DNA of 64,000 nucleotides from Microbispora sp. NBC_01189 (GTDB taxonomy: Bacteria > Actinomycetota > Actinomycetes > Streptosporangiales > Streptosporangiaceae). Numbering within the stretch: position 1 is the stretch's first letter; every line of letters begins with the position of its first letter. Under the pieces are notes generated by a model. That model ran no database searches and was not told where the DNA came from. It worked only from the letters and a program-made list of their open reading frames with translations. The translations under genes were made by a program, and so were the position numbers. Of this stretch, positions 1 to 64,000 are shown piece by piece. The stretch lies in NCBI RefSeq assembly GCF_036010665.1, contig NZ_CP108581.1:1022001-1086000 (forward strand), given 5' to 3'.

Positions 1-728
1 GCACTGCCCGCCGCTGTACGCGCCAGCGAGCGCTGGGCCTTGGCCAGGCGCCTGCGATCGGCCCGCTCATGCCGGGGATTTGCGACCCTGCCGTCCTCGT
101 CGGTCACCCCGGGGATCGGGCGGGACAGGGCCACCAGGCTGGTGATCCCCGCATCCACCCCGACCACGTCCCCGCCGGGGTCGAGGGGGCGGATCGTCTC
201 CTCCACCAGGAGGGACACGAACCACCGCCCGGCCGCGTCCCTGCTCACCGTCACCGTGGACGGCTCCGCCCCCTGCGGGAGCGGACGCGACCACACGATG
301 TCCAGCGGGGCGTCCATCTTCGCCAGCGTGAGCCGGCCGTCCCGCCAGCGGAACGCCGAGCGGGTGTACTCGGCCGACGCCCGCGACTTCTTACGCGACT
401 TGAACACCGGATATCTGGCCCGCTTGGCGAAAAAGTTCGCGAACGCGGCCTGCAGGTGCCGCAACGCCTGCTGCAACGGCACACTGGACACCCCGTTGAG
501 GAACGCCAGTTCCTCCTGGCGTTTCCAGGCCGTCAACGCGGCCGAGGACTCCGCGTAGGAGACGCGGCGGCCCTCCAGGGTGGAGGCGCGGGTGCGTTCC
601 TCCAGCGCCTTGTTATAGACCAGGCGCACACACCCGAACGTCCGGGCAAGCTCGGCGGCCTGCTCGGGGGTGGGATAGAAGCGGTACCTGTAGGCCCGCT
701 TCACCGTCTGCGCCACGCCGCACATCAT
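1..728 (-). CDS. tnpB: TnpB-type RNA-guided nuclease of an IS200/IS605 element, truncated by the window edge
   Basis: The minus strand is open from an ATG at 728 to the window edge, giving about 242 N-terminal residues. The product begins MMCGVAQTVKRAYRYRFYP and continues with the family hallmarks PTPEQ near residue 20, an RLVYNKAL block near residue 40, and DVVGVDAGI near residue 200. The Asp in GVDAG is the first RuvC catalytic acid. TnpB (OrfB) proteins are about 370-450 residues and use a right-end-derived omega RNA to cut DNA; the rest of the RuvC domain, the zinc finger and the RNA-coding end would lie left of base 1. No TnpA transposase is present on the left-end side, so this looks like a lone-tnpB (IS1341-like) copy. 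A second ATG at 725 is equally possible. The family call is firm; activity cannot be judged. Confidence 0.9.
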   Translation of the reverse strand, partial: MMCGVAQTVKRAYRYRFYPTPEQAAELARTFGCVRLVYNKALEERTRASTLEGRRVSYAESSAALTAWKRQEELAFLNGVSSVPLQQALRHLQAAFANFFAKRARYPVFKSRKKSRASAEYTRSAFRWRDGRLTLAKMDAPLDIVWSRPLPQGAEPSTVTVSRDAAGRWFVSLLVEETIRPLDPGGDVVGVDAGITSLVALSRPIPGVTDEDGRVANPRHERADRRRLAKAQRSLARTAAGS

Positions 729-763
729 GCCACCCGCTCAGTCGCCGATCGCGTAAATTCGTA

Positions 764-850
764 CAGTGGTTCGCCTTGCGGCGAACCGCCTACCCCTGCC
801 CTGCTCCCGCAGGGAGTCCGATTCCTCCCCCGCCTGAAGGCGGGGTTTCC
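764..850. mobile_element. Hairpin cluster at the left end of the tnpB element
   Basis: Three perfect hairpins are packed into 80 bases upstream of tnpB. They are GGTTCGCC/GGCGAACC (768-775 with 780-787, 4-base loop), CCCTGC/GCAGGG (799-804 with 809-814), and CCCCGCC/GGCGGGG (828-834 with 839-845, TGAA loop, followed by TTT). Subterminal imperfect or perfect hairpins at both ends are typical of IS200/IS605 elements. The exact element end cannot be fixed without an empty site. The cluster stops only a few bases before the ribosome-binding site of the peptidase gene, and the third hairpin plus T-run could also act as a terminator. Confidence 0.6.
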
Positions 851-862
851 TCGGAGGGTTCG

Positions 863-2926
863 ATGAGCCGACCGCAGTACCCGTCCGCCCACCGTGACGA
901 CATCGTCGACGACCTCCACGGAACGCCGGTTCCCGATCCCTACCGCTGGCTGGAGGATCCGGACGACCCGGAGGTCAAGGAGTGGCTGGACGCGCAGGAG
1001 ACCCTGTTCCGGTCCGCCGAGCTGGAGGGGCGCGACCACTTCCGCGACCGGGTGGCGGAACTGCTGCGGTCGGGATCGGTGGGCACGCCGTCCTGGCGCG
1101 GCGGGCGCCGCTTCTTCTCCCGCCGCTCCCCCGAGCAGGAGCACCCGGTCCTGTACGTCGCGGACGAGGCCGGCGAGCGCGTTCTGCTCGACCCCACGGT
1201 CCTCGACCCCTCGGGGCTGACCACCCTCGACTCCTTCCAGCCAAGCAAGGAGGGCGACCGGCTCGCGTACCAGATCTCCGTGGGCGGCGACGAGGAGTCG
1301 CGCCTGTACGTCGTCGACGTGGCGACCGGAGAGCGGGTCGAGGGGCCGATCGACCGCTGCCGCTACTCCCCCGTCGCCTGGATCCCCGGCGGCGAGGCGT
1401 ACTACTACGTGCGCAGGCTCGCGCCGTCGGAGGTCCCGGCCGGTGAGGAGCAGTTCCACCGGCGGATCTACCTGCACCGCGTCGGCACGTCCCCCGACGA
1501 CGATGTGATGATCTTCGGCGAGGGCCTGGAGAAGACCAACTACTACGGGGTGTCGGTCTCCCTCGACGGCCGCCGGCTGTCGATCTCCGCCTCGCGCGGC
1601 ACGGCGCCGCGCAACGATCTGTGGGTGGCCGACCTCGCCGCGTCCTCGCCGGAGGCGCCGGAACTGGTCGCCGTACAGCAGGACGTCGACGCCCAGACCG
1701 GGCTCCACTTCGGCCGCGACGGCCGGCTCTACGTCTTCACCGACCTCGGCGCGCCGCGCGGGCGCGTCTGCGTCACCTCCCCCGACACGCCCGGCCCGGA
1801 GCACTGGCGCGACCTCGTCCCCGAGGACCCGGAGGCGGTGCTGTCCGACTTCGCGATCCTCGACGGCATGCCCGAGCCCGTCCTGCTCGTCGGCTGGACG
1901 CGCCACGCGATCGGCGAGATCTCCCTCCACGCCCTGGAGAGCGGCGAGCGGATCGGCGACGTCCCCCTGCCGGGTCTGGGGTCCGTCGGCGGGATCCTGG
2001 AACGTCCCGAGGGCGGGCACGAGGCCTGGTTCAGCTACACCGACGACATCACCCCCACCGCGATCTTCCGGTACGACGCGCTCACCGGCGAGACGACGCT
2101 CTGGGAGGCGCCCCCGGGCTCGGTGGAGGTGCCCGAGGCGACGACCGAGCAGGTCGTCTACCGGTCCAAGGACGGCACCGAGGTGCGCATGCTGGTCACC
2201 TCGCGGCCCGGCTCAGGTCCCCGCCCCACGATCCTTTACGGCTACGGCGGCTTCGGCGTGCCGATGAACCCCGGCTTCTCGGCCACCACCCTCGCCTGGG
2301 TCGAGGCGGGCGGCGTCTACGCCGTCGCCCAGCTGCGCGGCGGCGGCGAGGAGGGCGAGCAGTGGCACCGGGACGGGATGCTGGGCAAGAAGCAGAACGT
2401 CTTCGACGACCTGCACGCCGCCGCCGAGCACCTCATCGCCACGGGGGTGACCAGCCAGGACCGGCTCGCCATCTCCGGCGGCTCCAACGGCGGCCTGCTC
2501 GTCGGCGCGGCGCTCACCCAGCGCCCGGACCTGTACGCGGCCGTCGTCTGCTCGGCGCCCCTGCTCGACATGATCCGCTACGAGAGGTTCGGTCTCGGGG
2601 CGACCTGGAACGTCGAGTTCGGCTCGGCCGACGTGCCGGAGGAGTTCGCCTGGCTGTGGAGCTACTCGCCGTACCACCACGTGCGGGAGGGGGTGTCGTA
2701 TCCGGCCACCCTGTTCGCGGTGTTCGGCTCCGACACCCGGGTCCATCCCCTGCACGCCTGGAAGATGGCCGCGGCCCTGCAGCACGCCCAGGCGGGCGAC
2801 TCCCCGATCCTGCTGCGCAACGAGACCGAGGTCGGGCACGGCGCCAGGGCCGTGAGCAGGTCGGTCGAGCTCGTGGCCGACCAGCTCGCCTTCCTGGCCC
2901 GGCACACCGGCCTGAAGCTGTCCTAA
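863..2926 (+). CDS. Prolyl oligopeptidase (S9A family)
   Basis: A 687-residue cytoplasmic-type serine peptidase that cleaves short proline-containing peptides. The N-terminal segment ([25 protein letters not shown]) and a seven-bladed propeller region to about residue 430 match S9A enzymes. The C-terminal alpha/beta hydrolase domain carries GGSNGG with nucleophile Ser541, Asp624 in FGSDTRVHP and His659 in EVGHGA; the spacing fits the family triad. No signal peptide is seen. The ATG at 863 is chosen because GGAGGG (853-858) lies just before it and the protein then starts as in homologues. Upstream in-frame starts would run through the IS end. The stop overlaps that of convergent purU by three bases. 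Confidence 0.95.
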
Positions 2927-3771
2927 CGGGGGAAGATGACGGTCTTGTGGCCGTCCAGCAGCACGCGGTGCTCCGCGTGCCAGCGGACGGCCCGGGCCAG
3001 CGCCTGGCATTCGAGGTCGCGGCCGATCGCGGCGAGGTCCTCCGGGGAGTGGGTGTGGTTCACCCGGGCGACCTCCTGCTCGATGATCGGCCCCTCGTCC
3101 AGGACGGGCGTCACGTAGTGCGCCGTGGCGCCGATCAGCTTCACCCCGCGCGCGTACGCTTGGTGGTACGGCTTGGCGCCCTTGAAGGACGGCAGGAACG
3201 AGTGGTGAATGTTGATCATCCGGCCGGCCAGCTTGGCGCACATCTCCTCGGAGATCACCTGCATGTACCGCGCCAGCACGACCACGTCGGCCTGGTAGTG
3301 GTCGACGAGGGTGCGGATCTCCGCCTCCTGCCGCGACTTGGTCTCCGGCGTGACCGGCAGGTGGTGGTAGTCCACTCCGTACGACTGGGTGAGCGGGCGC
3401 AGGTCGGGATGGTTCGACGCGACTCCGACGATCTCGATCGGCAGCAGGCCCGAGCGCACCCGGTAGAGCAGGTCGTTGAGGCAGTGATCGAACCGGCTGA
3501 CCAGCACCAGCGCCCGCGTGCGCGCCGCGAGGTCGAAGAGCTGGAAGTCCATGGCGAACTCGGGGGCGAGCGCGGCGAACTCCGCCCGCAGCTCGTCGAT
3601 CGCGGGCTCACCGGCGAACTGCACCCGCATGAAGAACCGCTCCGCGACGGGGTCGCCGAACTGCTGGCTCTCGATGATGTTGCAGCCCCGGCGGGCCAGC
3701 AGCCCCGACACGGCCGCGACCACTCCGGGCCGGTCCGGGCAGGACAGGGTCAGCACGTAATCAGCGCTCAT
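2923..3771 (-). CDS. purU: Formyltetrahydrofolate deformylase PurU
   Basis: A 282-residue enzyme that hydrolyses 10-formyl-tetrahydrofolate to formate and tetrahydrofolate, balancing one-carbon pools and feeding formate to PurT-type purine synthesis. Residues 5-80 form an ACT regulatory domain (LTLSCPDRPGVVAAVSGLL). Residues about 85-280 form the formyltransferase fold with the catalytic set Asn187 and His189 (INIHHSFLPS) and Asp225 (VTPVLDEGP). Length and order match PurU exactly. The gene is transcribed toward the peptidase gene and their stop codons overlap, so no separate terminator fits between them. The ATG at 3771 follows a weak GAGG-containing leader. Confidence 0.96.
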   Translation of the reverse strand: MSADYVLTLSCPDRPGVVAAVSGLLARRGCNIIESQQFGDPVAERFFMRVQFAGEPAIDELRAEFAALAPEFAMDFQLFDLAARTRALVLVSRFDHCLNDLLYRVRSGLLPIEIVGVASNHPDLRPLTQSYGVDYHHLPVTPETKSRQEAEIRTLVDHYQADVVVLARYMQVISEEMCAKLAGRMINIHHSFLPSFKGAKPYHQAYARGVKLIGATAHYVTPVLDEGPIIEQEVARVNHTHSPEDLAAIGRDLECQALARAVRWHAEHRVLLDGHKTVIFPR

Positions 3772-3824
3772 GCTCAGTCAGATCCTCAGAGGGAAGTCGG
3801 TACCGGGTTCCAGGGTAGGGGCAG

Positions 3825-3862
3825 TCACCCGGAGGGTGAGGGCACCTCGGAAGGTGAGGGCA
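3825..3862. repeat. Two tandem 18-bp imperfect repeats, each palindromic, before the NUDIX gene
   Basis: Two copies of a unit ending GGTGAGGGCA occur with an 18-bp period between divergent purU and the NUDIX gene. Each copy contains a short inverted repeat: TCACCC-GGA-GGGTGA at 3825-3839 and CACCT-CGGA-AGGTG at 3843-3856. The second copy also supplies the GGTGAGGG that could serve as a ribosome-binding site for a GTG start at 3864. They could be a paired operator or a leader structure. This is inferred from symmetry only. Confidence 0.45.
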
Positions 3863-3875
3863 CGTGGAGACGGCG

Positions 3876-4325
3876 ATGACGGATGACCGGCCGGCCGCGC
3901 GGGTGGTGTGCGTGGACGACCGGTCGCGGGTGCTGCTGCTGCGCTGGCACGACCCGCTCGCCGGCCGGACGTTCTGGGAGCCTCCGGGCGGCGGCATCGA
4001 GCCCGGCGAGTCGCCGCTCCAGGCGGCCCGCCGGGAGCTGTGGGAGGAGACCGGCCTGCCCGGCGACGCCGTGCGGGACCGGTGGGTGCCGGTGCACCGG
4101 GACTTCCACTGGCTCGGCCGGCACTACGTGAAGACCGAGCGCTTCTACCTCGCCCGGTTCGGCGTGGCTCCGCCGGTGGCCTCGGCCGGGCTGACCGAGG
4201 AGGAGAGCGGCGCCCTCCTGGGCCTGGCCTGGCACGAGATCTCCGTCCTCTCCGCCCTGCCCGAGCCGCTCGACCCGCTGGAGCTGCCCGGGATCATCGA
4301 CCGCCTGCTCGCGATCGCGCCCTGA
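3876..4325 (+). CDS. NUDIX hydrolase
   Basis: A protein of about 149 residues with a complete NUDIX box around residues 39-61 (GGGIEPGE, then RRELWEETGL), the Mg-binding signature of enzymes that hydrolyse nucleoside diphosphates linked to another group. The substrate cannot be read from the sequence. The ATG at 3876 has GGAGA just upstream. A GTG at 3864 adds four residues and has its own GGTGAGGG, so the start is uncertain by 12 bases. The gene stands alone, divergent from purU and convergent with the TPR gene, and its stop codon sits inside a palindrome shared with that neighbour. Confidence 0.9.
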   Translation: MTDDRPAARVVCVDDRSRVLLLRWHDPLAGRTFWEPPGGGIEPGESPLQAARRELWEETGLPGDAVRDRWVPVHRDFHWLGRHYVKTERFYLARFGVAPPVASAGLTEEESGALLGLAWHEISVLSALPEPLDPLELPGIIDRLLAIAP

Positions 4326-4345
4326 CCCGCCCGGGCCGGGGTCAG
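4322..4345. terminator. Bidirectional stem-loop at convergent gene ends
   Basis: CTGACCC (4322-4328) pairs with GGGTCAG (4339-4345) around a short GC loop. The TGA of the NUDIX gene and the TGA (read as TCA) of the TPR gene both lie in the stem. It is a plausible intrinsic terminator for both strands, though there is no T-tract, as is common in GC-rich actinomycetes. Confidence 0.5.
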
Positions 4346-6345
4346 CTCTCCTTCTCGTGGTGCTCCAGCGCCGCGCGCACGTCGGGGTCGCCGGGGGCGA
4401 GGGCCAGCGCGCGGCGGAGGTCGAGCAGCGCCTCGCCGCGGCGGCCGAGCGCGTCCAGGGCGGTCGCGCGGTTGAAGTAGAGGGCGGCGTCCTCCCCCAG
4501 CTCGATCGCCCGGGTCAGGTCCTCGACCGCTCCCGGGGCGTCGCCGGTCTCGAAGCGCAGGGTCGCCCGGTTGGCCCAGGCCGAGGCCAGGCGGGCGTCG
4601 GCGGCCAGCGCCGCGTCGAACGCGAGTCCCGCCTCGGCGTACCGTCCGGCCGCCGTCTCCAGCTGCCCCAGCACCCCGTGCAGGTGCGCGTTGCCGGGGT
4701 CCAGGGCCAGCCCCGCCTCCACGTCGCGCCTGGCGGCCTCGTGCTCGCCGAGCATCTCCAGGATCCCGGCCCGGTTGACGTACGCGTCGAGCCAGCCGGG
4801 GTCGAGGTCGAGCACGTGGCCGAGGTCGGCCCGCGCGCCGTCCAGGTCCCCGGCGGCGAGGCGCAGCTCCGCCCGGTTGTAGTAGGCCTCGGGCAGCGGC
4901 GGGCTGACCCGCATCGCGGTCTCGTAGTCGGCCAGCGCCGCCTCGGTCCGCCCCATCTCCAGCAGCAGGTTTCCCCGGTCCAGGTAGTGGTCGGGGAAGA
5001 CCGGGTCGATCCCGATGGCCGCGTCGAAGCCGGCCAGCGCCTCCCGCCGGCGGCCCAGGCGCGCGAGGAGCTGCGCGCGGTTGGCGTGCAGCACCATCCG
5101 GTGCTGGGGATGGGCGTCCGGCGGGAGGTCACGTCGGGCCAGGTCAAGGGCCGACTCGACCAGGCCGAGCGCCTCAGGGAGCCGCCCCTCGCGCAGCTCG
5201 ACGAGCGCCCGGCCGTTCTGGTCGAAGCCGAGCTTGAACGCCCGCTCCCGCCGGTCGGGCAGCAGCGTCGAGATCGCGATCGCCTCGTTGATCCACGCCC
5301 TGGCCCTCGGCAGGTCGCGTCGCGCCGGGTCGCGGTCCCGGGCGTCCAGCATCGCCGTGCCGTACGCCGCGGCGGCGTGGACGACCGGATCGACGCTGGC
5401 CCTCCGCGCCTGGTCGTACAGCTCCCGCGCCTGCTCGGGCCGTCCCAGCCCGGCGAGCGCCGTCGCGGTGCGATGGGCGAAGCGCCACCACGGTTCGGAC
5501 CCCGGCTCGCAGAGCCGCAGCCCGCGCGAGCCCAGCTCCACGACCGCGTGCAGGAACCCCTCGGCGACGCAGTGGTCCACCGCCGCCCACAGCGCCCGCG
5601 TGGCGGCGTCCGGGTCACCGCCGTGCTCCAGGTGGTACGGCACCGCGCCGAGGGCGCTCTCCGCCGACTCGGCGCCGGCGCCGAGCTCGGCCGCCCTCAG
5701 GTCGTGCCGTCGCGCCCGCTCCTCCGGCGTCAGCGACAGGTACGCCCGGTAGGCGCGGGGGTCGTCGGAGGTGCAGTCCGAGGCCAGGTAGTCGTCCGGT
5801 GGCCCGTCCAGGGGCCGCGCCTCCACGGGCCGCATGCCCTCCCACGCCGGCTCGGCGGAGCCCAGGGCGAGCGTGAGATCGGGCACCCGGCGGGCCAGGA
5901 CACCCAGCAGTTCGCGGTCCGCCGGGTCGGCCTCGTGCAGGTTGTCCACCAGCAGCGTTCGCGGCCCCGCGAGATGGTCGCGGACGAACTCCGCGATCCC
6001 GTTGGCGATCCTGAGCGTACGGCGCGGCGCGGGCACGAGGATCCGTTCGTCCTCGGGCAGGCGGGCCTCGATCGTCTGGCGGCGGGCCGGCACCATCGGG
6101 TGCAGGCTGGACGCGACCGCGCGGATCTCGATGTCGTGGTCCGCCACCAGGTCCGGAGAACGCTCCAAGGCGGCAGGAACGATGGCGCGCAGGAGCGCGC
6201 CGCCGATCGTGTACGGACCGCGTAGCCGGCGGTGCCCGTTGACGACGGGCGCCAGAAGGGGAGGCGTCTCCAGTGCGCGGAGCGCCGCCACGCGGTCCCG
6301 GGCGAGGTCCCCCCGGACCCAGATGTGGTTCGGGAGGCGCCTCAC
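4342..6345 (-). CDS. TPR protein with a degenerate STAND-like NTPase N-terminus, coupled to a small peptide gene
   Basis: A 667-residue soluble protein of unknown function. The first 230 residues resemble a STAND/AAA-type domain: a Walker B-like stretch TLLVDNLHEADPADRELL is present, but the segment where a P-loop belongs (RLRGPYTIGGALLRAIVP) has no GxxGxGK[ST]. From about residue 280 to the C-terminus there are about ten tetratricopeptide-type helical repeats (for example DHYLDRGNLLLEMGRTEAAL, ending LRRALALAPGDPDVRAAL), a protein- or peptide-binding scaffold. The GTG start is chosen because it overlaps the stop of the upstream 24-codon ORF as GTGA, giving strict translational coupling; upstream in-frame codons would run through that ORF. 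Ligand and role are unknown. The gene pair invites comparison with peptide-receptor TPR systems, which is inference. Confidence 0.85.
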   Translation of the reverse strand: MRRLPNHIWVRGDLARDRVAALRALETPPLLAPVVNGHRRLRGPYTIGGALLRAIVPAALERSPDLVADHDIEIRAVASSLHPMVPARRQTIEARLPEDERILVPAPRRTLRIANGIAEFVRDHLAGPRTLLVDNLHEADPADRELLGVLARRVPDLTLALGSAEPAWEGMRPVEARPLDGPPDDYLASDCTSDDPRAYRAYLSLTPEERARRHDLRAAELGAGAESAESALGAVPYHLEHGGDPDAATRALWAAVDHCVAEGFLHAVVELGSRGLRLCEPGSEPWWRFAHRTATALAGLGRPEQARELYDQARRASVDPVVHAAAAYGTAMLDARDRDPARRDLPRARAWINEAIAISTLLPDRRERAFKLGFDQNGRALVELREGRLPEALGLVESALDLARRDLPPDAHPQHRMVLHANRAQLLARLGRRREALAGFDAAIGIDPVFPDHYLDRGNLLLEMGRTEAALADYETAMRVSPPLPEAYYNRAELRLAAGDLDGARADLGHVLDLDPGWLDAYVNRAGILEMLGEHEAARRDVEAGLALDPGNAHLHGVLGQLETAAGRYAEAGLAFDAALAADARLASAWANRATLRFETGDAPGAVEDLTRAIELGEDAALYFNRATALDALGRRGEALLDLRRALALAPGDPDVRAALEHHEKES

Positions 6346-6416
6346 CCCTTGTGAATGACGCTCGACGTGCCGCTGAGCTTCGTCGTTCCCGGTTTGCGGA
6401 TAATGATCTTCTTCAT
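6342..6416 (-). CDS. 24-residue basic Ser/Thr-rich peptide, candidate signalling or RiPP-like precursor
   Basis: A short ORF starts at ATG 6416 (an adjacent ATG at 6419 is in frame) and ends with a TGA that overlaps the GTG start of the TPR gene. The peptide begins MKKIIIRKPG and ends SSVIHKG. It has six lysine/arginine residues, six Ser/Thr and no Cys or acidic residue, and no signal peptide. A GGAAAGAGG ribosome site lies just upstream, and a 17-bp-spaced promoter-like pair lies 35-60 bases further up. The short AT-richer codons differ from the surrounding genes. Stop-start overlap, ribosome site and promoter together support a real gene. The peptide is not recognised; a RiPP precursor, a peptide ligand for the TPR protein or simply a coupling leader are all possible. 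Confidence 0.6.
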   Translation of the reverse strand: MKKIIIRKPGTTKLSGTSSVIHKG

Positions 6417-6451
6417 CATGCCTCTTTCCCCACGCTTGCGGACAAGGCACA

Positions 6452-6480
6452 AGTATTCGCAGCGATCAGCTATCCGCCAA
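6452..6480 (-). promoter_or_regulatory. Promoter-like pair for the peptide-TPR operon
   Basis: On the minus strand TTGGCG (6480-6475) is followed after exactly 17 bases by AATACT (6457-6452), 4/6 matches to each housekeeping hexamer. Transcription would start near 6445, leaving a leader of about 30 bases before the peptide ATG. The region is clearly more AT-rich than its surroundings. Confidence 0.5.
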
Positions 6481-6496
6481 GAGATGTAAGCATTAT

Positions 6497-7063
6497 CTAT
6501 CGCGGGAAAAGCGGGGAAACGATGGCGCTCAGCTGCTTCTCTATATAAATCACGACATTGTCGCCTCGGGCTTCGCGCCGCAACTCCCGCCATCCGGATT
6601 TGCGGTAGAGCGCCAGCGCGGCGACCTGCCGCACCGTGGTGTCGCCGCGCAGCGTGGAGTAGCCGAGACGGCGGGCGCACTCCTCAAGCGCCTCCGTCAT
6701 CCGCGCGCCGTAACCACGCCGCTGGTGGTCGGGGTGGACCCGGAGCCGGCACATCTCGGCCGTGTGGTCGTCGATGCGCCGCAGGCCCCCCATGGCGACG
6801 ATCCCCGCCCGGGCCGCCTCCCCGACGAGGAAGTCACCCCCGGATGCCAGGTAGACCTCGGTGATCCGGGGAAAGTCGTCGTCGTAGTAGACGCCGTCAC
6901 CCGGCACGACGCCCACCTGGGCCAGGCCGATCTGGTGGAGGGACCACACGGCGTCGAGGTCCGGCCACCGATACCGCCGGATCCGCAGCGGGGCGGCCTC
7001 ACTCTCACCGGCTCCCCGGGGGGCGTCCCGCTCCAGGCCACCCCCCGGCGCTTCTTCTGCCAC
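6497..7063 (-). CDS. GNAT-family N-acetyltransferase
   Basis: A 188-residue protein. After a 25-residue variable N-terminus, residues about 26-165 form a GNAT fold with the acetyl-CoA-binding motif A MCRLRVHPDHQRRGYGARM (Q/R-x-x-G-x-G/A as RRGYGA), followed by a typical ALYRKSGW segment. Substrate is unknown; the family acetylates small molecules or protein amino groups. It begins only 6 bases after the stop of the XRE/TPR regulator, so the two are probably co-transcribed. The C-terminal IEKQLSAIVSPLFPR tail is encoded by AT-richer DNA. Confidence 0.88.
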   Translation of the reverse strand: MAEEAPGGGLERDAPRGAGESEAAPLRIRRYRWPDLDAVWSLHQIGLAQVGVVPGDGVYYDDDFPRITEVYLASGGDFLVGEAARAGIVAMGGLRRIDDHTAEMCRLRVHPDHQRRGYGARMTEALEECARRLGYSTLRGDTTVRQVAALALYRKSGWRELRREARGDNVVIYIEKQLSAIVSPLFPR

Positions 7064-7069
7064 GCATCC

Positions 7070-8662
7070 TCACCCGACGTCCTTGATCAGGTCCTTGGGG
7101 ATCCCCACCCGGCTCTCCGCGAGCATCTCCCGGAACCGCCTGAGCTCGGGCGAGTCGCCGTGCTTGGCCCGCACCGCCTTCTCCAGGTCGTATCCGGGCT
7201 TGAGCAGGAGGTCGGTCCGGTGGTCCTTGTCGACCAACTCGATCGCGGCCCGGCCCAGATCGAGCGCGGCCTCGACGTCGCCCTCGATCAGCCGGCACAG
7301 CGCCCGGTCGAAGCGGATCAGGGTCTGGTCGAGCAGGTCCTCGCCCGAATACTGGGAGAGCGCCTTCTCCAGGATCACGTCGGCCTCCACCGTCTGCCCC
7401 AGCCTCACCAGAACGTCACCCTGGTAGAAGTAGAGCTGCCGCTCGGTGTAGCCGAAGGCCGGGTCCTCCCGGTCGCTGTCGTTCATCTGCGAGAAGGCCG
7501 TCCTGGCCCGGTGCAGCGCCCGCTTGGCCTCCTCCACCACGTCGTGCCGCGACCCGCCGAGACCGGCGATCTTCGCCAGCGCTCTCGCCTCGACCACCGG
7601 CGCCATGGTCCGCGCCGCGCACGGCGTCGTGCCGGCCAGGTCCCGGCTCTTCTTGGCGAGCGTCAGCGCCTCACGGGGGTCTCCGTAGTAGAGCGGGACC
7701 AGCGCCTCCCGGGCGGTCACCCAGGCGCGCAGGGCACGGTCGCCGGTCTCGTCGGCCGCCATCCGGCCGGTGCGGAAGAACGAGCGGGCCAGCCGCTGGT
7801 CACCTAGATCGATCATGAGCATTCCGGACAGCCCGGCCAGCTGGGCGGACATCCGGCACAGCCGCTCCTGCATCTCGACGGGCTGGCGGTGGTTCAGCGC
7901 CTTGCGCACGGCGGCGAACTCCAGCATCACGTCACAGAGCAGCCGTACCGGCGGCGTGTTCATGTACTGCCGGCCGAACCCCGAGGTGGCCTGTTCCCAC
8001 TGGTCGAGCATCGCCGGGGAGACGGTGGCCGTCACCATCGTCTCGTCCATCCGGCGCCGGAGGTTCTCCACGGCGCCGAGCACTTCCTCGTTGAGCTCGT
8101 TCAGGCCGGCCGCGCTCACGGTGCCGCCGGCAAGGAGCCTCAACAGCGTCCTCCTCAGCACGTTCTCGTCCTCCTCGCCCCCGTCCAACGAAGGGGTGCA
8201 GTTGTCCGGCGAGGCCGGCGACGCCGGCCTCGCCCACGGAGCGGGTGAAATGCGTGGTCTGTTGTCTTCGCAGGCGTCGTCGATGACCTCGTGTCCGTGG
8301 CCGCAGATGCACGGGCCGTCGTAGCCCAGAGCGAGTGGTTCGACGCGGTAGACCGAGCACAGGTAGTGGAGGTATTCCGGGCCGGGCCGCTTCATGCCCG
8401 ACTCGTACGCGGACAGTAGTGTCTCGCCGATGCCGGGCACCGACTTGCCGTCCCTCTCGAAGAGGGCACGCACCTGCTCGATGACATCGGCCAGCGCCAC
8501 GCCGTGCGACAGGCGGTGGGCCTTGATCCGCGTCGTGCCGAACCGCTGCCCGCAGGCGTCGTAGACCTGCCCGGCGATCTGGGCCAGGGTGTACCCGGAC
8601 GCCAGACCTCGCGCCCGGACCTTCCGCGCGATCTCCGTCTCCCTGTGCTGCCTGCCGGCCAT
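7070..8662 (-). CDS. XRE-type helix-turn-helix regulator with TPR-like C-terminal region
   Basis: A 530-residue protein with an N-terminal DNA-binding region (residues about 1-110, including YTLAQIAGQVYDACGQRFGTTRIKAHRLSHG and an ETLLSAYESGMKRPGPEYLHYLCSVY helix-turn-helix-like stretch). A conserved CICGHGHEVID motif and a low-complexity linker follow, then about 350 residues of TPR-like helices (for example LYFYQGDVLVRLGQTVEADVIL). Such proteins are abundant in filamentous actinomycetes, where they pair with small partners and regulate development or secondary metabolism. The ATG at 8662 is preceded by GAGAGGGG at a good distance. It is divergent from the 86-residue protein at 8995 and precedes the GNAT gene. 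Confidence 0.85.
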   Translation of the reverse strand: MAGRQHRETEIARKVRARGLASGYTLAQIAGQVYDACGQRFGTTRIKAHRLSHGVALADVIEQVRALFERDGKSVPGIGETLLSAYESGMKRPGPEYLHYLCSVYRVEPLALGYDGPCICGHGHEVIDDACEDNRPRISPAPWARPASPASPDNCTPSLDGGEEDENVLRRTLLRLLAGGTVSAAGLNELNEEVLGAVENLRRRMDETMVTATVSPAMLDQWEQATSGFGRQYMNTPPVRLLCDVMLEFAAVRKALNHRQPVEMQERLCRMSAQLAGLSGMLMIDLGDQRLARSFFRTGRMAADETGDRALRAWVTAREALVPLYYGDPREALTLAKKSRDLAGTTPCAARTMAPVVEARALAKIAGLGGSRHDVVEEAKRALHRARTAFSQMNDSDREDPAFGYTERQLYFYQGDVLVRLGQTVEADVILEKALSQYSGEDLLDQTLIRFDRALCRLIEGDVEAALDLGRAAIELVDKDHRTDLLLKPGYDLEKAVRAKHGDSPELRRFREMLAESRVGIPKDLIKDVG

Positions 8663-8994
8663 CCCGGCCCCTCTCTCGTGGCCCGGCCGCACTCGCAGCC
8701 GCCTGTTCGACCGATCCCGAATCGGTCACGGAGGGTGACTCAGCCGTCGCACTCCGCCCACACCATAATGATGGAACACCCTTTGCGAGGCCAAGCCCCC
8801 AACTTGAACAGATTGCCTAAGGATCGCCTCCCGGTGGGGGGTTTCTTTCCCCCGACTGGGGTTTTCCTGCACCGCTCTTCTTGACCCGGCGTTGACCTGG
8901 GCGAGTCAGTGGGCCATGTTGGGCGCACCAGAGTGACCGAGTGAAAACGCAAAGTACACAATCCGCCGGGAACGGAAATGAAGGAGGGCTGGCG
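8663..8994. promoter_or_regulatory. Divergent intergenic region with promoter-like elements for both flanking genes
   Basis: A 332-base gap between the XRE regulator and the 86-residue protein. On the plus strand TTGACC (8892-8897) and CATGTT (8915-8920) are 17 bases apart and would start transcription near 8927. On the minus strand TTGGCC followed after 18 bases by CATTAT (around 8765-8795) could drive the regulator. A run GGTGGGGGG...TTTCCCCC near 8831-8856 could form a weak hairpin. No further gene is seen. Confidence 0.35.
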
Positions 8995-9255
8995 GTGGGG
9001 AACGAGGATTTCCGGCGCCTGGAGCGTCTGGTGGCCGAACTCGACGCGCGGGGCCTGCTCGCGCGAGTCGTGCACACCCCTTCGGGCCGCGCCTACGTGC
9101 GGGTCATCAACCCCGCCGCGACGAGCCTCACGGAGAACGTCGTCTGCCGGGCGGCGGACTACTGGTGGTCCTGGGGCGAGCGGATGCACCACGCGGACGA
9201 CCCCGCCGGAGCGGCGTCGAAGGTCGCCCGCGTGCTCGCCGCCGTGAGCGAGTAG
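8995..9255 (+). CDS. Small conserved actinomycete protein, partner of the divergent XRE regulator
   Basis: An 86-residue soluble protein (begins MGNEDFRRLERLVAELDARG) with an NVVCRAADYWWSWGERM segment rich in aromatic residues. The GTG at 8995 is chosen because AAGGAGGG (8981-8988) precedes it at the right distance; a GTG at 8941 lacks one. No domain is recognised. Small proteins of this size next to XRE/TPR regulators are common in the group, and this one is divergently arranged with such a gene, so an antisigma- or co-regulator-like partnership is likely but inferred. Confidence 0.75.
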   Translation: MGNEDFRRLERLVAELDARGLLARVVHTPSGRAYVRVINPAATSLTENVVCRAADYWWSWGERMHHADDPAGAASKVARVLAAVSE

Positions 9256-9266
9256 CCGTACCGACC

Positions 9267-9303
9267 ACCGTCCGGTCCCGCCGCGCAGGCGGGGCCGCAC
9301 GGT
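9267..9303. terminator. Nested GC stem-loop after the small protein gene
   Basis: CCCGCC (9277-9282) pairs with GGCGGG (9288-9293) around GCGCA, and the outer ACCGT (9267-9271) pairs with ACGGT (9299-9303). It lies 12 bases after the stop codon at 9255. No T-run follows. The remaining 210 bases before the MscS gene hold no gene that I can see. Confidence 0.5.
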
Positions 9304-9516
9304 CATCGAGGGGATCCCCTCCGGAGAACGGCGCCGGGCGCGCTTCCGGGTGCGCGCCCGCGCCCTGCCATGCCGTCACCGGAGCGTGCCGGCCCGCCCC
9401 GCGCGGCGCCGGACGCGTTCCCGTCCCCCCGGCGATGTGACGGAGGCCGGATCTGTCGGCAGTATTGACTTCGTTCAACCGCTGCCGTCGATCCGATCCG
9501 TGGGGGGATCCACCTC

Positions 9517-10533
9517 GTGTTGCCGTTGTCGCCCGCGACACCCAGCCCAGAGCCGAGCCCGAGCCTGCCCGACCCGGACGCGATCGCGGCCAGCGTGTCG
9601 GCGGCGTGCGAGAAGAGCGAGGGCGCCTTCTGCACGGTGCTCAACAGTGTCTTCCCGGACCGGGACTTCCCCGCCTGGGTGCAGCTCGTGGCGGGCATCG
9701 TGGACGTGCTCCTGATGATCGTCCTGATCCTGGCCGGGACGCTGATCGTCCGGAACGTGGCGCTCCGGCTGATCACCCGGCTCACCGTGCGGGCGAGCGT
9801 CGGCGTGCTGCCGGAGCGGCTGCGTGGCAAGGCGGTGCTGACGAGCGTGGACGCCGCGGCGGCGATCATGACCGAGCGTCGCAGGGCGCGCGCCGAGACC
9901 ATGGGCTCGGTGCTGCGGAGCCTCGCGTCCGTCGTGATCCTGGGCACCGGGGCGCTGATGATCTTCTCGAAGCTCGGGATACCGATCACGCCACTGCTCA
10001 CCAGCGTCGGGATCATCGGTGTGGCACTCGGCTTCGGCGCGCAGGAGCTGGTCAAGGACTTCATCGCCGGCATGTTCATGCTCCTGGAGGACCAGTACGG
10101 CGTGGGCGACGTGATCGACACCGGAGTGGCCACCGGCACCGTGGAGGCCGTCACGCTCCGCATCACCCGGCTGCGCGACTCCGACGGCAAGGTCTGGTAC
10201 GTCCGCAACGGCACGATCACCCGGATCGGCAACGAGTCGCAGGGCTGGTCGAGAGCCCTGGTGGACGTGCCCGTTCCGTACGCGGCCGACATCGCGACGG
10301 TGCGCGACCTGCTCAAGAAGCTCGCCGACGACATGTGGGACGACCCGGAGTACCGCGACCTGGTGATCGTCGAGGAACCGCAGGTCTTCGGGCTGGAGTC
10401 GGTGTCCGGCACGTCCGTCATCTTCCGGGTCAGCGTGAAGACCGTGCCGGCCAGGAACCTGGAGGTCGCCCGTGAGCTGCGGCTGCGGGTGAAGAAGGCC
10501 TTCGACGAGAAGGGCATCGCCTTCGCCGCCTGA
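9517..10533 (+). CDS. MscS-family mechanosensitive ion channel
   Basis: A 338-residue inner-membrane channel that releases solutes on hypo-osmotic shock. There are hydrophobic segments at about residues 55-85, 130-150 and 155-185; the last is the pore helix followed by the conserved GFGAQELVKDFIAGMFMLLEDQY stretch. The soluble MscS beta domain follows (VGDVIDTG, GTVEAVTLRITRLRD, VRNGTITRIGN). Three TM segments and total length fit small-type MscS proteins. GTG 9517 has a G-rich run about 10 bases upstream. It is a stand-alone gene before the leaderless globin gene. Confidence 0.93.
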   Translation: MLPLSPATPSPEPSPSLPDPDAIAASVSAACEKSEGAFCTVLNSVFPDRDFPAWVQLVAGIVDVLLMIVLILAGTLIVRNVALRLITRLTVRASVGVLPERLRGKAVLTSVDAAAAIMTERRRARAETMGSVLRSLASVVILGTGALMIFSKLGIPITPLLTSVGIIGVALGFGAQELVKDFIAGMFMLLEDQYGVGDVIDTGVATGTVEAVTLRITRLRDSDGKVWYVRNGTITRIGNESQGWSRALVDVPVPYAADIATVRDLLKKLADDMWDDPEYRDLVIVEEPQVFGLESVSGTSVIFRVSVKTVPARNLEVARELRLRVKKAFDEKGIAFAA

Positions 10534-10555
10534 ACCTACCGATCGGTAACTGGCT

Positions 10556-10561
10556 TAGGCT
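10556..10561 (+). promoter_or_regulatory. -10 element placing transcription start on the globin start codon
   Basis: TAGGCT ends 6 bases before GTG 10568, the spacing expected when transcription begins at the start codon itself. No Shine-Dalgarno sequence is present in front of the GTG. A leaderless mRNA, common in actinobacteria, is the simplest reading. Confidence 0.45.
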
Positions 10562-10567
10562 GAAACC

Positions 10568-10951
10568 GTGACCAGCGAGCAGACCCTGTCCTTCTACGAG
10601 GTGGTCGGCGGCGAGGACGCCTTCCGGCGGCTCGTGCACCGGTTCTACGAAGGCGTGGCCGAGGACCCCCTGCTGCGTCCGCTCTACCCCGAGGAGGACC
10701 TCACCGGGGCCGAGGAGCGGCTGCGCCTGTTCCTCATCCAGTACTGGGGGGGTCCGAAGACCTACAGCGAGCAGCGCGGCCATCCCCGGCTGCGGATGCG
10801 GCACGTGCCGTTCGTGATCGGCGAGGCCGAGCGGGACGCCTGGCTGCGCCACATGGGCGACGCCGTGCGCTCCCTCGGACTGCCGCCGGAGCGGGACAAG
10901 CAGCTGTGGGACTACCTCGTCTACGCCGCCCACAGCCTGGTCAACGCATAA
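10568..10951 (+). CDS. Truncated hemoglobin, group II (GlbO type)
   Basis: A 127-residue 2-on-2 globin that binds O2/NO with heme. The FYE motif near residue 26, the proximal HisF8 (His79 in RMRHVPF) and TrpG8 (Trp92 in DAWLRHM) are present, the last being the group II signature. Length matches GlbO. The start is a GTG that appears to be leaderless. The TAA stop directly abuts a possible GTG start (10952) of the following glucosidase; the globin-amylase neighbourhood is common in actinomycetes and suggests co-transcription. Confidence 0.95.
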
Positions 10952-10981
10952 GTGACGCGAGCAGCGGGCAGCCCATGTTCC

Positions 10982-12532
10982 ATGGAAAAAACCCCCTGGT
11001 GGCGTGATGCCGTCGTCTACGAGATCTACGTCCGCAGCTTCGCCGACGCCTCCGGCGACGGTACGGGCGACCTGGCGGGAATCCGCGACCGCCTGCCGTA
11101 CCTCGCCGAACTCGGCGTCGACGCGATCTGGCTGACCCCCTTCTATCCCTCCCCCATGGCCGACGGCGGCTACGACGTGGCCGACTACCGCGACGTGGAC
11201 GCGTTGTTCGGGACGCTGGCCGACTTCGACGACCTGGTCGCCGACGCGCACGCGCACGGCCTGCGGCTGATGGTGGACATCGTGCCCAACCACAGCTCCT
11301 CGGCCCACCCGTGGTTCCAGAAGGCGCTGGCGGCCCCCAGAGGCTCGCAGGAGCGCGAGCGGTACATGTTCCGGGAGGGTGGCCCCGAGGGCACCGGCGG
11401 CGGCCACGGCGAGCCCAACAACTGGATGTCCACCTTCGGCGGCCCGGCCTGGACACAGGTGCCCGACGGGCAGTGGTACCTCCACCTCTTCGCGCCGGAA
11501 CAGCCCGACTTCAACTGGCGCAACCCCGAGGTGCGCGAGGAGTTCCTCGACGTCCTGCGGTTCTGGCTGGACCGCGGCGTGGACGGCTTCCGCATCGACG
11601 TGGCGATGGGGCTCATCAAGGCGGAGGGACTGCCCGACACCGATCCGGGGTTCACCGCCAAGTCGCCCATCTGGAGCCGACCGGAGGTGCACGACGTCTA
11701 CCGCGACTGGCGGCGGGTGCTCGACTCCTACCCCGGCACCCGCGTCGCCGTCGGCGAGGTCTGGACCGACTCGGCCGAGGACCTCGCGCTGTACGTGCGG
11801 CCGGACGAACTGCACCAGAGCTTCAACTTCGCCTGGCTGGAGGCCCCCTGGTCGGCCACGGCGTTCCGCAAGGTCATCGACGACACCCTCGTCGCCGTCG
11901 CCTCGCCGACCTGGGTGCTGTCCAACCACGACGTCGTACGGCACGTCACCCGCTATGGGCAGGGGTCGCTCGACCCCGGGGCCGGCCTCGCGCGGGGCCG
12001 TGCGGCGCTGCTGTCCATGCTCGCCCTCCCCGGCTCGGCATACCTGTACCAGGGCGAGGAACTCGGGCTTCCCGAGGTGACCGACCTGCCGCCCGAGTCG
12101 CGGCAGGACCCGATCTTCGCGCGCTCGAACGGCGAGGTGCCGGGCCGGGACGGCTGCCGGGTGCCGATTCCGTGGTCGGGTGTCGAGCCGCCGTACGGCT
12201 TCGGGCCGGGCGGGTCGTGGCTGCCGCAGCCCGCGGACTGGGCCGGCCTCACGGCCGAACGGCAGGCCGCCGACCCGGCGTCGACGCTGTGGTTCTACCG
12301 GCAGGCGCTGCGGACGCGGCGTGAACTGCGCGGCACGCTGCCGGACCCGATCACGTGGCTGGACTCGCCCGAGGAGACGCTGTTCTTCCAGCGGGGACGG
12401 CTGCTCTGCGTGGTCAACTGCGGCGAGGGCGCGGTCCCGCTGCCGCGGCACGACCAGGTGCTGATCACCAGCAGCCCGCTCGCCGGCACCGACCTTCCGC
12501 CCGACACCGCGGCCTGGCTGCTCACCACCTGA
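10982..12532 (+). CDS. GH13 alpha-glucosidase / alpha-amylase family enzyme
   Basis: A 516-residue intracellular glycoside hydrolase that cleaves alpha-linked gluco-oligosaccharides. N-terminal PWWRDAVVYEIYVRSFADASGDGTGD opens the (beta/alpha)8 barrel. The catalytic trio is visible: nucleophile Asp206 (GFRIDVAMG), acid/base Glu259 (VAVGEVW) and Asp317 (LSNHDVVRH). The DLAGI-type loop and DAIWLTPFYPSPMADGGYDVADY are typical of oligo-1,6-/alpha-glucosidases rather than secreted amylases, and there is no signal peptide. ATG 10982 gives the family's normal N-terminus. GTG 10952, directly after the globin stop, adds ten residues and would be coupled. Confidence 0.93.
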   Translation: MEKTPWWRDAVVYEIYVRSFADASGDGTGDLAGIRDRLPYLAELGVDAIWLTPFYPSPMADGGYDVADYRDVDALFGTLADFDDLVADAHAHGLRLMVDIVPNHSSSAHPWFQKALAAPRGSQERERYMFREGGPEGTGGGHGEPNNWMSTFGGPAWTQVPDGQWYLHLFAPEQPDFNWRNPEVREEFLDVLRFWLDRGVDGFRIDVAMGLIKAEGLPDTDPGFTAKSPIWSRPEVHDVYRDWRRVLDSYPGTRVAVGEVWTDSAEDLALYVRPDELHQSFNFAWLEAPWSATAFRKVIDDTLVAVASPTWVLSNHDVVRHVTRYGQGSLDPGAGLARGRAALLSMLALPGSAYLYQGEELGLPEVTDLPPESRQDPIFARSNGEVPGRDGCRVPIPWSGVEPPYGFGPGGSWLPQPADWAGLTAERQAADPASTLWFYRQALRTRRELRGTLPDPITWLDSPEETLFFQRGRLLCVVNCGEGAVPLPRHDQVLITSSPLAGTDLPPDTAAWLLTT

Positions 12533-12578
12533 CCTGAGCGCTCCCCGCTCTCCGATTCCCCGCTACCCCGCCTGTCGC

Positions 12579-12610
12579 GACCGGCCGACGGTTTCCCGCC
12601 GCGGCCGGTC
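12579..12610. terminator. Stem-loop between convergent glucosidase and thioesterase genes
   Basis: GACCGGCC (12579-12586) and GGCCGGTC (12603-12610) form an 8-bp perfect stem with a 16-base loop, placed 46 bases after the glucosidase stop and 24 before the thioesterase stop. It could terminate transcription from either side. Confidence 0.5.
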
Positions 12611-12633
12611 CCGGGCGGGGGCTTGGAAAAAGC

Positions 12634-13074
12634 TCAGGCGGGGGCGGAGAACCGGCGGAGGAAGGCGACCTCGTCCTCGCCCAGCCTGCGCGGCCACGCC
12701 GCGGCGGAGTCGTAGGCGACCAGGATCGTGCGCGCCTCGGCGTAGAGGGTCGCGTCGTCGCGGATCTCGTACCCCAGGGTGAACCGCGACCTGGAGATCT
12801 CGGTCACCCACACCTCGACGCGCACGGGGTCGGGACGGAAGTTCAGCGGCCGCCGGTAGTCGATCTCCTGCCGGGCGACCACCAGGTCGAGCCGGTTGCC
12901 CTCGCCGTCACGCGGGCGCTCCCACAGCATGGACACCCGCGCGTCTTCGAGGTAGTCGAAGAACCGGACGTTGTTGACGTGGCCGTAGCTGTCGATGTCG
13001 GCGAAGCGCACCTTGCGCTCGAAGACGTAACGGTGGGCATGCTCGGCAGGGCCGGCAGGGATCGGCTCGGTCAC
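12634..13074 (-). CDS. 4-hydroxybenzoyl-CoA thioesterase family (hotdog) acyl-CoA thioesterase
   Basis: A 146-residue single hotdog domain. The motif FADIDSYGHVNNVRFFDYLEDAR (residues about 24-46) is the 4HBT/YbgC active-site signature with the catalytic Asp. Such enzymes hydrolyse acyl-CoA thioesters; the chain length preference is not visible. It starts 3 bases after the stop of ettA, so it is the distal gene of an operon with that gene. This pairing is widespread in actinomycetes. Confidence 0.9.
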   Translation of the reverse strand: MTEPIPAGPAEHAHRYVFERKVRFADIDSYGHVNNVRFFDYLEDARVSMLWERPRDGEGNRLDLVVARQEIDYRRPLNFRPDPVRVEVWVTEISRSRFTLGYEIRDDATLYAEARTILVAYDSAAAWPRRLGEDEVAFLRRFSAPA

Positions 13075-13077
13075 CGC

Positions 13078-14742
<1,665 letters not shown>

Positions 14743-14752
14743 GCCTTCAAGC

Positions 14753-16054
14753 CTAGGGGATCGCACCGGCAGCGCCGTCCGCGCTGCGGGGAGGAGGGGC
14801 CAGTGGGGCGGCGGGGAGGCAGATCCTGTCCCTGCCGAGCTCCTTGGCGCGGTAGAGGGCGAGGTCCGCCGCCGCGAGCAGCTCCAGCAGGTCCTCGCCG
14901 TGGATGTTCAGGATGGCGACCCCGGCGGAGACCGTGACCGTGACCGCCGCCTGCTCGGTGGGCACCGCCATGCGGCTCACCCGGACGCGCAGCCGTTCGG
15001 CCACCCGCCGCGCCTCGTGCACGTCGGCGCCCGGGAGCAGCACGACGAACTCCTCGCCGCCGAACCGGCCCACCACGTCGTACTCCCGCAGCTGCGTGCG
15101 GAGGGTGGCGGCCACCTCGGCGAGCACCTGGTCGCCGACCAGGTGGCCGTACGTGTCGTTGACCTTCTTGAAATGGTCGATGTCGACCAGCACCAGCGCG
15201 AGCGGGTTCCCGGTCCGCTGCGCCCTGACGATCTCGGTGTCCGCCTCCCGCTGCCAGGCGGCCGCGTTCAGCAGGCCGGTCTTCGCGTCCGTCCGGGCCG
15301 CCGCCTGGAGCTGCGCGTGCAACAGGCTGCGCTGGAGCAGCACGACGGGCGGCAGCACGAGCAGCAGCAGCGCGAGGTTGATCCCGCAGACGACGGCGAC
15401 GAGCACGCCGAGGCACAGCTCGACGGCGTCGAGCAGGACACGCTCGCGGTCCCACAGGACCTCGCCCCAGCGGCCCTCGGGATCGGACGCGTGCGCCGCG
15501 ACCGCGATCAGCGCCGTGTTGAGCACGGTGAACAGCACCGCGCAGGCCGCGGCGGCCAGGATCGGCCTGCCCTGCCCCGAGGACAGCCGCGCCGGCACGG
15601 CCACCCAGTGATGGAAGGCGGTCGACGCGGCGCCCGCCGCCAGCCCGATCGCCGCCGCGCTGAACACCCGCCGGTAGAGCACGGTCGCCCGCACCCTGAG
15701 CTGGAGCAGGATCTGCATCGGAACGGGCGCCAGCAGGGCGTAGACCGGCGGAAGCAGGAACGCCGCCGGGAGCCACCAGGCCGACAGCAGGTCGCGGGAC
15801 ACGCCGGCGGGCATGCCGAGACGGCGGGTGGCCTCGATGCAGACGGCGCCGCACAGCGTGAGCGCCCCGAACATGGCGAGGTCGCAGGCATGGAAGACGG
15901 TCGCCCTGGCCAGCACCGCGACCAGGACGGTGTAGAACGCCAGGATCGCGCAGACATAGGACACGAGGGCGGGCGGCTGGGTCAGCAACGGCCAGCGGCT
16001 CCGGGAGGAGATCGCGCCGCGCGGCCTCGACGAGGTCTGACCGGTTGCCGTCAT
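14753..16054 (-). CDS. Membrane-bound GGDEF diguanylate cyclase
   Basis: A 433-residue protein. The first about 260 residues contain six to seven hydrophobic segments forming a membrane sensor region, without a recognisable periplasmic domain. The C-terminal about 160 residues are a GGDEF domain with DAKTGLLNAAAW, VDIDHFKKVNDTYGHLVGDQVL and the intact active loop RFGGEEF, so cyclic-di-GMP synthesis is likely. In filamentous actinomycetes c-di-GMP controls the switch to sporulation. There is no RxxD inhibitory site directly before GGEEF (YDVVGRFGGEEF). Starts at 16054 (G-run upstream) and 16084 are both possible. It precedes ettA by 10 bases. Confidence 0.9.
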   Translation of the reverse strand: MTATGQTSSRPRGAISSRSRWPLLTQPPALVSYVCAILAFYTVLVAVLARATVFHACDLAMFGALTLCGAVCIEATRRLGMPAGVSRDLLSAWWLPAAFLLPPVYALLAPVPMQILLQLRVRATVLYRRVFSAAAIGLAAGAASTAFHHWVAVPARLSSGQGRPILAAAACAVLFTVLNTALIAVAAHASDPEGRWGEVLWDRERVLLDAVELCLGVLVAVVCGINLALLLLVLPPVVLLQRSLLHAQLQAAARTDAKTGLLNAAAWQREADTEIVRAQRTGNPLALVLVDIDHFKKVNDTYGHLVGDQVLAEVAATLRTQLREYDVVGRFGGEEFVVLLPGADVHEARRVAERLRVRVSRMAVPTEQAAVTVTVSAGVAILNIHGEDLLELLAAADLALYRAKELGRDRICLPAAPLAPPPRSADGAAGAIP

Positions 16055-16274
16055 CCCGCCCCCCCAACGACGCCAAATCAGCATCTCACGATGTGTAACA
16101 CAATAGTTGCGGAGTGTGCGACGCGCGACGGGAACCGCTCCCTTGGCGCGGGGCCATCTGCATCCGATGGCCTGCGAGGGTGTCTGTGGCGGTTTGCCCG
16201 GGGACTCCAGGCCGGCGGCCTCCCGCGCCCGACGCCTCGCCCCACGCCGCCGGAAACGTCCGTGACCAGCGCGT

Positions 16275-16904
16275 TCAGGCCGCCAGAACGCGTGGGAGCA
16301 GGGAGTCGTCCGTGTCGTCCGCGTCGTCGGCGTCGCCGGCGTGCTCCCCATCGGCGGCGCCGAGGGCGGGCCGCTCCGCCGGGGTCGTGCTCCGGCCGCC
16401 GACGAGAGCGTCGAAGGCCTCGTCGGTCTCGCCGCCGTCGGCGGAACGGGCGCCGTCGGCGGTGCGGCCGGTCAGCTCCCACTCCCTCGTGCCGTCCTCC
16501 ATCGCCTGGCGGTCGTCGTCGCTGACCGCTCCGGCCGAGTAGGCGCGGACCGGCTTCTCGTAGGTGGTGATGCCCCACTTCAGGTCGTGGCCCACGGAAC
16601 TCGCCTCGATCTCGGCCCAGAACCGCTGCTCGCCCTCCCGCTCGAACTGCTTGATGCGCAGCTTGCCGTACACCACGACCGGATGGCCCTTGCGGATCGA
16701 CTGCTGGACGTTGTCGGCCAGGCCCCGGTAGCAGCGGACCACGTAGTAGGTGGTGTCCCTGGTCTGCCAGGTGTTCGTCTGCTGGTCGAGCACGCGCCGG
16801 TTGACGGCCATCCGCATCGATGTGACGCGCGAGCCGTCACGGAACCGGTACTGCCGCGGGTCGTCGGTGACGTTCCCGCTCAGCGTGACGTAGATGTCGC
16901 TCAT
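16275..16904 (-). CDS. Single-stranded DNA-binding protein (paralogue-type SSB)
   Basis: A 209-residue protein with an N-terminal OB fold (residues about 1-110: SDIYVTLSGNVTDDPRQYRF, VTSMRMAVNRRV, YYVVRCYRGLADNVQQSIRKGHPVVVYGKLRIKQFEREG) as in bacterial SSBs. The remaining about 100 residues are an acidic, disordered tail (DADDADDTDDS) that ends PRVLAA and lacks the usual DDDIPF-type tip that recruits repair partners. It is therefore more likely a secondary SSB than the essential housekeeping one, which normally sits with rpsF and rpsR. It stands alone; DnaA-like boxes lie about 90 bases upstream. Confidence 0.88.
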   Translation of the reverse strand: MSDIYVTLSGNVTDDPRQYRFRDGSRVTSMRMAVNRRVLDQQTNTWQTRDTTYYVVRCYRGLADNVQQSIRKGHPVVVYGKLRIKQFEREGEQRFWAEIEASSVGHDLKWGITTYEKPVRAYSAGAVSDDDRQAMEDGTREWELTGRTADGARSADGGETDEAFDALVGGRSTTPAERPALGAADGEHAGDADDADDTDDSLLPRVLAA

Positions 16905-16992
16905 GGAAGTGCCTCTCCGGCCCGGTCACCCGCCGGGCTCGGATGACACCCTCGCCGGGACGGCCGTTCCCGTACGGGCCGGAAACGCGTTC

Positions 16993-17019
16993 TGTGGACA
17001 GGCGGGCGCCTGTGGACGA
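16993..17019. promoter_or_regulatory. Two DnaA-box-like 9-mers upstream of the SSB gene
   Basis: TGTGGACAG (16993-17001) and TGTGGACGA (17011-17019) resemble the reverse complement of the actinomycete DnaA box TTGTCCACA (8/9 and 7/9). They are 18 bases apart, in the same orientation, about 90-115 bases upstream of the SSB start. Two sites are far fewer than an origin has; DnaA-linked control of the SSB gene is possible. Confidence 0.25.
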
Positions 17020-17027
17020 CCGGCCGC

Positions 17028-17100
17028 GGGTCAGCCGGCGGGGTCAGCCGGCGGGGTCAGCCGGCGGGGTCAGCCGGCGGGGTCAGCCGGCGGGGTCAGC
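17028..17100. repeat. 13-bp tandem repeat, about 5.5 copies
   Basis: The unit GGGTCAGCCGGCG is repeated perfectly from 17028 to 17092 and a partial copy overlaps the stop codon of the GTPase gene (TGA at 17096-17098 on the minus strand). Each unit contains a TCA, i.e. a minus-strand TGA, so the array places successive stop codons after the gene in the register set by 13-bp steps. There are no spacers, so it is not a CRISPR array. Confidence 0.85.
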
Positions 17101-18727
17101 GGCGGGTGGCCGCCATCGCGCCGAAGAAGTCGTTGTAGCGGTTCAGTTCGCGTTCGACCGGCTGGACGACCATGTCCTGCGCGAGGTGGTCCACCCGGCG
17201 TCTCATGTCGCGTTCCAGGCGGTCGCGTTCCCTGCCCGCGCCCAGGACCACGAAGTTCCGGCCCGCCATGGCGGAGAAGAGCCCGAGCCCGAGGACGCTG
17301 ATCATCATCAGCCCCACCCAGGGCAGCAGGGCCACGTCACCGAGGACCTCGGCCGGCGGCCGGCCCGCCTCGAACACGCCGTACGCCAGGATCGCGCCGG
17401 CCCAGGCCAGCCCCGCGGCGAACATGACCACCAGGAGGTACTGCCAGATCTTCAGCAGCCACCACCAGCCGGGCACCCGGTCGAGCGGCGGGGCCAACTC
17501 CGACAGTTCGGCGCTCAACGCCCCGGGCAGCTCGCCGGACCGGGACCGGGCGGCCTGGCGCACACCGTCGCACCACTGTTCCGGCATGCCGGCGGTGAGC
17601 CCGTCGGAGAGCGCCGTCACGGCGTTGTCCACCTCGGCGGGCTGGGCCGTGACCGAGCTGCCGACCAGGCCGCGGATGTCGTCCTTCACGGCCCCGAGGC
17701 GCAGGCTCTTGAGCGGATCGGGCCGCACCCGGGAGGCCCACCGCGCGTACGGCCACCCGACCCAGGAGACCGAGCGGACGCCGTAGACGTTCTCCAACGC
17801 CTCGCCGAGCGCGGAGACGCCGATCGCGTCGCAGAGGGCGTCGACGAGCGCGGCACGGCGCGCGCCGTCCACCGCCGGCTCGACCCGCAGCATCTCGGGG
17901 AGGTCCTTCACCAGCCGCGCCACCAGCCGGTCGAGGTCGGCTTCGAGCCGCTGGTAGGCCGCGCGCCGGGCGGTGACCGACTCGGCCAGGACGGCCTTCA
18001 GGCCCTCGACGCCCTCGCCGGTGGTGGCGGAGGTGGTGACCACGCGGGGGCGGGCGACGCCCTCGCGCCGGAGGAGGTCCTCCAGATCGCCCGCGCACTC
18101 GGCCCGCTCCTCCGAAGTGAGCCGGTCGGCCTGGTTCAGCACGAAGACCGTCACCGCGTCGTGCCCGGCCAGCTCCGCGACGTACCGCCGGTGGACGGAG
18201 GCGTCGGCGTACTTCTGCGGGTCGAGCACCCACACGACGAGATCGGCGAGCTGGATGAGCCGATGGGCCTCGGGATCGGTGAGCGCGCGGATCGAGTCGT
18301 GGTCGGGCAGGTCCAGCAGGATCAGCCCGTGCAGCTGGCTCTCGCCCCTGTCGAGGGCGCTGGCGCGGGCGAACCGGTGCCGCCACTGGATCTGCAGCCA
18401 GTCGAGCAGCGGGCCCGCGCCGTCGATGCCCCACACGCAGGCGTGGGTGCGGGCCGTGGTCGGCCGGCGCGCCCCGGTGGGGGAGAGCTCCAGCCCGGAG
18501 ATGGCGTTGAACAGGGAGGACTTGCCGCTTCCGGTGCCCCCCGCGAGCGCGACGACGGTGTGGTCGGACGACAGCTTGAGCCGGTCACCCGCGCGCAGCA
18601 GGAGCTGGGCCGCCTCGGTGATCAGCGCCGGGTCGACCCGCCCCTGACCCAACTCGACGATCTTGGCCAGGGCGGCGAGCCTGGACCCAAGCCCGTGCTG
18701 CGTTTCGGCGGTGCTGACAGTCGTCAT
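17096..18727 (-). CDS. Dynamin-like GTPase with two C-terminal membrane segments
   Basis: A 543-residue protein. The G domain has GGTGSGKSS (residues 63-71), a switch region ARRPTTARTH, DLPDHDS (G3) and NQADRLTSEE (G4), with TSATTGEG as G5. After an alpha-helical middle region come two hydrophobic stretches (LLVVMFAAGLAWAGAILAYGV and LPWVGLMMISVLGLGLF), then an amphipathic basic tail. It is probably membrane-associated at the cytoplasmic face. It follows a larger related GTPase and the two probably act together, as do paired bacterial dynamins. ATG 18727 is preceded by GTGAGGG. The start falls 50 bases into the gap after the upstream stop, and no function is proven. Confidence 0.8.
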   Translation of the reverse strand: MTTVSTAETQHGLGSRLAALAKIVELGQGRVDPALITEAAQLLLRAGDRLKLSSDHTVVALAGGTGSGKSSLFNAISGLELSPTGARRPTTARTHACVWGIDGAGPLLDWLQIQWRHRFARASALDRGESQLHGLILLDLPDHDSIRALTDPEAHRLIQLADLVVWVLDPQKYADASVHRRYVAELAGHDAVTVFVLNQADRLTSEERAECAGDLEDLLRREGVARPRVVTTSATTGEGVEGLKAVLAESVTARRAAYQRLEADLDRLVARLVKDLPEMLRVEPAVDGARRAALVDALCDAIGVSALGEALENVYGVRSVSWVGWPYARWASRVRPDPLKSLRLGAVKDDIRGLVGSSVTAQPAEVDNAVTALSDGLTAGMPEQWCDGVRQAARSRSGELPGALSAELSELAPPLDRVPGWWWLLKIWQYLLVVMFAAGLAWAGAILAYGVFEAGRPPAEVLGDVALLPWVGLMMISVLGLGLFSAMAGRNFVVLGAGRERDRLERDMRRRVDHLAQDMVVQPVERELNRYNDFFGAMAATRR

Positions 18728-18776
18728 CGATCCCTCACCGTCGGTGCCTGGGGCGTCCCGGGCCGGATGGGCTCCG

Positions 18777-20840
18777 TCATCGTGCGACCTCAAGGGTGTA
18801 CGTCGCCTGGTAGAGCCGCGTCGCCGCGGCCTCGTCCGGTATGCCCGCGCTGTCGAGGGCGTCGACGTACCTGAGGGTCTCCTCGTCGAAGAGCAGGCCG
18901 ATTCTGGCCCGCAGGTCGCTGCGGGCCTTGGCGCTGATGCTGCGCAGCGACTCGGCCCCGAGCAGGCCGCGCAGCAGCCGCTGGGGCAGCGCCCCGGCGG
19001 CGGTGGCGGCCTGCGGGTCCGTGGCGCCGTAGCCGAGCAGGCTGATCATGAAGATCAGCGAGAGCGACTCCACGTCGAACGAGACCAGCTTGGCCACCGA
19101 GCGCTTGGTCACACCCTCGGTGCGGATCAGCTCGGTGACGTGCTCCTGCCAGGCGGCGACCGTCCTCGCGGTCCTGCGGGCGATGTCCTCCGGCGGACGG
19201 CCGAGCCCCGGAGTGGCGGCGAGCCGGTCGCCCGCGCCCGCGCGCTGCCGCCACCGGGTCACGACCTCCTCGGCGGCCCGCTCGACGGCCGAGGTGACCA
19301 GGGATTCGAGGCCGGTGCGGATCGCGGCCTTCAGCCCGCGGACCCGCTCGGGACCCTGGTGCTGGCCCTTGGCGCCGCGGCGCAGCTGCAGTGTGCGCAT
19401 GAGGTCGCCGGAACCGGCGAAGTCCTGCCACCGCGCGAGCACCTCGCCCCGCAGCAGCGAGCCGTCCCGGGTCGCCTCGTCGATCTCCGTGAGCGCCCCC
19501 ATGTACGCCGCGTCCACGTCGGAGCGCAGGTCGGCGCGCAGCGCGACCTGGGTCTCCAGGTGCCGGGCCAGCGCGGGCAGGCGGGTGCGGAAGCTGTTGA
19601 GCACGCCGTTCAGCGTCGTCCGTACGGCCTCCTCCCGCCGGTCGTCGTCGATGGACAGCCCGGTCAGCCACATTCGCAGCTCGGCGATCTCGATCTCGGG
19701 CAGCCGCCCTTCCTGGACGGACGTCTCGCTGATGACGAACCGCTCGACGTCGCCGAGGCCGTATTCCTTCAGCATCCGGGCGAAGTGCTTCATGATGACG
19801 TCGCGGGACCGGGCGGGCACCCGGGACAGCACGATGACCAGGCGCGCCCGGCGCTCCTTGGCCCGCCGCAGCAGGCCCCACGACGGCGCGTCGGCGTAGC
19901 GGGACGCCGTGGTGACGAACACCCACAGGTCGGCGGCGTCCAGCATGCGGTGCGCGATCTCGTGGTGCTCCTCCACGACCGAGTCGATGTCGGGCGTGTC
20001 GAGCAGGGCCACCCCCGCGGGCATCGACGGGCTCGGCACCAGGACGACGCCGCCGGGCGCGGCCGCCGCCGGGGGCTCGTCGAGCCTCTCCAGGCCGCCG
20101 AGGAGATCACCCCGCGCGTACCACTCGAGGTCGCCGGGATGGACGGCGAGCACGGGCGTGCCCGTGGTCGGGCGGCGCACTCCCGTGGCCGTGACCCGGC
20201 GTCCCGCGAGCGAGTTGACGATGGTGGACTTGCCCGCCCCCGTGGACCCCGCCACGACGATCAGGGCGGGCGCGGTGCTCAGGTGGACGCGCGGGATGAC
20301 ATAGTCGTCGAGCTGGGCCAGCACGGCCGCCTGCGCCTTGCGCGCGTCCTCCGACCCCGGCACGTCGAGGCCGAAGTGCAGGTCCTTGACCGCTGTGCGA
20401 AGCTGGTTGAGCGCATCCGTCAGCGCGGCGGAGACCGGCTCCGGCATCGGGATCTCGCGGACCTGGTCCTCGCCCGGCGCGCCCTCCCCGTCCTCGCCGT
20501 CCTCCGCGTTCTCACCGTTCTCCGTGCCGGCCGCGCCCGCCTCGGCTTCCGGGTCGGCCTCGGCTTCCGGGTCCGCGTCGTCCGCCGGGTCCGCGTCGTC
20601 CGCGGCGCCGTTCTCCGTGTCGTCCTCGGCGCCGGGGATCTCGGACGGGGCGTCGTGGGTCGTGGGCTCCGGGTCGCCGGGCCGCAGGACGGGACCGGCA
20701 TCGCGGAGCTGGGGAAACGCGACCGTCCGCTCCCCGGGCGACTCGGGTGGCGGATCCCCGGCGCCCGGCTCGTCGGTCACGGTCTCGCTCGGACCCGCAC
20801 CGGTCCCGTGGTCGGGCGTCTTCCTGGCTGCCGATCTCAC
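18777..20840 (-). CDS. Dynamin-like GTPase with acidic low-complexity N-terminus
   Basis: A 687-residue protein. Residues 1-130 are disordered and acidic with short repeats (DPADDADPEAEADPEAEAG). The G domain starts near residue 190 with AGSTGAGKSTIVNSLAG, a GVRRPTTGTPV switch and LLDTPDIDSV; no NKxD-type G4 motif is evident (VIVLSRVPARSRD occupies its place). The remaining about 350 residues are helical with a weak hydrophobic patch near 590 (LIFMISLLGYGA). Its GTG start overlaps the stop of cysG by four bases, and the second GTPase follows, so the three form one operon. Pairs such as IniA/IniC offer a rough family parallel. Confidence 0.78.
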   Translation of the reverse strand: MRSAARKTPDHGTGAGPSETVTDEPGAGDPPPESPGERTVAFPQLRDAGPVLRPGDPEPTTHDAPSEIPGAEDDTENGAADDADPADDADPEAEADPEAEAGAAGTENGENAEDGEDGEGAPGEDQVREIPMPEPVSAALTDALNQLRTAVKDLHFGLDVPGSEDARKAQAAVLAQLDDYVIPRVHLSTAPALIVVAGSTGAGKSTIVNSLAGRRVTATGVRRPTTGTPVLAVHPGDLEWYARGDLLGGLERLDEPPAAAAPGGVVLVPSPSMPAGVALLDTPDIDSVVEEHHEIAHRMLDAADLWVFVTTASRYADAPSWGLLRRAKERRARLVIVLSRVPARSRDVIMKHFARMLKEYGLGDVERFVISETSVQEGRLPEIEIAELRMWLTGLSIDDDRREEAVRTTLNGVLNSFRTRLPALARHLETQVALRADLRSDVDAAYMGALTEIDEATRDGSLLRGEVLARWQDFAGSGDLMRTLQLRRGAKGQHQGPERVRGLKAAIRTGLESLVTSAVERAAEEVVTRWRQRAGAGDRLAATPGLGRPPEDIARRTARTVAAWQEHVTELIRTEGVTKRSVAKLVSFDVESLSLIFMISLLGYGATDPQAATAAGALPQRLLRGLLGAESLRSISAKARSDLRARIGLLFDEETLRYVDALDSAGIPDEAAATRLYQATYTLEVAR

Positions 20841-22069
20841 GGGACCCGCTCCGCTCGCACCATTTCGATCTCCTGGCCGACCTTGACGACCTCGCCGACG
20901 ATCACGATCGCCGGAGGCCGCACTCCGGCCGCGGTCACCCGTTCCGCCACCGTCGACAAGGTGGCGGTAACGGCTCGCTGGGTCGGAAGAGTACCGTCCT
21001 GTACCACCATCACGGGCGTTTCCGGCGAACGTCCGTCTCGAAGCAGCGCCTCGGCGATCTCCTTGATCCGTTCGACCGCCATCAGAAGTATCAGGGTTCC
21101 CTCGGATCGCGCCAGGCCGGGCCAGTCGACGGTGGACCTCGGGTCACCGGGCGCGACGTGCACCGAGACGACGCGGAACTCCTGGCTCACACCGCGATGG
21201 GTGACCGGCACCCCCGCCGCGCCGGGGACCGCGACCGCGCTGGTGATCCCGGGCACCACGGTCACCGGAATCCCCGCGCGGGCGCAGGCGATCATCTCCT
21301 CGCCGCCCCGGCCGAAGACGAACGGATCGCCGCCCTTGAGCCGTACGACGAACCTGCCCATCCGGGCGTGCTCGACGAGCAGTTCGTTGATCTTCTCCTG
21401 GGACAGCGACCGGCCGTACGGGACCTTCGCGGCGTCGATCAGCTCGACATCGGGGGAAAGCTCGTCCAGGAGGGCCCGCGGCGCCAGGCGGTCGGCCACC
21501 ACAACGTCGGCCTGGGCCAGAAGCTGGCGGCCGCGCACCGTGATCAGGCCGGGGTCGCCGGGGCCGCCGCCGACCAGGGCCACCCCGACCGGCCTGGTGC
21601 GGTGCCGCCGGGCGTCGACGGTGCCGTCCCTGAGCGCGCCGACGATGGCGTCGCGGATTCCCGCCGCACGCCGGGGGTCGCCGCCCGCGGTGACCGCCAC
21701 GCCGATCTCGTCCACCCGGCCGTGCGCGGGGGTCCAGGCGGCGGAGGCGTCCTTGTCATCCGCCCGGACGCACCAGATGCGCTTGGCCTCGGCCTCGGCG
21801 GCGACCGCGGTGTTGACCTCGCGGTGGTCGGTGCAGACGTGCACGAGCCACGCACCGTCGCAATCGCCGACCTGATACGGACGCCGCTCCCAGGTCACCC
21901 GCCCGGCGGCGATGAGATCGTCCAGCGCGGGGGTCACACCGGGCGAGATCAGGGTGACGGAGGCTCCCGCGTCGAGCAGCGCGGGGATCCGCCTCTGGGC
22001 GACGCGTCCGCCGCCGACCACGAGCACACGCCGCCCGTCGAGGCGGAGGCCGAGCAGGTAGGGCGCCAT
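20837..22069 (-). CDS. cysG: Siroheme synthase-type fusion: precorrin-2 dehydrogenase plus uroporphyrinogen-III C-methyltransferase
   Basis: A 410-residue two-domain enzyme. Residues 1-150 form the CysG N-terminal NAD-dependent precorrin-2 dehydrogenase domain (GRRVLVVGGGRVAQRRIPALL). Residues 160-400 form the SAM-dependent uroporphyrinogen-III methyltransferase (VALVGGGPGDPGLITVRG, VVRLKGGDPFVFGRGGEE, VVPGITSAVAVPGAAGVP). Together they make precorrin-2 and sirohydrochlorin, the branch point to siroheme and cobalamin, matching the neighbouring chelatase and cobT. A GAGACTGAGG ribosome site precedes ATG 22069. The central ferrochelatase part of E. coli CysG may be supplied by the CbiX-like protein at 23374. 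Confidence 0.94.
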   Translation of the reverse strand: MAPYLLGLRLDGRRVLVVGGGRVAQRRIPALLDAGASVTLISPGVTPALDDLIAAGRVTWERRPYQVGDCDGAWLVHVCTDHREVNTAVAAEAEAKRIWCVRADDKDASAAWTPAHGRVDEIGVAVTAGGDPRRAAGIRDAIVGALRDGTVDARRHRTRPVGVALVGGGPGDPGLITVRGRQLLAQADVVVADRLAPRALLDELSPDVELIDAAKVPYGRSLSQEKINELLVEHARMGRFVVRLKGGDPFVFGRGGEEMIACARAGIPVTVVPGITSAVAVPGAAGVPVTHRGVSQEFRVVSVHVAPGDPRSTVDWPGLARSEGTLILLMAVERIKEIAEALLRDGRSPETPVMVVQDGTLPTQRAVTATLSTVAERVTAAGVRPPAIVIVGEVVKVGQEIEMVRAERVP

Positions 22070-22186
22070 GACCTCAGTCTCCCTGTTGCGTCAAGGGTGC
22101 ATGGTTAGGAGGCAAACCTACCCGCTGGGCTCCGGCCGCATTCACCGGACGAGACCGGCGGGGCCGCGGGCGGGCCGTCCACCGGC

Positions 22187-23272
22187 TCAATCGCTCTTGT
22201 CCGCCACGCCGGCGGAGTCGAAGGTGGCGACCTCGTGCATCACCCGTGCCGCCGCGCTGACAAGAGGGTGGGCGAGCAGGCCGCCGGTGCCCTCCCCGAG
22301 GCGGAGCCGCAGATCGACCAGGGGCTCCAGGCCCAGGTGCGTCAGCGCCACCGCGTGCCCGGGCTCCGCCGACCGGTGCCCGGCCAGGCAGTATCCGACG
22401 GTGTCCGGGGCGAGCGCGCTCGCGGCCAGGGCCGCGGCTCCGGCGATCACCCCGTCGAGGATCACCGGCACCCGGGCCGCGGCGGCGCCGATCACGAAAC
22501 CCGCGATCGCCGCGTGCTCCAGCCCGCCGACCGCCGCGAGCACGCGCAGCGCGGCGTCCGGGCCGCCGGGTACGGCCTCCGCCTCGGCGATCCCGTTGAC
22601 CCGCAGGCCACGGCGGACGATCTCGATCTTGTGCTGGTAGGTGGCGTCGTCTACGCCGGTGCCCCGCCCGGTGACCCCGGCGGCCTCCCTGCCCGTGAAG
22701 GCGCAGATCAGGGCGGCCGAGGCGGTGGTGTTCGCGATGCCCATGTCGCCGGTCACCAGGCACCGCGCGCCCGCGGCGACGAGATCGCGGGCGACCTCGG
22801 CGCCGGCTGTCAGGGCCGCGGTCGCCTGTTCCCGCGTCATCGCCGGGCCCCGGGACAGGTCGGCCGTGCCGTACGCGACCTTGCGGACGAGCAGTCCGTC
22901 GGCGGGAGTCAGGTCGGCCGCGACGCCCACGTCCACCACGGTCACCGACGCGCCCACCTGCGCGGCGAAGGCGTTGGCGACCGCTCCCCCGGCGGCGAAG
23001 TTGGCCACCATCTGCGCGGTGACCTCCTGCGGCCAGGGGGTCACCCCCTGCGCGTGCACGCCGTGGTCCGCCGCGAAGATCGCCAGGGCGGCCGGGGCGG
23101 GGAGCGGCGGCGGGCAGGCGCCCGCGATGCCGGCCAGCCGGACCGCGACGTCCTCCAGGACGCCCAGAGAGCCGCTCGGCTTGGTGAGCCGGTCCTGGTG
23201 CGCCCGGGCCTCCGCCATCGGGCCGGGCTCGACCGGCCGGACGGCGCCGAGCGTCTCGCCGAGGGACGTCAT
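22187..23272 (-). CDS. cobT: Nicotinate-nucleotide--dimethylbenzimidazole phosphoribosyltransferase CobT
   Basis: A 361-residue enzyme that makes alpha-ribazole phosphate for the lower ligand of cobalamin. Family blocks are present: RLTKPSGSLGVLEDVAVRLAGI near the N-terminus, IFAADHGV, GDMGIANTTASAAL, GRGTGVDDATYQHKIEIV, and the C-terminal LRLGEGTGGLLAHPLV with the catalytic Glu. The ATG at 23272 is chosen because GGAGAGAGAG precedes it and homologues begin there. It lies between cbiX and cysG in a one-directional cobalamin/siroheme block with gaps of about 100 bases. Confidence 0.95.
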   Translation of the reverse strand: MTSLGETLGAVRPVEPGPMAEARAHQDRLTKPSGSLGVLEDVAVRLAGIAGACPPPLPAPAALAIFAADHGVHAQGVTPWPQEVTAQMVANFAAGGAVANAFAAQVGASVTVVDVGVAADLTPADGLLVRKVAYGTADLSRGPAMTREQATAALTAGAEVARDLVAAGARCLVTGDMGIANTTASAALICAFTGREAAGVTGRGTGVDDATYQHKIEIVRRGLRVNGIAEAEAVPGGPDAALRVLAAVGGLEHAAIAGFVIGAAAARVPVILDGVIAGAAALAASALAPDTVGYCLAGHRSAEPGHAVALTHLGLEPLVDLRLRLGEGTGGLLAHPLVSAAARVMHEVATFDSAGVADKSD

Positions 23273-23373
23273 GCTCTCTCTCCTCGCTTCGTCGCGGCAC
23301 CGCCGCGACCGACCACCACGCGGGCCACCGTGCGGGGCCACCGCGCGGGACCACCGCGCCGGGCAAGGCCGGG

Positions 23374-24588
23374 CTACACCGCGCTGGCCACTCCGGGCTG
23401 GGTGAGCGGTCCGTCCGGTGAACCGCCGCGGATCTCCGTGACGGCCTTGGCGTGGCCGGTCGCGCCGATCATGGTATCGGTCTCGGCGGCGGCCTCCGTC
23501 CTGACGTCGAACGCCTCGGCATCGAACGTCTCAGCGTCGAACGCGTCAGCGTGGAAGGACTCGGCGTCGAACGCCTCCGGCGAGAGCACCTCGCCGTCGA
23601 ATGTCTCCGCTTCGAGAGCGTCGACGTCGAACTCCACATCGAGTGCGTCGGCGTCGAGCGTCTCGATCACGGCCACGTCCGGCCTCGCCGTCCCGATCGC
23701 GGGCACGGCGACCGGCACCACGACGGACGGACGGCCCGGGGCCGCGGGTGCCCGCGTCACGGCGGGGACCGTGACCGGCGCCGGGGAGTGCCCGGCGCCC
23801 GCGAGCGCCTCCTCGTACCGGTCGATGACCACGTCGGCGAGGCCCTCGCAGTCGCCGATCACCTCGGCGCAGCGGATGTCGAGCCCCTCGTGGTTGGCGC
23901 CGTAGGCGAGCGCCTGCGCCCAGATGCGTTCGAGGACGGCGCCCGCGAACAGGACGTACGGAAGGACGATCACGCGCTTCGCGCCGAGCCTGCGGCAGCG
24001 CTCCAGGCCCCCGGGCACGCCGGGGCGGGTGTGCGAGACGTAGGCGGTCTCCACGGTCAGCAGGTCGGCGGCGTGGGTCTCCCAGAACAGCCGCGAGACC
24101 CGGTGGACCTCGGCGTTCACGGCGGGATCGGTGGAGCCGTGCCCGACGAGGACGACCGCGGTCTCGCCCGGCGTGATCTCGGCGGGCGGCTCGTCGGCGA
24201 CGAACCGGGGCATCTCGGCGCGGGCGTCGGCGAGACGCTCCGCGAGCAGCCTGAGGACGCGGGGATCGGGCCCGAGCGGGCGGCCGAGGTCGTACTCCAG
24301 CGTCGGATGCCGTTCCTGTTCGAGGGCCATGGTGCCCGGGATGTCCCCGAGCGCGCGCCGGTCGCCGGTCAGGCTGAGCGGCAGGGCGACCAGGTGGTGG
24401 TGGCCCCGGGCCACCAGGGAGGCGATGGACTGGCCGAGCGGGGGGCGGGCGTTCGTGATGAAGCCGCCGCTCACCTCGGCGGGAAGCCCGTCGAGGCGGC
24501 AGCGGAGCCGGTGGACGAACCTGCCGAACTCGGCCACGCCGGTCTCATCGTGGGTGCCATGGCCGATGAGCAGCAGCGGCGGTTTCAT
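23374..24588 (-). CDS. Two-domain CbiX-type sirohydrochlorin chelatase with a repetitive acidic C-terminal tail
   Basis: A 404-residue protein. Two CbiX halves lie at residues about 1-125 and 140-265, each with a metal-binding His motif (LLIGHGTHDE and VLVGHGSTDP). Such class II chelatases insert Co or Fe into sirohydrochlorin, consistent with adjacent cysG and cobT. Actinomycete homologues usually end soon after the second domain. Here a Pro/Val/Ala linker is followed by about 50 residues of five-residue repeats (patterns such as AFDAE, TFDAE, ALEAE), then a short tail. The AGGGGAG ribosome site directly precedes ATG 24588. The metal and the role of the tail are unknown. Confidence 0.88.
   Translation of the reverse strand: MKPPLLLIGHGTHDETGVAEFGRFVHRLRCRLDGLPAEVSGGFITNARPPLGQSIASLVARGHHHLVALPLSLTGDRRALGDIPGTMALEQERHPTLEYDLGRPLGPDPRVLRLLAERLADARAEMPRFVADEPPAEITPGETAVVLVGHGSTDPAVNAEVHRVSRLFWETHAADLLTVETAYVSHTRPGVPGGLERCRRLGAKRVIVLPYVLFAGAVLERIWAQALAYGANHEGLDIRCAEVIGDCEGLADVVIDRYEEALAGAGHSPAPVTVPAVTRAPAAPGRPSVVVPVAVPAIGTARPDVAVIETLDADALDVEFDVDALEAETFDGEVLSPEAFDAESFHADAFDAETFDAEAFDVRTEAAAETDTMIGATGHAKAVTEIRGGSPDGPLTQPGVASAV
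23502..23670. repeat. 15-bp imperfect tandem repeats coding for the CbiX pentapeptide tail
   Basis: About eleven degenerate copies of a 15-bp unit resembling GCGTCGAACGCCTCG. On the coding strand they give five-residue units of the form [A/T/S/V]-[F/L]-[D/E/H/S]-[A/G/P/V]-[D/E]. The variation is mostly at third positions and at the first residue of each unit, as expected of an old, in-frame minisatellite. Confidence 0.8.
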
Positions 24589-24935
24589 CTAATCGATCTC
24601 CCCTGCGTTGACCTGCGTGTCGTTCACGATCCCCCGCTCTCCCCGATTCCCCGCCCCCACCACGGTGCCCGCGCTCACCGGTCGTGCCGGGCGTGCCGTG
24701 GGCGGGGTGCCGGGCACGCGTGACGGCGGGCGCTTCCTCGTCGTAGGAGTCGCTCGTTCTCGCCTCCGCTCAGTGCCGGTCCGCTCACCGCCGGTCCGCT
24801 CCGGGCGTCCGGCGGCCCGGCCGGGCCGTCGCCCCCGCCGGCCGGCGGGACGCTCTGGCAGGCGAGAATAACCTTTGGGCCCCAATCATGGAGGTCTCTT
24901 GACCGGAGGGCCCAGGGTCTAGGGCGATTCTTTAC
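24589..24935. other. Non-coding gap upstream of cbiX with a short tandem repeat
   Basis: About 350 very GC-rich bases between the tandem-GNAT stop and cbiX, both on the minus strand. It contains a 15-bp direct repeat (GAGCGGACCGGC plus three variable bases, two and a half copies, 24769-24801). I looked for the conserved cores of a cobalamin riboswitch and did not find them. A promoter for the cbiX-cobT block is likely here but I cannot place it with confidence. Confidence 0.5.
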
Positions 24936-26024
24936 CTAATGCCATGAAATTTCCCCGGTGAGGATGCTGAAGATCACGGCGTCGGCCCAGCCTCCCGGCA
25001 CGGGCAGCGCCTGCCGCATGATGCCCTCCTCGATGAACCCGGCCTTCCTCGCGACCGCCTGGCTGGCCCGGTTGCCCGTCGCCACCAGCAGGTGGACCCG
25101 GTGGAACCCGAGATCGAACAGGTGCGCGGTGGCCATGCGGGCCGCCTCCACGGCGTACCCCTGGCGCCTCGCCCACGGCGCGATCCAGTACCCCAGCTCC
25201 GCGTCGCCGCGCTCGTGGTCCTCCCGCTGCACGCCGACGGCGCCCGCGAGCCGTCCCCCGTCCCGCGGCTGTATCGCGAAGTTGCCACCATAGCCGGGGC
25301 CCGGCGCGTGCGCGAGGCGGGTGCACCACTCCAGCGCGCGCTCCAGCGTGTAGCCCTCGGCCCACGGCATCCACCGGGCGATCTCCGCGTCGCCCCTGAC
25401 CGCGTCGACCATGTCGAAGGCGTCCTGCCGGGCGAACGGCCGCAGGACCAGCCGCTCGCTCTCGATCCGGCGGCGCGGCGCCTGCCGCTCGTCGCCGCGG
25501 AGCCTGCCGAAGACCACGAGGTCGTGCGGGCCGTCGTCCTCGAACCCGGCGCCGCGCAGCAGGCCCTCGCGGACGAAGCCGGCCTTCTCCGCGACCCGGA
25601 TCGACGCCAGGTTGCCGGCGTTGGCCCGCAGTTCGACGCGGCGCAGCACCGCGGTTCCCAGCAGGCGGCCGGCGAGCCCCCGCACCGCCTCGGTCGCGTA
25701 CCCCCGGCGGCGGTACGCGGGGTGCACGCCGTACCCCACCTCGGCGATGCCCGCGCCCCACTGGGCCTTGAACATGCTGATCGATCCGACCACCCCGTCC
25801 CTGGCGTGGATCGCCAGGTGGATGCCCTGTCCCGAGCGCCACAGCTCGTGCACGCCGTGCGCCAGCCACTGGCCGATCCCGGTGGCGTGCCCCGGCGCGC
25901 CGGGCGGCAGCGCGGTGGTGTGGGCGCCGTCCTCGATGATCGCCCGAACCTGGCCCGCGTCCCCCGGGCCGAACGGCCGCAGGATCAGCCGCTCGGTGTT
26001 GATCGTCAGCCGTTCGTCGAACAA
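24936..26024 (-). CDS. Tandem GNAT (RimJ/RimL-like) acetyltransferase
   Basis: A 362-residue protein built of two homologous RimJ/RimL-type GNAT domains (residues about 8-175 and 185-360). Each starts with ERLILRPF or ERLVLRPF and contains an acetyl-CoA loop (YRRRGYATEAV and ARRQGYAVEAA) and an ANAGNLASIRVAEKAGF- or ATGNRASQAVARKAGF-like block. Both copies appear intact. Targets of this family are usually ribosomal-protein or small-molecule amino groups; none can be assigned. It is divergent from the DUF2795 gene and separated from it by a stress-sigma-type promoter region. Confidence 0.9.
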   Translation of the reverse strand: MFDERLTINTERLILRPFGPGDAGQVRAIIEDGAHTTALPPGAPGHATGIGQWLAHGVHELWRSGQGIHLAIHARDGVVGSISMFKAQWGAGIAEVGYGVHPAYRRRGYATEAVRGLAGRLLGTAVLRRVELRANAGNLASIRVAEKAGFVREGLLRGAGFEDDGPHDLVVFGRLRGDERQAPRRRIESERLVLRPFARQDAFDMVDAVRGDAEIARWMPWAEGYTLERALEWCTRLAHAPGPGYGGNFAIQPRDGGRLAGAVGVQREDHERGDAELGYWIAPWARRQGYAVEAARMATAHLFDLGFHRVHLLVATGNRASQAVARKAGFIEEGIMRQALPVPGGWADAVIFSILTGEISWH

Positions 26025-26098
26025 CGCATCGCTCCATCACATACGGGGATTTTTCGCCCGTCGACGGTTAAGTAGGGCACGTCCTCACCGCTTTCGAT

Positions 26099-26122
26099 GT
26101 TTGGGGCAGGCGGTTCGGGTAC
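26099..26122 (+). promoter_or_regulatory. Stress sigma factor (SigB/SigF-type) promoter
   Basis: GTTT (26099-26102) and GGGTAC (26117-26122) are separated by 14 bases, matching the actinobacterial SigB/SigF-class consensus (GTTT, 14-17 bases, GGGTAC/T). It is correctly placed about 40 bases before the start of the DUF2795/eRF1-like operon, whose products belong to stress and ribosome-hibernation families. Confidence 0.6.
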
Positions 26123-26158
26123 GAGGCACGACAGTGACCCTAATCGGGAGGTGAGGTC

Positions 26159-26578
26159 ATGAGTATCCAACGCGGCAGCGACAAGCACGGCCGCCGCCTT
26201 GACGAACAGCAGAAGCACGAAACGCAGGGCCTCGTGCAGGGCTCCGGGACCAGCCGGGCCGAGGAATGGCGCGAGACCGAGCCGACGCAGCAGCCCGAAC
26301 AGGACATGTCGCCACCGCGCCGCCAGCCGCCCGGCCGTGAGCCGGGGACGCCGCTCGGCATCACCCCCGCCGACGTGGAGCGCCGCAGCCACCTCGCCAC
26401 CTGGCTCAGTGACGCGGGCTTCCCCGCCGACCCCGCCAAGCTGCTCGACCACGCCGAGCGCAGAAACGCCCCCGACGCCGTGATCGACGCCGTACGGCGG
26501 CTGCCCGAGATGAGGTTCCACAACATCGGGGAGGTGGCGGAGGCCCTCGGGCTCGGAGTGGAACGCCAGCGCTGGTAG
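26159..26578 (+). CDS. DUF2795-domain protein
   Basis: A 139-residue protein. The first about 75 residues are hydrophilic, disordered and Gln/Arg/Pro-rich. Residues about 75-135 form a small helical domain (ATWLSDAGFPADPAKLLDHAERRNAPDAVIDAVRRLP, FHNIGEVAEALGL) like DUF2795, a widespread actinobacterial domain without a known biochemical role. The GGGAGGTGAGG ribosome site is strong. The gene is 9 bases ahead of the eRF1-like gene and shares its stress promoter. Confidence 0.82.
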   Translation: MSIQRGSDKHGRRLDEQQKHETQGLVQGSGTSRAEEWRETEPTQQPEQDMSPPRRQPPGREPGTPLGITPADVERRSHLATWLSDAGFPADPAKLLDHAERRNAPDAVIDAVRRLPEMRFHNIGEVAEALGLGVERQRW

Positions 26579-26587
26579 GGAGACCCG

Positions 26588-27655
26588 GTGAGACTCGACT
26601 TCATTCGCGGACTGTACGAGCCGGACGGTCCGTACGCCTCGGTCTACCTGGACACCGACCGGTCGTCCGAGGGAGCGGCCAACGTCGTCCGGCGGCGGTG
26701 GGCCCACCTGCGTGAGCTCCTCGCCGCGGAGGGAGCGCCGCCGGAGGCCCTCGATCCCATCGGGGAGCTGATGCTCGATCCCGTCTGGGCGGTGCCCGGT
26801 CGCGCGGTCTTCGCGAGGGAGGGCGAGATCGCCCTGACCGAGCCGCTCGCCCACCGCCCCCGCCGGCAGACCGCGCGGTGGTCGCCGCTCCCCCACGTCG
26901 TGCCGCTGCTGGCGCAGCGCGGGGAACACGTGCCGCACGTCGAGGTGCTCGCCGATCGGGCGGGCGGCGAGGTGACCGTGGTCGCGGAGGGCCGGCGGCG
27001 CGAGACGACGGTGGAGGTCGCGGACCGGCCCATCCAGAAGACGGGCGCGGGCGGCTGGTCGCAGGGCAACTTCGAGCGGGAGGTCGAGGAGACCTGGCGC
27101 CGCAACGCCGTGGCCGTCGCGGAGGTCGTGGAGAAGGAGGCGCACGGCGTCTGCGCCGAGGTCGTCGTCCTGGCCGGGGATCCCAAGGCGCGGGCCCTGG
27201 TGACCGACCACCTCGCCAAGGACGTCGTACGGCGGCTCACGGTGGCCGAGCACGGCAGCCGCGCGCCCGGCGCCGACCCGCACCTCTTCCGGCAGGAGGT
27301 CGACGCGGCCTGCCGGGGCTGGGTCGACCGCCGGTGCGCGGAGTTGCTGGAGGCGTTCGCGGCCGGACCGGCCGTGGCGGGCCTGCAGGAAACGGCCCGC
27401 GCGCTGCGCGAAAGGCGGGTCGGCACCGTTCTGGTGCGCGACGACCCGTCCTCCACCGCGACGATGTGGATCGGGCCCGAGCCCACCCAGTTGTCCACCG
27501 ATCCGGCCGAACTGGTCGCGTGGGGAGTCGAGGAGCCGGTGCGGGAACGGGCCGACGCGGCCATCGCGCGGGCGGTGGCCGCGACGGACGCCGAGCTGTG
27601 GTTCGTCGATCACATCGACTCGCCGGACGGCATCGGCGCCCTGCTCCGCTTCTGA
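26588..27655 (+). CDS. Bacterial eRF1-like protein (Rv2629/Balon, Vms1-type family)
   Basis: A 355-residue protein of the bacterial archaeo-eukaryotic release-factor-like family. The N-terminal ETLYEPDGPYASVYLDTDR-like opening (here FIRGLYEPDGPYASVYLDTDRS), the central DRAGGEVTVV block with TTVEVADRPIQKTGAGGWSQ, and the C-terminal L7Ae-like part (VGTVLVRDDPSSTATMWIG) are typical. Members such as mycobacterial Rv2629 and Psychrobacter Balon bind the ribosomal A site during stress or hibernation. That role and the SigB-like promoter upstream agree, but ribosome binding here is inference. The GTG start is 9 bases after the DUF2795 stop. Confidence 0.85.
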   Translation: MRLDFIRGLYEPDGPYASVYLDTDRSSEGAANVVRRRWAHLRELLAAEGAPPEALDPIGELMLDPVWAVPGRAVFAREGEIALTEPLAHRPRRQTARWSPLPHVVPLLAQRGEHVPHVEVLADRAGGEVTVVAEGRRRETTVEVADRPIQKTGAGGWSQGNFEREVEETWRRNAVAVAEVVEKEAHGVCAEVVVLAGDPKARALVTDHLAKDVVRRLTVAEHGSRAPGADPHLFRQEVDAACRGWVDRRCAELLEAFAAGPAVAGLQETARALRERRVGTVLVRDDPSSTATMWIGPEPTQLSTDPAELVAWGVEEPVRERADAAIARAVAATDAELWFVDHIDSPDGIGALLRF

Positions 27656-27667
27656 CGCCCGCGTCAG
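27652..27667. terminator. Compact palindrome at convergent gene ends
   Basis: CTGACGC (27652-27658) and GCGTCAG (27661-27667) are perfect inverted repeats separated by two bases. The TGA of the eRF1-like gene and that of lutC both lie inside. It could form a cruciform or a short stem-loop and end transcription from both sides. Confidence 0.45.
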
Positions 27668-28350
27668 GCGACGATCAGCACTTCGAGCGTGCGGGGGCCG
27701 TGCACGCCCTCCACCCGGTTCAGCTCGATGTCGCTGGTGGCGGAGGGACCGCTGATCCAGGTCAGGGGCCGGAGGGGGTCCAGCCGGGCGACCGCGTCCG
27801 GGACGCCGGCGACGACCTGGCCCGCCCGCACCACGCACAGGTGATAGTCGGGCACCAGCGACAGCGCCCGCCGCCCCTGGCCGGGCCCGGCGTCCAGGAC
27901 GATCGTGCCGGTCTCCGCGACGGCCACGGCGCAGGTGGTGAGCACGCCGTCCAGGGCGTCGAGATCGGCGGCGGTCAGCGGCGGCTCGTCGGCGACCCGC
28001 TCGGCGCGGACGGCGGCCGTCCACGCCGCGGGGAACCCTCCGGGCACGGCGACCCGCCGCGCCCCGCGCTCGGCGAGGGACCGCGCGACGCGCTCCGGCA
28101 CGCCCGCCTCGTCCACGACGTGGACGACCGCGCGATAGTCCCGGAGCCGTTCCTCGAACAGCCTGATCTCGTCCGGCCTCCCGTCGCGGGTCTCGGGCGG
28201 GCTCTCGGGCGGGGTTTCCGACGAGGCCGCGCCCAGGGGCTCGGACGGCGTCCCGGACGGGCCGCGGTAGGCACGCGGGATCTCGACGTCGGGCACGCCG
28301 GCGACGGCTTGGCGGACCCGGGCGAGGATCAGGTCGCGGGAGCGGCTCAT
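27664..28350 (-). CDS. lutC: Lactate utilization protein LutC
   Basis: A 228-residue LutC/YkgG (DUF162/LUD) protein, the smallest component of the LutABC L-lactate oxidase system. Conserved blocks include SLAERGARRVAVPGG, TCAVAVAETGTIVLDAGPGQGRRALSLVPDYHLCVV and the C-terminal SGPSATSDIELNRVEGVHGPRTLEVL. A Ser/Pro/Glu-rich insert follows the N-terminal helix. The ATG overlaps the lutB stop (ATGA), and the gene ends in a palindrome shared with the convergent gene. Confidence 0.95.
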   Translation of the reverse strand: MSRSRDLILARVRQAVAGVPDVEIPRAYRGPSGTPSEPLGAASSETPPESPPETRDGRPDEIRLFEERLRDYRAVVHVVDEAGVPERVARSLAERGARRVAVPGGFPAAWTAAVRAERVADEPPLTAADLDALDGVLTTCAVAVAETGTIVLDAGPGQGRRALSLVPDYHLCVVRAGQVVAGVPDAVARLDPLRPLTWISGPSATSDIELNRVEGVHGPRTLEVLIVA

Positions 28351-29801
28351 CGGCGGCCTCCGTCCGTGCGGTCCCACCAGTCGCGGAAGGACTCCCGGGG
28401 CACCTCGGGCAGGTCCCGGGTGTCCGTCCAGGCCGCCAGTGGCCCGGGCAGCCGCCGGGGCGCGAGTCTCCGCAGCCGTCCCCCGATCCGCTGCATCCGC
28501 GCCAGCCGTCCCGACCGCCGCAGCACCCAGCCCGCGGCGGCCATCCCGGCGCGTTCCGGCCAGGGATGCGGTGCGCGGGCGCGCAGGTCGACCAGCACCG
28601 ACGGGATGTCGATCGCCACCGGGCAGACGTCGTAACAGGCGCCGCACAGCGAGGAGGCGTACGGCAGCGAGCGGTCCAGCTCGGAGCTCATGCCGCGTAG
28701 CTGCGGCGTCAGGATCGCCCCGATCGGCCCCGGGTAGACCGATCCGTAGGCGTGGCCGCCCGTCCGCTCGTACACCGGGCAGACGTTGAGGCAGGCCGAG
28801 CAGCGGATGCAGCGCAGCGCCTGGCGGCCCACCTCGTCGGCGAGGACGCGGGTGCGGCCGTTGTCGAGCAGCACGAGATGGAACTCCTGGCCCTCCGTCG
28901 CGCCCGTCCACATCGAGGTGTAGGGGTTCATCCGCTCGCCCGTCGAGCTGCGGGGCAGGAGCTGCAGGAAGACCTCCAGGTCGCGCCAGGACGGCAGCAC
29001 CTTCTCTATGCCGACCACGCTGATCAGGGTGGTCGGCAGCGTGAGGCACATCCGCCCGTTGCCCTCCGACTCCAGCACGACCAGGGTGCCGGTCTCCGCG
29101 ATCGCGAAGTTGGCCCCCGAGATCGCGACCTTCGTCTTCAGGAAACGCTCGCGCAGGTGCAGCCGGGCCGCCTCGGCCAGGGCCGCGGGGTCGTCGGTCA
29201 GGTCCTCCGGGGCGGGACGGCCCCAGCTCGCCATGCGCCCGGCGAAGATCTCCCGGATCTCCGCGCGGTTGCGGTGGATCGCGGGGACGAGGATGTGCGA
29301 GGGCCGATCGTCGCCCAGTTGCACGATGAGCTCGGCCAGGTCGGTCTCGTACGCCGTGATGCCGTGGTCGAGCAGCGCCTCGTTGAGGCCGATCTCCTGG
29401 GTGGCCATCGACTTGACCTTCACGACCTCGGTCTCGCCCGTGGCCTTCACCAGGCCGGCGACGATCTCGTTGGCCTCGGCCGCGTCGGCGGCCCAGTGCA
29501 CGTGGCCCCCGGCCGCCGTGACGGCCTCCTCCAGCCGGAGCAGGTATCGGTCGAGGTTGCGGAGGGTGTGGTCCTTGATCGCCCGCCCGGCCTCGCGCAG
29601 CGCGGCCCAGTCGGGCACCTCCGCGACCACGCTCGCCCGCCTGGCCCTGATCGTCCGGGTCGCCTTGCGGAGGTTGAACCGCAACTGCGAGTCCCGTACG
29701 GCCGTCGCGGCGTTCCGGGGGAAGGGCCGCGTCGCCGGCATCCCGAGGAAGGTGACGCTCACCGGGCGCTCACCCCGCTCTACCCGGGCGTCCCCGATCA
29801 T
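28347..29801 (-). CDS. lutB: Iron-sulfur lactate utilization protein LutB
   Basis: A 484-residue protein that joins a LUD domain (KVKSMATQEIGLNEAL, AISGANFAIAETGTLVVLESEGNGRM) to a ferredoxin-like part with two 4Fe-4S motifs, CIRCSACLNVCPVYE and CGACYDVCPVAID, near residues 310 and 360. With LutA and LutC it oxidises L-lactate to pyruvate and passes electrons to the respiratory chain. The first ATG (29801) overlaps the lutA stop; homology would also allow a GTG 14 codons later. A basic C-terminal segment follows the clusters. Confidence 0.96.
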   Translation of the reverse strand: MIGDARVERGERPVSVTFLGMPATRPFPRNAATAVRDSQLRFNLRKATRTIRARRASVVAEVPDWAALREAGRAIKDHTLRNLDRYLLRLEEAVTAAGGHVHWAADAAEANEIVAGLVKATGETEVVKVKSMATQEIGLNEALLDHGITAYETDLAELIVQLGDDRPSHILVPAIHRNRAEIREIFAGRMASWGRPAPEDLTDDPAALAEAARLHLRERFLKTKVAISGANFAIAETGTLVVLESEGNGRMCLTLPTTLISVVGIEKVLPSWRDLEVFLQLLPRSSTGERMNPYTSMWTGATEGQEFHLVLLDNGRTRVLADEVGRQALRCIRCSACLNVCPVYERTGGHAYGSVYPGPIGAILTPQLRGMSSELDRSLPYASSLCGACYDVCPVAIDIPSVLVDLRARAPHPWPERAGMAAAGWVLRRSGRLARMQRIGGRLRRLAPRRLPGPLAAWTDTRDLPEVPRESFRDWWDRTDGGRR

Positions 29802-30556
29802 CGGGCGCTCAGCGGACGCTCAGTGGCGCCGACCGGCTCGGCCGCGCCGAGGATCTCGGCCAGATGCATCACCCGTACGCCCGACTTCTGCCGAGCGAGC
29901 ATTCCGCCGATGTGCATGAGGCAGGAGTTGTCGGCCGCGCACAGCACCTCGGCGCCGGTGTCGAGGACCGCGCGCACCTTGTCGGCGCACATCGCCGCCG
30001 ACACGTCGGCGTTCTTCAGCGCGAAGGTGCCGCCGAAGCCGCAGCACTCCTCCGCGCCCGGCAGCGGCACCAGGTCGATCCCCTTCACCTGGCGCAACAG
30101 GGCCAGCGGCCGGTCGCCGAGGTGGACGCCGCGCAGCGAATGGCAGGTCGGGTGGTAGGTGACCCGGTGCGGGAAGCTCGCACCGACGTCGGTCACGCCC
30201 AGCACGTCGACGACGAACTCGGTGAGCTCGTACGTCCTCGGCACGACCCGCGCCACCGCGTCGGCGAAGGGCCCGGACGCCCCGGCCAGCCTCGGGTACT
30301 GCTCGCGGATCATCGCCGCGCACGAACCGGAGGGCACGACCACCGCGTCGTAGCCGCGCAGGACCGCCACGCTGCGCCGGGCCAGCCGTACGGCCTCGTC
30401 CCGGTAGCCGGTGTTGGCGTGCATCTGGCCGCAGCAGGTCTGGCCGCGCGGGAACTCGACGTCGACGCCGAGCCGGCGCAGCAGCGTCACGACCGCCCGC
30501 CCGGTGGCCGGGAAGAGCGTGTCGTTGACGCAGGTGACGAACAGGGCGACCCGCAC
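29798..30556 (-). CDS. lutA: Lactate utilization protein LutA (CCG-domain)
   Basis: A 252-residue protein with two cysteine-rich CCG domains (CCGQMHANTGYRDEA and CCGFGGTFALKNADVS, with associated CVND and CHSLRG cysteines) that hold Fe-S cofactors, as in heterodisulfide reductase and glycolate oxidase GlcF. It is the first gene of lutABC. The GTG at 30556 is chosen because GGGAGGGC lies just upstream and homologues start VRVALFVTC; an upstream ATG at 30607 would add 17 residues across the presumed promoter. Confidence 0.95.
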   Translation of the reverse strand: MRVALFVTCVNDTLFPATGRAVVTLLRRLGVDVEFPRGQTCCGQMHANTGYRDEAVRLARRSVAVLRGYDAVVVPSGSCAAMIREQYPRLAGASGPFADAVARVVPRTYELTEFVVDVLGVTDVGASFPHRVTYHPTCHSLRGVHLGDRPLALLRQVKGIDLVPLPGAEECCGFGGTFALKNADVSAAMCADKVRAVLDTGAEVLCAADNSCLMHIGGMLARQKSGVRVMHLAEILGAAEPVGATERPLSAR

Positions 30557-30582
30557 GTGCCCTCCCGGCGTGTACGGTCGGC

Positions 30583-30608
30583 CCGAATAGGGACCGAATA
30601 TGGTCAAA
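30583..30608 (-). promoter_or_regulatory. Direct-repeat element and -35-like site upstream of lutABC
   Basis: CCGAATA occurs twice (30583-30589 and 30594-30600) with an 11-bp period, one helical turn, just beside a minus-strand TTGACC (30607-30602). This is the right place for a lactate-responsive regulator, but no lut regulator gene is adjacent, so the role is conjectural. Confidence 0.3.
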
Positions 30609-30667
30609 CCCTACCTCCTGGTCCCCTTCCGGGCTCGACGAGAGCGTCTCCCAGAGGTGTCCTCCGT

Positions 30668-30800
30668 TAGAGCACGCTCCGGCCGTCGCCGATCTTCGTC
30701 ACCGCGCCCGCGTCGTGCGGACCGCCAGGTGATCGCCGACCCCGCCCGTGCTGAGGCCGAGCCCGCGGGCGAGCAGCCGGGCGCTGCCGAACATCGTCGT
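30668..30800 (-). pseudogene. Remnant of an ArsR-type winged-helix regulator
   Basis: Minus-strand translation from 30794 gives a recognition-helix-like segment LLARGLGLSTGGVGDHLAV. In the next frame it continues as HDAGAVTKIGDGRSVL before a TAA at 30670. Joined, the two match the core of ArsR/DUF5937-type regulators (LGLSxGGVSxHLAVLRxAGxVTxxRxGRSVLY). A small indel after HLAV breaks the frame, and the domains on either side are missing. The fragment lies upstream of lutA and next to a second decaying locus. Confidence 0.6.
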
Positions 30801-30913
30801 CGGCGTGACGCAGGTCTTCGGGTTCGCCGAAGAGCGGAAACCATTCGTGAACTATCCGACGAAAGTCGGCGTTGGCAACGGTGAAAAGACCTCAGATATC
30901 ACCGAGGAGATCG

Positions 30914-31225
30914 ATGGACCAGTCCGACGCCGCCACATTGGCGGTTTCCGTGCTCGCGCTCGTCGTGTCCGTGATCACCGCTTTGCGGCAGACGACGATG
31001 ATGCGGAACTCGAATCAGCTCCCCGTTCTGGTTGAGCTTTTCCAAGAATTCCGGTCGGCTGAATGGCAACGCGCCGAGGCCTACGTTCTGGGGCGTCTCC
31101 GAACCGAGCACGACCCGCAGGCCGGCTGCTCCGCTCTGCCGGACGAGGCGAGGATCGCCGTCAACAACTGCGGATCCGCATTCCGTGGCGCGGCTGACCC
31201 GAGGGGAATGAACGGCGGCGCGTGA
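30914..31225 (+). pseudogene. Truncated first copy of a duplicated single-pass membrane protein gene
   Basis: A 103-codon ORF (ATG 30914, GAGGAG ribosome site) whose first about 85 residues match the intact gene at 31380: MDQSDAATLAVSVLALVVSV against MDLFGAATLAVSLLALAVSV, and an identical NQLPVLVELFQEFRS block. After IAV (about 31170) the similarity ends and the reading frame soon stops (FRGAADPRGMNGGA). It lacks the C-terminal half of the family, so it is a decayed or truncated paralogue, though translation of the short form is possible. Confidence 0.65.
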
Positions 31226-31379
31226 CAACATGCGAGGCGGTCGCCACGCGGCGCCCGGGGAGAACCGGTCCCGTCCCGGCGACGGGATCGGCGGGCACCG
31301 CCATTCCTCCTCGCGAACCATTCCGGTGAGCCGGGCGTTGGCAACGGTGAAAGGGCACCGAATGGCAACGAGGAGATCG

Positions 31380-31931
31380 ATGGATCTGTTCGGCGCCGCC
31401 ACGTTGGCGGTCTCTCTGCTCGCGCTCGCCGTGTCCGTCGCGACGGCACTGCGGCAGATACGGATAATGCACCACAACAACCAGCTCCCCGTTCTGGTCG
31501 AGCTGTTCCAAGAATTCCGGTCGTCGGAATTCCAGCTGGCCGAGCGGTACGTCGTCCAGCGACTGCGGGACGAGCACGATCCGGGAACGGGCTGCATGCT
31601 GCTGCCCGAGGAGGCGTTTCTCGCCGTCACCAAGGTCGTTGGCTTCTACAGCGGATGCGGCGCCTTCATGGCGCGGAAGATGGCGGACGAGGGGCTGGTC
31701 GTCCCGCTTCTCGGTTATCGGGCGAGCCGGGCGTGGGACGCGCTGGAGCCGTTCATCAGGAGGGAACGGGAAATCCGGGAGTCGAGCGACCGCTATGCCA
31801 GTGTTTTCGAGGACTTCGTGTGGCGGGTCCGGCGGCACCCGTCGCTGGAGAAGGCCTACGGCCTCCGCCTCAGAACGCTCCCGCCGGCCCCGGCCCGGGA
31901 TGTTCCGCCCCCGGAGCCGCAAACGACATAA
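31380..31931 (+). CDS. Single-pass membrane protein with cytoplasmic helical domain, function unknown
   Basis: A 183-residue protein with one N-terminal transmembrane helix (residues about 6-27, AATLAVSLLALAVSVATAL) followed by a soluble helical domain containing NNQLPVLVELFQEFRS, HDPGTGCMLLPEEAFLAV, SGCGAFMARKMADEGLVV and a Pro-rich end. It resembles DUF4760-like proteins; no catalytic motif is visible. The ATG at 31380 has AGGAG 7 bases ahead and aligns with the truncated upstream copy, whose leader (GCGTTGGCAACGGTGAAA) is also duplicated here. Confidence 0.75.
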   Translation: MDLFGAATLAVSLLALAVSVATALRQIRIMHHNNQLPVLVELFQEFRSSEFQLAERYVVQRLRDEHDPGTGCMLLPEEAFLAVTKVVGFYSGCGAFMARKMADEGLVVPLLGYRASRAWDALEPFIRREREIRESSDRYASVFEDFVWRVRRHPSLEKAYGLRLRTLPPAPARDVPPPEPQTT

Positions 31932-32027
31932 CCCTCTCCTATCGGCGTACGAGCCGGGGCCTGATTAACGGCGTCGCGGACGGGATAAGAGTGAGGCAGG
32001 TCACAGCGGCGCCGAGGGGAGAACCAG

Positions 32028-33098
32028 ATGCGGTCCACGTCGTCACCGGTGAGCCGGGCGGCCGCCGGCGTGTACGCGTGCCTCGCCGCCCAGGTCGTCT
32101 CGCTGACCGCGCTGGCGGTGTTCGAACAGGCCAGGGGCAGGCGGCTGGCCGCCCAGATCGCGGCGTTCGGCGGCGACCCCGCATCTCCGGCCGCGCGGGC
32201 CGTCAGCGGCGCGGCGACGGCGTTCGCCGTGCTCGTCCTGGTGCTGCTGACCGCCACCGTGGCCGCCGTGGTCGCCTACCTGTCCTGGCTGCGGCTCGTA
32301 CGGCCGGGCACACCGCCCGCGGTGCTCGCGGTGGCCTGTCTCGTGCCCGGGATCAACCTGGTGATGCCGCCGATTCTCGCCGACCTGGCGTGGCGTGAGA
32401 CACCGGCGCCCGCGCGCGGGGGCCCGGGACGTCCGCGGCGCGCGACCGGGGACGACGACCACCCCGCGTACGGGCGCCGCGCGGCCTCACAGCCCGGCGC
32501 GACGGGGGTGGCCGGGGGCACCGGGGTGTCTGGGCTGACCGGGGCGACCAGGGTGTCTGGGCTGACCGGCGACGGGCCGGACGACCGTCTCCGGTGGCGG
32601 GCGACGCTCGCCTGCTGGTGGCTCAGCTGGCTGGCCGCGCTCGGCCTGGTGTTCGCGGGCCCGGCGCGGGACGGGCTGACCGGCCTCGGCCTGCCGCAGG
32701 TCGCCGCGGTGACCGTCGCGGCGATCCTCTGCGCCGCCGCCGTCCGCGAGGTCACCGACCGGCACGCGGGCGTCGCCGACCGCGGGCGCGACAGGCAGGG
32801 CGCCACCCGCTCCCCGGTTCACCTCACGCCGGCCGGAGCGCCTTCGGGAGCACCGGGCGGAACGCCCTTGGGAGCACCGGGCGGAACGATCGCCACGGCG
32901 GGCGGCACGCCGCACAGCGCGACGGACGCTGCGATGGACGGCGCCGGCGCGGGGCGCGCGGACGGCGCGGCCCGTCAGCGGCCGGGCGGGGTGCCCGAAC
33001 TGCCGGAGCTGGCGTGCCAGAGCCGCCGCTGGGGCTCCCCCGGAGGGCCGGGGAGCCGTCCTTCCCGCGCGGCGGGCGGGGCCCCGTTGTCGGAGTAG
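32028..33098 (+). CDS. DUF4328-like membrane protein with disordered Gly/Ala-rich tail
   Basis: A 356-residue protein with about four hydrophobic segments (residues about 12-30, 60-85, 100-115 and 185-245). Between them are the blocks YLSWLRLVRPGTPPAVL and CLVPGINLVMPPILADLAW, which resemble DUF4328 proteins of actinomycetes. A loop of GVSGLTGATRVSGLTG repeats lies in the middle, and the last 110 residues are disordered. The final about 124 bases lie opposite the end of convergent dnaE2, so one of the two ends may be over-extended. Function is unknown. Confidence 0.7.
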   Translation: MRSTSSPVSRAAAGVYACLAAQVVSLTALAVFEQARGRRLAAQIAAFGGDPASPAARAVSGAATAFAVLVLVLLTATVAAVVAYLSWLRLVRPGTPPAVLAVACLVPGINLVMPPILADLAWRETPAPARGGPGRPRRATGDDDHPAYGRRAASQPGATGVAGGTGVSGLTGATRVSGLTGDGPDDRLRWRATLACWWLSWLAALGLVFAGPARDGLTGLGLPQVAAVTVAAILCAAAVREVTDRHAGVADRGRDRQGATRSPVHLTPAGAPSGAPGGTPLGAPGGTIATAGGTPHSATDAAMDGAGAGRADGAARQRPGGVPELPELACQSRRWGSPGGPGSRPSRAAGGAPLSE

Positions 33099-36000
33099 GG
33101 CGACACCCGGAAGCCGTTGCCGTACTCGACGGGCCGCCCACCCACTCCGGCGCCCGGCACGGGCACCTCGCCGAGCACGGCGCGTACGGCGTCGAGCCCC
33201 CGGGTGCGCCACACGTGGTCGAGGTCGGCGAGGTTCCAGCAGCGCACGGCACGCAGCGAGACGGCCCTGATCCCGGTGCGCCGCACCACTCCCCTGGCGG
33301 CCAGCAGCCACGACCCGAACACCGTCGCGGCCGTGTGCGCCTGCACCGACTCGAAGAAGGTCAGGTCGATCGGGCCGGTGGAGTCGTCCAGGGTGGTGAA
33401 GATGACCCGCTGGCCCGAACGCACGGCGGGCGTCTGGGTGGCGACCTTGACCCCCGCGACCAGGATCTCCGCGCCGTTGCGCTGCCGCAGCAGGTCTGCC
33501 GCCCTCGTCACGCCGAGCGCGTCGAGCAGGTCGTGGTAGAAGTCCATGACGTGGTGGCTGACGTCCATGCCGAGGATCGACAGCTCCGCCTCGACGGCCT
33601 CGGCCTCGGTCATCTCCGGCAGCTCGCCGGGCGCGACCCGCTCGGTGAACCCCATCGGTAGCTGCCCCGCCGCGCCGGTGGCGCCGCGGTCGAGCGCGCC
33701 GACCTGGGCGATCAGGTCGCGCCTGGTCAGCCGTCCGGGCCGCCAGCGCGGCTCCCCCGGGCGCAGGCCGTGCAGCGCGTCGAACCCGCCGACCTCCACG
33801 ATCCGCTCGGCGACCGGCCGGGAGGGCCGGGCCCGCTCCCAGAAGTCCGCGAGCGAGGTGTACGGCCGGCCGGCGACCATACGGTCCACCTCGGCCTCGC
33901 TCACCCCCCGTACGGCCGAGAACGGCACCCGCAGGCCGAACCCACCGCCGAACCCACCGCCGTACCCCCCGCCGAACCCCCCGCCGAACCCGCTGCCGAA
34001 CCCGCTGCCGAACCCCCCGACGCCGTCCCGCACCGGTTCCGTACGCTCGACCAGCCAGGTCTTCCCCGAGTGGCTGACGTCGAGGGGAAGGACGTCCACG
34101 CCGCACCGGCGGGCCTCGTCGAGGATCACCCGGCTCGGGTACATGCCGGGGTCGTGAGTGAGCACGCCCGCGAGGAACGCGGCGGTGTGGTGCCGCTTGA
34201 GCCAGGCCGACTGGTAGGTGGGCAGCGCGAACGCCGCCGCGTGCGCCTTGCAGAACCCGAACCCGCCGAACGCGTCGAGCACCCGCCACGCCTGCTCGAC
34301 GACGTCGGGGGCATACCCCTTCTCCCGGGCGAGCGGCACGAACCACGCCTGCACGGCCTCGCGGCCCTCCGGCGTCCCGAGGGCGCGGCGGGCCCGGTCC
34401 GCCTCCGCCAGCCCCGCCCCGGTCATGACGTCGATGACCTTCATGACCTGCTCGTGGAAGACGACCACTCCGTTGGTCTCGCGGAGCGCCTCGCGCAGCG
34501 ACTCGTGCGGATAACGCGCCTCCCTGAAGCCGTGCCGGGTCTCCAGGTACGGCGTGACCATGTCGGAGTTGACCGGTCCCGGGCGGAACAGCGAGATGTC
34601 CACGATCAGGTCGTGCATCGTGCGCGGCTCCAGCTTGGCGACCAGCTCGCGCTGTCCCGGCGACTCGATCTGGAAGCAGCCGATCGTACGGCTGAGGCGG
34701 ATCATGTCGTAGGTGTCGCGGTCGTCGCGGGGCACGGCTTCCAGGTCGATCCGCCGGCCCTCGACCCGCTCCACCTCCTGGAGGGCGTAGGCGAGGGCCG
34801 ACTGCATGCGCACGCCGAGCACGTCGAGCTTGAGCAGGCCCGCGTCCTCGACGTCGTCCTTGTCGAACTGCGACATCGGGAACTCCAGCAGGCTGCGCTC
34901 GACCGGGGTGCGGTCGCGCAGCGTGGAGTTGCCGATCAGCACGCCGCAGGGGTGCAACGCGATGTGCCGGGGCAGCCCGTCGAGCCGCTCGGCCAGCCGG
35001 AACACGGCCTGGAGCGACCGGTCGTTCAGCCCGCTGTCCCGCAACTCGGGCAGGTCGGACAGCGCGGCCCTGATCTGCCTGGCCCGCACCTGCGGGAACG
35101 CCTTGGCGATGACGTCGATCTCGTGCGGCGGCAGGCCCATGGCCGCTCCGACGTCCCTGATCGCGCTGCGGGCGCGGTAGGTCTCCATCATCGACACGCA
35201 GGCCACCCGGTCCTCGCCGTACCGGCCGAGGATCGCGCGATAGCAGTCGAGGCGGCGGGCGGACTCCACGTCGAGGTCGATGTCGGGCAGGCCCGGACGG
35301 CCCTCGGACAGGAAGCGCTCCATCAGCAGGCCGTGTTCGAGCGGGTTCACCTCGCCGACGCCGATCAGGTAGTTGACCAGGCTGCCGGCTCCCGATCCGC
35401 GGATCGCGCACCGCACGCCCATCGCCCGGATCATGTCGGTGATGCCGACGACAGCGGTGAAATATCCCGACAGCCGCTTCCGCTCGATGATCCCCAGCTC
35501 GGCCGCCAGGCGGTCGCGGGCCTCCGCCGAGCGGTCCAGGCCCCGCCGGGCCAGCCCCTCCTCGCACCGGCGGCGCAGAAGGGGGACCGGGTCCTCGCCG
35601 ACCTCCGGCAGGTGCAGCCGGGGCCGTTCGGGTTCGAGCATGGGCACGATCTCGACGGGGTCGAGCACGCACCGCTCGGCCACCCGGCGGGTCTCGGCCA
35701 GCAGCCGCCCGGCCCGGCCGGGGTCGCCGCCGCAGATCCGCGCGGCCACCCGCGCCATCTCCGCGCCGTCCTTCAGGTACGCGTGGGCCGTGGGGTCGTC
35801 GAGGTGCCGCCCGTCGAGGGGCACGAGCTTGCGCGCCGCGTCGAGCACGTTGCCCACCTGGTGGTCGGCGGCGTCCAGGTAGCGGACCGCGTTGGTCAGC
35901 ACGACCGGCACGCCCATCGAGTCGGCCAGCCCGATCATGCGGGCGGCGACGTTCGCGTCGCGGTAGCCGTACAGGTCGGAGACCTCGACGACCAGATCGG

Positions 36001-36610
36001 GGAGCACCGCGCGCCAGGCGGCCAGCAGGGCGCGGGCCTGGTCGTCGCGCCGCTCGGCCACCGCGCGCCCGAAGCCGGAGCGGGGCCCGAGCAGCACGGT
36101 CAGGCGCGGCCCGCCGTCCGGGCCGGTCGCGTGCTCGGCGATCATCCCCGGCGTGACGTACGGCTCGCCGCGCTCCCCCGCCGCGTGCGCGGCGGTGACG
36201 AGACGGCACAGCGCGGCCCAGCCGTCGGCGCGCGCGAGCACGACGACCCGCGCCGGCTCGCCCGGCGTCCTCCGTACGGCACGCCGGCCCGGCGCCGGCG
36301 GGTCCGCGCCGAGAGCGAGGTCCACTCCGGCGACCGGGCGGACGCCCCGCTCGTGGCACGCCCTGACGTGCTTGATCGCGCCGTAGAGGCCGTCGCGGTC
36401 GGTCAGCGCCAGCGTGTCCGCGCCCTGCTCGGCGGCCCGCCGGACGAGGGCGCCGGGGAACGCGGTGCCGTACCGCAGCGAGAAGGCCGACGCCACGTGC
36501 AGGTGAGCGAAGGGCGGCCCCTGGAGCGTTCCCATCGACTCCAGGCCCACTGTTTCGAGGCCCACCGTTTCGAGGCCCACCGTTTCGAGGCCCATCGATT
36601 CCGGACCCAT
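32975..36610 (-). CDS. dnaE2: Error-prone DNA polymerase DnaE2
   Basis: A 1211-residue C-family polymerase. The N-terminal PHP domain begins FAHLHVASAFSLRYGTAFP. The palm has the catalytic acidic motif GLPDIDLDVE, and ISLFRPGPVNSDMV and GFGFCKAHAAAFA are typical of DnaE2. The OB-fold region follows (AEILVAGVKVATQTPAV). DnaE2 performs translesion synthesis with ImuB in the SOS response. Two unusual in-frame repeat tracts occur: GLETV-type pentads at the N-terminus and seven GGFG-type tetrads near residue 870. ATG 36610 overlaps the DUF6504 stop (TGATG), implying coupling; ATG 36535 after the pentads is an alternative. A LexA box precedes the operon. The 3' end overlaps a convergent gene by 124 bases. 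Confidence 0.95.
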   Translation of the reverse strand: MGPESMGLETVGLETVGLETVGLESMGTLQGPPFAHLHVASAFSLRYGTAFPGALVRRAAEQGADTLALTDRDGLYGAIKHVRACHERGVRPVAGVDLALGADPPAPGRRAVRRTPGEPARVVVLARADGWAALCRLVTAAHAAGERGEPYVTPGMIAEHATGPDGGPRLTVLLGPRSGFGRAVAERRDDQARALLAAWRAVLPDLVVEVSDLYGYRDANVAARMIGLADSMGVPVVLTNAVRYLDAADHQVGNVLDAARKLVPLDGRHLDDPTAHAYLKDGAEMARVAARICGGDPGRAGRLLAETRRVAERCVLDPVEIVPMLEPERPRLHLPEVGEDPVPLLRRRCEEGLARRGLDRSAEARDRLAAELGIIERKRLSGYFTAVVGITDMIRAMGVRCAIRGSGAGSLVNYLIGVGEVNPLEHGLLMERFLSEGRPGLPDIDLDVESARRLDCYRAILGRYGEDRVACVSMMETYRARSAIRDVGAAMGLPPHEIDVIAKAFPQVRARQIRAALSDLPELRDSGLNDRSLQAVFRLAERLDGLPRHIALHPCGVLIGNSTLRDRTPVERSLLEFPMSQFDKDDVEDAGLLKLDVLGVRMQSALAYALQEVERVEGRRIDLEAVPRDDRDTYDMIRLSRTIGCFQIESPGQRELVAKLEPRTMHDLIVDISLFRPGPVNSDMVTPYLETRHGFREARYPHESLREALRETNGVVVFHEQVMKVIDVMTGAGLAEADRARRALGTPEGREAVQAWFVPLAREKGYAPDVVEQAWRVLDAFGGFGFCKAHAAAFALPTYQSAWLKRHHTAAFLAGVLTHDPGMYPSRVILDEARRCGVDVLPLDVSHSGKTWLVERTEPVRDGVGGFGSGFGSGFGGGFGGGYGGGFGGGFGLRVPFSAVRGVSEAEVDRMVAGRPYTSLADFWERARPSRPVAERIVEVGGFDALHGLRPGEPRWRPGRLTRRDLIAQVGALDRGATGAAGQLPMGFTERVAPGELPEMTEAEAVEAELSILGMDVSHHVMDFYHDLLDALGVTRAADLLRQRNGAEILVAGVKVATQTPAVRSGQRVIFTTLDDSTGPIDLTFFESVQAHTAATVFGSWLLAARGVVRRTGIRAVSLRAVRCWNLADLDHVWRTRGLDAVRAVLGEVPVPGAGVGGRPVEYGNGFRVSPYSDNGAPPAAREGRLPGPPGEPQRRLWHASSGSSGTPPGR
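33936..34019. repeat. 12-bp coding minisatellite inside dnaE2
   Basis: Seven copies of a 12-bp unit close to CCGAACCCACCG on the plus strand. On the coding strand each gives a four-residue unit GGFG, SGFG or GGYG, producing an aromatic-glycine tract between the catalytic part and the OB fold. Copy number is likely to vary among relatives. Confidence 0.85.
36544..36603. repeat. 15-bp tandem repeats at the 5' end of dnaE2
   Basis: Four copies of a 15-bp unit (GCCCACCGTTTCGAG with few changes) encode GLETV, GLETV, GLETV and GLESM if translation starts at 36610. If it starts at 36535 the array would be a translated-through or untranslated leader. The array covers the region where the true start is ambiguous. 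Confidence 0.85.
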
Positions 36611-36876
36611 CAGTCCCAGGCCCTCAGGAGGAGCCAGCCGTCGCTCGCGGTGTCGAAGCGCAGCTCATAGGTCCCCACCTCCCTGCCGGCCGCCGCCCCC
36701 ACCCGCCAGAAGCGCCGCTCCCCGGGATCGGCGTCCGAGGTCTTCCACCATTCCCGGGCGACCACCCAGTGATCCTGGATCTCACGGACGGTGTAGAGCC
36801 GGTCACGCCAGACGAACTGCACAGGCTGCCCGTCCCGCACCCACACCTCGATCGGATCGCCGTAAAGTCTGCTCAA
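36610..36876 (-). CDS. DUF6504 family protein, SOS mutagenesis operon
   Basis: A small protein of about 88 residues (starting SRLYGDPIEVWVRDGQPVQFVWRDRLY, with REIQDHWVVAREWW and a closing FDTASDGWLLLRAWD). The family is typically encoded beside imuB or dnaE2 in actinomycetes. Here it directly precedes dnaE2 with a TGATG overlap. The TTG at 36876 has GGAGAAGGAG immediately ahead; a GTG at 36906 would add ten residues. No imuB is seen nearby. Its job in the mutasome is unknown; the context implies co-expression with DnaE2 under LexA. Confidence 0.88.
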   Translation of the reverse strand: MSRLYGDPIEVWVRDGQPVQFVWRDRLYTVREIQDHWVVAREWWKTSDADPGERRFWRVGAAAGREVGTYELRFDTASDGWLLLRAWD

Positions 36877-36951
36877 GACTCCTTCTCCCTGTGGCTTCGT
36901 GGCCACCCGGGGGAAGACGGGCGGATGATTCGGGCAGAATCGCCGCTACTT

Positions 36952-36964
36952 CGAACATACGTTC
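36952..36964. promoter_or_regulatory. LexA (SOS) box
   Basis: CGAACATACGTTC matches the Gram-positive/actinobacterial SOS operator GAAC-N4-GTTC perfectly (GAAC 36953-36956, GTTC 36961-36964). It lies about 75 bases upstream of the DUF6504-dnaE2 operon, in the place expected for LexA repression and RecA-dependent induction after DNA damage. Confidence 0.88.
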
Positions 36965-37066
36965 ACAGGGGGCCGAACGCAAGTCGGCGCGGCGCCTTCC
37001 GGCCGTCCGTTTCGGGAGGCGTTCGCCACACCCACGTTCCACGCCCGAGCAGCGGTCACCGGCCCG

Positions 37067-38296
37067 TCATCCGGCCGTCCAGATCCCGCTCCCCCGGTAC
37101 GGCGGCTCCTCACGCTCGGTGCCGTCCGCCGCCACCGCCCAGACGCGCGCCGTCCCCGGCTCCCTGACGACGGACGCCACCCGGGTGTGCCCGAGCGGAC
37201 CCGCCGGAAACGTCCCGTGCGTCCATTTGCCGCCCGACAGGTGACCGACCGCCGTGTTCCACTCGTTCTTCGCGTAGAACAGCCAGAGCCCGCCCCGGCC
37301 GTCGGCCTCCAGCCGCAGGCGGGGGTCGAGCCCGGGCTCGGGCGGCAGGCTGTAGCTCCACCGTCCGTTCTCCCGCCGAAGAAGCAGCGTGCGGCCGCAG
37401 AAGGTGACGTCCTCCTCCTCGGTGCTGCAGACCCACGCGACCCAGCCGGCGGCCGCCACCCGGCCCGACTCGTCCACCGCGAGGTCCACGAGCTCGGAGA
37501 GCTGGTTCCGGTGCAGCGCGGGAACCGCGGGGAGCGGGACAGTGCTCCAGGACCAGCCGTTCCACCGGGCGACGGCCGCCCGGCCACGGCTCGAACCGGC
37601 CACCCAGACCTCGCCGCCGGGCAGGCCGTCCACGTCTTTCGCGACCAGCGGCGGCCGTGCCGTACGCCAGGCGGCGCCGTCCCAGTGCCGCAGATCGGCC
37701 CGGGAGCTCCAGGGCTCCTCGGCTCCCCCGGCTCCGTCCAGGAAGTTGGCGTTCAGGATCGCCCAGACGTCGCCGGGGGCCGCCGCGTGCACCCGCTCCG
37801 GCTCCCCACCCGGGCCGGGTGCCGTTGTCCACCTCCGCCCGTTCCAACGCGCGGCGGTCCGGTCCCCGAACAGCCACACGTCGCGGTCGGAGGCGGCGGC
37901 GACGGCACGCGGCTCGTCCACCGGTGGAGCCGCGACCACCCGCCACCGCCCGCCGTCCCCGCGCAGCAGCAGCGGCGCACTCGTCTCGGGCCCGCACGCG
38001 CGGGGCACCCGGGTCCCGGCCGCCCACACGGTCTTCTCGCGGGTGACGGCCAGGCCCGTGAGACGGTCGCGGTAGTCGTAGTACACGCCCCGCCACTCTC
38101 CGCCTTCCGCGCCGCCCGGCCGAGGTGTCGGCGAACCCGCCAGGCAGGAGGGCGACGGGCGCTCCTCCGCGGCGGGTTCGCCACCCATGGCGTCGGCCTC
38201 GTTCCAGGTCTCGAGATCGCGGGGCAGAGTCGACCCGCACGCCGCCAGCGTCATCGCGGCCAGCGCCGCCGTCACGCCCCGAATCCACGTCCGCAC
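37067..38296 (-). CDS. Secreted lipoprotein with beta-propeller-like repeats
   Basis: A 409-residue protein. The N-terminus is a lipoprotein signal: charged start, hydrophobic TAALAAMTLAAC with lipobox LAAC, then Gly-Ser. The mature part has repeated strands ending in short tryptophan motifs (VWAAGT, DVWLFGD, DVWAILN, EVWVAGS, LWLFYAK, VWAVAAD), each preceded by RW-type strands, like a six-bladed propeller or kelch-like sensor. Six cysteines suggest disulfides. GTG 38296 is chosen for the signal peptide. It is divergent from the hydrolase pseudogene and shares its intergenic region with the TetR-type operator. Function is unknown. Confidence 0.78.
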   Translation of the reverse strand: MRTWIRGVTAALAAMTLAACGSTLPRDLETWNEADAMGGEPAAEERPSPSCLAGSPTPRPGGAEGGEWRGVYYDYRDRLTGLAVTREKTVWAAGTRVPRACGPETSAPLLLRGDGGRWRVVAAPPVDEPRAVAAASDRDVWLFGDRTAARWNGRRWTTAPGPGGEPERVHAAAPGDVWAILNANFLDGAGGAEEPWSSRADLRHWDGAAWRTARPPLVAKDVDGLPGGEVWVAGSSRGRAAVARWNGWSWSTVPLPAVPALHRNQLSELVDLAVDESGRVAAAGWVAWVCSTEEEDVTFCGRTLLLRRENGRWSYSLPPEPGLDPRLRLEADGRGGLWLFYAKNEWNTAVGHLSGGKWTHGTFPAGPLGHTRVASVVREPGTARVWAVAADGTEREEPPYRGSGIWTAG

Positions 38297-38345
38297 ACCC
38301 GTAGGACGCCCCCATCCGGCATCCGGTTCTGCCAAAGCCGCGTTA

Positions 38346-38361
38346 GGATACGACTGTATCC
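38346..38361. promoter_or_regulatory. Palindromic operator, probably for the TetR regulator at 39315
   Basis: GGATAC-GACT-GTATCC is a perfect 6-4-6 palindrome in the 88-base gap between the divergent lipoprotein and hydrolase genes, 23 bases before the hydrolase ATG. The tetR gene is the last gene of the hydrolase operon, so autoregulation is the simplest reading. Confidence 0.55.
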
Positions 38362-38384
38362 ATTCAGAGGGGACGAGGTGCACG

Positions 38385-39305
38385 ATGCGTACACCCGACC
38401 GGCCGTCGGCCTTCACCGGCGACTCCGCGCGTGACAGGTACCACGCCGTCTATGACCGGGTGCTCGGCGAGCTGTGGCCGGTGCCGGTGGACGCCGTCGA
38501 CATCGAGACCCGCGCCGGCCGTGTGCGGATCCTCCGGGCTGGGCCCGCGACGGGGGATCCCGTGGTCCTCCTGGCCGGCGCCGGCGGGAACGCACTGGCC
38601 TGGTACCGCTACATCGAGCCGCTGGCGCGCACGCGCCCGATCCTCGCCGTCGACCCGCTCGGCGAACCCGGCCGCTCGGTCCAGACGCGGCCGCTCGCGA
38701 CCGGCGCCGAGGTCGGCGGCTGGGTCACCGACGTCCTGGCCGCGGCCGGAGCCGAGCGCGCGCATGTGGTGGGTTCCTCGTACGGCGGCTGGACCGCGGT
38801 GGAACAGCAGCGCGGCGGGGGCGGCCGGGTTGCGGCGCTGACACTGGTGGACCCGGGCGGCTTCGCGCCGTTGCCCGGGCGGTTCATCCGGTGGGCCCTC
38901 GCCGGGGCCGTCGCCTCCGTCCTTCCTCGTACGTCGCGCCACCGCATGGCCGGCGTGGTGGACAACGGGGTGCTGCGCGAAGATGGGCTGGTGGAGCTGA
39001 TGCGGGCCGGCTGATCCTTCCGCCGGCGTGTGCCCGTCCCGCCCGCCTACACCGACGAGCAGATACGCGAGGTGTCCGTACCCGTGCAGGTGCTGCTGGG
39101 CGCCCGCAGCGCGCTGCTCGACGCGGAGGCGGTGGCCGCGCGGCTGGCCGGCGTCGCGCCGTCCTGGCGGGTCGAGATCGTGCCCGGCACCGGGCACGCG
39201 CTGCCCGCCGAGGCGCCGGACCTGGTCGTCGAGCGGATCCTCGCCTTCCCCGGCCATGTCCGGGCCGAGAACGCGACGCCGAAGCACGGCACGGACGGGG
39301 GCTAG
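38385..39305 (+). pseudogene. Alpha/beta hydrolase gene interrupted by an in-frame TGA
   Basis: From ATG 38385 the frame encodes a standard alpha/beta hydrolase: oxyanion region VVLLAGAGGN, nucleophile elbow VVGSSYGGW, cap region, then ELMRAG and TGA (39012-39014). The same frame continues without a shift as SFRRRVPVPPAYTDEQI through a second half with LLGARSALLDAE and the catalytic-His motif VPGTGHALPAEAP to TAG at 39305. A single base change therefore splits the enzyme between its nucleophile and its histidine, and neither half should be active. An ORF beginning at 39030 could still be translated. A tetR gene follows 9 bases later. Confidence 0.8.
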
Positions 39306-39314
39306 GAAAACGGC

Positions 39315-39935
39315 ATGCCGAAACAGGTGGACCACGACGAGCGGCGGCGGCGGTTGACCGAGGCCCTGCTGCGCATCGCCGGCACCCGCGGCCTGCAGGC
39401 CGTGTCGATGCGTGAGATCGCCGCCGAGGCCGGTGTCTCGCTGCGCGTCGTCCAGTACTACTTCACGAACAAGCAGGCCCTGCTCGACTCCGGCCTCGCC
39501 GAGCTGGGCGCCCGCATGGACCGCCGGGTCCGGCAGCGGGCCGCGGCCACCACGGGCGGGCCGTCCACGCGAGATCTCTTCGCCGCCGTGCTCGGCGCGA
39601 TCCTTCCCTCCGACGAGCAGAGCCGGCTGGACTCCCTGGCCTGGACCGCCTACTACACCGCCGCCCTCACCGACCCGGCCCTCGCCGCGACCGGGCTCAC
39701 GCTGCCCAACGCGCTGGAAGACTTCCTCACCACCCGGCTCACCACCGCGCAGCAGGCCGGGGACATCACCCCTGACCGCGACCCGCGCACGGAGGTCGCC
39801 GCCCTTCTGGCGCTCGCCAACGGCCTGACCTCCAGCGTCCTCAGCCGACAACGCAGCCACGAGGACGCCGCCGCGATCGTCGACTACCACCTCGACCGCC
39901 TCTTCGGACCGGCAGCCGCCCTGCCTCACCGGTGA
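39315..39935 (+). CDS. TetR-family transcriptional regulator
   Basis: A 206-residue repressor. Its N-terminal helix-turn-helix is intact ([43 protein letters not shown], residues about 14-57), and the C-terminal ligand domain is TetR_C-like. It closes the operon that begins with the interrupted hydrolase and probably binds the GGATAC/GTATCC palindrome at 38346. Its end overlaps the convergent membrane-GNAT gene by ten bases. The ligand is unknown. Confidence 0.93.
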
Positions 39936-40936
39936 GTCTGGGTTCCTCTGGACATGACGTACTTGCGCACGCCCGGGTCGTGCGGGTGGACTTCGTACGC
40001 GCCCGTGCGCTCGAATCCGAGCCGCCGGTACACCCGTTCGGCGGAATCGTTGCCGCCGACGACCCACAGCTCCACCTGGGAGCGTCCCGTCTCCCGGGCC
40101 CAGGCGACCACTTCCAGCGCGAGGCGCTCGGCGATCCGGCCGCCTCTGGCCTCGGGACGCACCCACATGCCGAAGAGCTCCACGACCCCGGTCCGGTCGG
40201 CCGAGGTCCGGCCCGCGGCGACACCGACCGGCACGTCGGCGTCGAACGCGGCTACCTTGACACCGTCCTCGGTCCACGTGCGCCACCGCGCCTCGTCGTA
40301 GGCCCGTTCCTCTTCGGGGTCCCCGTGGAAGATGGCGGGCGCGTCGGCGAGTGCCGCCAGCCGGAGACGACGCCAGGTACGCCAGTCCTCGCCGCCGAGA
40401 CGGCGTACGACAACCGCATTCATCCGTCCTCCCACTGCGGGCGCGTACTTCTCACGCCTGGCGATCAGGCCGATGACCATGGCCGAGCCGTACGCGAAGA
40501 ACGGCCAGCCGGACGGCCGGCCCGGCCCCGGCCCGTCAGCGACGATCGTCACTCCCGCCACGATCACGGCCGCGGCGAGGACCCAGCCCATGACAAGCCC
40601 CGCCGAACGGGTGCGCCGCCACATCAGCAGGAAGGCCAAGACCACGGCGTTGACGATCCCCGGCCAGGACAGCAGGACGTAATCCCAGCCGTAGGCGTAG
40701 TCCCACCCGTAGGTGGGGTCATCCGGTGGCTGACCGGCGGGCGCGTCCTTCAACAGCCTCAGCAGGACAGCCGCAAGAGACAGGGGAAAGGCCATCACGC
40801 GCATGACCAGCACCCCGTAGAAGGCACCGCCTAGAGAGTCGTCGGTCAGCCAGACAAGCGTGATCACAGCCGCCGCGTACGAGCAGGCGATCAACGGGAT
40901 CCCCACGCCCCGGACCCTGGCGATGATCGCGATCAT
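39926..40936 (-). CDS. Membrane protein fused to a GNAT acetyltransferase
   Basis: One open frame of 336 residues. Residues about 1-165 have four hydrophobic helices (for example [19 protein letters not shown] and [26 protein letters not shown]), reminiscent of SCO4225-type actinomycete membrane proteins. After [13 protein letters not shown], the last 165 residues are a complete GNAT enzyme ([14 protein letters not shown], motif A-like [36 protein letters not shown]). An internal ATG (40423) with GGGAGGACGG upstream could start the GNAT separately. The layout is either a true fusion or two genes that lost the stop between them. The upper start at 40936 has a G-rich leader. Confidence 0.8.
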
Positions 40937-41005
40937 CTGATGCCCCCTGTCCGACGCCGTAGTTGTGATTCTGTGCAAGAGGATCCCATCGGCGGCCATG
41001 GCCGA

Positions 41006-41581
41006 TCATGCGCGGGTGCGGAGACCTTCGAGGAGGAAGGTGAGGTAGCGGCGGGCGGTCGCCGCGCGGTCCTCGGTGCCGGTGGCCGGGTGGACGGTCG
41101 CCGCGAACGCCACCCCGCACATCAGCGGCAGCATGTCGGCCCGGGTCACGCCCGGGTCGATCACGCCGGCCGCGCGTGCCCGGTCGAGGAGCTCCCCGAA
41201 CAGTACGGCGAGCCGTTCCTTCAGCTCGCCGACGTGCGGGAGGGCGTTCACCGGTGCGGCGAACACCGGGGAGATCGACGCGTCGGTGATCTGGGCGTCG
41301 GCGGCCGCGAACAGGAAGTCGCGCAGCGTCGCCCAGGGGTCGCCGCCGGACAGCCCCCGCTCGGCGTGCGCGACCAGGGCTTCGAGCCCGGGTGTGGCGA
41401 CGGTTTCGAGCAGCGCCTCCGGTGTGGGGAAGTGCCGGTAGACCGTGGCCACCCCGACCGAGGCGGCCCGCGCCACGTCGTTGAGCTGGATCGGCGTTCC
41501 CTCGTCCACGAGCCGGCGGCCCACCTCGACGATGCGTTGCCAGTTGCGGGCGGCGTCCTTGCGGAGCGGGGCGGTGGGCAT
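41006..41581 (-). CDS. TetR-family repressor, divergent from a hydrolase operon
   Basis: A 191-residue regulator. N-terminal helix-turn-helix: IVEVGRRLVDEGTPIQLNDVARAASVGVATVYRHFPTPEALLETV. The C-terminal part resembles the SbtR/TetR_C_33-type domain (PHVGELKERLAVLFGELL). It is divergent from the alpha/beta hydrolase at 41677. Two inverted repeats between the two genes fit as its operators, so it probably represses itself and the hydrolase operon. Confidence 0.93.
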   Translation of the reverse strand: MPTAPLRKDAARNWQRIVEVGRRLVDEGTPIQLNDVARAASVGVATVYRHFPTPEALLETVATPGLEALVAHAERGLSGGDPWATLRDFLFAAADAQITDASISPVFAAPVNALPHVGELKERLAVLFGELLDRARAAGVIDPGVTRADMLPLMCGVAFAATVHPATGTEDRAATARRYLTFLLEGLRTRA

Positions 41582-41595
41582 GTCCCAAGCATAAC

Positions 41596-41647
41596 CGGAT
41601 AGCTCATCCGATTCGTGCTACAGTGAAACGGATGAGTCATCCGTTTC
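41596..41647. promoter_or_regulatory. Two operator palindromes between tetR and the hydrolase operon
   Basis: The main site has perfect 11-bp arms, GAAACGGATGA (41625-41635) and TCATCCGTTTC (41637-41647), around one central base. A weaker copy, CGGAT-AGCTC-ATCCG (41596-41610), shares the same CGGAT/ATCCG core and lies nearer tetR. The pair spans the 95-base intergenic region. Confidence 0.8.
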
Positions 41648-41676
41648 TGGCGGACCATTTTCCCTAGGAGATCCCT

Positions 41677-42570
41677 GTGCCTTTCACCGTGACCGGCGTT
41701 CCGCACCTGCCGGACGGCTTCGCCGACACCTTCACCAGCCGCACCGTCGACGTGGGCGGGCTCACCCTGCACGCCGTGACCGGCGGGACCGGCCCGGCGC
41801 TGTTGCTGCTCCCCGCGTGGCCGCAGTTCTGGTACGGCTGGCGTCTGGTGATGCCCGCCCTCGCCGAGCACTTCACGGTCGTCGCCGCCGACGTACGCGG
41901 GGTCGGAGCCAGCGACAAGCCGGCCACCGGCTACGACACGGCCACCCTCGCGGGGGACATGGCCGCCCTGATGACCGGCCTCGGCCACGAGCGCTTCGCC
42001 GTCGCCGGCCACGACCTCGGCATGATCGTCGGGTACGCGCTCGCCGCCGGCCATCGCGACCGGGTCACCCGGCTCGCCGTCGCGGAAGCGATCCTGCCGG
42101 GGCTCTCCCCGATGCCGCCGCTGCTGATGGAACCGGCCCTGAACGAGTACCTCTGGCACTTCGCATTCAATCGTCTGCGGGACGTCAACGAGCGGATGGT
42201 GGCCGGGCGGGAGGAGATCTATTTCGGGCACCAGTTCGCCTCGAAGGCGGCCACCCCGGACGCGATTCCGCCGCATGCGGTGGAGGTCTACGTCGACGCG
42301 CTGCGCGATCCGGCGGCGCTGCACGCGAGCTTCGAGTTCTACCGGGCCGGAGAGGGAGTGGCCCAGATCGCCGCCCTGGCGGCGGCGGGGCCGCTGACCA
42401 TCCCGGTGCTGGCCGCCGGCGGCGAGCGGGCCTCGGGCGAGGCGGTCGAGCAGGTCATGCGGAAGGTCGCCGTCGACGTGACCGGGGTGGCGGCGCCGGG
42501 CGCGGGCCACTTCCTCCCGGAGGAGGCCCCGGAGTGGACCGCCCGCACTCTCATCGGCTTCTTCGGCTGA
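41677..42570 (+). CDS. Alpha/beta hydrolase, epoxide-hydrolase-like
   Basis: A 297-residue soluble enzyme. It has LLLLPAWPQFWYGWRLVMPALAE with an oxyanion-type HGxP-equivalent, ADVRGVGASDKPATGYDT, and the nucleophile elbow VAGHDLGMIVGY, in which Asp is the nucleophile as in epoxide hydrolases and haloalkane dehalogenases. The C-terminal GAGHFLPEEAPEW holds the catalytic His. The lid region is typical of small-substrate members. It is the first gene of an operon under the divergent TetR. The natural substrate is unknown. Confidence 0.9.
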   Translation: MPFTVTGVPHLPDGFADTFTSRTVDVGGLTLHAVTGGTGPALLLLPAWPQFWYGWRLVMPALAEHFTVVAADVRGVGASDKPATGYDTATLAGDMAALMTGLGHERFAVAGHDLGMIVGYALAAGHRDRVTRLAVAEAILPGLSPMPPLLMEPALNEYLWHFAFNRLRDVNERMVAGREEIYFGHQFASKAATPDAIPPHAVEVYVDALRDPAALHASFEFYRAGEGVAQIAALAAAGPLTIPVLAAGGERASGEAVEQVMRKVAVDVTGVAAPGAGHFLPEEAPEWTARTLIGFFG

Positions 42571-42590
42571 ACGGAAAGGGACGGACAGTG

Positions 42591-43469
42591 ATGCGGGACA
42601 GCGTCGAGGTGGGCGGCAGGCCGCGTACGTACACCGTGGTGGGGCCGACGGACGGCAAGCCTTCGCGGGATCTGGTTCTCGTCTTCCACGGGTCGCGGCA
42701 GACCGGAGCGAAGCACCGGAGGTTCACCGGGAAGGCGTTCGACGCGCTGGCGGACGGCGGCGCGGCGGTGGTCGTCTACCTGGACGGCCACAAGGGAAAC
42801 TGGAACGACGCGCGCCGGGCGAGCCGGTTTCCGGCCCGCAGGGAGAACGTCGACGACGTCGGCTTCACCCGCGCGGTGATCAGGAAGCTGGTGGCGAGCC
42901 ACCGGATCGACCCCGGACGGGTGTTCGCGATCGGCTACTCCAACGGCGGGCAGATGGCGATGCGCCTGGCCCACGAGGCGCCGGAACTGATCGCGGGGGC
43001 AGCGGTGCTCGCGGCGACCATGCCGGCGCCGGAGAACTTCCTGGTGGCCGACGCGCCGTCCGTGCCGATGCCGGTGCTGCTGGTCCACGGTACGAAGGAC
43101 CCCATCGTCGGCTACGCGGGCGGCGAGCCGAGCTGGTGGGTGCGGAAGCTGTTCAAGATCGGCGGGCGGAGCCTGTCAGCGCCGGAGACCGCGGCCTACT
43201 TCGCGGCCCGCAACGGCATCACCGGCAGGCCGGTCAGCAGGACGCTGCCGAAGCGGGCGGGCTCGGCCGGCGGGACGTCCGCCGAGCGCACCGACTACCG
43301 GCAGCAGGGCCGGCCGCCGGTGACGCTGCTCACGGTGCACGGCGGCGGGCACACCATCCCCGGCCCCCGCAGGGCGCCCGCCATCGTCGGCAGGACGAAC
43401 CAGGACGTGAACACCGCCGATTTGGTCGCGGAGCTCTTCGAGATACCGATCCGACCTGCGAAGAGATGA
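42591..43469 (+). CDS. LpqC/PHB-depolymerase-like esterase
   Basis: A 292-residue alpha/beta esterase. It has VLVFHGSRQTGAKHRRFTGKAFD, the elbow FAIGYSNGGQMAMRLA with the nucleophile Ser, LLVHGTKDPIVGY with the acidic residue and VHGGGHTIPGP with His, matching the LpqC/feruloyl esterase/PHB depolymerase family. There is no signal peptide, so it is a cytoplasmic enzyme. It begins 20 bases after the epoxide-hydrolase-like gene with AAAGGGAC ahead and is probably co-regulated by TetR. ATG 42591 directly follows a GTG that could also initiate. Confidence 0.9.
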   Translation: MRDSVEVGGRPRTYTVVGPTDGKPSRDLVLVFHGSRQTGAKHRRFTGKAFDALADGGAAVVVYLDGHKGNWNDARRASRFPARRENVDDVGFTRAVIRKLVASHRIDPGRVFAIGYSNGGQMAMRLAHEAPELIAGAAVLAATMPAPENFLVADAPSVPMPVLLVHGTKDPIVGYAGGEPSWWVRKLFKIGGRSLSAPETAAYFAARNGITGRPVSRTLPKRAGSAGGTSAERTDYRQQGRPPVTLLTVHGGGHTIPGPRRAPAIVGRTNQDVNTADLVAELFEIPIRPAKR

Positions 43470-43753
43470 GTATGATCCCGGGTATGAGCGGAGACAGGAA
43501 AGCGCGGATCACCATCACCGTGGACCCCGACGTGCTGGAGTACGCCGAGCACCTCGTCGCCACCGGCAAGGCCACCAGCGTGGCCGCCGTCTTCAACGAC
43601 GTGATCGCGGAAAAGCGCATCGCCGACCAGCGAGCACTCGCCCTGCTGCGCGAACGCGCCCGGCAGGCCGACCCGGCGCGGGTGGCCCGCATGATGCGGC
43701 ACGTGAACCGTCAGCTCGCCGAGCACGGGTTCCCGGCGGCACCGGGTGAGTGA
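43466..43753 (+). CDS. Antitoxin-like small protein of a toxin-antitoxin pair
   Basis: A 95-residue protein with a ribbon-helix-helix-like N-terminus (RKARITITVDPDVLEYAEHLVATGKATSVAAVFNDVIAEK) and a helical, basic C-terminus that would bind the toxin. The ATG overlaps the esterase stop (ATGA); ATGs at 43472 and 43484 are in frame, and the last gives MSGDRKAR as the N-terminus of the domain. It directly precedes a PIN-domain gene. This is the order and size of a VapB-type antitoxin, although the pair is not identical to classical VapBC. Confidence 0.78.
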   Translation: MSMIPGMSGDRKARITITVDPDVLEYAEHLVATGKATSVAAVFNDVIAEKRIADQRALALLRERARQADPARVARMMRHVNRQLAEHGFPAAPGE

Positions 43754-43770
43754 CTTCGGGTGAGTGACTT
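43743..43770 (+). repeat. 14-bp direct duplication at the antitoxin-toxin junction
   Basis: CGGGTGAGTGACTT occurs twice head to tail (43743-43756 and 43757-43770). The first copy carries the antitoxin stop, the second the GTG start of the toxin gene. A recent slippage duplication would have moved the toxin start 14 bases away from the stop. Confidence 0.85.
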
Positions 43771-44191
43771 CGCCCCCACGCCGTACATCCTCGACACAAG
43801 TGTCCTGTCCACTGTCGTCCGCGGAGACGCCGACCTGATCGGCCTCCTACAGGGCTTCGACCGGGCGGGCCAGCCTCTCGTCGTCCCCGCTCTGGCCGCC
43901 GCGGGGGCGCTCCTCGACGGCCGCGGATCGCCGGATGCCCAGGCTCTGCTCACCGGCCTGGCCGCGTTCGAGCACGCCCTCGTCGCTCCGCTGGAGGGCA
44001 TCGCCCAATCCGCCAAGCTCGTCGACACGATCGCCGTCACCGGGCTCGACGTCTACGACGCGCACGCCGCGGCCATCGCCGACGTGTCGGTCTGCCCCAT
44101 CCTCACCCTGCGCGGCGACAAATGGCACCAGCCGTCTCGCGCCCTGGACAACCCCCTGCATGTGATCGAGATCGCCGACCCCGAGGAGTAG
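43760..44191 (+). CDS. PIN-domain protein, toxin of a VapC-like pair
   Basis: A 143-residue PIN-domain candidate ribonuclease. It has an N-terminal ILDTSVL with the first catalytic Asp, an internal acidic stretch (EHALVAPLEG) and DVYDAHAAAIADVS followed by LTLRGDKW, which supply the remaining acidic residues of the metal site. Toxins of this type cut tRNA or rRNA and are neutralised by the co-encoded antitoxin. The GTG start is 6 bases after the antitoxin stop, within a duplicated 14-bp element. The fold call is moderately sure; target unknown. Confidence 0.75.
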   Translation: MSDFAPTPYILDTSVLSTVVRGDADLIGLLQGFDRAGQPLVVPALAAAGALLDGRGSPDAQALLTGLAAFEHALVAPLEGIAQSAKLVDTIAVTGLDVYDAHAAAIADVSVCPILTLRGDKWHQPSRALDNPLHVIEIADPEE

Positions 44192-44237
44192 TGCCGGACC
44201 CTGCTGAGGGCGCACCCGGGGTGAGTCGCCGCCCGTC

Positions 44238-44579
44238 CTACGTGGGGCGGTGTGCGGGGGCCGAGGAGAGGACGGCGTCCAGTAGGGCGGGGAAGCGCTC
44301 GTCGACCTCCGCCTTGCGCAGGGTGACGATCCGCTGCCGACCGGCCGGCTCGTTGCGGATCAGCCCGGCTTCGCGCAGCGTCTTCAGGTGATGAGAGAAG
44401 GTCGACTTGGGCACGCCGGGCTCCGTCGCCTGGCACTGCGCCACCGTCAGCGGCCCCTGCGCCGCGAGCTGCCGTACGAGGTCGAGCCGGGCCGGGTCGC
44501 TGAGCGCGAAAAGGACGGCGGGAAGCCCGACGTCCGTCAGCTCGGGATGCGGGAGCCGGCGCGTTGTGGCGTTGCTCAC
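44238..44579 (-). CDS. ArsR-family winged-helix repressor
   Basis: A 113-residue regulator with the wHTH core VLFALSDPARLDLVRQLAAQGPLTVAQCQ, VPKSTFSHHLKTLREAGLIRNEPAGRQRIVTLR. There are no CxC metal motifs at the usual ArsR/SmtB positions, so the signal is probably not a metal bound at alpha3N. It is divergent from an MFS exporter and likely controls it through the inverted repeats at 44592-44643. Confidence 0.93.
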   Translation of the reverse strand: MSNATTRRLPHPELTDVGLPAVLFALSDPARLDLVRQLAAQGPLTVAQCQATEPGVPKSTFSHHLKTLREAGLIRNEPAGRQRIVTLRKAEVDERFPALLDAVLSSAPAHRPT

Positions 44580-44591
44580 AGTTCGACCTTC

Positions 44592-44643
44592 TTGGAACTA
44601 TCGGCGTGACGGTGTGGTTCCAACGGTTCGATACAAGTCGAAC
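44592..44643. promoter_or_regulatory. Inverted repeats between arsR and the MFS exporter
   Basis: GTTCGA-TACAAG-TCGAAC (44626-44643) is a perfect 6-6-6 palindrome ending 22 bases before the exporter ATG. TTGGAAC (44592-44598) and GTTCCAA (44617-44623) form a second inverted repeat around an 18-base spacer. A third GTTCGA half site is at 44581. All fit the size of ArsR-type operators. Confidence 0.6.
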
Positions 44644-44665
44644 AGTAGGCAGGTTGGAGCCCACG

Positions 44666-45916
44666 ATGACAAGTCTGCTGCACGGATCACCATCCCTCGG
44701 CACCCCGGCGCCGGAACGCCGCCGCCTTCCGGTGCTGCCGCGCACGGCGGCCTTCTGGCTGGTCGCGGGCATCACCGCGATCCTGCTGGCCGCCTCCAGC
44801 GCGCCGAGCCCCCTCTACCCCGTGTACCAGGCCGAGTTCGGCTTCAACGCCCTCACACTGACGGCGATCTTCTCCGTCTACGTGCTGGCGTTGCTGGTCA
44901 GCCTGCTGACCGTGGGACGGCTCTCCGACTTTCTCGGCCGCCGCCCGGTCCTCGCCGCCTCGCTGGTCGTCGAAGCGGCCGCGATGGCCGTCTTCCTCGG
45001 CGCGCACGGCGTCGCCGCCCTCTTCGCCGCCCGGGTCGTCCAGGGCCTGGCGACCGGCGCCGCGGTGGGGGTGGTCGGCGCGTACCTGCTCGACCTGCAA
45101 CCGGACGACGGCTCGCGGCTGGGCTCGCTCGTCAACGGCGCGGCGGCCACCGGAGGCCTCGGCCTCGGCACGATCGGGAGCGGCGTCCTGATCCAGTACG
45201 CCCCGCAGCCGACCCGGCTGATCTTCGTGATCCTCACCGCGGCGTTCGCCGTCCTCGCCGCCGCGACGGCGGTGCTGCCGGAGACGGTCACGCGGACGCC
45301 CGGCGCGGTGGCCGCGCTGCGCCCGAAGGTGTCCGTTCCCGCGCCGGCGAGGAGCGCGTTCCTGCGCGCGGCGCCCGTCCTGGTCTCCACCTGGATGCTC
45401 GGCGGGCTGATCCTCTCCGTCGGGGGCTCGCTGCTCGCCACGGTGTTCGGCGAGCGCGACCACGCGGTGACCGGCCTCGTGCTCGGCGCGCTCGCCGCGT
45501 CCTCGGCACTCGCGTCCGTACTGCTCAGGCGGCACACCCCGGAGCGCATGCAGCGAGAGGGCACGCTGCTGCTCCTCCTCGGCACGATCCTGCTGGTCGC
45601 CGCCGTGGCGTCGTCCTCGCTGAGCGTCTTCGTCGCGGCGGCGGTCGTCGCCGGCGTCGGATGGGGGCCGGCCTACCTGGGCGCCTTCCGGATGGTCAGC
45701 CAGCTCGCCGCGCCGCACGAGCGGGCCGCGCTGATCTCGGCGATATACGTGGTCAGCTACCTGGCCTTCAGCATCCCGGCGCTGATCGCGGGGGTGGCCA
45801 TCACCACGCAGGGCCTGCGGGGAACGTCGCTGGTCTACGGCGTCGTGGTCGCCCTCGTGGTCGCCGGCACCCTCGTCTACGAGGCGCGAAGCCGGCGCCG
45901 CCCGGCCGCCACGTGA
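44666..45916 (+). CDS. Major facilitator superfamily exporter
   Basis: A 416-residue inner-membrane transporter with about 12 hydrophobic helices (for example LVAGITAILLAASSAP, LTAIFSVYVLALLVSLLTVGRLSDFLGRRP). The loop 2-3 motif GRLSDFLGRRPVL is the MFS signature with acidic and basic residues intact. Related proteins export drugs or sugars by proton antiport. ATG 44666 has GGAG 8 bases ahead. It is under the divergent ArsR repressor; substrate unknown. Confidence 0.92.
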   Translation: MTSLLHGSPSLGTPAPERRRLPVLPRTAAFWLVAGITAILLAASSAPSPLYPVYQAEFGFNALTLTAIFSVYVLALLVSLLTVGRLSDFLGRRPVLAASLVVEAAAMAVFLGAHGVAALFAARVVQGLATGAAVGVVGAYLLDLQPDDGSRLGSLVNGAAATGGLGLGTIGSGVLIQYAPQPTRLIFVILTAAFAVLAAATAVLPETVTRTPGAVAALRPKVSVPAPARSAFLRAAPVLVSTWMLGGLILSVGGSLLATVFGERDHAVTGLVLGALAASSALASVLLRRHTPERMQREGTLLLLLGTILLVAAVASSSLSVFVAAAVVAGVGWGPAYLGAFRMVSQLAAPHERAALISAIYVVSYLAFSIPALIAGVAITTQGLRGTSLVYGVVVALVVAGTLVYEARSRRRPAAT

Positions 45917-45965
45917 CGGCCGGCCCGCCGGAACCGCTGTAACCGCCCGTACGGCGGCGCCACAC

Positions 45966-45971
45966 TAAGAT
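45966..45971 (+). promoter_or_regulatory. -10 element for a leaderless gene
   Basis: TAAGAT ends 8 bases before GTG 45980 and no ribosome-binding site is present, so transcription probably starts at or within two bases of the start codon. Confidence 0.4.
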
Positions 45972-45979
45972 CGCGTTCC

Positions 45980-47755
45980 GTGCCTTCGGACGGTTTGTGG
46001 CGGATCCTCAGGATCGGAACAGTAGGCCTGTTCGTCGCGGCGGTGGGCGCGGGCCTGGTGGCCGGCGAGTCCTGGCTCTGGGTGGCCGTCGAATGGTCGC
46101 CGCCGGCCTACGCGAGGTTCTACTCGATCGGCGGGTTCGACGCCGCGGCGACCGCGGGCCTGCTCATGGCCGCCCTGGTGAAGGCGGCGCTCCTGTGGTT
46201 GATCCTGCGCACCCCCGTGCCGGGAGCACTGGACCGCGGGGAGAAGGCGCTGCGCCGGCTGCTGTATCTGGCGGTGGCGTACGACCTCGTGCTGTGGAAT
46301 CCGATCGAGATGTTCCCCGGCGCGGCCGGCGCGGCGTTCCAGCTCGCGCTGTGGGCCGCGATCGACGTCCTCTACCTGCTGGTCATCCGCTGGCGGTCCC
46401 GCGTGCTGCGGGCGGCGGCCGGAGCGGTCTTCGCGGTCGAGCTGGCCGGGATGGCCGGCGACCTGCTCGGCGAACTCGGCCTCCCAGGGCTCGGGCCGGG
46501 CGGTGTCGCCGGACTGGTCCTGATGCTGGGCGGCGTGGCGGCGGCCGTCGTCACGGTCGCCGGGCAGCGGCGCGACGGCCGGTGGAGCCGCGGCACGCAG
46601 GCCGCCGGATGGCTGTCGGCGGGCGTCTGCGCACTGGTGGTCCGGTTGAACTTCGTCTCCGGAGGGATCTCCGGCGGCACTTCGGCGATGCCGGTGATGA
46701 TGGACGCGGTGGGGCTCGTCAGCATCGTGTGGATGGCGGCGACCGCCCGTGAGATGCCCGCCGACGGCCGCCCGGCGGACCTTTCGCCCGCGCGGCGGCG
46801 CGCGATCCGCGTCGCCGTGGTGGCCGTGGTCACGCTGCCGATCATCGCACTGATCCACCCGGAGCAGACCCCGCACCTCACCTACACCGGCGGGTCGACC
46901 GACTGCTACGACCGGCCCAGCTTCGGCGACCTGAAACCCGCCGAGCGCGACGCCACCTTCCTGTGCCTGGCGCGGAGCACACAGGGCGGAGCCCCGCCCA
47001 TGTTCCCCGACAGCCTGTCGGACCAGCAGATCCTCGCGTACGGGCGAGCGCTGTGCCGTACGCGGGACCGCGACGAGCGGAAGGCGATTCTGACCCGGGC
47101 CGGGAGCGCGCGGTCCGCCTGGGGCCCGGACCCGTGGGACCTCGTCTACGTCTGCCCGGAGATCATCGGCGTGACCCAGCCCGAGCTGCTGCGGTCGACC
47201 GCGGAGACGGAGGCGGCGGAAGCCTCCTACGTCGCCGAGCAGAACGCGAAGTGCCGCGACCCGTGGCCCCGGACGAAGGGTGTCGTCCAGGCCACGGCCA
47301 CCTACTTCCTGTTCGTCGACGGGGATCCCGGCTATCTGGTCCACGACCCCGACGACGAGGCGGCCGACGAGGCGGCGGAGCGGGCGACGGACAAGGCCTA
47401 CCACGACAGCGCCCTCCTCGGGGTGGCCGGCAGCGCGGTGCTCGTCGGGCACCTCGACGACGTCTCTGATCTGTGCCTCACCGTGAAGGCCTTCCGCACC
47501 GCGCCGCCGCGGCGGACGGCCGGGTGGGACCAGGTCACCGAGGTGCCGATCGTCAGCCGCGGCGGCACGCTCACCGTGCCGGAGATGGGCGAGGGCGGAG
47601 AGGTGGGCGCGGGCGCCCCGATGCCGAACCTGGCGATCGCGGGGAAGGGCCGCTACCGGCTCCGCGTCTATGTGCGGGCCGGGGACGCGGGCGAGGAGCA
47701 CCTGGTCGTCGTGTTCCCGGGCGCGTCGAGGAAGCGGCTCAGACTGAAGCGGTGA
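45980..47755 (+). CDS. Polytopic membrane protein with a cysteine-rich extracytoplasmic domain, function unknown
   Basis: A 591-residue protein. About eight hydrophobic helices occupy residues 10-300. The C-terminal about 290 residues are soluble, probably outside, with at least seven cysteines in spaced motifs (TDCYDRP, TFLCLARS, ALCRTRD, VYVCPEI, AKCRDPW, DLCLTVK), suggesting disulfide bonding. Their DUF732-like segment LSDQQILAYGRALCR is typical of actinobacterial surface proteins. No enzyme motif is seen. Its GTG start appears leaderless. It stands alone between the exporter and the GntR gene. Confidence 0.78.
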   Translation: MPSDGLWRILRIGTVGLFVAAVGAGLVAGESWLWVAVEWSPPAYARFYSIGGFDAAATAGLLMAALVKAALLWLILRTPVPGALDRGEKALRRLLYLAVAYDLVLWNPIEMFPGAAGAAFQLALWAAIDVLYLLVIRWRSRVLRAAAGAVFAVELAGMAGDLLGELGLPGLGPGGVAGLVLMLGGVAAAVVTVAGQRRDGRWSRGTQAAGWLSAGVCALVVRLNFVSGGISGGTSAMPVMMDAVGLVSIVWMAATAREMPADGRPADLSPARRRAIRVAVVAVVTLPIIALIHPEQTPHLTYTGGSTDCYDRPSFGDLKPAERDATFLCLARSTQGGAPPMFPDSLSDQQILAYGRALCRTRDRDERKAILTRAGSARSAWGPDPWDLVYVCPEIIGVTQPELLRSTAETEAAEASYVAEQNAKCRDPWPRTKGVVQATATYFLFVDGDPGYLVHDPDDEAADEAAERATDKAYHDSALLGVAGSAVLVGHLDDVSDLCLTVKAFRTAPPRRTAGWDQVTEVPIVSRGGTLTVPEMGEGGEVGAGAPMPNLAIAGKGRYRLRVYVRAGDAGEEHLVVVFPGASRKRLRLKR

Positions 47756-47785
47756 GCGGACCTGCCACACGACCTTCGGAGCGGG

Positions 47786-48523
47786 TCAGTCGCCGGCGCG
47801 GCGGACGAGGGGGTTGGCGGCGGTGGAGTTGCGGATGCTGAAGGTGACGCTGCCGGCGCGGTAGCGGTCGTCGGAGCACTCGACGGGACGGCCCTCCTGG
47901 CTGGTGGTGGTGCGGCGCTGGCGCAGCAGGGGGCTGCCGCGGCGGACGCCGAGCAGCCGGGCGTCCCCGGCCCCGGCGGCCACCGCGTCGATCAGGTGCT
48001 CGCCGTACGCGAAGACCAGCCCGACCGACTCGTACAGCTCCTGGGTCACCGACTCGCACTCCGGGTCGAGCCGCTCCACTGCGGGGGCGATCCAGCCGGC
48101 GTAGACGGTGTGCTCGACCAGCACGGGCTCGCCGTCGAGGCGGCGCAGCCGCCGCACGTAGAGCACCTCCTCCCCCGGCTCCACCGACAGCCGTACGGCC
48201 TCGGAGGGCGCACAGGGGCGGCGGCGGGAGACCAGCACGCTCCCGCTGGCGCGGTAGCCCATGGACCGCGCCCACTGGGCGAAGCTGTGCAGTTCGGTGA
48301 AGCTCTGGCTGCGCTCGCTGCCCAGCACGATGCGCCGCGCGCCCTGCCGGGACCCGACCAGCCCCTCGGCGGCCAGCAGGGCGGCCGCCTGGCGTACGGT
48401 TCCCCGCGAGGCGGAGTAACGCAGGGCCAGGTCGGCCTCCGAGGGAAGCCTGCCGCCGATCGGATAGTCTCCCCGCACGATGGCGTCCCGCAGGTCACCG
48501 GCGATGTGTTCATAACGGGCCAT
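47786..48523 (-). CDS. GntR-family regulator of HutC type (UTRA domain)
   Basis: A 245-residue regulator. The GntR wHTH is at residues 1-75 (YEHIAGDLRDAIVRGDYPIGGRLPSEADLALRYSASRGTVRQAAALLAAEGL), followed by a UTRA ligand domain (residues about 85-235, YVRRLRRLDGEPVLVEHTVY, SDDRYRAGSVTFSIRN). UTRA regulators respond to a small ligand from the pathway they control. It is divergent from an ABC importer operon, the arrangement expected of its repressor, and palindromes lie between them. Confidence 0.94.
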   Translation of the reverse strand: MARYEHIAGDLRDAIVRGDYPIGGRLPSEADLALRYSASRGTVRQAAALLAAEGLVGSRQGARRIVLGSERSQSFTELHSFAQWARSMGYRASGSVLVSRRRPCAPSEAVRLSVEPGEEVLYVRRLRRLDGEPVLVEHTVYAGWIAPAVERLDPECESVTQELYESVGLVFAYGEHLIDAVAAGAGDARLLGVRRGSPLLRQRRTTTSQEGRPVECSDDRYRAGSVTFSIRNSTAANPLVRRAGD

Positions 48524-48580
48524 CGTGCTGAGCCCTTCCGTTCACGTGACCGACATCGATGTGCGACGTACTTAGTCTGG

Positions 48581-48618
48581 CTTGTTTGTACAAGTTCGCC
48601 TACGTTCGTTGCACGAAC
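48581..48618. promoter_or_regulatory. Candidate GntR operators before the ABC importer
   Basis: CTTGT-TTGT-ACAAG (48581-48594) includes the 8-bp palindrome TTGTACAA, close to known HutC-class GntR sites. A second palindrome GTTCG-TTGCA-CGAAC is at 48604-48618. Both lie in the 111-base gap between the regulator and the TTG start of the binding protein. Confidence 0.5.
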
Positions 48619-48634
48619 CCTATGGGAGGGACTC

Positions 48635-49789
48635 TTGTCCGCACGCACCGCCGGTCTTGTGGCCGCGCTCGCAATAACCACCTCGGTGATCGCGGCCTGC
48701 GGGGCCGCCCCCACGACCACCGCCGGCGGCGGTTCGGAGTCCGGTGACTCCAAGGCCGCCTCCGCGACCTCGGCCCAGGACCTCGGCGGCCTGGACACGC
48801 TCGTCGACGCCGCCAAGAAGGAGGGGCAGCTCAACACCATCGCGCTGCCGCCCGACTGGGCCAACTACGGCGAGATCATCAAGGCCTTCGAGGCGAAGTA
48901 CGGCATCAAGGTCGTCAACGACAACCCGGACGGCTCCAGCCAGGACGAGATCAACGCGGTCAAGACGCTGAAGGGCCAGGGCCGCGCCCCCGACGTGCTC
49001 GACCTCGGTAGCGCCTTCGCGCTGAGCGGCGCGCAGGAGGGCCTGTTCGCGCCGTACAAGGTGCAGAGCTGGGACAAGATCCCCGACGGGCAGAAGGAGC
49101 CCGGCGGCGCCTGGTACTACGACTACGGCGGCTACGTCTCCATCGGCTGCGACGCCAAGCGGGTCACGACCTGCCCGGAGACGTTCGCCGACCTGCTCAA
49201 GCCGGAGTACAAGGGCAAGGTCGCGCTGAACGGCGACCCGACCAAGGCGGGCGCGGCCTTCGCCGGCGTGTACGCCGCCTCACTCGCCAACCAGGGCTCC
49301 TTCGACGACATCCAGCCCGGCATCGACTTCTTCAAGAAGCTCAAGCAGAACGGCAACTTCAATCCCGTCGAGGCCACCCCCGCCACGGTCGAGAAGGGCG
49401 AGACCCCGATCACCATCGACTGGGACTACCTGCAGGCGAGCTACGCCAAGGAGTTCTCGTCCAAGGGCGTGGACTGGAAGATCGCCATCCCCTCCGACGG
49501 CCAGTACGCGAACTTCTACTCCCAGGCGATCAACAAGTGGGCGCCGCACCCCGCCGCCGCCCGCCTGTGGCAGGAGTTCCTCTACAGCGCAGAGGGCCAG
49601 AACCTGTGGCTGAAGGGCTACGCCCGGCCGGTGCTGCTGCCCTCCATGCAGCAGGACGGCAGCGCCGACGCGGCCCTGGTCGCCCAGCTCCCCAAGGTCG
49701 AGGGCACCCCTGCCTTCCCCACGCCGGACCAGGTCACCAAGGCCAAGGAGGTCCTGGCGAGCGGGTGGGGCGCGGCGGTCTCCGGCTGA
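48635..49789 (+). CDS. ABC importer substrate-binding lipoprotein
   Basis: A 384-residue protein with a lipoprotein signal (LVAALAITTSVIAACG, lipobox IAAC), a Thr/Gly/Ser linker and a family-1 extracellular solute-binding fold (WANYGEIIKAFEAKYGIKVV, DGSSQDEINAVK, VSIGCDAKRVTTCPETFADLLKPEYKGKVAL). It resembles Fe3+/spermidine/phosphonate-type binding proteins. The TTG start at 48635 is preceded by GGGAGGG at 6 bases and gives a normal signal peptide. It is the first gene of a four-gene importer plus a HAD phosphatase, so a phosphorylated ligand is plausible. Confidence 0.9.
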   Translation: MSARTAGLVAALAITTSVIAACGAAPTTTAGGGSESGDSKAASATSAQDLGGLDTLVDAAKKEGQLNTIALPPDWANYGEIIKAFEAKYGIKVVNDNPDGSSQDEINAVKTLKGQGRAPDVLDLGSAFALSGAQEGLFAPYKVQSWDKIPDGQKEPGGAWYYDYGGYVSIGCDAKRVTTCPETFADLLKPEYKGKVALNGDPTKAGAAFAGVYAASLANQGSFDDIQPGIDFFKKLKQNGNFNPVEATPATVEKGETPITIDWDYLQASYAKEFSSKGVDWKIAIPSDGQYANFYSQAINKWAPHPAAARLWQEFLYSAEGQNLWLKGYARPVLLPSMQQDGSADAALVAQLPKVEGTPAFPTPDQVTKAKEVLASGWGAAVSG

Positions 49790-49793
49790 CGTC

Positions 49794-50630
49794 GTGGGCG
49801 ACAGCCGTACGGGATCGAGGAGCCGGTGGGCGGTCGTGCCGCTGCTGGTCTTCGCCGTCATCGTCTTCGGCGTGCCGATGCTGGTCCTCCTCGGCGGCAC
49901 GTTCACCAGGGAGGGCACGCCCAGCACCGCCAACCTCACCGAGTCGCTCCAGGGGGCGTACCTCACGTCCCTGATCGGGAGCGTGGAGATCTCGGCGCTG
50001 GTGGCGGTGCTGGGCGGGGTGCTCGGCACGTTCCTCGCCCAGGCCGTGGTGACCTCCCGGTTCCGGGCCCTGCGGGAGGGGGTGCTGACCGCCTCCGGCG
50101 TGCTGGCCAACTTCGGCGGCGTGCCGCTGGCGTTCGCCTGGATCGCCACGCTCGGCAACTCGGGCGTCGTCACCACGACCCTGGGTCTCGGCGACCACGG
50201 GTGGAGCCTGTACAACTTCTGGGGCCTCACCCTGGTCTACCTCTACTTCTCCATCCCGCTCATGGTGCTCACGGTCGTGCCCGCCCTCGACGGGCTGCGC
50301 CCGCAGTGGCGCGAGGCCGCGCAGAACAACGGGGCGAGCACCTGGCAGTTCTGGCGGTACGTCGGCGTCCCGGTGCTGACCCCGGCGCTGCTCGGCGGGG
50401 TGATCCTGCTGTTCGGCGCCGCGTTCGCGGCCTACGCGACGGCGCAGGCGATGGTGGGGTCCAGCGTCCCGCTGGTCACCCTCAAGATCGCCGACGCGCT
50501 GACCGGCAACGTCCTCATCGGGCACGAGAACGTCGCGCTGGCCCTCAGCCTCGACATGATCGTGGTCGCGGGCCTGGTGATGGCCGTCTATCTCCCGCTG
50601 CGGCGAAGGAGCGCCCGATGGCTTCGCTGA
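49794..50630 (+). CDS. ABC importer permease 1
   Basis: A 278-residue polytopic permease with six helices and the EAA-type cytoplasmic loop LRPQWREAAQNNGASTWQFWRYVGVP that contacts the ATPase. It belongs with the Fe3+/2-aminoethylphosphonate-type permease pairs. The GTG start lies 4 bases after the binding-protein stop, so it is co-translated. Its end overlaps the start of the second permease by 13 bases. Confidence 0.92.
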   Translation: MGDSRTGSRSRWAVVPLLVFAVIVFGVPMLVLLGGTFTREGTPSTANLTESLQGAYLTSLIGSVEISALVAVLGGVLGTFLAQAVVTSRFRALREGVLTASGVLANFGGVPLAFAWIATLGNSGVVTTTLGLGDHGWSLYNFWGLTLVYLYFSIPLMVLTVVPALDGLRPQWREAAQNNGASTWQFWRYVGVPVLTPALLGGVILLFGAAFAAYATAQAMVGSSVPLVTLKIADALTGNVLIGHENVALALSLDMIVVAGLVMAVYLPLRRRSARWLR

Positions 50631-51489
50631 CCCCCCAGGTCACCACGCCTGCCGTCCCCGGGACGGCGCCCGTCCGGTCAGGACGGCCGCGCCGTCCCCG
50701 GGTCTGGCGCGGCGTGGTCCTCCTCCTCGCCGCCGTCTACTTCCTCGTCCCGCTGGTCGCGTCGTTCGTCTTCACGGTGAAGGCGCCGGACCAGGGCCTC
50801 TCGCTCGACGCGTACGGCGAGATCTTCTCGGCCGAGGGCTTCGCCGGGAGCCTGCTGCTGTCGCTCGGGCTCGGGGCCGCCACGATCGTGATCGTGCTGC
50901 TGCTGACGCTGCCCGCGGCCGTCGCCGTACGGCTTGGCGCGCCGCGGTGGCGGCCGGTGCTGGAGGTGGTCTGCACGCTGCCGCTGGTCGTGCCCCCGAT
51001 CACGTTCGTGGCCGGGATCAGCACGGTGCTGCGGTGGGGGCCCGACTACCTCGCGAGCACGCCCTTCTACCAGACGATCATCGCGGTGCAGGACCCCGGC
51101 TTCCCGGTCGTCCTGGTGCTCGCCTACGTCGTGCTGGCGCTGCCGTTCGCCTACCGCTCGCTCGACGCGGGCCTCGGGGCGATCGACGTGCGCACGCTGT
51201 CGGAGGCGGCCAGGAACCTCGGCGCGTCGTGGCCCCACGTGCTGCTGCGGGTGATCGTTCCCAACATGCGGTCGGCGATGGCCGGCGCGTCCTTCCTCAC
51301 GCTGGCGCTGGTGCTCGGGGAGTTCACCATCGCCCGGCTGCTCTCCTTCCAGACCTTCCCCGTCTGGATCTACACGATCTCCGGCGCGCACGCCCAGGTG
51401 TCGGTGGCCGTCTCGGTGTTCAGCCTGCTGATCACCTGGCTGCTGCTGCTCGCCCTGTCGTCCGCCGGCGCACGGCAAAGGAGCGGTTC

Positions 51490-51493
<4 letters not shown>
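50618..51493 (+). CDS. ABC importer permease 2
   Basis: A 291-residue partner permease. A Pro/Arg-rich N-terminal tail precedes six helices. The EAA loop is SEAARNLGASWPHVLLRVIVPN. ATG 50618 is preceded by AAGGAG and overlaps the end of permease 1. The gene ends in an ATGA overlap with the ATPase, so the subunits are tightly coupled. Confidence 0.92.
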
Positions 51494-52555
<1,062 letters not shown>

Positions 52556-52569
<14 letters not shown>

Positions 52570-53215
52570 TCACCCGGCGGCGGTGCTGTTCGACATGGAC
52601 GGCACGCTCGTGGACACCGAGGACCTGTGGTGGGACGCCTGCGCCGAGGTCGGGCGCGGCCTCGGCGCCCCGCTGGGGCCGGGTGACCGGGAGGCGCTCT
52701 TCGGCCTGCCGGTCGAGGACGCCGCGGCGCACATCCTCGGCCGGGTGAACGACGGCCCGGGGCGGAGTTCCGTCGAGACCACGCTGACCCGCGCCTTCGT
52801 CCGGCGGATCGAGAGCGGAGTCACCCCGCTGCCGGGCGCGGTCGCGTTGCTGGAATCCCTGCGCGCGGCGGGAGTCCCGGCCGTACTGGTGAGCGCGTCT
52901 CCCCGGACCGTGGTGGACATCGTGCTGGAGAGCGTCGGCGGGCACCTCTTCCGGCTGTCGGTGGCGGCCGGGGACAGCGCGCGGAACAAGCCAGCCCCCG
53001 ACCCGTACCTCGCCGCGGCCTCGCGTCTCGGCGCCGACCCGGCGGCGTGCGTGGCGGTCGAGGACAGCCCGACGGGCATCGCCTCCGCCCGGGCCGCCGG
53101 CTGCGCCGTCATCGCGGTCGGCCCCCTCGACGGCGTGAGCGGGGTGACGACGGTGCCGACCCTGGAGAGCGTCGGCCTGCCGCTGCTGCGCCGCCTGACC
53201 GCACGCGAGCGCTGA
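52556..53215 (+). CDS. HAD-superfamily phosphatase (beta-phosphoglucomutase-like)
   Basis: A 219-residue HAD hydrolase. Motif I VLFDMDGTLVDTED provides the nucleophile and acid/base Asp. Motif II is LVSASPRT, motif III the Lys in NKPAPDP, and motif IV VAVEDSPTGIASA. The alpha-helical cap between motifs I and II places it with small phosphatases and phosphomutases. The absence of the phosphonoacetaldehyde-hydrolase signature argues against PhnX. Overlap with the ATPase gene suggests that it dephosphorylates the imported compound or a product of it. Confidence 0.9.
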
Positions 53216-53329
53216 CGCCTGTCCGGAGCACGCCGCGGCCGGAAGGATTCCCGCGAGCGCATCCGGGAACAACGGGCGGGACCCGGCGGGTTGGGGAAGA
53301 TCAGAAGAGACCTCAGACAGGAGTTGCGC

Positions 53330-54289
53330 ATGCGTGCCATCGTCGTCTCCGCGTACGGTGATTCCTCGGCGCTGGAGTACGCCGAGCGGCCCGACCCGGT
53401 GCCCGGCCCGGGCCAGGTGCTGATCGAGGTGGCGGCGACCGGGGTGAACTTCATCGACGTCTACCACCGTGAGGGGCGCTATCCGCTGCCGCTCCCGCTG
53501 GTCCCCGGCTCGGAGGCGGCCGGGACGGTCACGGCCGTGGGCCCGGACGTCACCGACGTCGTGCCCGGCGACCGCGTCGCCTCCGCCGCCGCGATCGGCG
53601 CGTACGCGACCAAGGCCCTGATCCCGGCGGACAAGGTGGTCCGGCTGCCCGACGGCCTCGCCCCCGATCTCGCGGCCGCGGTGCTGCTCCAGGGGCTCAC
53701 CGCCCACTACCTGACCCACTCCACGTACGCGGTCCGCACGGGTGACGACGTGCTCGTCCACGCCGCGGCGGGCGGCATGGGCCTGCTGCTGACGCAGATG
53801 GCCAAGCTGCGCGGCGCCCGCGTGATCGGCACGGTCTCCAGCGCCGAGAAGGAGAAGCTCGCCCGGCAGGCCGGCGCCGACGACGTGATCGGCTACGAGG
53901 GTTTCCCGGAGGCCGTCAAGGAGATCACCGGCTCGGGCGTGCACGTCGTCTACGACGGGGTCGGGGCCGCCACCTTCGAGGGATCGCTCGCGTCGCTGCG
54001 CCCGCGCGGCATGATGGCGCTGTACGGCGCGGCCAGCGGACCGGTCCCGCCCTTCGACCCCCAGAAGCTCAACGCGGGTGGTTCGCTGTTCCTCACCCGG
54101 CCCTCGCTCGTGCACTACACGGCCACCCGGGAGGAGCTGCTCTCCCGGGCGGACGACGTGCTCGGCTGGGTCGCCTCCGGCGCGCTGAAGGTGCGCGTCT
54201 CCGAGCGCTACCCGCTGGCCGAGGCCCGCCGGGCGCACGACGACCTCGAAGGCCGCCGTACGACCGGCAAGCTGCTGCTGATCCCCTGA
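53330..54289 (+). CDS. NADPH:quinone oxidoreductase (MDR superfamily)
   Basis: A 319-residue zinc-free medium-chain dehydrogenase/reductase. It has EVAATGVNFIDVYHREGRYPL, PGSEAAGTVTAVGPDVTD, GLTAHYLTHSTYAVR and the NADP-binding VLVHAAAGGMGLLLTQMAKLRGARVIGTVSS, closing with ARRAHDDLEGRRTTGKLLLIP, as in QorA/zeta-crystallin. It reduces quinones or enones with NADPH. ATG 53330 has AGGAG 7 bases ahead and begins MRAIVVSAYGD as usual. It is convergent with the PucR gene. Confidence 0.95.
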   Translation: MRAIVVSAYGDSSALEYAERPDPVPGPGQVLIEVAATGVNFIDVYHREGRYPLPLPLVPGSEAAGTVTAVGPDVTDVVPGDRVASAAAIGAYATKALIPADKVVRLPDGLAPDLAAAVLLQGLTAHYLTHSTYAVRTGDDVLVHAAAGGMGLLLTQMAKLRGARVIGTVSSAEKEKLARQAGADDVIGYEGFPEAVKEITGSGVHVVYDGVGAATFEGSLASLRPRGMMALYGAASGPVPPFDPQKLNAGGSLFLTRPSLVHYTATREELLSRADDVLGWVASGALKVRVSERYPLAEARRAHDDLEGRRTTGKLLLIP

Positions 54290-54301
54290 GCCCGGCTCCG
54301 A

Positions 54302-55354
54302 TCAGGTCAGCGGGTGGGCGGGCCACTCCAGGAGGCGGGCGCCGAGCACGGCCGTCTCCAGGGTGAACCGCTGTGTCGGGTCGCTGGGCGAGAAGCCGGT
54401 CAGCCTCCGGATGCGCTCCAGACGGTAGGTGATCGCCCGCGTGCTGACGCCGAGCCCGCGCGCCGCGGCGGTGTGGTTGCCCTGCGCGGCGAAGATCGCC
54501 TCCAGCGTCTCCAGCAGCGGCTCCGGCCCGCCCCGGGCACCGGTCAGCGGGCCGAGCACGGTGGAGACCAGGTCCACGATCGCGTCCCTGTCCCGCAGCA
54601 GCACCGGGAAGACCAGCAGGTCGGCCGCCTTCAGCACCTGGGCCCGCAGGCCGAGCCGCTCGCCGAGGTCGATCGCGCCCGCCGCCTCGCGGTAGGAGGT
54701 GACGATCCCGCCCGGCCCCTGGTGCGGGCGGCCGATCCCCACCCGCCACGTGGTGAGCGCCGCCCGCACGTGGTGGGTGAACTCCCCGCTCGCCGCGGTC
54801 AGCCCGGCCGGGAAGGCGCACACGAGGAGGCCGTCGCGGACGGCGACGAGGATGTTGTGCGAGCCGAACCTGGCGACGAGCGCCTGCTCGATCTTCCCGG
54901 CCAGCGGGTCGCCCGCCTCCAGCGGCGTGCCCGGCTTGGCCACGCTGACGGCGTACGCGCCGGCCAGGCGCAGGCCGAAGTGCTCGGCGCGTTCCGCGTC
55001 GGCCCTGCCCTGCAGCAGGTCGTCGATGAACAGGCGGCGCGCCTCCTCCTCCCTCCGTACGGCGGCGCGCTGCGCCTCCTCGTATCCGTCGATGTAGGCG
55101 GCGATGCCCCGCCGTACGGCCCCGAAGGACCCACCGGCGGTCATCTCGGCGGCGTGCAGGCAGGCGTCTGCGAGCACGCGCAGGGGGATGCCGCGCTCGG
55201 CGGCGAGGGCGCCGCTCTCGCGCAGGCCGTCCATGTCGGCGCGGCCGGGCAGCCGGCCGGTGGCGGCCGACGCCGCCAGGACCGAAAGGAACCCGCCGAG
55301 CAGTTCGGCGGGCACCCCGGTCGCCTCGCTCACGCGAGCGAGAACGCTGTCCAT
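54302..55354 (-). CDS. PucR-family transcriptional regulator
   Basis: A 350-residue regulator. The N-terminal about 250 residues form a helical sensor plus a GGDEF-like/CdaR-type middle part, and the C-terminal PucR helix-turn-helix is intact (LLETLEAIFAAQGNHTAAARGLGVSTRAITYRLERIRRLTGFSPSDP). Its start shares a base with the stop of the upstream ABC-2 permease (TGATG), so it is in the transporter operon and may control it. The ligand is unknown. Confidence 0.92.
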   Translation of the reverse strand: MDSVLARVSEATGVPAELLGGFLSVLAASAATGRLPGRADMDGLRESGALAAERGIPLRVLADACLHAAEMTAGGSFGAVRRGIAAYIDGYEEAQRAAVRREEEARRLFIDDLLQGRADAERAEHFGLRLAGAYAVSVAKPGTPLEAGDPLAGKIEQALVARFGSHNILVAVRDGLLVCAFPAGLTAASGEFTHHVRAALTTWRVGIGRPHQGPGGIVTSYREAAGAIDLGERLGLRAQVLKAADLLVFPVLLRDRDAIVDLVSTVLGPLTGARGGPEPLLETLEAIFAAQGNHTAAARGLGVSTRAITYRLERIRRLTGFSPSDPTQRFTLETAVLGARLLEWPAHPLT

Positions 55355-56154
55355 CAGACCCCTACGTCGCGCCGTTCGAAGGCGAGCAGCGCCGTCATGA
55401 GCAGGACGGCCGTCGCACCCAGCAGGACAAGGTAGTCACCGTACGGCCAGCCCTGGTAGAGGGGGCGTCCGTCGAGGTAGTAGTGGACGGGCGTGAGCCA
55501 GCGCAGCCAGGCGAGAGCGTCGACGCCGCGGCCCATGGTCTCCACGACGTATCCGGCGACGCCCCAGACGCCGGCCACGGCGAGCGCGACCTGCCTGCGG
55601 CCGAACGCCGCGCCGACGCACAGGGTCAGCGTCCCGAAGAACAGCACGAGCAGGAACAACCCCGTGTGGGCGGCGAGGATCCGGCCGAACGGCACGCCCA
55701 TGCCGGCGGCGGACGAGGCCCCGGCGGCGACCGCCAGTGTCACCAGCGCCACGCCCAGCAGGCCGAGCGCCAGCGCCGTCCAGCGCTCCAGGAGCAGCCG
55801 CCGGCGGTCGATCGGCAGCGTCAGCGTGAGCTCCAGCGTCTTGGCCTCCTCGGGTCCGGCGAGGGCCCGGTTGCCGAGGATCACGGCGCACATGGTGAAC
55901 AGCAGCGGGCCCAGCAACTGGTAGGCGACCGCCTGCAGGTAGCCGGTTCCGGTCGCGATGTCGGACATGCCGCCCATCAGGTCCCTGAGCGCACCGGGAT
56001 ACTTGGCGATCGCCTGCCTGCTGAACGTGTCGGGGTCCTTCATCATGCTCGCGTAGATCGAGATGTACATCCCGAGGAACGCGCACAGCCCGACCGTCCA
56101 CCCGACGAGGGCGCGGCGATATTCCCCCAGGGTCTTACGCACCAGCGTGGGCAT
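55354..56154 (-). CDS. ABC-2 type exporter permease
   Basis: A 266-residue membrane protein with six hydrophobic helices and an intracellular ERWTALALGL connection. The N-terminal RKTLGEYRRALVGWTVGLCAFLGMYISIY and the large loop after helix 1 are typical of ABC-2 permeases of drug or antibiotic exporters. It overlaps the ATPase by 20 bases and PucR by one, so the three are co-transcribed. Substrate unknown. Confidence 0.9.
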   Translation of the reverse strand: MPTLVRKTLGEYRRALVGWTVGLCAFLGMYISIYASMMKDPDTFSRQAIAKYPGALRDLMGGMSDIATGTGYLQAVAYQLLGPLLFTMCAVILGNRALAGPEEAKTLELTLTLPIDRRRLLLERWTALALGLLGVALVTLAVAAGASSAAGMGVPFGRILAAHTGLFLLVLFFGTLTLCVGAAFGRRQVALAVAGVWGVAGYVVETMGRGVDALAWLRWLTPVHYYLDGRPLYQGWPYGDYLVLLGATAVLLMTALLAFERRDVGV

Positions 56155-57043
56155 GCCGGGCCTCCTCCTCGCTGTAGTAGGTCAGGAAGATCTCCTCCAG
56201 GTCCGGCTCCGCGCTGACCAGGTGGACCACCGTGTGGCGGGCCGCCGCCTTGACCAGCGCGTCGGGTCTGCCGTCGATCGTGCAGCGCAGGCTCGCGCCC
56301 TGCACGGTCACGTCCCGTACGCCGGGGAGCCCCTCGAAGTCCTCCCTGGGGACCGGCGCGTCGAAGTGGAGCTCCACGTGCCGTACGGCCCGCTCGCGCA
56401 GGGCCGCGATGTCCTCGACCGCGACGAGACGCCCGGCGCGGACGATGCCCACCCGGTCGGCGACGTGCTCCACCTCGGCGAGCACGTGCGACGACATGAG
56501 GATCGTGCGGCCCGCCGTCCGCACCTCCCGGACCATCGCCAGGAACTCCTGCTGCACCAGCGGGTCGAGGCCGCTCGTCGGCTCGTCCAGGATGAGCAGC
56601 TCGGGCTCGTGCATGAACGCCTGGATGAGCCCGACCTTCTGCTTGTTGCCCTTGGAGAGCCGGCCCATCCTGACCGACAGGTCGGCGTCCAGCCGCTCGG
56701 CCAGGTCGTCGATCCTGCCCCGGCTCACCCCTCCGCGTACGCCGGCGAGGAACCGGAGGTAGTCGCGGGCCCGTTCCCCGCCCTCCAGCGCCAGCTCGCC
56801 GGGCAGGTAACCGATCCGGGCCCGGACCCGTGAGTCCCGCGTGCTCGCGCCGAAGACCGTGGCCCGGCCCGACGTCGGCCGGATCACGTCCAGGAGCAGC
56901 CGGATCGTCGTCGTCTTGCCGGCGCCGTTCGGGCCCAGATAGCCGAACACCTCACCCGGACGGATATCGAGGGTGAGATCCTCCAGGCCCCGTCTCGTAC
57001 CGTAGAACTTCGTCAGTCCTTCGGTCTCCACCACTGCTGTCAT
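56135..57043 (-). CDS. ABC exporter ATP-binding protein (DrrA-like)
   Basis: A 302-residue ATPase with GPNGAGKTTTIRLLL (Walker A), LSKGNKQKVGLIQAF (signature, LSKGN variant as in DrrA/CcmA types), LLILDEPTSGLDP (Walker B) and SSHVLAEVEHVADRV (H-loop). The C-terminal about 80 residues (residues about 215-300) contain a DUF4162-like domain found in such exporters. It is first in the operon with its ABC-2 permease and PucR, and is probably a drug or lipid exporter. Confidence 0.94.
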   Translation of the reverse strand: MTAVVETEGLTKFYGTRRGLEDLTLDIRPGEVFGYLGPNGAGKTTTIRLLLDVIRPTSGRATVFGASTRDSRVRARIGYLPGELALEGGERARDYLRFLAGVRGGVSRGRIDDLAERLDADLSVRMGRLSKGNKQKVGLIQAFMHEPELLILDEPTSGLDPLVQQEFLAMVREVRTAGRTILMSSHVLAEVEHVADRVGIVRAGRLVAVEDIAALRERAVRHVELHFDAPVPREDFEGLPGVRDVTVQGASLRCTIDGRPDALVKAAARHTVVHLVSAEPDLEEIFLTYYSEEEARHAHAGA

Positions 57044-57149
57044 GCCGCAATGGTGGACCTCCGGCCCGGTGCGGGGGTATGCCTTCTTCCGGACACCTAC
57101 CGGCCTCGTCTCTTCCCGGCTTCGGCAACGACACCGATCAAGGGGCCGA

Positions 57150-57539
57150 TCAAGCGGGCGGCACGCCGCAGGTCGTGGAACCGGGCAGCAGATGACGGTA
57201 GCGCGACACCAGGCGGTAGCCCGCCTCGGCCGCCCAGCTCACCGGCGGCGCGAGCAGCAGGCGGCCGAGCGCGCGCCAGGCGGCGTGCGGCTGCACCACG
57301 AGCATCACCCCGATGGCCCGCGCGCCGTGGGCACGCAGCCCTCCCGGGCCCAGGAGCTGCACGGACGTCATGACCTCCTCGCGGGTCAGCCCCGCCGCGC
57401 GGAGGTCGAGACCCTGCCACGCCCGTACGGCGGGCATGTAGCGCAGGACCCGGTGCCCGGCGTTCACGCACGTCTGGCAGAAGGCGCAGTCGCCGTCGAA
57501 GACCAGCAGGATGCGGTTGTCTCCGCTTTCTCCGCCCAT
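57150..57539 (-). CDS. DCC-family thiol-disulfide oxidoreductase-like protein (DUF393)
   Basis: A 129-residue small protein with the DCC motif FDGDCAFCQTC, where the CxxC resembles a thioredoxin-type redox site, followed by RYMPAVRAWQGLDL and the helical C-terminal part RALGRLLLAPPVSWAAEAGYRLVSRYR. The family has no settled reaction. ATG 57539 is chosen because homologues begin shortly before the motif. It lies 10 bases after the 49-residue membrane protein gene and ends the minus-strand run that starts at the phosphotransferase. Confidence 0.87.
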   Translation of the reverse strand: MGGESGDNRILLVFDGDCAFCQTCVNAGHRVLRYMPAVRAWQGLDLRAAGLTREEVMTSVQLLGPGGLRAHGARAIGVMLVVQPHAAWRALGRLLLAPPVSWAAEAGYRLVSRYRHLLPGSTTCGVPPA

Positions 57540-57549
57540 GCGATCGAAC

Positions 57550-57699
57550 CTACCAATCCTGGGACGGATCATTCCGCTCGCGTGGGGGTGGCGGCGCGGG
57601 CCGCCGGGACGCCCGCACGGCCAGCACGACGATCACGATCACCGCGACCGCGACGCTGAAGACGACCGCCAAGACCAGCAGCGGGACGAGCAGGGTCAT
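57550..57699 (-). CDS. 49-residue single-pass membrane protein
   Basis: A short ORF with one strong transmembrane helix (residues about 3-29, MTLLVPLLVLAVVFSVAVAV then IVIVVLAV) and a basic, Pro-rich cytosolic tail ending PSQDW. AAGGAGG precedes the ATG and the start overlaps the cobD stop as TGATG, so translation is coupled. Function is unknown; it may assist the neighbouring membrane enzyme CobD or be a small regulatory peptide. Confidence 0.72.
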   Translation of the reverse strand: MTLLVPLLVLAVVFSVAVAVIVIVVLAVRASRRPAPPPPRERNDPSQDW

Positions 57700-58664
57700 C
57701 AATGCCTCCTTCGAGGGGTAACTCGGCGGGCCCGTGCGCCTGCCAGGCGGGTGGCGACGGCCAGCCCCACCGAGGCGTACGACACCGCGCGCGCCAGCCG
57801 TACGGACCGGGGGATGTCGGCGACGGCCGGACCGGGACCGTCGCCCAGTTCCGGGCGGTGCTCCACCCTGCCACCGTAGTCGTTCGCCCCGCCGAGCCGT
57901 ACGCCGAGAGCGCCGGCGAAGGCGGCCTCGCAGCGCCCGGAGTTGGGGCTGGGGTGGCGGTGGCCGTCGCGGCGGAGCACGGTGGCCGCGCGGCGCGGGG
58001 AGCCCCCGGCCAGCCCGGCGAGACCGGTGGTGAGCAGCGCGGTCAGCCGGGCGGGCACGTAGTTGGCCACGTCGTCGAGCCGGGCCGAGGCCCAGCCGAA
58101 CCGCGCGTATCGCGGCGACCGGTGGCCCACCATCGCGTCGAGTGTGTTGACCGCGCGGTAGCCGAGCAGGCCGGGCACGCCGAAGACGGCGCCCCACACG
58201 AGCGGCGCGACGACGGCGTCCGAGGTGTTCTCGGCGATCGACTCGACGGTGCCCCGCGCCAGCTCGGCGGCGCCGAGACCGGACGGGTCGCGCCCGCACA
58301 GGTGCGGAAGGCGGGCGCGGGCGGCGGGCAGGTCACCGCCCCGCAGCGAATGGGCCATCAGCGCGCCCTCCGTGGCGAGGGTCGTGCCGCCGAGGACCGC
58401 CCAGGTGGCGGCGGCGGTGACGGCGGCCCGCGCGACCGGGCTCTGCCGGGTCATCCGGTCCGCGATCACCCCGATGGCCGTCGCGGCGCCGACGCAGATG
58501 GTCGTGTAGGCGACCCCCGCTAACCGCGAATCCCGATATATGAGCATTTCGAGGGCGGCGGCCCGGCTGCCGAACACCGCCACCGGGTGACCCCGCCGGG
58601 GGTCGCCGAGGAGGGCGTCGATCGCCGCCCCGGCCAGCAGCCCCGCCGCCGTGGCATCATCCAT
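57699..58664 (-). CDS. cobD: Adenosylcobinamide-phosphate synthase CobD/CbiB
   Basis: A 321-residue membrane enzyme that joins aminopropanol to adenosylcobyrate. Conserved blocks are DALLGDPRRGHPVAVFG near the N-terminus, RDPSGLGAAELARGTVESIAENTSDAVVAPLVWGAVFG, GYRAVNTLDAMVGHRSPRYARFGWASARLDDVANYVPAR and CEAAFAGALGVRLGG. About four hydrophobic segments are present. Together with cobT and the sirohydrochlorin genes it shows that this genome makes or salvages cobalamin. ATG 58664 gives the family N-terminus. Confidence 0.95.
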   Translation of the reverse strand: MDDATAAGLLAGAAIDALLGDPRRGHPVAVFGSRAAALEMLIYRDSRLAGVAYTTICVGAATAIGVIADRMTRQSPVARAAVTAAATWAVLGGTTLATEGALMAHSLRGGDLPAARARLPHLCGRDPSGLGAAELARGTVESIAENTSDAVVAPLVWGAVFGVPGLLGYRAVNTLDAMVGHRSPRYARFGWASARLDDVANYVPARLTALLTTGLAGLAGGSPRRAATVLRRDGHRHPSPNSGRCEAAFAGALGVRLGGANDYGGRVEHRPELGDGPGPAVADIPRSVRLARAVSYASVGLAVATRLAGARARRVTPRRRH

Positions 58665-58718
58665 GGTCCCGATCACGCCCGCATTCTTCCGCAACGCTCC
58701 CGCTGGGGCGCAGGGGGT

Positions 58719-59561
58719 TCAGGAGGCGGGTCCGGCGGCCGGGCCCGGGACCCGCGCGTCGCCGAGGAGGTGGTCCTGGAGCGCCTCCTCGTTGGCGTCG
58801 AGCCAGGCGGCGGCACGCCTGATCCGGCCGCCGACGCCGTCGGCCCACATGCGCGCCCAGCCACCGCCGCGCGTGCGGGCCCGGTCCCGCATCAGCGCGT
58901 ACGACCGGCCGAACCGCGTCCGCGCCGTCTCCACCAGCCTCAGCCGATCCTGCGCCGGCAGGCCGTACGCGTCGCAGAACAGCCGCACCCGGGCCGCCGC
59001 GTCCAGGGACCGCTGCGCGGGGTCCCGGTCGACCGGGTCGGCGAGCGGAGCCCAGTGCCGCAGCGTCGTCACCACGTCGAACAACCGCGTCGTCGGCCTG
59101 GCCATGTCGAAGTCGATCAGCGCGTACGGCACGGGCCCCGCGCCGGGCCGGTCGCGGAAGACGACGTTGGCCGGGGTCACGTCGCAGTGGCCCACGAGTT
59201 CGGGCGAGCCCTCCGGCGCCGAGCCGTCCTCCCACGTCGCGCCGTGAGGCGGATCGAACGTCGCCGCCGCGTCGTGGAGGCGCCGCAGCAGCAGGGCCAG
59301 CGTGGTCAGTGTCTCCTCGCTCACCGCGTACGCCGGAAGCGGGCGCGCGGGCACCATGCCCTCGATGTAGGTGAGGATCGCCCTGCCCCGCTCGTCGACC
59401 CCGAGGAACCGGGGCGCCCGGTCGAACCCGGCGGCCTCCAGGTGCCGCAACAGCGCGTGGACCGACGGCGACGTGGGCCGCATCGGCCGCCGTACCGTCG
59501 CCCCTACCCGTACGACTCCCTCGGATACGTCTCCGACGAGTGGGATCTCACGTACGGCCAT
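58719..59561 (-). CDS. Aminoglycoside phosphotransferase (APH)-family kinase
   Basis: A 280-residue kinase-like protein. It has the ATP lobe fragment RFLGVDERGRAILTYIEG, the catalytic loop HCDVTPANVVF (H-x-D-x4-N) and the metal-binding IDFDMARPT (in place of DFG/DxD). These are the marks of APH/choline-kinase-fold enzymes; the substrate may be a small molecule rather than an aminoglycoside. ATG 59561 is assumed as start because it gives the usual length; a ribosome site is not clear. It heads the minus-strand run APH-cobD-49-aa protein-DCC. Confidence 0.85.
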   Translation of the reverse strand: MAVREIPLVGDVSEGVVRVGATVRRPMRPTSPSVHALLRHLEAAGFDRAPRFLGVDERGRAILTYIEGMVPARPLPAYAVSEETLTTLALLLRRLHDAAATFDPPHGATWEDGSAPEGSPELVGHCDVTPANVVFRDRPGAGPVPYALIDFDMARPTTRLFDVVTTLRHWAPLADPVDRDPAQRSLDAAARVRLFCDAYGLPAQDRLRLVETARTRFGRSYALMRDRARTRGGGWARMWADGVGGRIRRAAAWLDANEEALQDHLLGDARVPGPAAGPAS

Positions 59562-59920
59562 GCCGACGCAGCTTAACGACCAGATTTCCGGTATGAGGCG
59601 TTGACGGCCGAAGAATTTCCAATCGCTTCCCTGATGGGATACGCAAGAGGGCGCAAACGGTGCCATCCGGGGAACGGAGTGCGGCATGTCGGGGCAGACG
59701 AACTGCCGTCGTGGCACGAGACCGGGGCCGTCGATCCCGCCCAGCCGGGGGCAGGGCCAAGCACAGGTCCACGGCCCGAAGCGAGGTGACGCGTCCCGCC
59801 TTGACACACTGGTCGCGGTGCCATGACCCTCGGCCGGACCCGTATCTTGGACGAGGTCCGGCCCATGTCCGGGAAACCGGGTGTGTACCCGGTCCCCGGA
59901 TCATGCAGAATTAGGCACGA
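59562..59920. other. Non-coding stretch before tRNA-Arg with two strong hairpins
   Basis: About 360 bases without a convincing gene. GGCCGGACC (59832-59840) pairs with GGTCCGGCC (59855-59863) around a 14-base loop, and ACCGGGT (59876-59882) pairs with ACCCGGT (59887-59893) around GTGT. A TTGACA lies at 59802-59807. They may shape the tRNA promoter or processing, or mark an old insertion. Confidence 0.45.
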
Positions 59921-59994
59921 GCGCCCTTAGCTCAGCTGGATAGAGCATCGGACTTCTAATCCGACGGTCGGGGGTTCGAATCCCTCAGGGCGCG
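59921..59994 (+). tRNA. tRNA-Arg (anticodon TCT)
   Basis: A complete cloverleaf of 74 bases: acceptor GCGCCCT paired with AGGGCGC, D-arm CTCAGCTGGATAGAG, anticodon stem TCGGA/TCCGA around loop CTTCTAA with anticodon TCT at 59955-59957, T-arm GGTTCGAATCC and discriminator G. CCA is not encoded. It decodes AGA, a rare codon in this GC-rich genome. tRNA-Arg genes are frequent integration targets, and the next genes look like an island. Confidence 0.97.
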
Positions 59995-60000
59995 CTCCTC

Positions 60001-60222
60001 CTATCCGGCCTCTGACCTGGTCTTTCGCCTGATTCTTCGGTCGCCGTGCAGATCGCCAAGGCGTTCGGCGCGAGGGTGATCGGCGAGCGACAGCCGCCGC
60101 ACACCCCTCCGCCTGTCAGACGTTGGCATTCCCACGGCCAAGCCTGCGCGAGCCGTCCGAAATGCCACCGATCCAGCTATGCTGATCAGCGACTCCCCTT
60201 CTCCTGCAGGTGCTCCGTATCC
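60001..60222 (+). other. Gap between tRNA-Arg and the island genes, with a possible MDR dehydrogenase fragment
   Basis: This short stretch has no complete gene. The first codons of the plus-strand frame at 60046 read VQIAKAFGARVIG, which matches the nucleotide-binding core of zinc-type MDR dehydrogenases (AVQIAKAFGA followed by VTG). The match ends after about 14 residues, so it is at best a relic. The 3' bases of the tRNA (GGTTCGAATCCCTCAGGGCG) could form one attachment-site repeat. Confidence 0.3.
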
Positions 60223-61722
60223 GTGCCCGACCGCCAGACTTTCGACGCATCCGCCCTCCTCGATCTGCTCGAACGGTCGTGGACCGTGCAGTTGCGCCAC
60301 GTGTCGCTGGTCATCGAGGCCGACGCGCCCGAGGAGATGATCGAGGCGGCAGCCGACGCCCTGGGACGGGCCCACCGGCGGCTCGGCCATCAGGAGCTCG
60401 CCAACCGCTGGCCGGCGTGCGTCGCGGTGAGCATCGTCGGCGTGGCGGCCCGTCATGGCGGAGACAGCGCGTTCTGGCCGCACTGGTGGGTGGCCTCCCA
60501 CCACCGGGGCAGCGCGAGCAAGTGGGGTGCGGCGTTCTTGGACGCCTTGCGGGCCTTGGGCCTGCGAGCCGAGCCGGACGCGAAGCACTCGATCATGACA
60601 CACGCCGGCCTCGGTGCCACGGCTGAGGCTTCCCGGCTCCGCCTCGACCCCTTCGGGCACGGGATTCAGCGTGACGGTGTGGCGCTGCCGTACCCCACGG
60701 AGGACTGCCTGCTCGTCTTCACCGAAGACGGGCGCCACCTGCCTGCGGAGTTACCGCCCTGCCCTGTCTGGGTCGCCCATCCCCGGGACCGCGAACCGAC
60801 CGCCGACGTCCCGCTCCGGATCATCGCCGAAAGTCTCCTGCCTCTCGGCTGGAACGGGTGGCGGCTGACACAGGTCGATCTGGAGAACGCGACCTGGCTC
60901 GCCCTGGCGGACGGTCCACACCGCCCGGTCAGGGGGGAGGCCAGACCACGGCTGCTGATCGACCGGCCCCTGCCCGGCGTGACCGCGTCAGACGGCTCCG
61001 CCGTATTGGCCGCGCCTCCCGCCCTGCGGCTACCGGATGGAGAATGGCTGGTCACAGTGGAGCGGACCGGTGCCGCGCGGGCGGCGCCCGCCGATCCCGC
61101 CGACCTCTGGGCGCGGCTGCCGCGCCCACTGCTCGGCACTTTCACCGTCACCGCCAGGACCGCGGGCGGCCGGGCGACGCGGGAGACCGTCACCCTGGCC
61201 GAGGGGCTCGCCCTGCGTCACGACCCTCCGGTCCGGGTCTTCGACGAGGAGGGCCTGGTGCCGGCGGACACCCTGTTCAGCACGGGGCCGGGCCTGACGG
61301 TGACACCGCAGGCGCTGACCTTCGGCCCGCGCGAGACCGTGCGCCGGATCACGTGTGTCGCCTCGGAGCAGACGCTGGCTCTGGTCGTCGCCCCGCCCCA
61401 CATGCGGGTGCTGGCCGGCCAGGAATGGAGCACGGTTCCACTCCGCTTGACCATGGCCGCGTTGGAGGAACTCGGGGAACTGCGGTTCGAGATTCCAGGA
61501 GTCCGGGAGGGTCTTCCCCTCGAGGTCGTCAGCCGAGGTAGGAGCGTGCAGGTGCTGACCCCGCACGCCCGCGGCGACTACCCGTTGCGTCGGGTGCTGG
61601 ACACGGTGGCCGCGCACGGGCACGCCACCCTGGTGGTCCGGCCCGACGGGCATGCCATCCCGCTGGCGACGATCTCTCCCGCATCCCCAGCCACCCCAGA
61701 CCCTTGGCTCTGCAACGATTGA
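60223..61722 (+). CDS. Unrecognised 499-residue protein, first gene of a putative defence module
   Basis: The N-terminal half (residues about 1-210) is alpha-helical and aromatic, with FWPHWWVASHH, SKWGAAFLDALRALG, IMTHAGLG and PLGWNGWRLTQVDLE segments. The second half (about 230-499) appears to be made of small beta-rich domains (LLGTFTVTARTAGG, LRFEIPGVREGLPLEVVSRG) with no catalytic motif. I do not recognise a named family. GTG 60223 is the assumed start; upstream in-frame codons exist back to 60046. The stop is 4 bases before a large helicase gene, so the two are co-transcribed and coupled. The pair begins just after a tRNA gene. Confidence 0.75.
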   Translation: MPDRQTFDASALLDLLERSWTVQLRHVSLVIEADAPEEMIEAAADALGRAHRRLGHQELANRWPACVAVSIVGVAARHGGDSAFWPHWWVASHHRGSASKWGAAFLDALRALGLRAEPDAKHSIMTHAGLGATAEASRLRLDPFGHGIQRDGVALPYPTEDCLLVFTEDGRHLPAELPPCPVWVAHPRDREPTADVPLRIIAESLLPLGWNGWRLTQVDLENATWLALADGPHRPVRGEARPRLLIDRPLPGVTASDGSAVLAAPPALRLPDGEWLVTVERTGAARAAPADPADLWARLPRPLLGTFTVTARTAGGRATRETVTLAEGLALRHDPPVRVFDEEGLVPADTLFSTGPGLTVTPQALTFGPRETVRRITCVASEQTLALVVAPPHMRVLAGQEWSTVPLRLTMAALEELGELRFEIPGVREGLPLEVVSRGRSVQVLTPHARGDYPLRRVLDTVAAHGHATLVVRPDGHAIPLATISPASPATPDPWLCND

Positions 61723-61726
61723 CCCT

Positions 61727-64000
61727 ATGGATCCCCTCGCCACCAGCACGTTCATCGCCGGCACGTACCGGCGTTATCTCCGCTCGTTGCTGCCGGTGCG
61801 GGATCCGGCGATCGCCGAATCGCTCGCGGCGGAGATCGCGGCCAGCCCGCTGCTGACCAGGGGCCCCCTGCTGGAGGCCACCCCGCCCTACCGGACCGGT
61901 GCGACCCTCCGCGAGCTGATCGGCGACGGCGTCCTCGATCCTGCGTTCGCGGCGCTGGGCAGCCCCGCACTTCCCCTGGACCGGCCGCTCTACCTGCATC
62001 AGGAGCACGCGCTGCGCAAAGCGGCCACCGGACGGAACCTGGTGGTGGCCACCGGCACGGGCTCGGGCAAGACGGAGAGCTTCCTGCTGCCGATCCTGTC
62101 CGCGCTCATTTCCGAGGGACGTCCGTCCCCCGGTGTGCGGGCGCTGCTGCTCTATCCGATGAACGCCTTGGCCAACGACCAGCTCAAACGGCTTCGCGAG
62201 CTGCTGTCGGCCGTACCGCGGATCACCTTTGGCCGCTACACGGGTGACACGCCGGAGAAGGCACAGCAGGGGGCAGCCCTGTTCGACGAGCTCAATCCGG
62301 GTCAGCCGAGGCTGCCGAACGAGCTGCTCAGCCGGGAGGAGATGCGGGCCCGTCCTCCGCATCTGCTGCTCACCAACTACGCGATGCTCGAATATCTGCT
62401 GCTTCGCCCGGCCGACCTGGAGCTGTTCGAACACGCCGACAGGTGGCGGTTCGTGGTCCTGGACGAAGCCCATGTGTATGACGGCGCCAGGGCCGAGGAG
62501 CTCGGCATGCTGCTGCGCCGCCTCCGTGACCGAGTGGCACGGGACCGGACGTTGCAGGCCATCGCCACCAGCGCCACGGTCGGCGACGAACCGGGCGCGG
62601 TCATGGACTTCGCCGCCAAGCTGTTCGACGCTCCGTTTGAGTGGGTCTCAGACGACCCCGCCCGCCAGGATCTGGTGACCGCCGCCCGGGTTGACATGCC
62701 GCCGGGGCCGTTCTGGGGGCCGTTGACCGCGGCGGACTACCGAAAGCTGGCGATGAGTGAGGACCCGGCTGCCGAACTGGTCCGCCGGTCCGGCCTGCCC
62801 GATGGCGGTACGGCTCTCGCCTGCGAGCACGCCATGGCCACGCTGCGCGGCACCCTGTCCGGCGGCCCCCGGCCCTTCGCGGACCTGGCCCAGCTGCTCT
62901 TCGGTGATCAGGAAGAGCCGGCTGAAAGCCTTGCCGCGCTGGTGGCCGTCGGCGAGAAGATCCGGGACCTCTCGGGAAGCGCGGTGCTGTCGGCCCGCTA
63001 CCACTTGTTCGCCCGCGCCACCGAGGGTGCGTTCACCTGCCTCATCGGACCACATGTGTCCCTGGGCCGTCACGAGACGTGCACCACCTGTTCGGGGGCG
63101 GTCTTCGAGTTCGGTGCATGCAAGAGATGCGGGGCGGTCCACCTGACCGGCGCGGTGGAGCTGTCTGGCGGGGGGCAGGTGTTCAGCCCGCGGGTGAGCC
63201 GGGACGATTCCCGGGTCTGGCTGCTGCTTGGTGACGCCCCCGAGATGACCGACGAAGACGACGAGACCCTCGAGGCCGTGCCGGAGACCGAGGCTCAGGA
63301 CGCGTTCCTGTGCGGCAGGTGCGGGGCGCTTCATGCAGTACGGCAAAGCGAGTGCGGCCGGGACGGTTGCCACGAGACCCAGCTGCGTCCGGTGCGGCGG
63401 CTGAAGACGCGAGCCAGCTCGCCCAGCGGCTGCCTGGCCTGCGGCGCGCGCGGCTCAGGCATGATCCGCCAGTTCGAGAGCGGCAACGAGGCGGCGGCAG
63501 CCGTCCTGGCCACCGCTCTCTATCAGGCGCTGCCGCCGATGCCCGAGCAGGAGGACCGGCCCGGCGGCGGACGCAAGCTGCTGACCTTCAGCGACAGCCG
63601 CCAGGCGGCCGCCTATTTCGCCCCTTACCTTGAGTCCAGCTACGCCCAGATCCAGCAGCGGCGGCTGATCCTCGACGGGCTCCGGCGCGCGGTCGCCAGG
63701 GACGAAACCGCCACTGTGGACGACCTGGTGGACGAGGTGGTGGCGGCGGCAGGACAGGCCGGGGTGTTCGAACGCCGGGCCTCCCGCCAGCAGCGCCGCC
63801 GCGAGGTGGCCCTGTGGGTGATGCGGGAGCTGGTGGCGATGGACGAACGCCAGTCCCTGGAAGGCCTCGGCCTCCTCCGGGTGGAGCTGGACCGCGAGCC
63901 CGGCTGGCGGCTGCCCGCGCCGCTGCTGGGGCTGGGCCTGACCCCGGACGAATGCTGGCTGTTCCTGGGCGAGCTGGCCCGCTCGCTCCGGCAGCAGGGC
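61727..64000 (+). CDS. Large DEAH-type helicase (COG1205/DUF1998-like), truncated by the window edge
   Basis: 758 residues are visible and the frame is open to the end. Superfamily 2 motifs are intact: LYLHQEHALRKAATGRNLVV then ATGTGSGKTES (motif I near residue 115), LLLYPMNALANDQLKRLREL, LTNYAMLEYLLLRP, VVLDEAHVYDGARAEELG (motif II) and AIATSATV (motif III). Zinc-type cysteine clusters follow (CTTC-SGAVFEFG-ACKRC, FLCGRC and CGRDGC), then a helicase C-type start LLTFSDSRQAAAYFAPYL. This layout occurs in large phage-defence and repair helicases (DruE, DrmA-like, DpdJ, MrfA relatives). Which one cannot be fixed without the missing C-terminus. Confidence 0.88.
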   Translation, partial: MDPLATSTFIAGTYRRYLRSLLPVRDPAIAESLAAEIAASPLLTRGPLLEATPPYRTGATLRELIGDGVLDPAFAALGSPALPLDRPLYLHQEHALRKAATGRNLVVATGTGSGKTESFLLPILSALISEGRPSPGVRALLLYPMNALANDQLKRLRELLSAVPRITFGRYTGDTPEKAQQGAALFDELNPGQPRLPNELLSREEMRARPPHLLLTNYAMLEYLLLRPADLELFEHADRWRFVVLDEAHVYDGARAEELGMLLRRLRDRVARDRTLQAIATSATVGDEPGAVMDFAAKLFDAPFEWVSDDPARQDLVTAARVDMPPGPFWGPLTAADYRKLAMSEDPAAELVRRSGLPDGGTALACEHAMATLRGTLSGGPRPFADLAQLLFGDQEEPAESLAALVAVGEKIRDLSGSAVLSARYHLFARATEGAFTCLIGPHVSLGRHETCTTCSGAVFEFGACKRCGAVHLTGAVELSGGGQVFSPRVSRDDSRVWLLLGDAPEMTDEDDETLEAVPETEAQDAFLCGRCGALHAVRQSECGRDGCHETQLRPVRRLKTRASSPSGCLACGARGSGMIRQFESGNEAAAAVLATALYQALPPMPEQEDRPGGGRKLLTFSDSRQAAAYFAPYLESSYAQIQQRRLILDGLRRAVARDETATVDDLVDEVVAAAGQAGVFERRASRQQRRREVALWVMRELVAMDERQSLEGLGLLRVELDREPGWRLPAPLLGLGLTPDECWLFLGELARSLRQQG

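What the first reader, a model, noticed from the sequence alone, without database searches (positions are those of the whole stretch)
6342..6480. A 24-residue peptide gene strictly coupled to a TPR/degenerate-STAND protein
Seen directly: a short ORF with its own promoter-like pair (17-bp spacing), a good ribosome site, and a stop codon that overlaps the GTG start of the 667-residue TPR gene as GTGA. The product is basic, Ser/Thr-rich, without Cys or signal peptide, starting MKKIIIRKPG and ending SSVIHKG. Peptide genes placed next to TPR proteins are known in RRNPP quorum sensing (Rap-Phr, PlcR-PapR), but this TPR protein has no DNA-binding domain and the order is reversed. Many RiPP precursors are also this small. 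No modification enzyme is adjacent, so this may be a new kind of peptide-receptor or peptide-scaffold cassette.
Basis: partly seen in the sequence, partly recalled or inferred. Interest (0 to 1): 0.75.

Follow-up and report, generated by a model that had tools for sequence, protein, structure and literature searches.

The report
Tiny peptide gene paired with TPR
A 24-residue bacterial peptide gene is real, strongly conserved and, in the genomes sampled, found only where its large TPR partner gene is also present; it is related to an apparently undescribed RiPP-like three-gene cassette, so it may be a new peptide-receptor or peptide-scaffold system.

Summary
The peptide gene is real: window 6416-6342 (-), MKKIIIRKPGTTKLSGTSSVIHKG, its stop overlapping the GTG of the TPR gene (GTGA). 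It belongs to a large peptide family for which I found no description. The best 80 of 483 TPR relatives all carry such a peptide upstream. In 200 sampled family genomes, 95 have the TPR gene; all 92 genomes with a peptide hit are among them, and the other 3 hold divergent peptides found by eye. Peptides without an adjacent TPR gene (14 of 145) all sit in TPR-bearing genomes. The frame is under purifying selection (pN/pS about 0.26). Related cassettes, also in Lentzea and Streptomyces, insert a membrane M50-like protease whose N-terminal domain is predicted to fold as a RiPP recognition element. The TPR model resembles the OGT superhelix, with Asn invariant or nearly so at four of seven ladder-like positions. 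I read the window's pair as a protease-less relative of a RiPP-like cassette in which the TPR superhelix grips the peptide; binding, processing and function are inferred. A leader-only reading is contradicted across the family; RRNPP membership is not met. The promoter claim was not confirmed.

The parts
6342..6416 (-). 24-residue peptide gene MKKIIIRKPGTTKLSGTSSVIHKG (alternative first ATG at 6419)
   Evidence: family conservation; pN/pS 0.257 among 32 distinct class A sequences with cis TPR
6372..6416 (-). leader-like conserved half, codons 1-15 (MKKIIIRKPGTTKLS), pattern shared by the peptide classes
   Evidence: alignment of 27 diverse members of classes A-D: M1, K2, G10 invariant, K8 and L14 at least 90%
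6345..6371 (-). core-like half, codons 16-24 (GTSSVIHKG), the most conserved part at this type of locus
   Evidence: pN/pS 0.136 against 0.353 for codons 2-15; residue table
6342..6345 (-). GTGA: stop of the peptide overlapping the start of the TPR gene
   Evidence: such an overlap (GTGA, or TTGA once) at 34 of 35 class A loci with TPR
6421..6431 (-). ribosome-binding site GGGGAAAGAGG
   Evidence: sequence
4342..6345 (-). 667-aa partner: degenerate STAND-like N-terminal domain plus OGT-like TPR superhelix
   Evidence: Pfam; model pLDDT 95.9; Foldseek best hit 1w3b OGT TPR, E 4.3e-14; Asn conservation; no P-loop
6497..7063 (-). GNAT-family acetyltransferase, frequent upstream neighbour of this type of locus (possible but unproven modifier)
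   Evidence: Pfam PF00583 E 8e-14; upstream within 250 bases at 33 of 42 and within 2.5 kb at 39 of 42 class A loci, 0 of 41 other loci at either limit
7070..8692 (-). NsdA-family TPR-like regulatory protein, frequent upstream neighbour
   Evidence: NF053720 138.5 bits against cut-off 75; 40 of 42 class A loci

Best explanation
The 24-residue ORF is a protein-coding gene whose product works together with the TPR protein. Shown by comparison: peptide and TPR co-occur in the sampled genomes without exception at genome level, usually side by side, and the peptide frame is under purifying selection, also in a small set of loci where no TPR gene is adjacent. The pair is related to a three-gene RiPP-like cassette: short precursor, membrane M50-like protein with a predicted N-terminal RRE fold, TPR protein. 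Inferred: the three-gene form is ancestral (the tree was rooted on it by choice); there the RRE holds the MKKIxIRKxGxVRLT leader and the protease cuts or exports the C-terminal part; in the window's form the protease has been lost and the peptide stays in the cell as the dedicated ligand or substrate of the TPR superhelix, which may grip an extended peptide backbone with conserved asparagines as OGT does. Overlapping translation would deliver the peptide to its partner as it is made.
For: Peptide upstream of all 80 kept TPR relatives (best 80 of 483; 79 by pattern; L172 by eye). 200 family genomes at the search thresholds: 92 both, 0 peptide only, 3 TPR only, 105 neither; divergent peptides were then found by eye in the 3. 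14 of 145 peptides lack a TPR in cis, all 14 in genomes with a TPR elsewhere; in G016 and G051 the one peptide and one TPR found are unlinked. A more distant TPR branch has its own peptide (MRKMTVRRKAGLRLLSGARRLWIEWCW type) at all 10 listed loci, 3 of which supplied the query. pN/pS 0.23-0.43 in classes A, B, C; wrong frames of class A 1.3-1.5. The M50-like gene was found at 25 loci (20 distinct), all of class C/D, and at none of the other loci given; the same trio in three genomes of other families. RRE fold: Foldseek's best hits are RREs. Asn 422, 490, 524 in 56 of 56 and 625 in 55 of 56. TPR tree largely follows peptide class. 44 of 95 TPR genomes have no RRE/M50 match at 1e-20.
Against: No direct evidence of translation, or that TPR and peptide bind; no complex could be modelled. 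The RRE/M50 model is moderate (pLDDT 69.9, 10 sequences) and no Foldseek hit reached E 0.001 (RRE hits from 0.08). The ladder is partial: equivalent positions are mostly Asp (456), Val/Ala (558) and Asn in only 23 of 56 (592), and the position assignment is mine. Conservation of the last codons at class A loci is partly nucleotide constraint (start/stop overlap, AAGGGG). At 6 class A loci without TPR the core is less constrained (0.495), so some may be decaying, and L052 has lost its stop. Genomes are related, so counts are not independent. TPR genes L202, L205, L206 lack an adjacent peptide that I could find; 2 of the 14 unlinked peptides (G094, G069) may be contig breaks and one (G070:C10) is a partial match.
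Confidence: 0.6

Rival explanations
1. Ordinary RiPP precursor: the peptide is modified by enzymes acting in trans (or by the neighbouring GNAT), cleaved after the leader and exported; the TPR protein is a maturation scaffold, chaperone or immunity factor.
For: Leader/core layout; predicted RRE/M50 gene in class C/D cassettes; variable Cys/Tyr-rich cores in class D, Trp in two of the three from other families; flavin enzymes beside several class C/D cassettes; GNAT within 2.5 kb upstream at 39 of 42 class A loci.
Against: 44 of 95 TPR genomes show no RRE/M50 homologue at 1e-20; I saw no tailoring enzyme common to the classes; the class A core lacks Cys and is more conserved than the leader; this GNAT is at 0 of 41 other loci; no exporter in the window's two-gene unit.
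Confidence: 0.27
2. Quorum-sensing peptide and RRNPP-like TPR receptor.
For: Peptide gene beside a TPR protein; dedicated pairing.
Against: No evident signal peptide or exporter (inspection); no DNA-binding domain found in the TPR protein; sequence nearly constant across genera, whereas pheromones diversify (recalled); the 50 fold-search rows shown are led by OGT and name no RRNPP protein.
Confidence: 0.06
3. Translational leader only: the ORF exists to couple or regulate TPR translation and its product does nothing.
For: Start/stop overlap at 34 of 35 class A loci with TPR; AAGGGG at the end of the ORF.
Against: Same peptide family in class B, where the TPR start lies some 16-168 bases downstream where the ORF listing resolves it, and in class C/D with a 1.2-kb gene between; peptides unlinked from any TPR, yet only in TPR genomes; amino-acid-level selection.
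Confidence: 0.03

Closest known systems
RiPP pathways with M50 membrane proteases (epipeptide EpeP; TglG/TmoG of pearlins)
   Same: Short precursor with conserved leader-like half; the relatives' M50-like protein carries HExxH; M50 proteases are known to act in RiPP maturation (PMC10885120, passages seen).
   Different: I saw no radical SAM or lanthipeptide-type enzyme in the cassettes (by inspection); a TPR gene accompanies the peptide; the window's class has no protease.
Lasso-peptide RRE proteins TbiB1 and TfuB1
   Same: Among the best structural matches of the N-terminal domain of the relatives' M50-like protein.
   Different: There discrete proteins; here fused to a membrane metalloprotease-like domain; no lasso cyclase was seen in the cassettes I read.
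OGT TPR superhelix
   Same: Top Foldseek match; conserved asparagines at ladder-like positions (ladder described in PMC5967971, passages seen).
   Different: No glycosyltransferase domain; instead a degenerate STAND-like N-terminal domain; ladder incomplete.
RRNPP systems (Rap-Phr, PlcR-PapR; recalled)
   Same: TPR protein encoded beside a small peptide.
   Different: No DNA-binding domain, no evident export signal, conserved rather than strain-specific peptide.

Membership tests
RiPP precursor / RiPP cluster | short genetically encoded precursor with conserved leader and separate core | tested here: met
   27-member alignment of classes A-D; class E shares the pattern by eye
RiPP precursor / RiPP cluster | RRE or other leader-binding enzyme in the cluster | tested here: not met
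   Not found at the window's locus or at the class A/B loci tested; present at all class C/D loci tested, 25 loci of which 20 distinct
RiPP precursor / RiPP cluster | post-translational modification of the core | not testable with these tools
   needs mass spectrometry
RRNPP quorum sensing | secreted, processed pheromone | not testable with these tools
   no signal-like segment or exporter seen by inspection; secretion itself needs experiment
RRNPP quorum sensing | TPR receptor with HTH or Rap-type output | tested here: not met
   Pfam and NCBIfam find TPRs, a weak AAA_16 and no HTH
STAND NTPase | Walker A P-loop | tested here: not met
   pattern in the first 260 residues: 0 of 56 relatives
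RRE domain (relatives' M50-like protein) | three strands then three helices, PqqD-like fold | tested here: met
   predicted E14-18 E21-26 E31-36 H37-47 H52-63 H69-78; Foldseek probability 1.00 to TbiB1 and 6jx3, TM by target 0.66-0.71, but E 0.08-0.4 and none at 0.001
M50 metalloprotease (relatives) | HExxH and a downstream Asp ligand | tested here: inconclusive
   H164, E165, H168 and D278 invariant in 10 of 10; D278 as ligand is recalled; Pfam gave no hit and activity is untested

The most novel reading that the evidence does not exclude
A new kind of peptide system: a ribosomal peptide descended from a RiPP precursor that needs no tailoring enzyme and no protease, stays in the cell and acts as an obligate, co-translationally delivered ligand or small subunit of a TPR/pseudo-STAND protein, with several peptide classes whose TPR partners form matching branches.
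Probability: 0.33. Interest if true: 0.85.

Novelty: new variant of a known kind. Interest (0 to 1): 0.7.

Why it matters
It gives a sharply defined, testable pair: a peptide of 24 residues and one partner protein that occur together in about half of the 200 sampled family genomes and were never found apart at genome level there. It points to an unnamed RiPP-like cassette (peptide, RRE/M50-like protein, TPR) present in several actinomycete families, unrecognised by Pfam and NCBIfam here, and shows a natural series of three-gene, two-gene and unlinked forms.

Tried and rejected
NCBIfam and Pfam scans of peptides 1 and 3: no hit. Pfam and NCBIfam on the M50-like protein of the own genome: no Pfam hit, one chance-level NCBIfam hit; on three of its paralogues: none. 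PADLOC: only marginal matches, no defence link. Profile comparison of the TPR protein with the SARP regulator: no convincing relation. Literature: peptide strings and TPR/RRE/M50 term combinations (listings and abstract starts seen) gave no description; 'find' in the main texts of PMC12710340, PMC7470986 and PMC7794033 shows no M50 or TPR. Most subscription journals are not in that library. Rejected: chance ORF, leader-only ORF, RRNPP membership.

Dropped or partial: 80 of the 145 peptide places that I transcribed were fetched with flanks, plus the 3 own loci; some genomic places came in twice, once from unnamed and once from named genomes (for class C/D, 5 pairs by equal contig length). The 56-row TPR alignment used the window and 55 of the 80 named loci; the other 25 were near-copies, partial matches, or out of frame (L165, L170). 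The tree used 49 of the 80, the 3 own and 4 more. TPR counts used listed hits above about 560 bits; the distant class E hits were counted apart, and that list was cut. pN/pS pools all pairs, uncorrected for relatedness, with pS near saturation; class D and E were not computed. One search used unequal distance limits for the GNAT; one search repeats it with equal ones (same 39 of 42 and 0 of 41).

Full report
The observation. On the minus strand, ATG at 6416 opens a 24-codon frame, MKKIIIRKPGTTKLSGTSSVIHKG, ending at TGA 6344-6342; GTGA (6345-6342) holds the GTG of a 667-aa ORF ending at 4342. A ribosome site lies at 6431-6421. The sigma-70 scan found no promoter-like pair in 6330-7100. Upstream on the same strand lie a GNAT gene (7063-6497) and an NsdA-family regulator (8692-7070).

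The genome holds three such loci. A search of the window's own genome with the peptide found a second copy, and the TPR protein has two full-length paralogues. Copy 2, MKKIIVHKPGTAKLSAAASPRHLT, precedes a TPR paralogue downstream of genes that I read as smc- and ftsY-like from their translations. Copy 3, MKKIKIRKAGPVRLTAAACSIYKNPN, is followed by a membrane protein with HExxH and then the third TPR paralogue, with a SARP-type regulator divergent.

A family of peptides. An HMM of the three peptides matched 145 places that I transcribed, in 92 of 200 sampled genomes of the family, at E up to 1.2e-4; weaker matches elsewhere I took as chance. I fetched 80 of the 145 with flanks and with the three own loci read 83 peptides. 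Class A (window type) ends in ...SVIHKG or close variants; class B in ...ASPKHVG, ASAKHEG, ASPRHLT; class C is ...RLTAAACSIYKNxN and variants; class D is diverse with a Tyr and usually Cys. The N-terminal half is shared: M1, K2 and G10 invariant, K8 and L14 at least 90% in 27 diverse members.

The TPR gene comes with the peptide. Clustering put a TPR homologue at 73 of 83 loci; a direct search of the 10 others found none. The reverse search with a TPR alignment in named genomes kept the best 80 of 483 relatives (Microbispora, Planotetraspora, Herbidospora, Nonomuraea, Streptosporangium, Actinomadura, Lentzea, Streptomyces sp. NRRL S-350 and others): 79 had the peptide upstream by pattern and the eightieth, L172, by eye. 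In the 200 family genomes: both 92, peptide only 0, TPR only 3, neither 105. In the three TPR-only genomes I found divergent peptides: MKKIAVHKPEIKQLAGKAATAHGAP in G115 and a VKQVVVHKKGTVSLRGKASAKHA form in G075 and G103. 131 of 145 peptides have a TPR in cis (same contig and strand, within 4.5 kb); the other 14 are all in genomes with a TPR elsewhere. Of these 14, two (G094, G069) may be contig breaks and one (G070:C10) is a partial match. In G016 and G051 the one peptide and the one TPR found lie on different large contigs. A more distant TPR branch looked peptide-less until its upstream frames were read: it has MRKMTVRRKAGLRLLSGARRLWIEWCW-type peptides, present at all 10 TPR loci listed for that branch in a cut list, 3 of the 10 having supplied the query; this class E has 11 peptides in 200 genomes. 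Against this: TPR genes L202, L205 and L206 have no adjacent peptide that I could find. Beyond the family the peptide is rare: in a class-wide draw 18 of 394 genomes matched, 15 of them of the window's family.

Selection. Among 38 distinct class A sequences pN/pS is 0.27 in frame and 1.3-1.5 in the other frames; third codon positions vary most and the flanks vary more than the ORF. With a cis TPR (32 distinct) the ratio is 0.257, leader 0.353 and core 0.136; without cis TPR (6 distinct) 0.295, leader 0.241 and core 0.495; class B 0.427; class C 0.229. In class B and C the core is less constrained than the leader (0.531 against 0.402; 0.421 against 0.127); only at class A loci with TPR is the core the more conserved half. 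Part of that may be nucleotide constraint, since a start/stop overlap is present at 34 of 35 class A loci with TPR against 4 of 7 without. Loss of the TPR seems to relax the core, which fits a core that contacts the TPR, but six sequences are few, and L052 has lost its stop codon.

The protease-bearing relatives. tblastn over 160 fetched loci, the own loci and the window found the M50-like gene at 25 loci (20 distinct by contig), all of class C/D, and at none of the others; later the same gene was found at L203 and L204, which have an extended class D-like peptide. In three genomes of other families the order is peptide, M50-like gene, TPR, and I saw no other neighbour shared by the three. AlphaFold gives the M50-like protein an N-terminal three-strand, three-helix domain (pLDDT 69.9). 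Foldseek's best hits are RREs: TbiB1 with leader peptide and the lasso B1 protein 6jx3 (probability 1.00, E 0.08-0.4), ThcOx (0.97), lower down McbB and a sactipeptide synthase (0.75-0.82, E 1.6-2.5); channel and other membrane proteins in between have probability 0.15 or less, and nothing reaches E 0.001. A sequence profile also touched TfuB1 (6jx3) weakly (E 0.68). HExxH is invariant in 10 of 10. RRE/M50 matches occur in 60 of 200 genomes at 1e-20, many of them distant paralogues, some beside ThiF-like genes, so this protein is probably a wider RiPP part. 44 of the 95 TPR genomes have none: the two-gene pair can do without it.

The TPR protein. The model is confident (pLDDT 95.9) and matches the OGT TPR superhelix. 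At what I take, from the helix list, to be ladder positions, Asn is 56/56 at 422, 490 and 524, 55/56 at 625 and 23/56 at 592; 456 is mostly Asp and 558 Val or Ala. Other conserved Asn are 377 (56/56) and 459 (55/56). In OGT an asparagine ladder contacts the peptide backbone in the superhelix channel (PMC5967971, passages seen). The N-terminal domain matches AAA_16 only weakly and lacks a P-loop in 56 of 56. The TPR tree largely follows the peptide classes: A and C (with D) need one change each, B three, against shuffled means of 17.1, 10.2 and 16.7; near relatives inflate such contrasts, the root was set on class C by me, and class E was not in the tree.

Reading. Shown by comparison: a selected coding frame; genome-level dependence on the TPR gene in the sample; kinship with a precursor/RRE-M50/TPR cassette. 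Inferred: the leader binds the RRE in class C/D; the TPR superhelix holds the peptide; in classes A, B and E the peptide acts without the protease; the three-gene form came first. The GNAT within 250 bases upstream of 33 of 42 class A loci (39 within 2.5 kb; 0 of 41 other loci) could modify class A peptides, but at several Nonomuraea loci a gene of the EamA transporter kind separates them and it may simply be a conserved neighbour.

Known or new. Searches of the held library for the peptide strings and for TPR/RRE/M50 combinations found no description (passages in 101-103). As a RiPP the window's unit fails the leader-binding-enzyme test, so I do not file it as a RiPP; it works like, or derives from, one. 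It also fails RRNPP membership on the receptor's output domain. I rate it a new variant of a known kind, with a categorically new peptide-ligand system not excluded.

Noticed in passing
L009 5024-9856 (own genome C1:4473023 onwards): Class C cassette in the window's own genome: SARP, MKKIKIRKAGPVRLTAAACSIYKNPN, RRE/M50-like gene, TPR, then an OYE-family FMN oxidoreductase. Of the 83 loci read, the 10 of class C all have the SARP, and 7 of the 10 have the OYE gene after the TPR (Pfam run on one OYE and one SARP).
   Followed up: partly
L106, L117, L180: Flavin-reductase-like genes (PF01613) sit after the TPR at class C/D loci without the OYE gene, hinting at a flavin step.
   Followed up: partly
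L242 about 5400-5900; L240 about 5767: Tiny peptides such as MDIEVREVEPLKATICIPS (three similar copies) and MTIEVEEIETVKSTDFSWN upstream of RRE/M50 paralogues: possibly another very-short-precursor RiPP family.
   Followed up: no
L236 4887-7224; L235 (own genome C1:3542032-3543126), L237, L238, L241: RRE/M50 paralogues next to other enzyme genes, confirmed as ThiF family only at L236.
   Followed up: partly
L209-L211 and eight further genomes: Class E peptides with an almost invariant Trp-rich end (W[IF]EWCW in the three read) upstream of a distant TPR branch, 11 of 200 genomes.
   Followed up: partly
L203 and L204 about 3500-3760: N-terminally extended peptide MKSTTKIKKITVRRTSDVRLTSATCQCTYPAAN (L203) and a near-copy (L204) before an RRE/M50-like gene and TPR.
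   Followed up: partly
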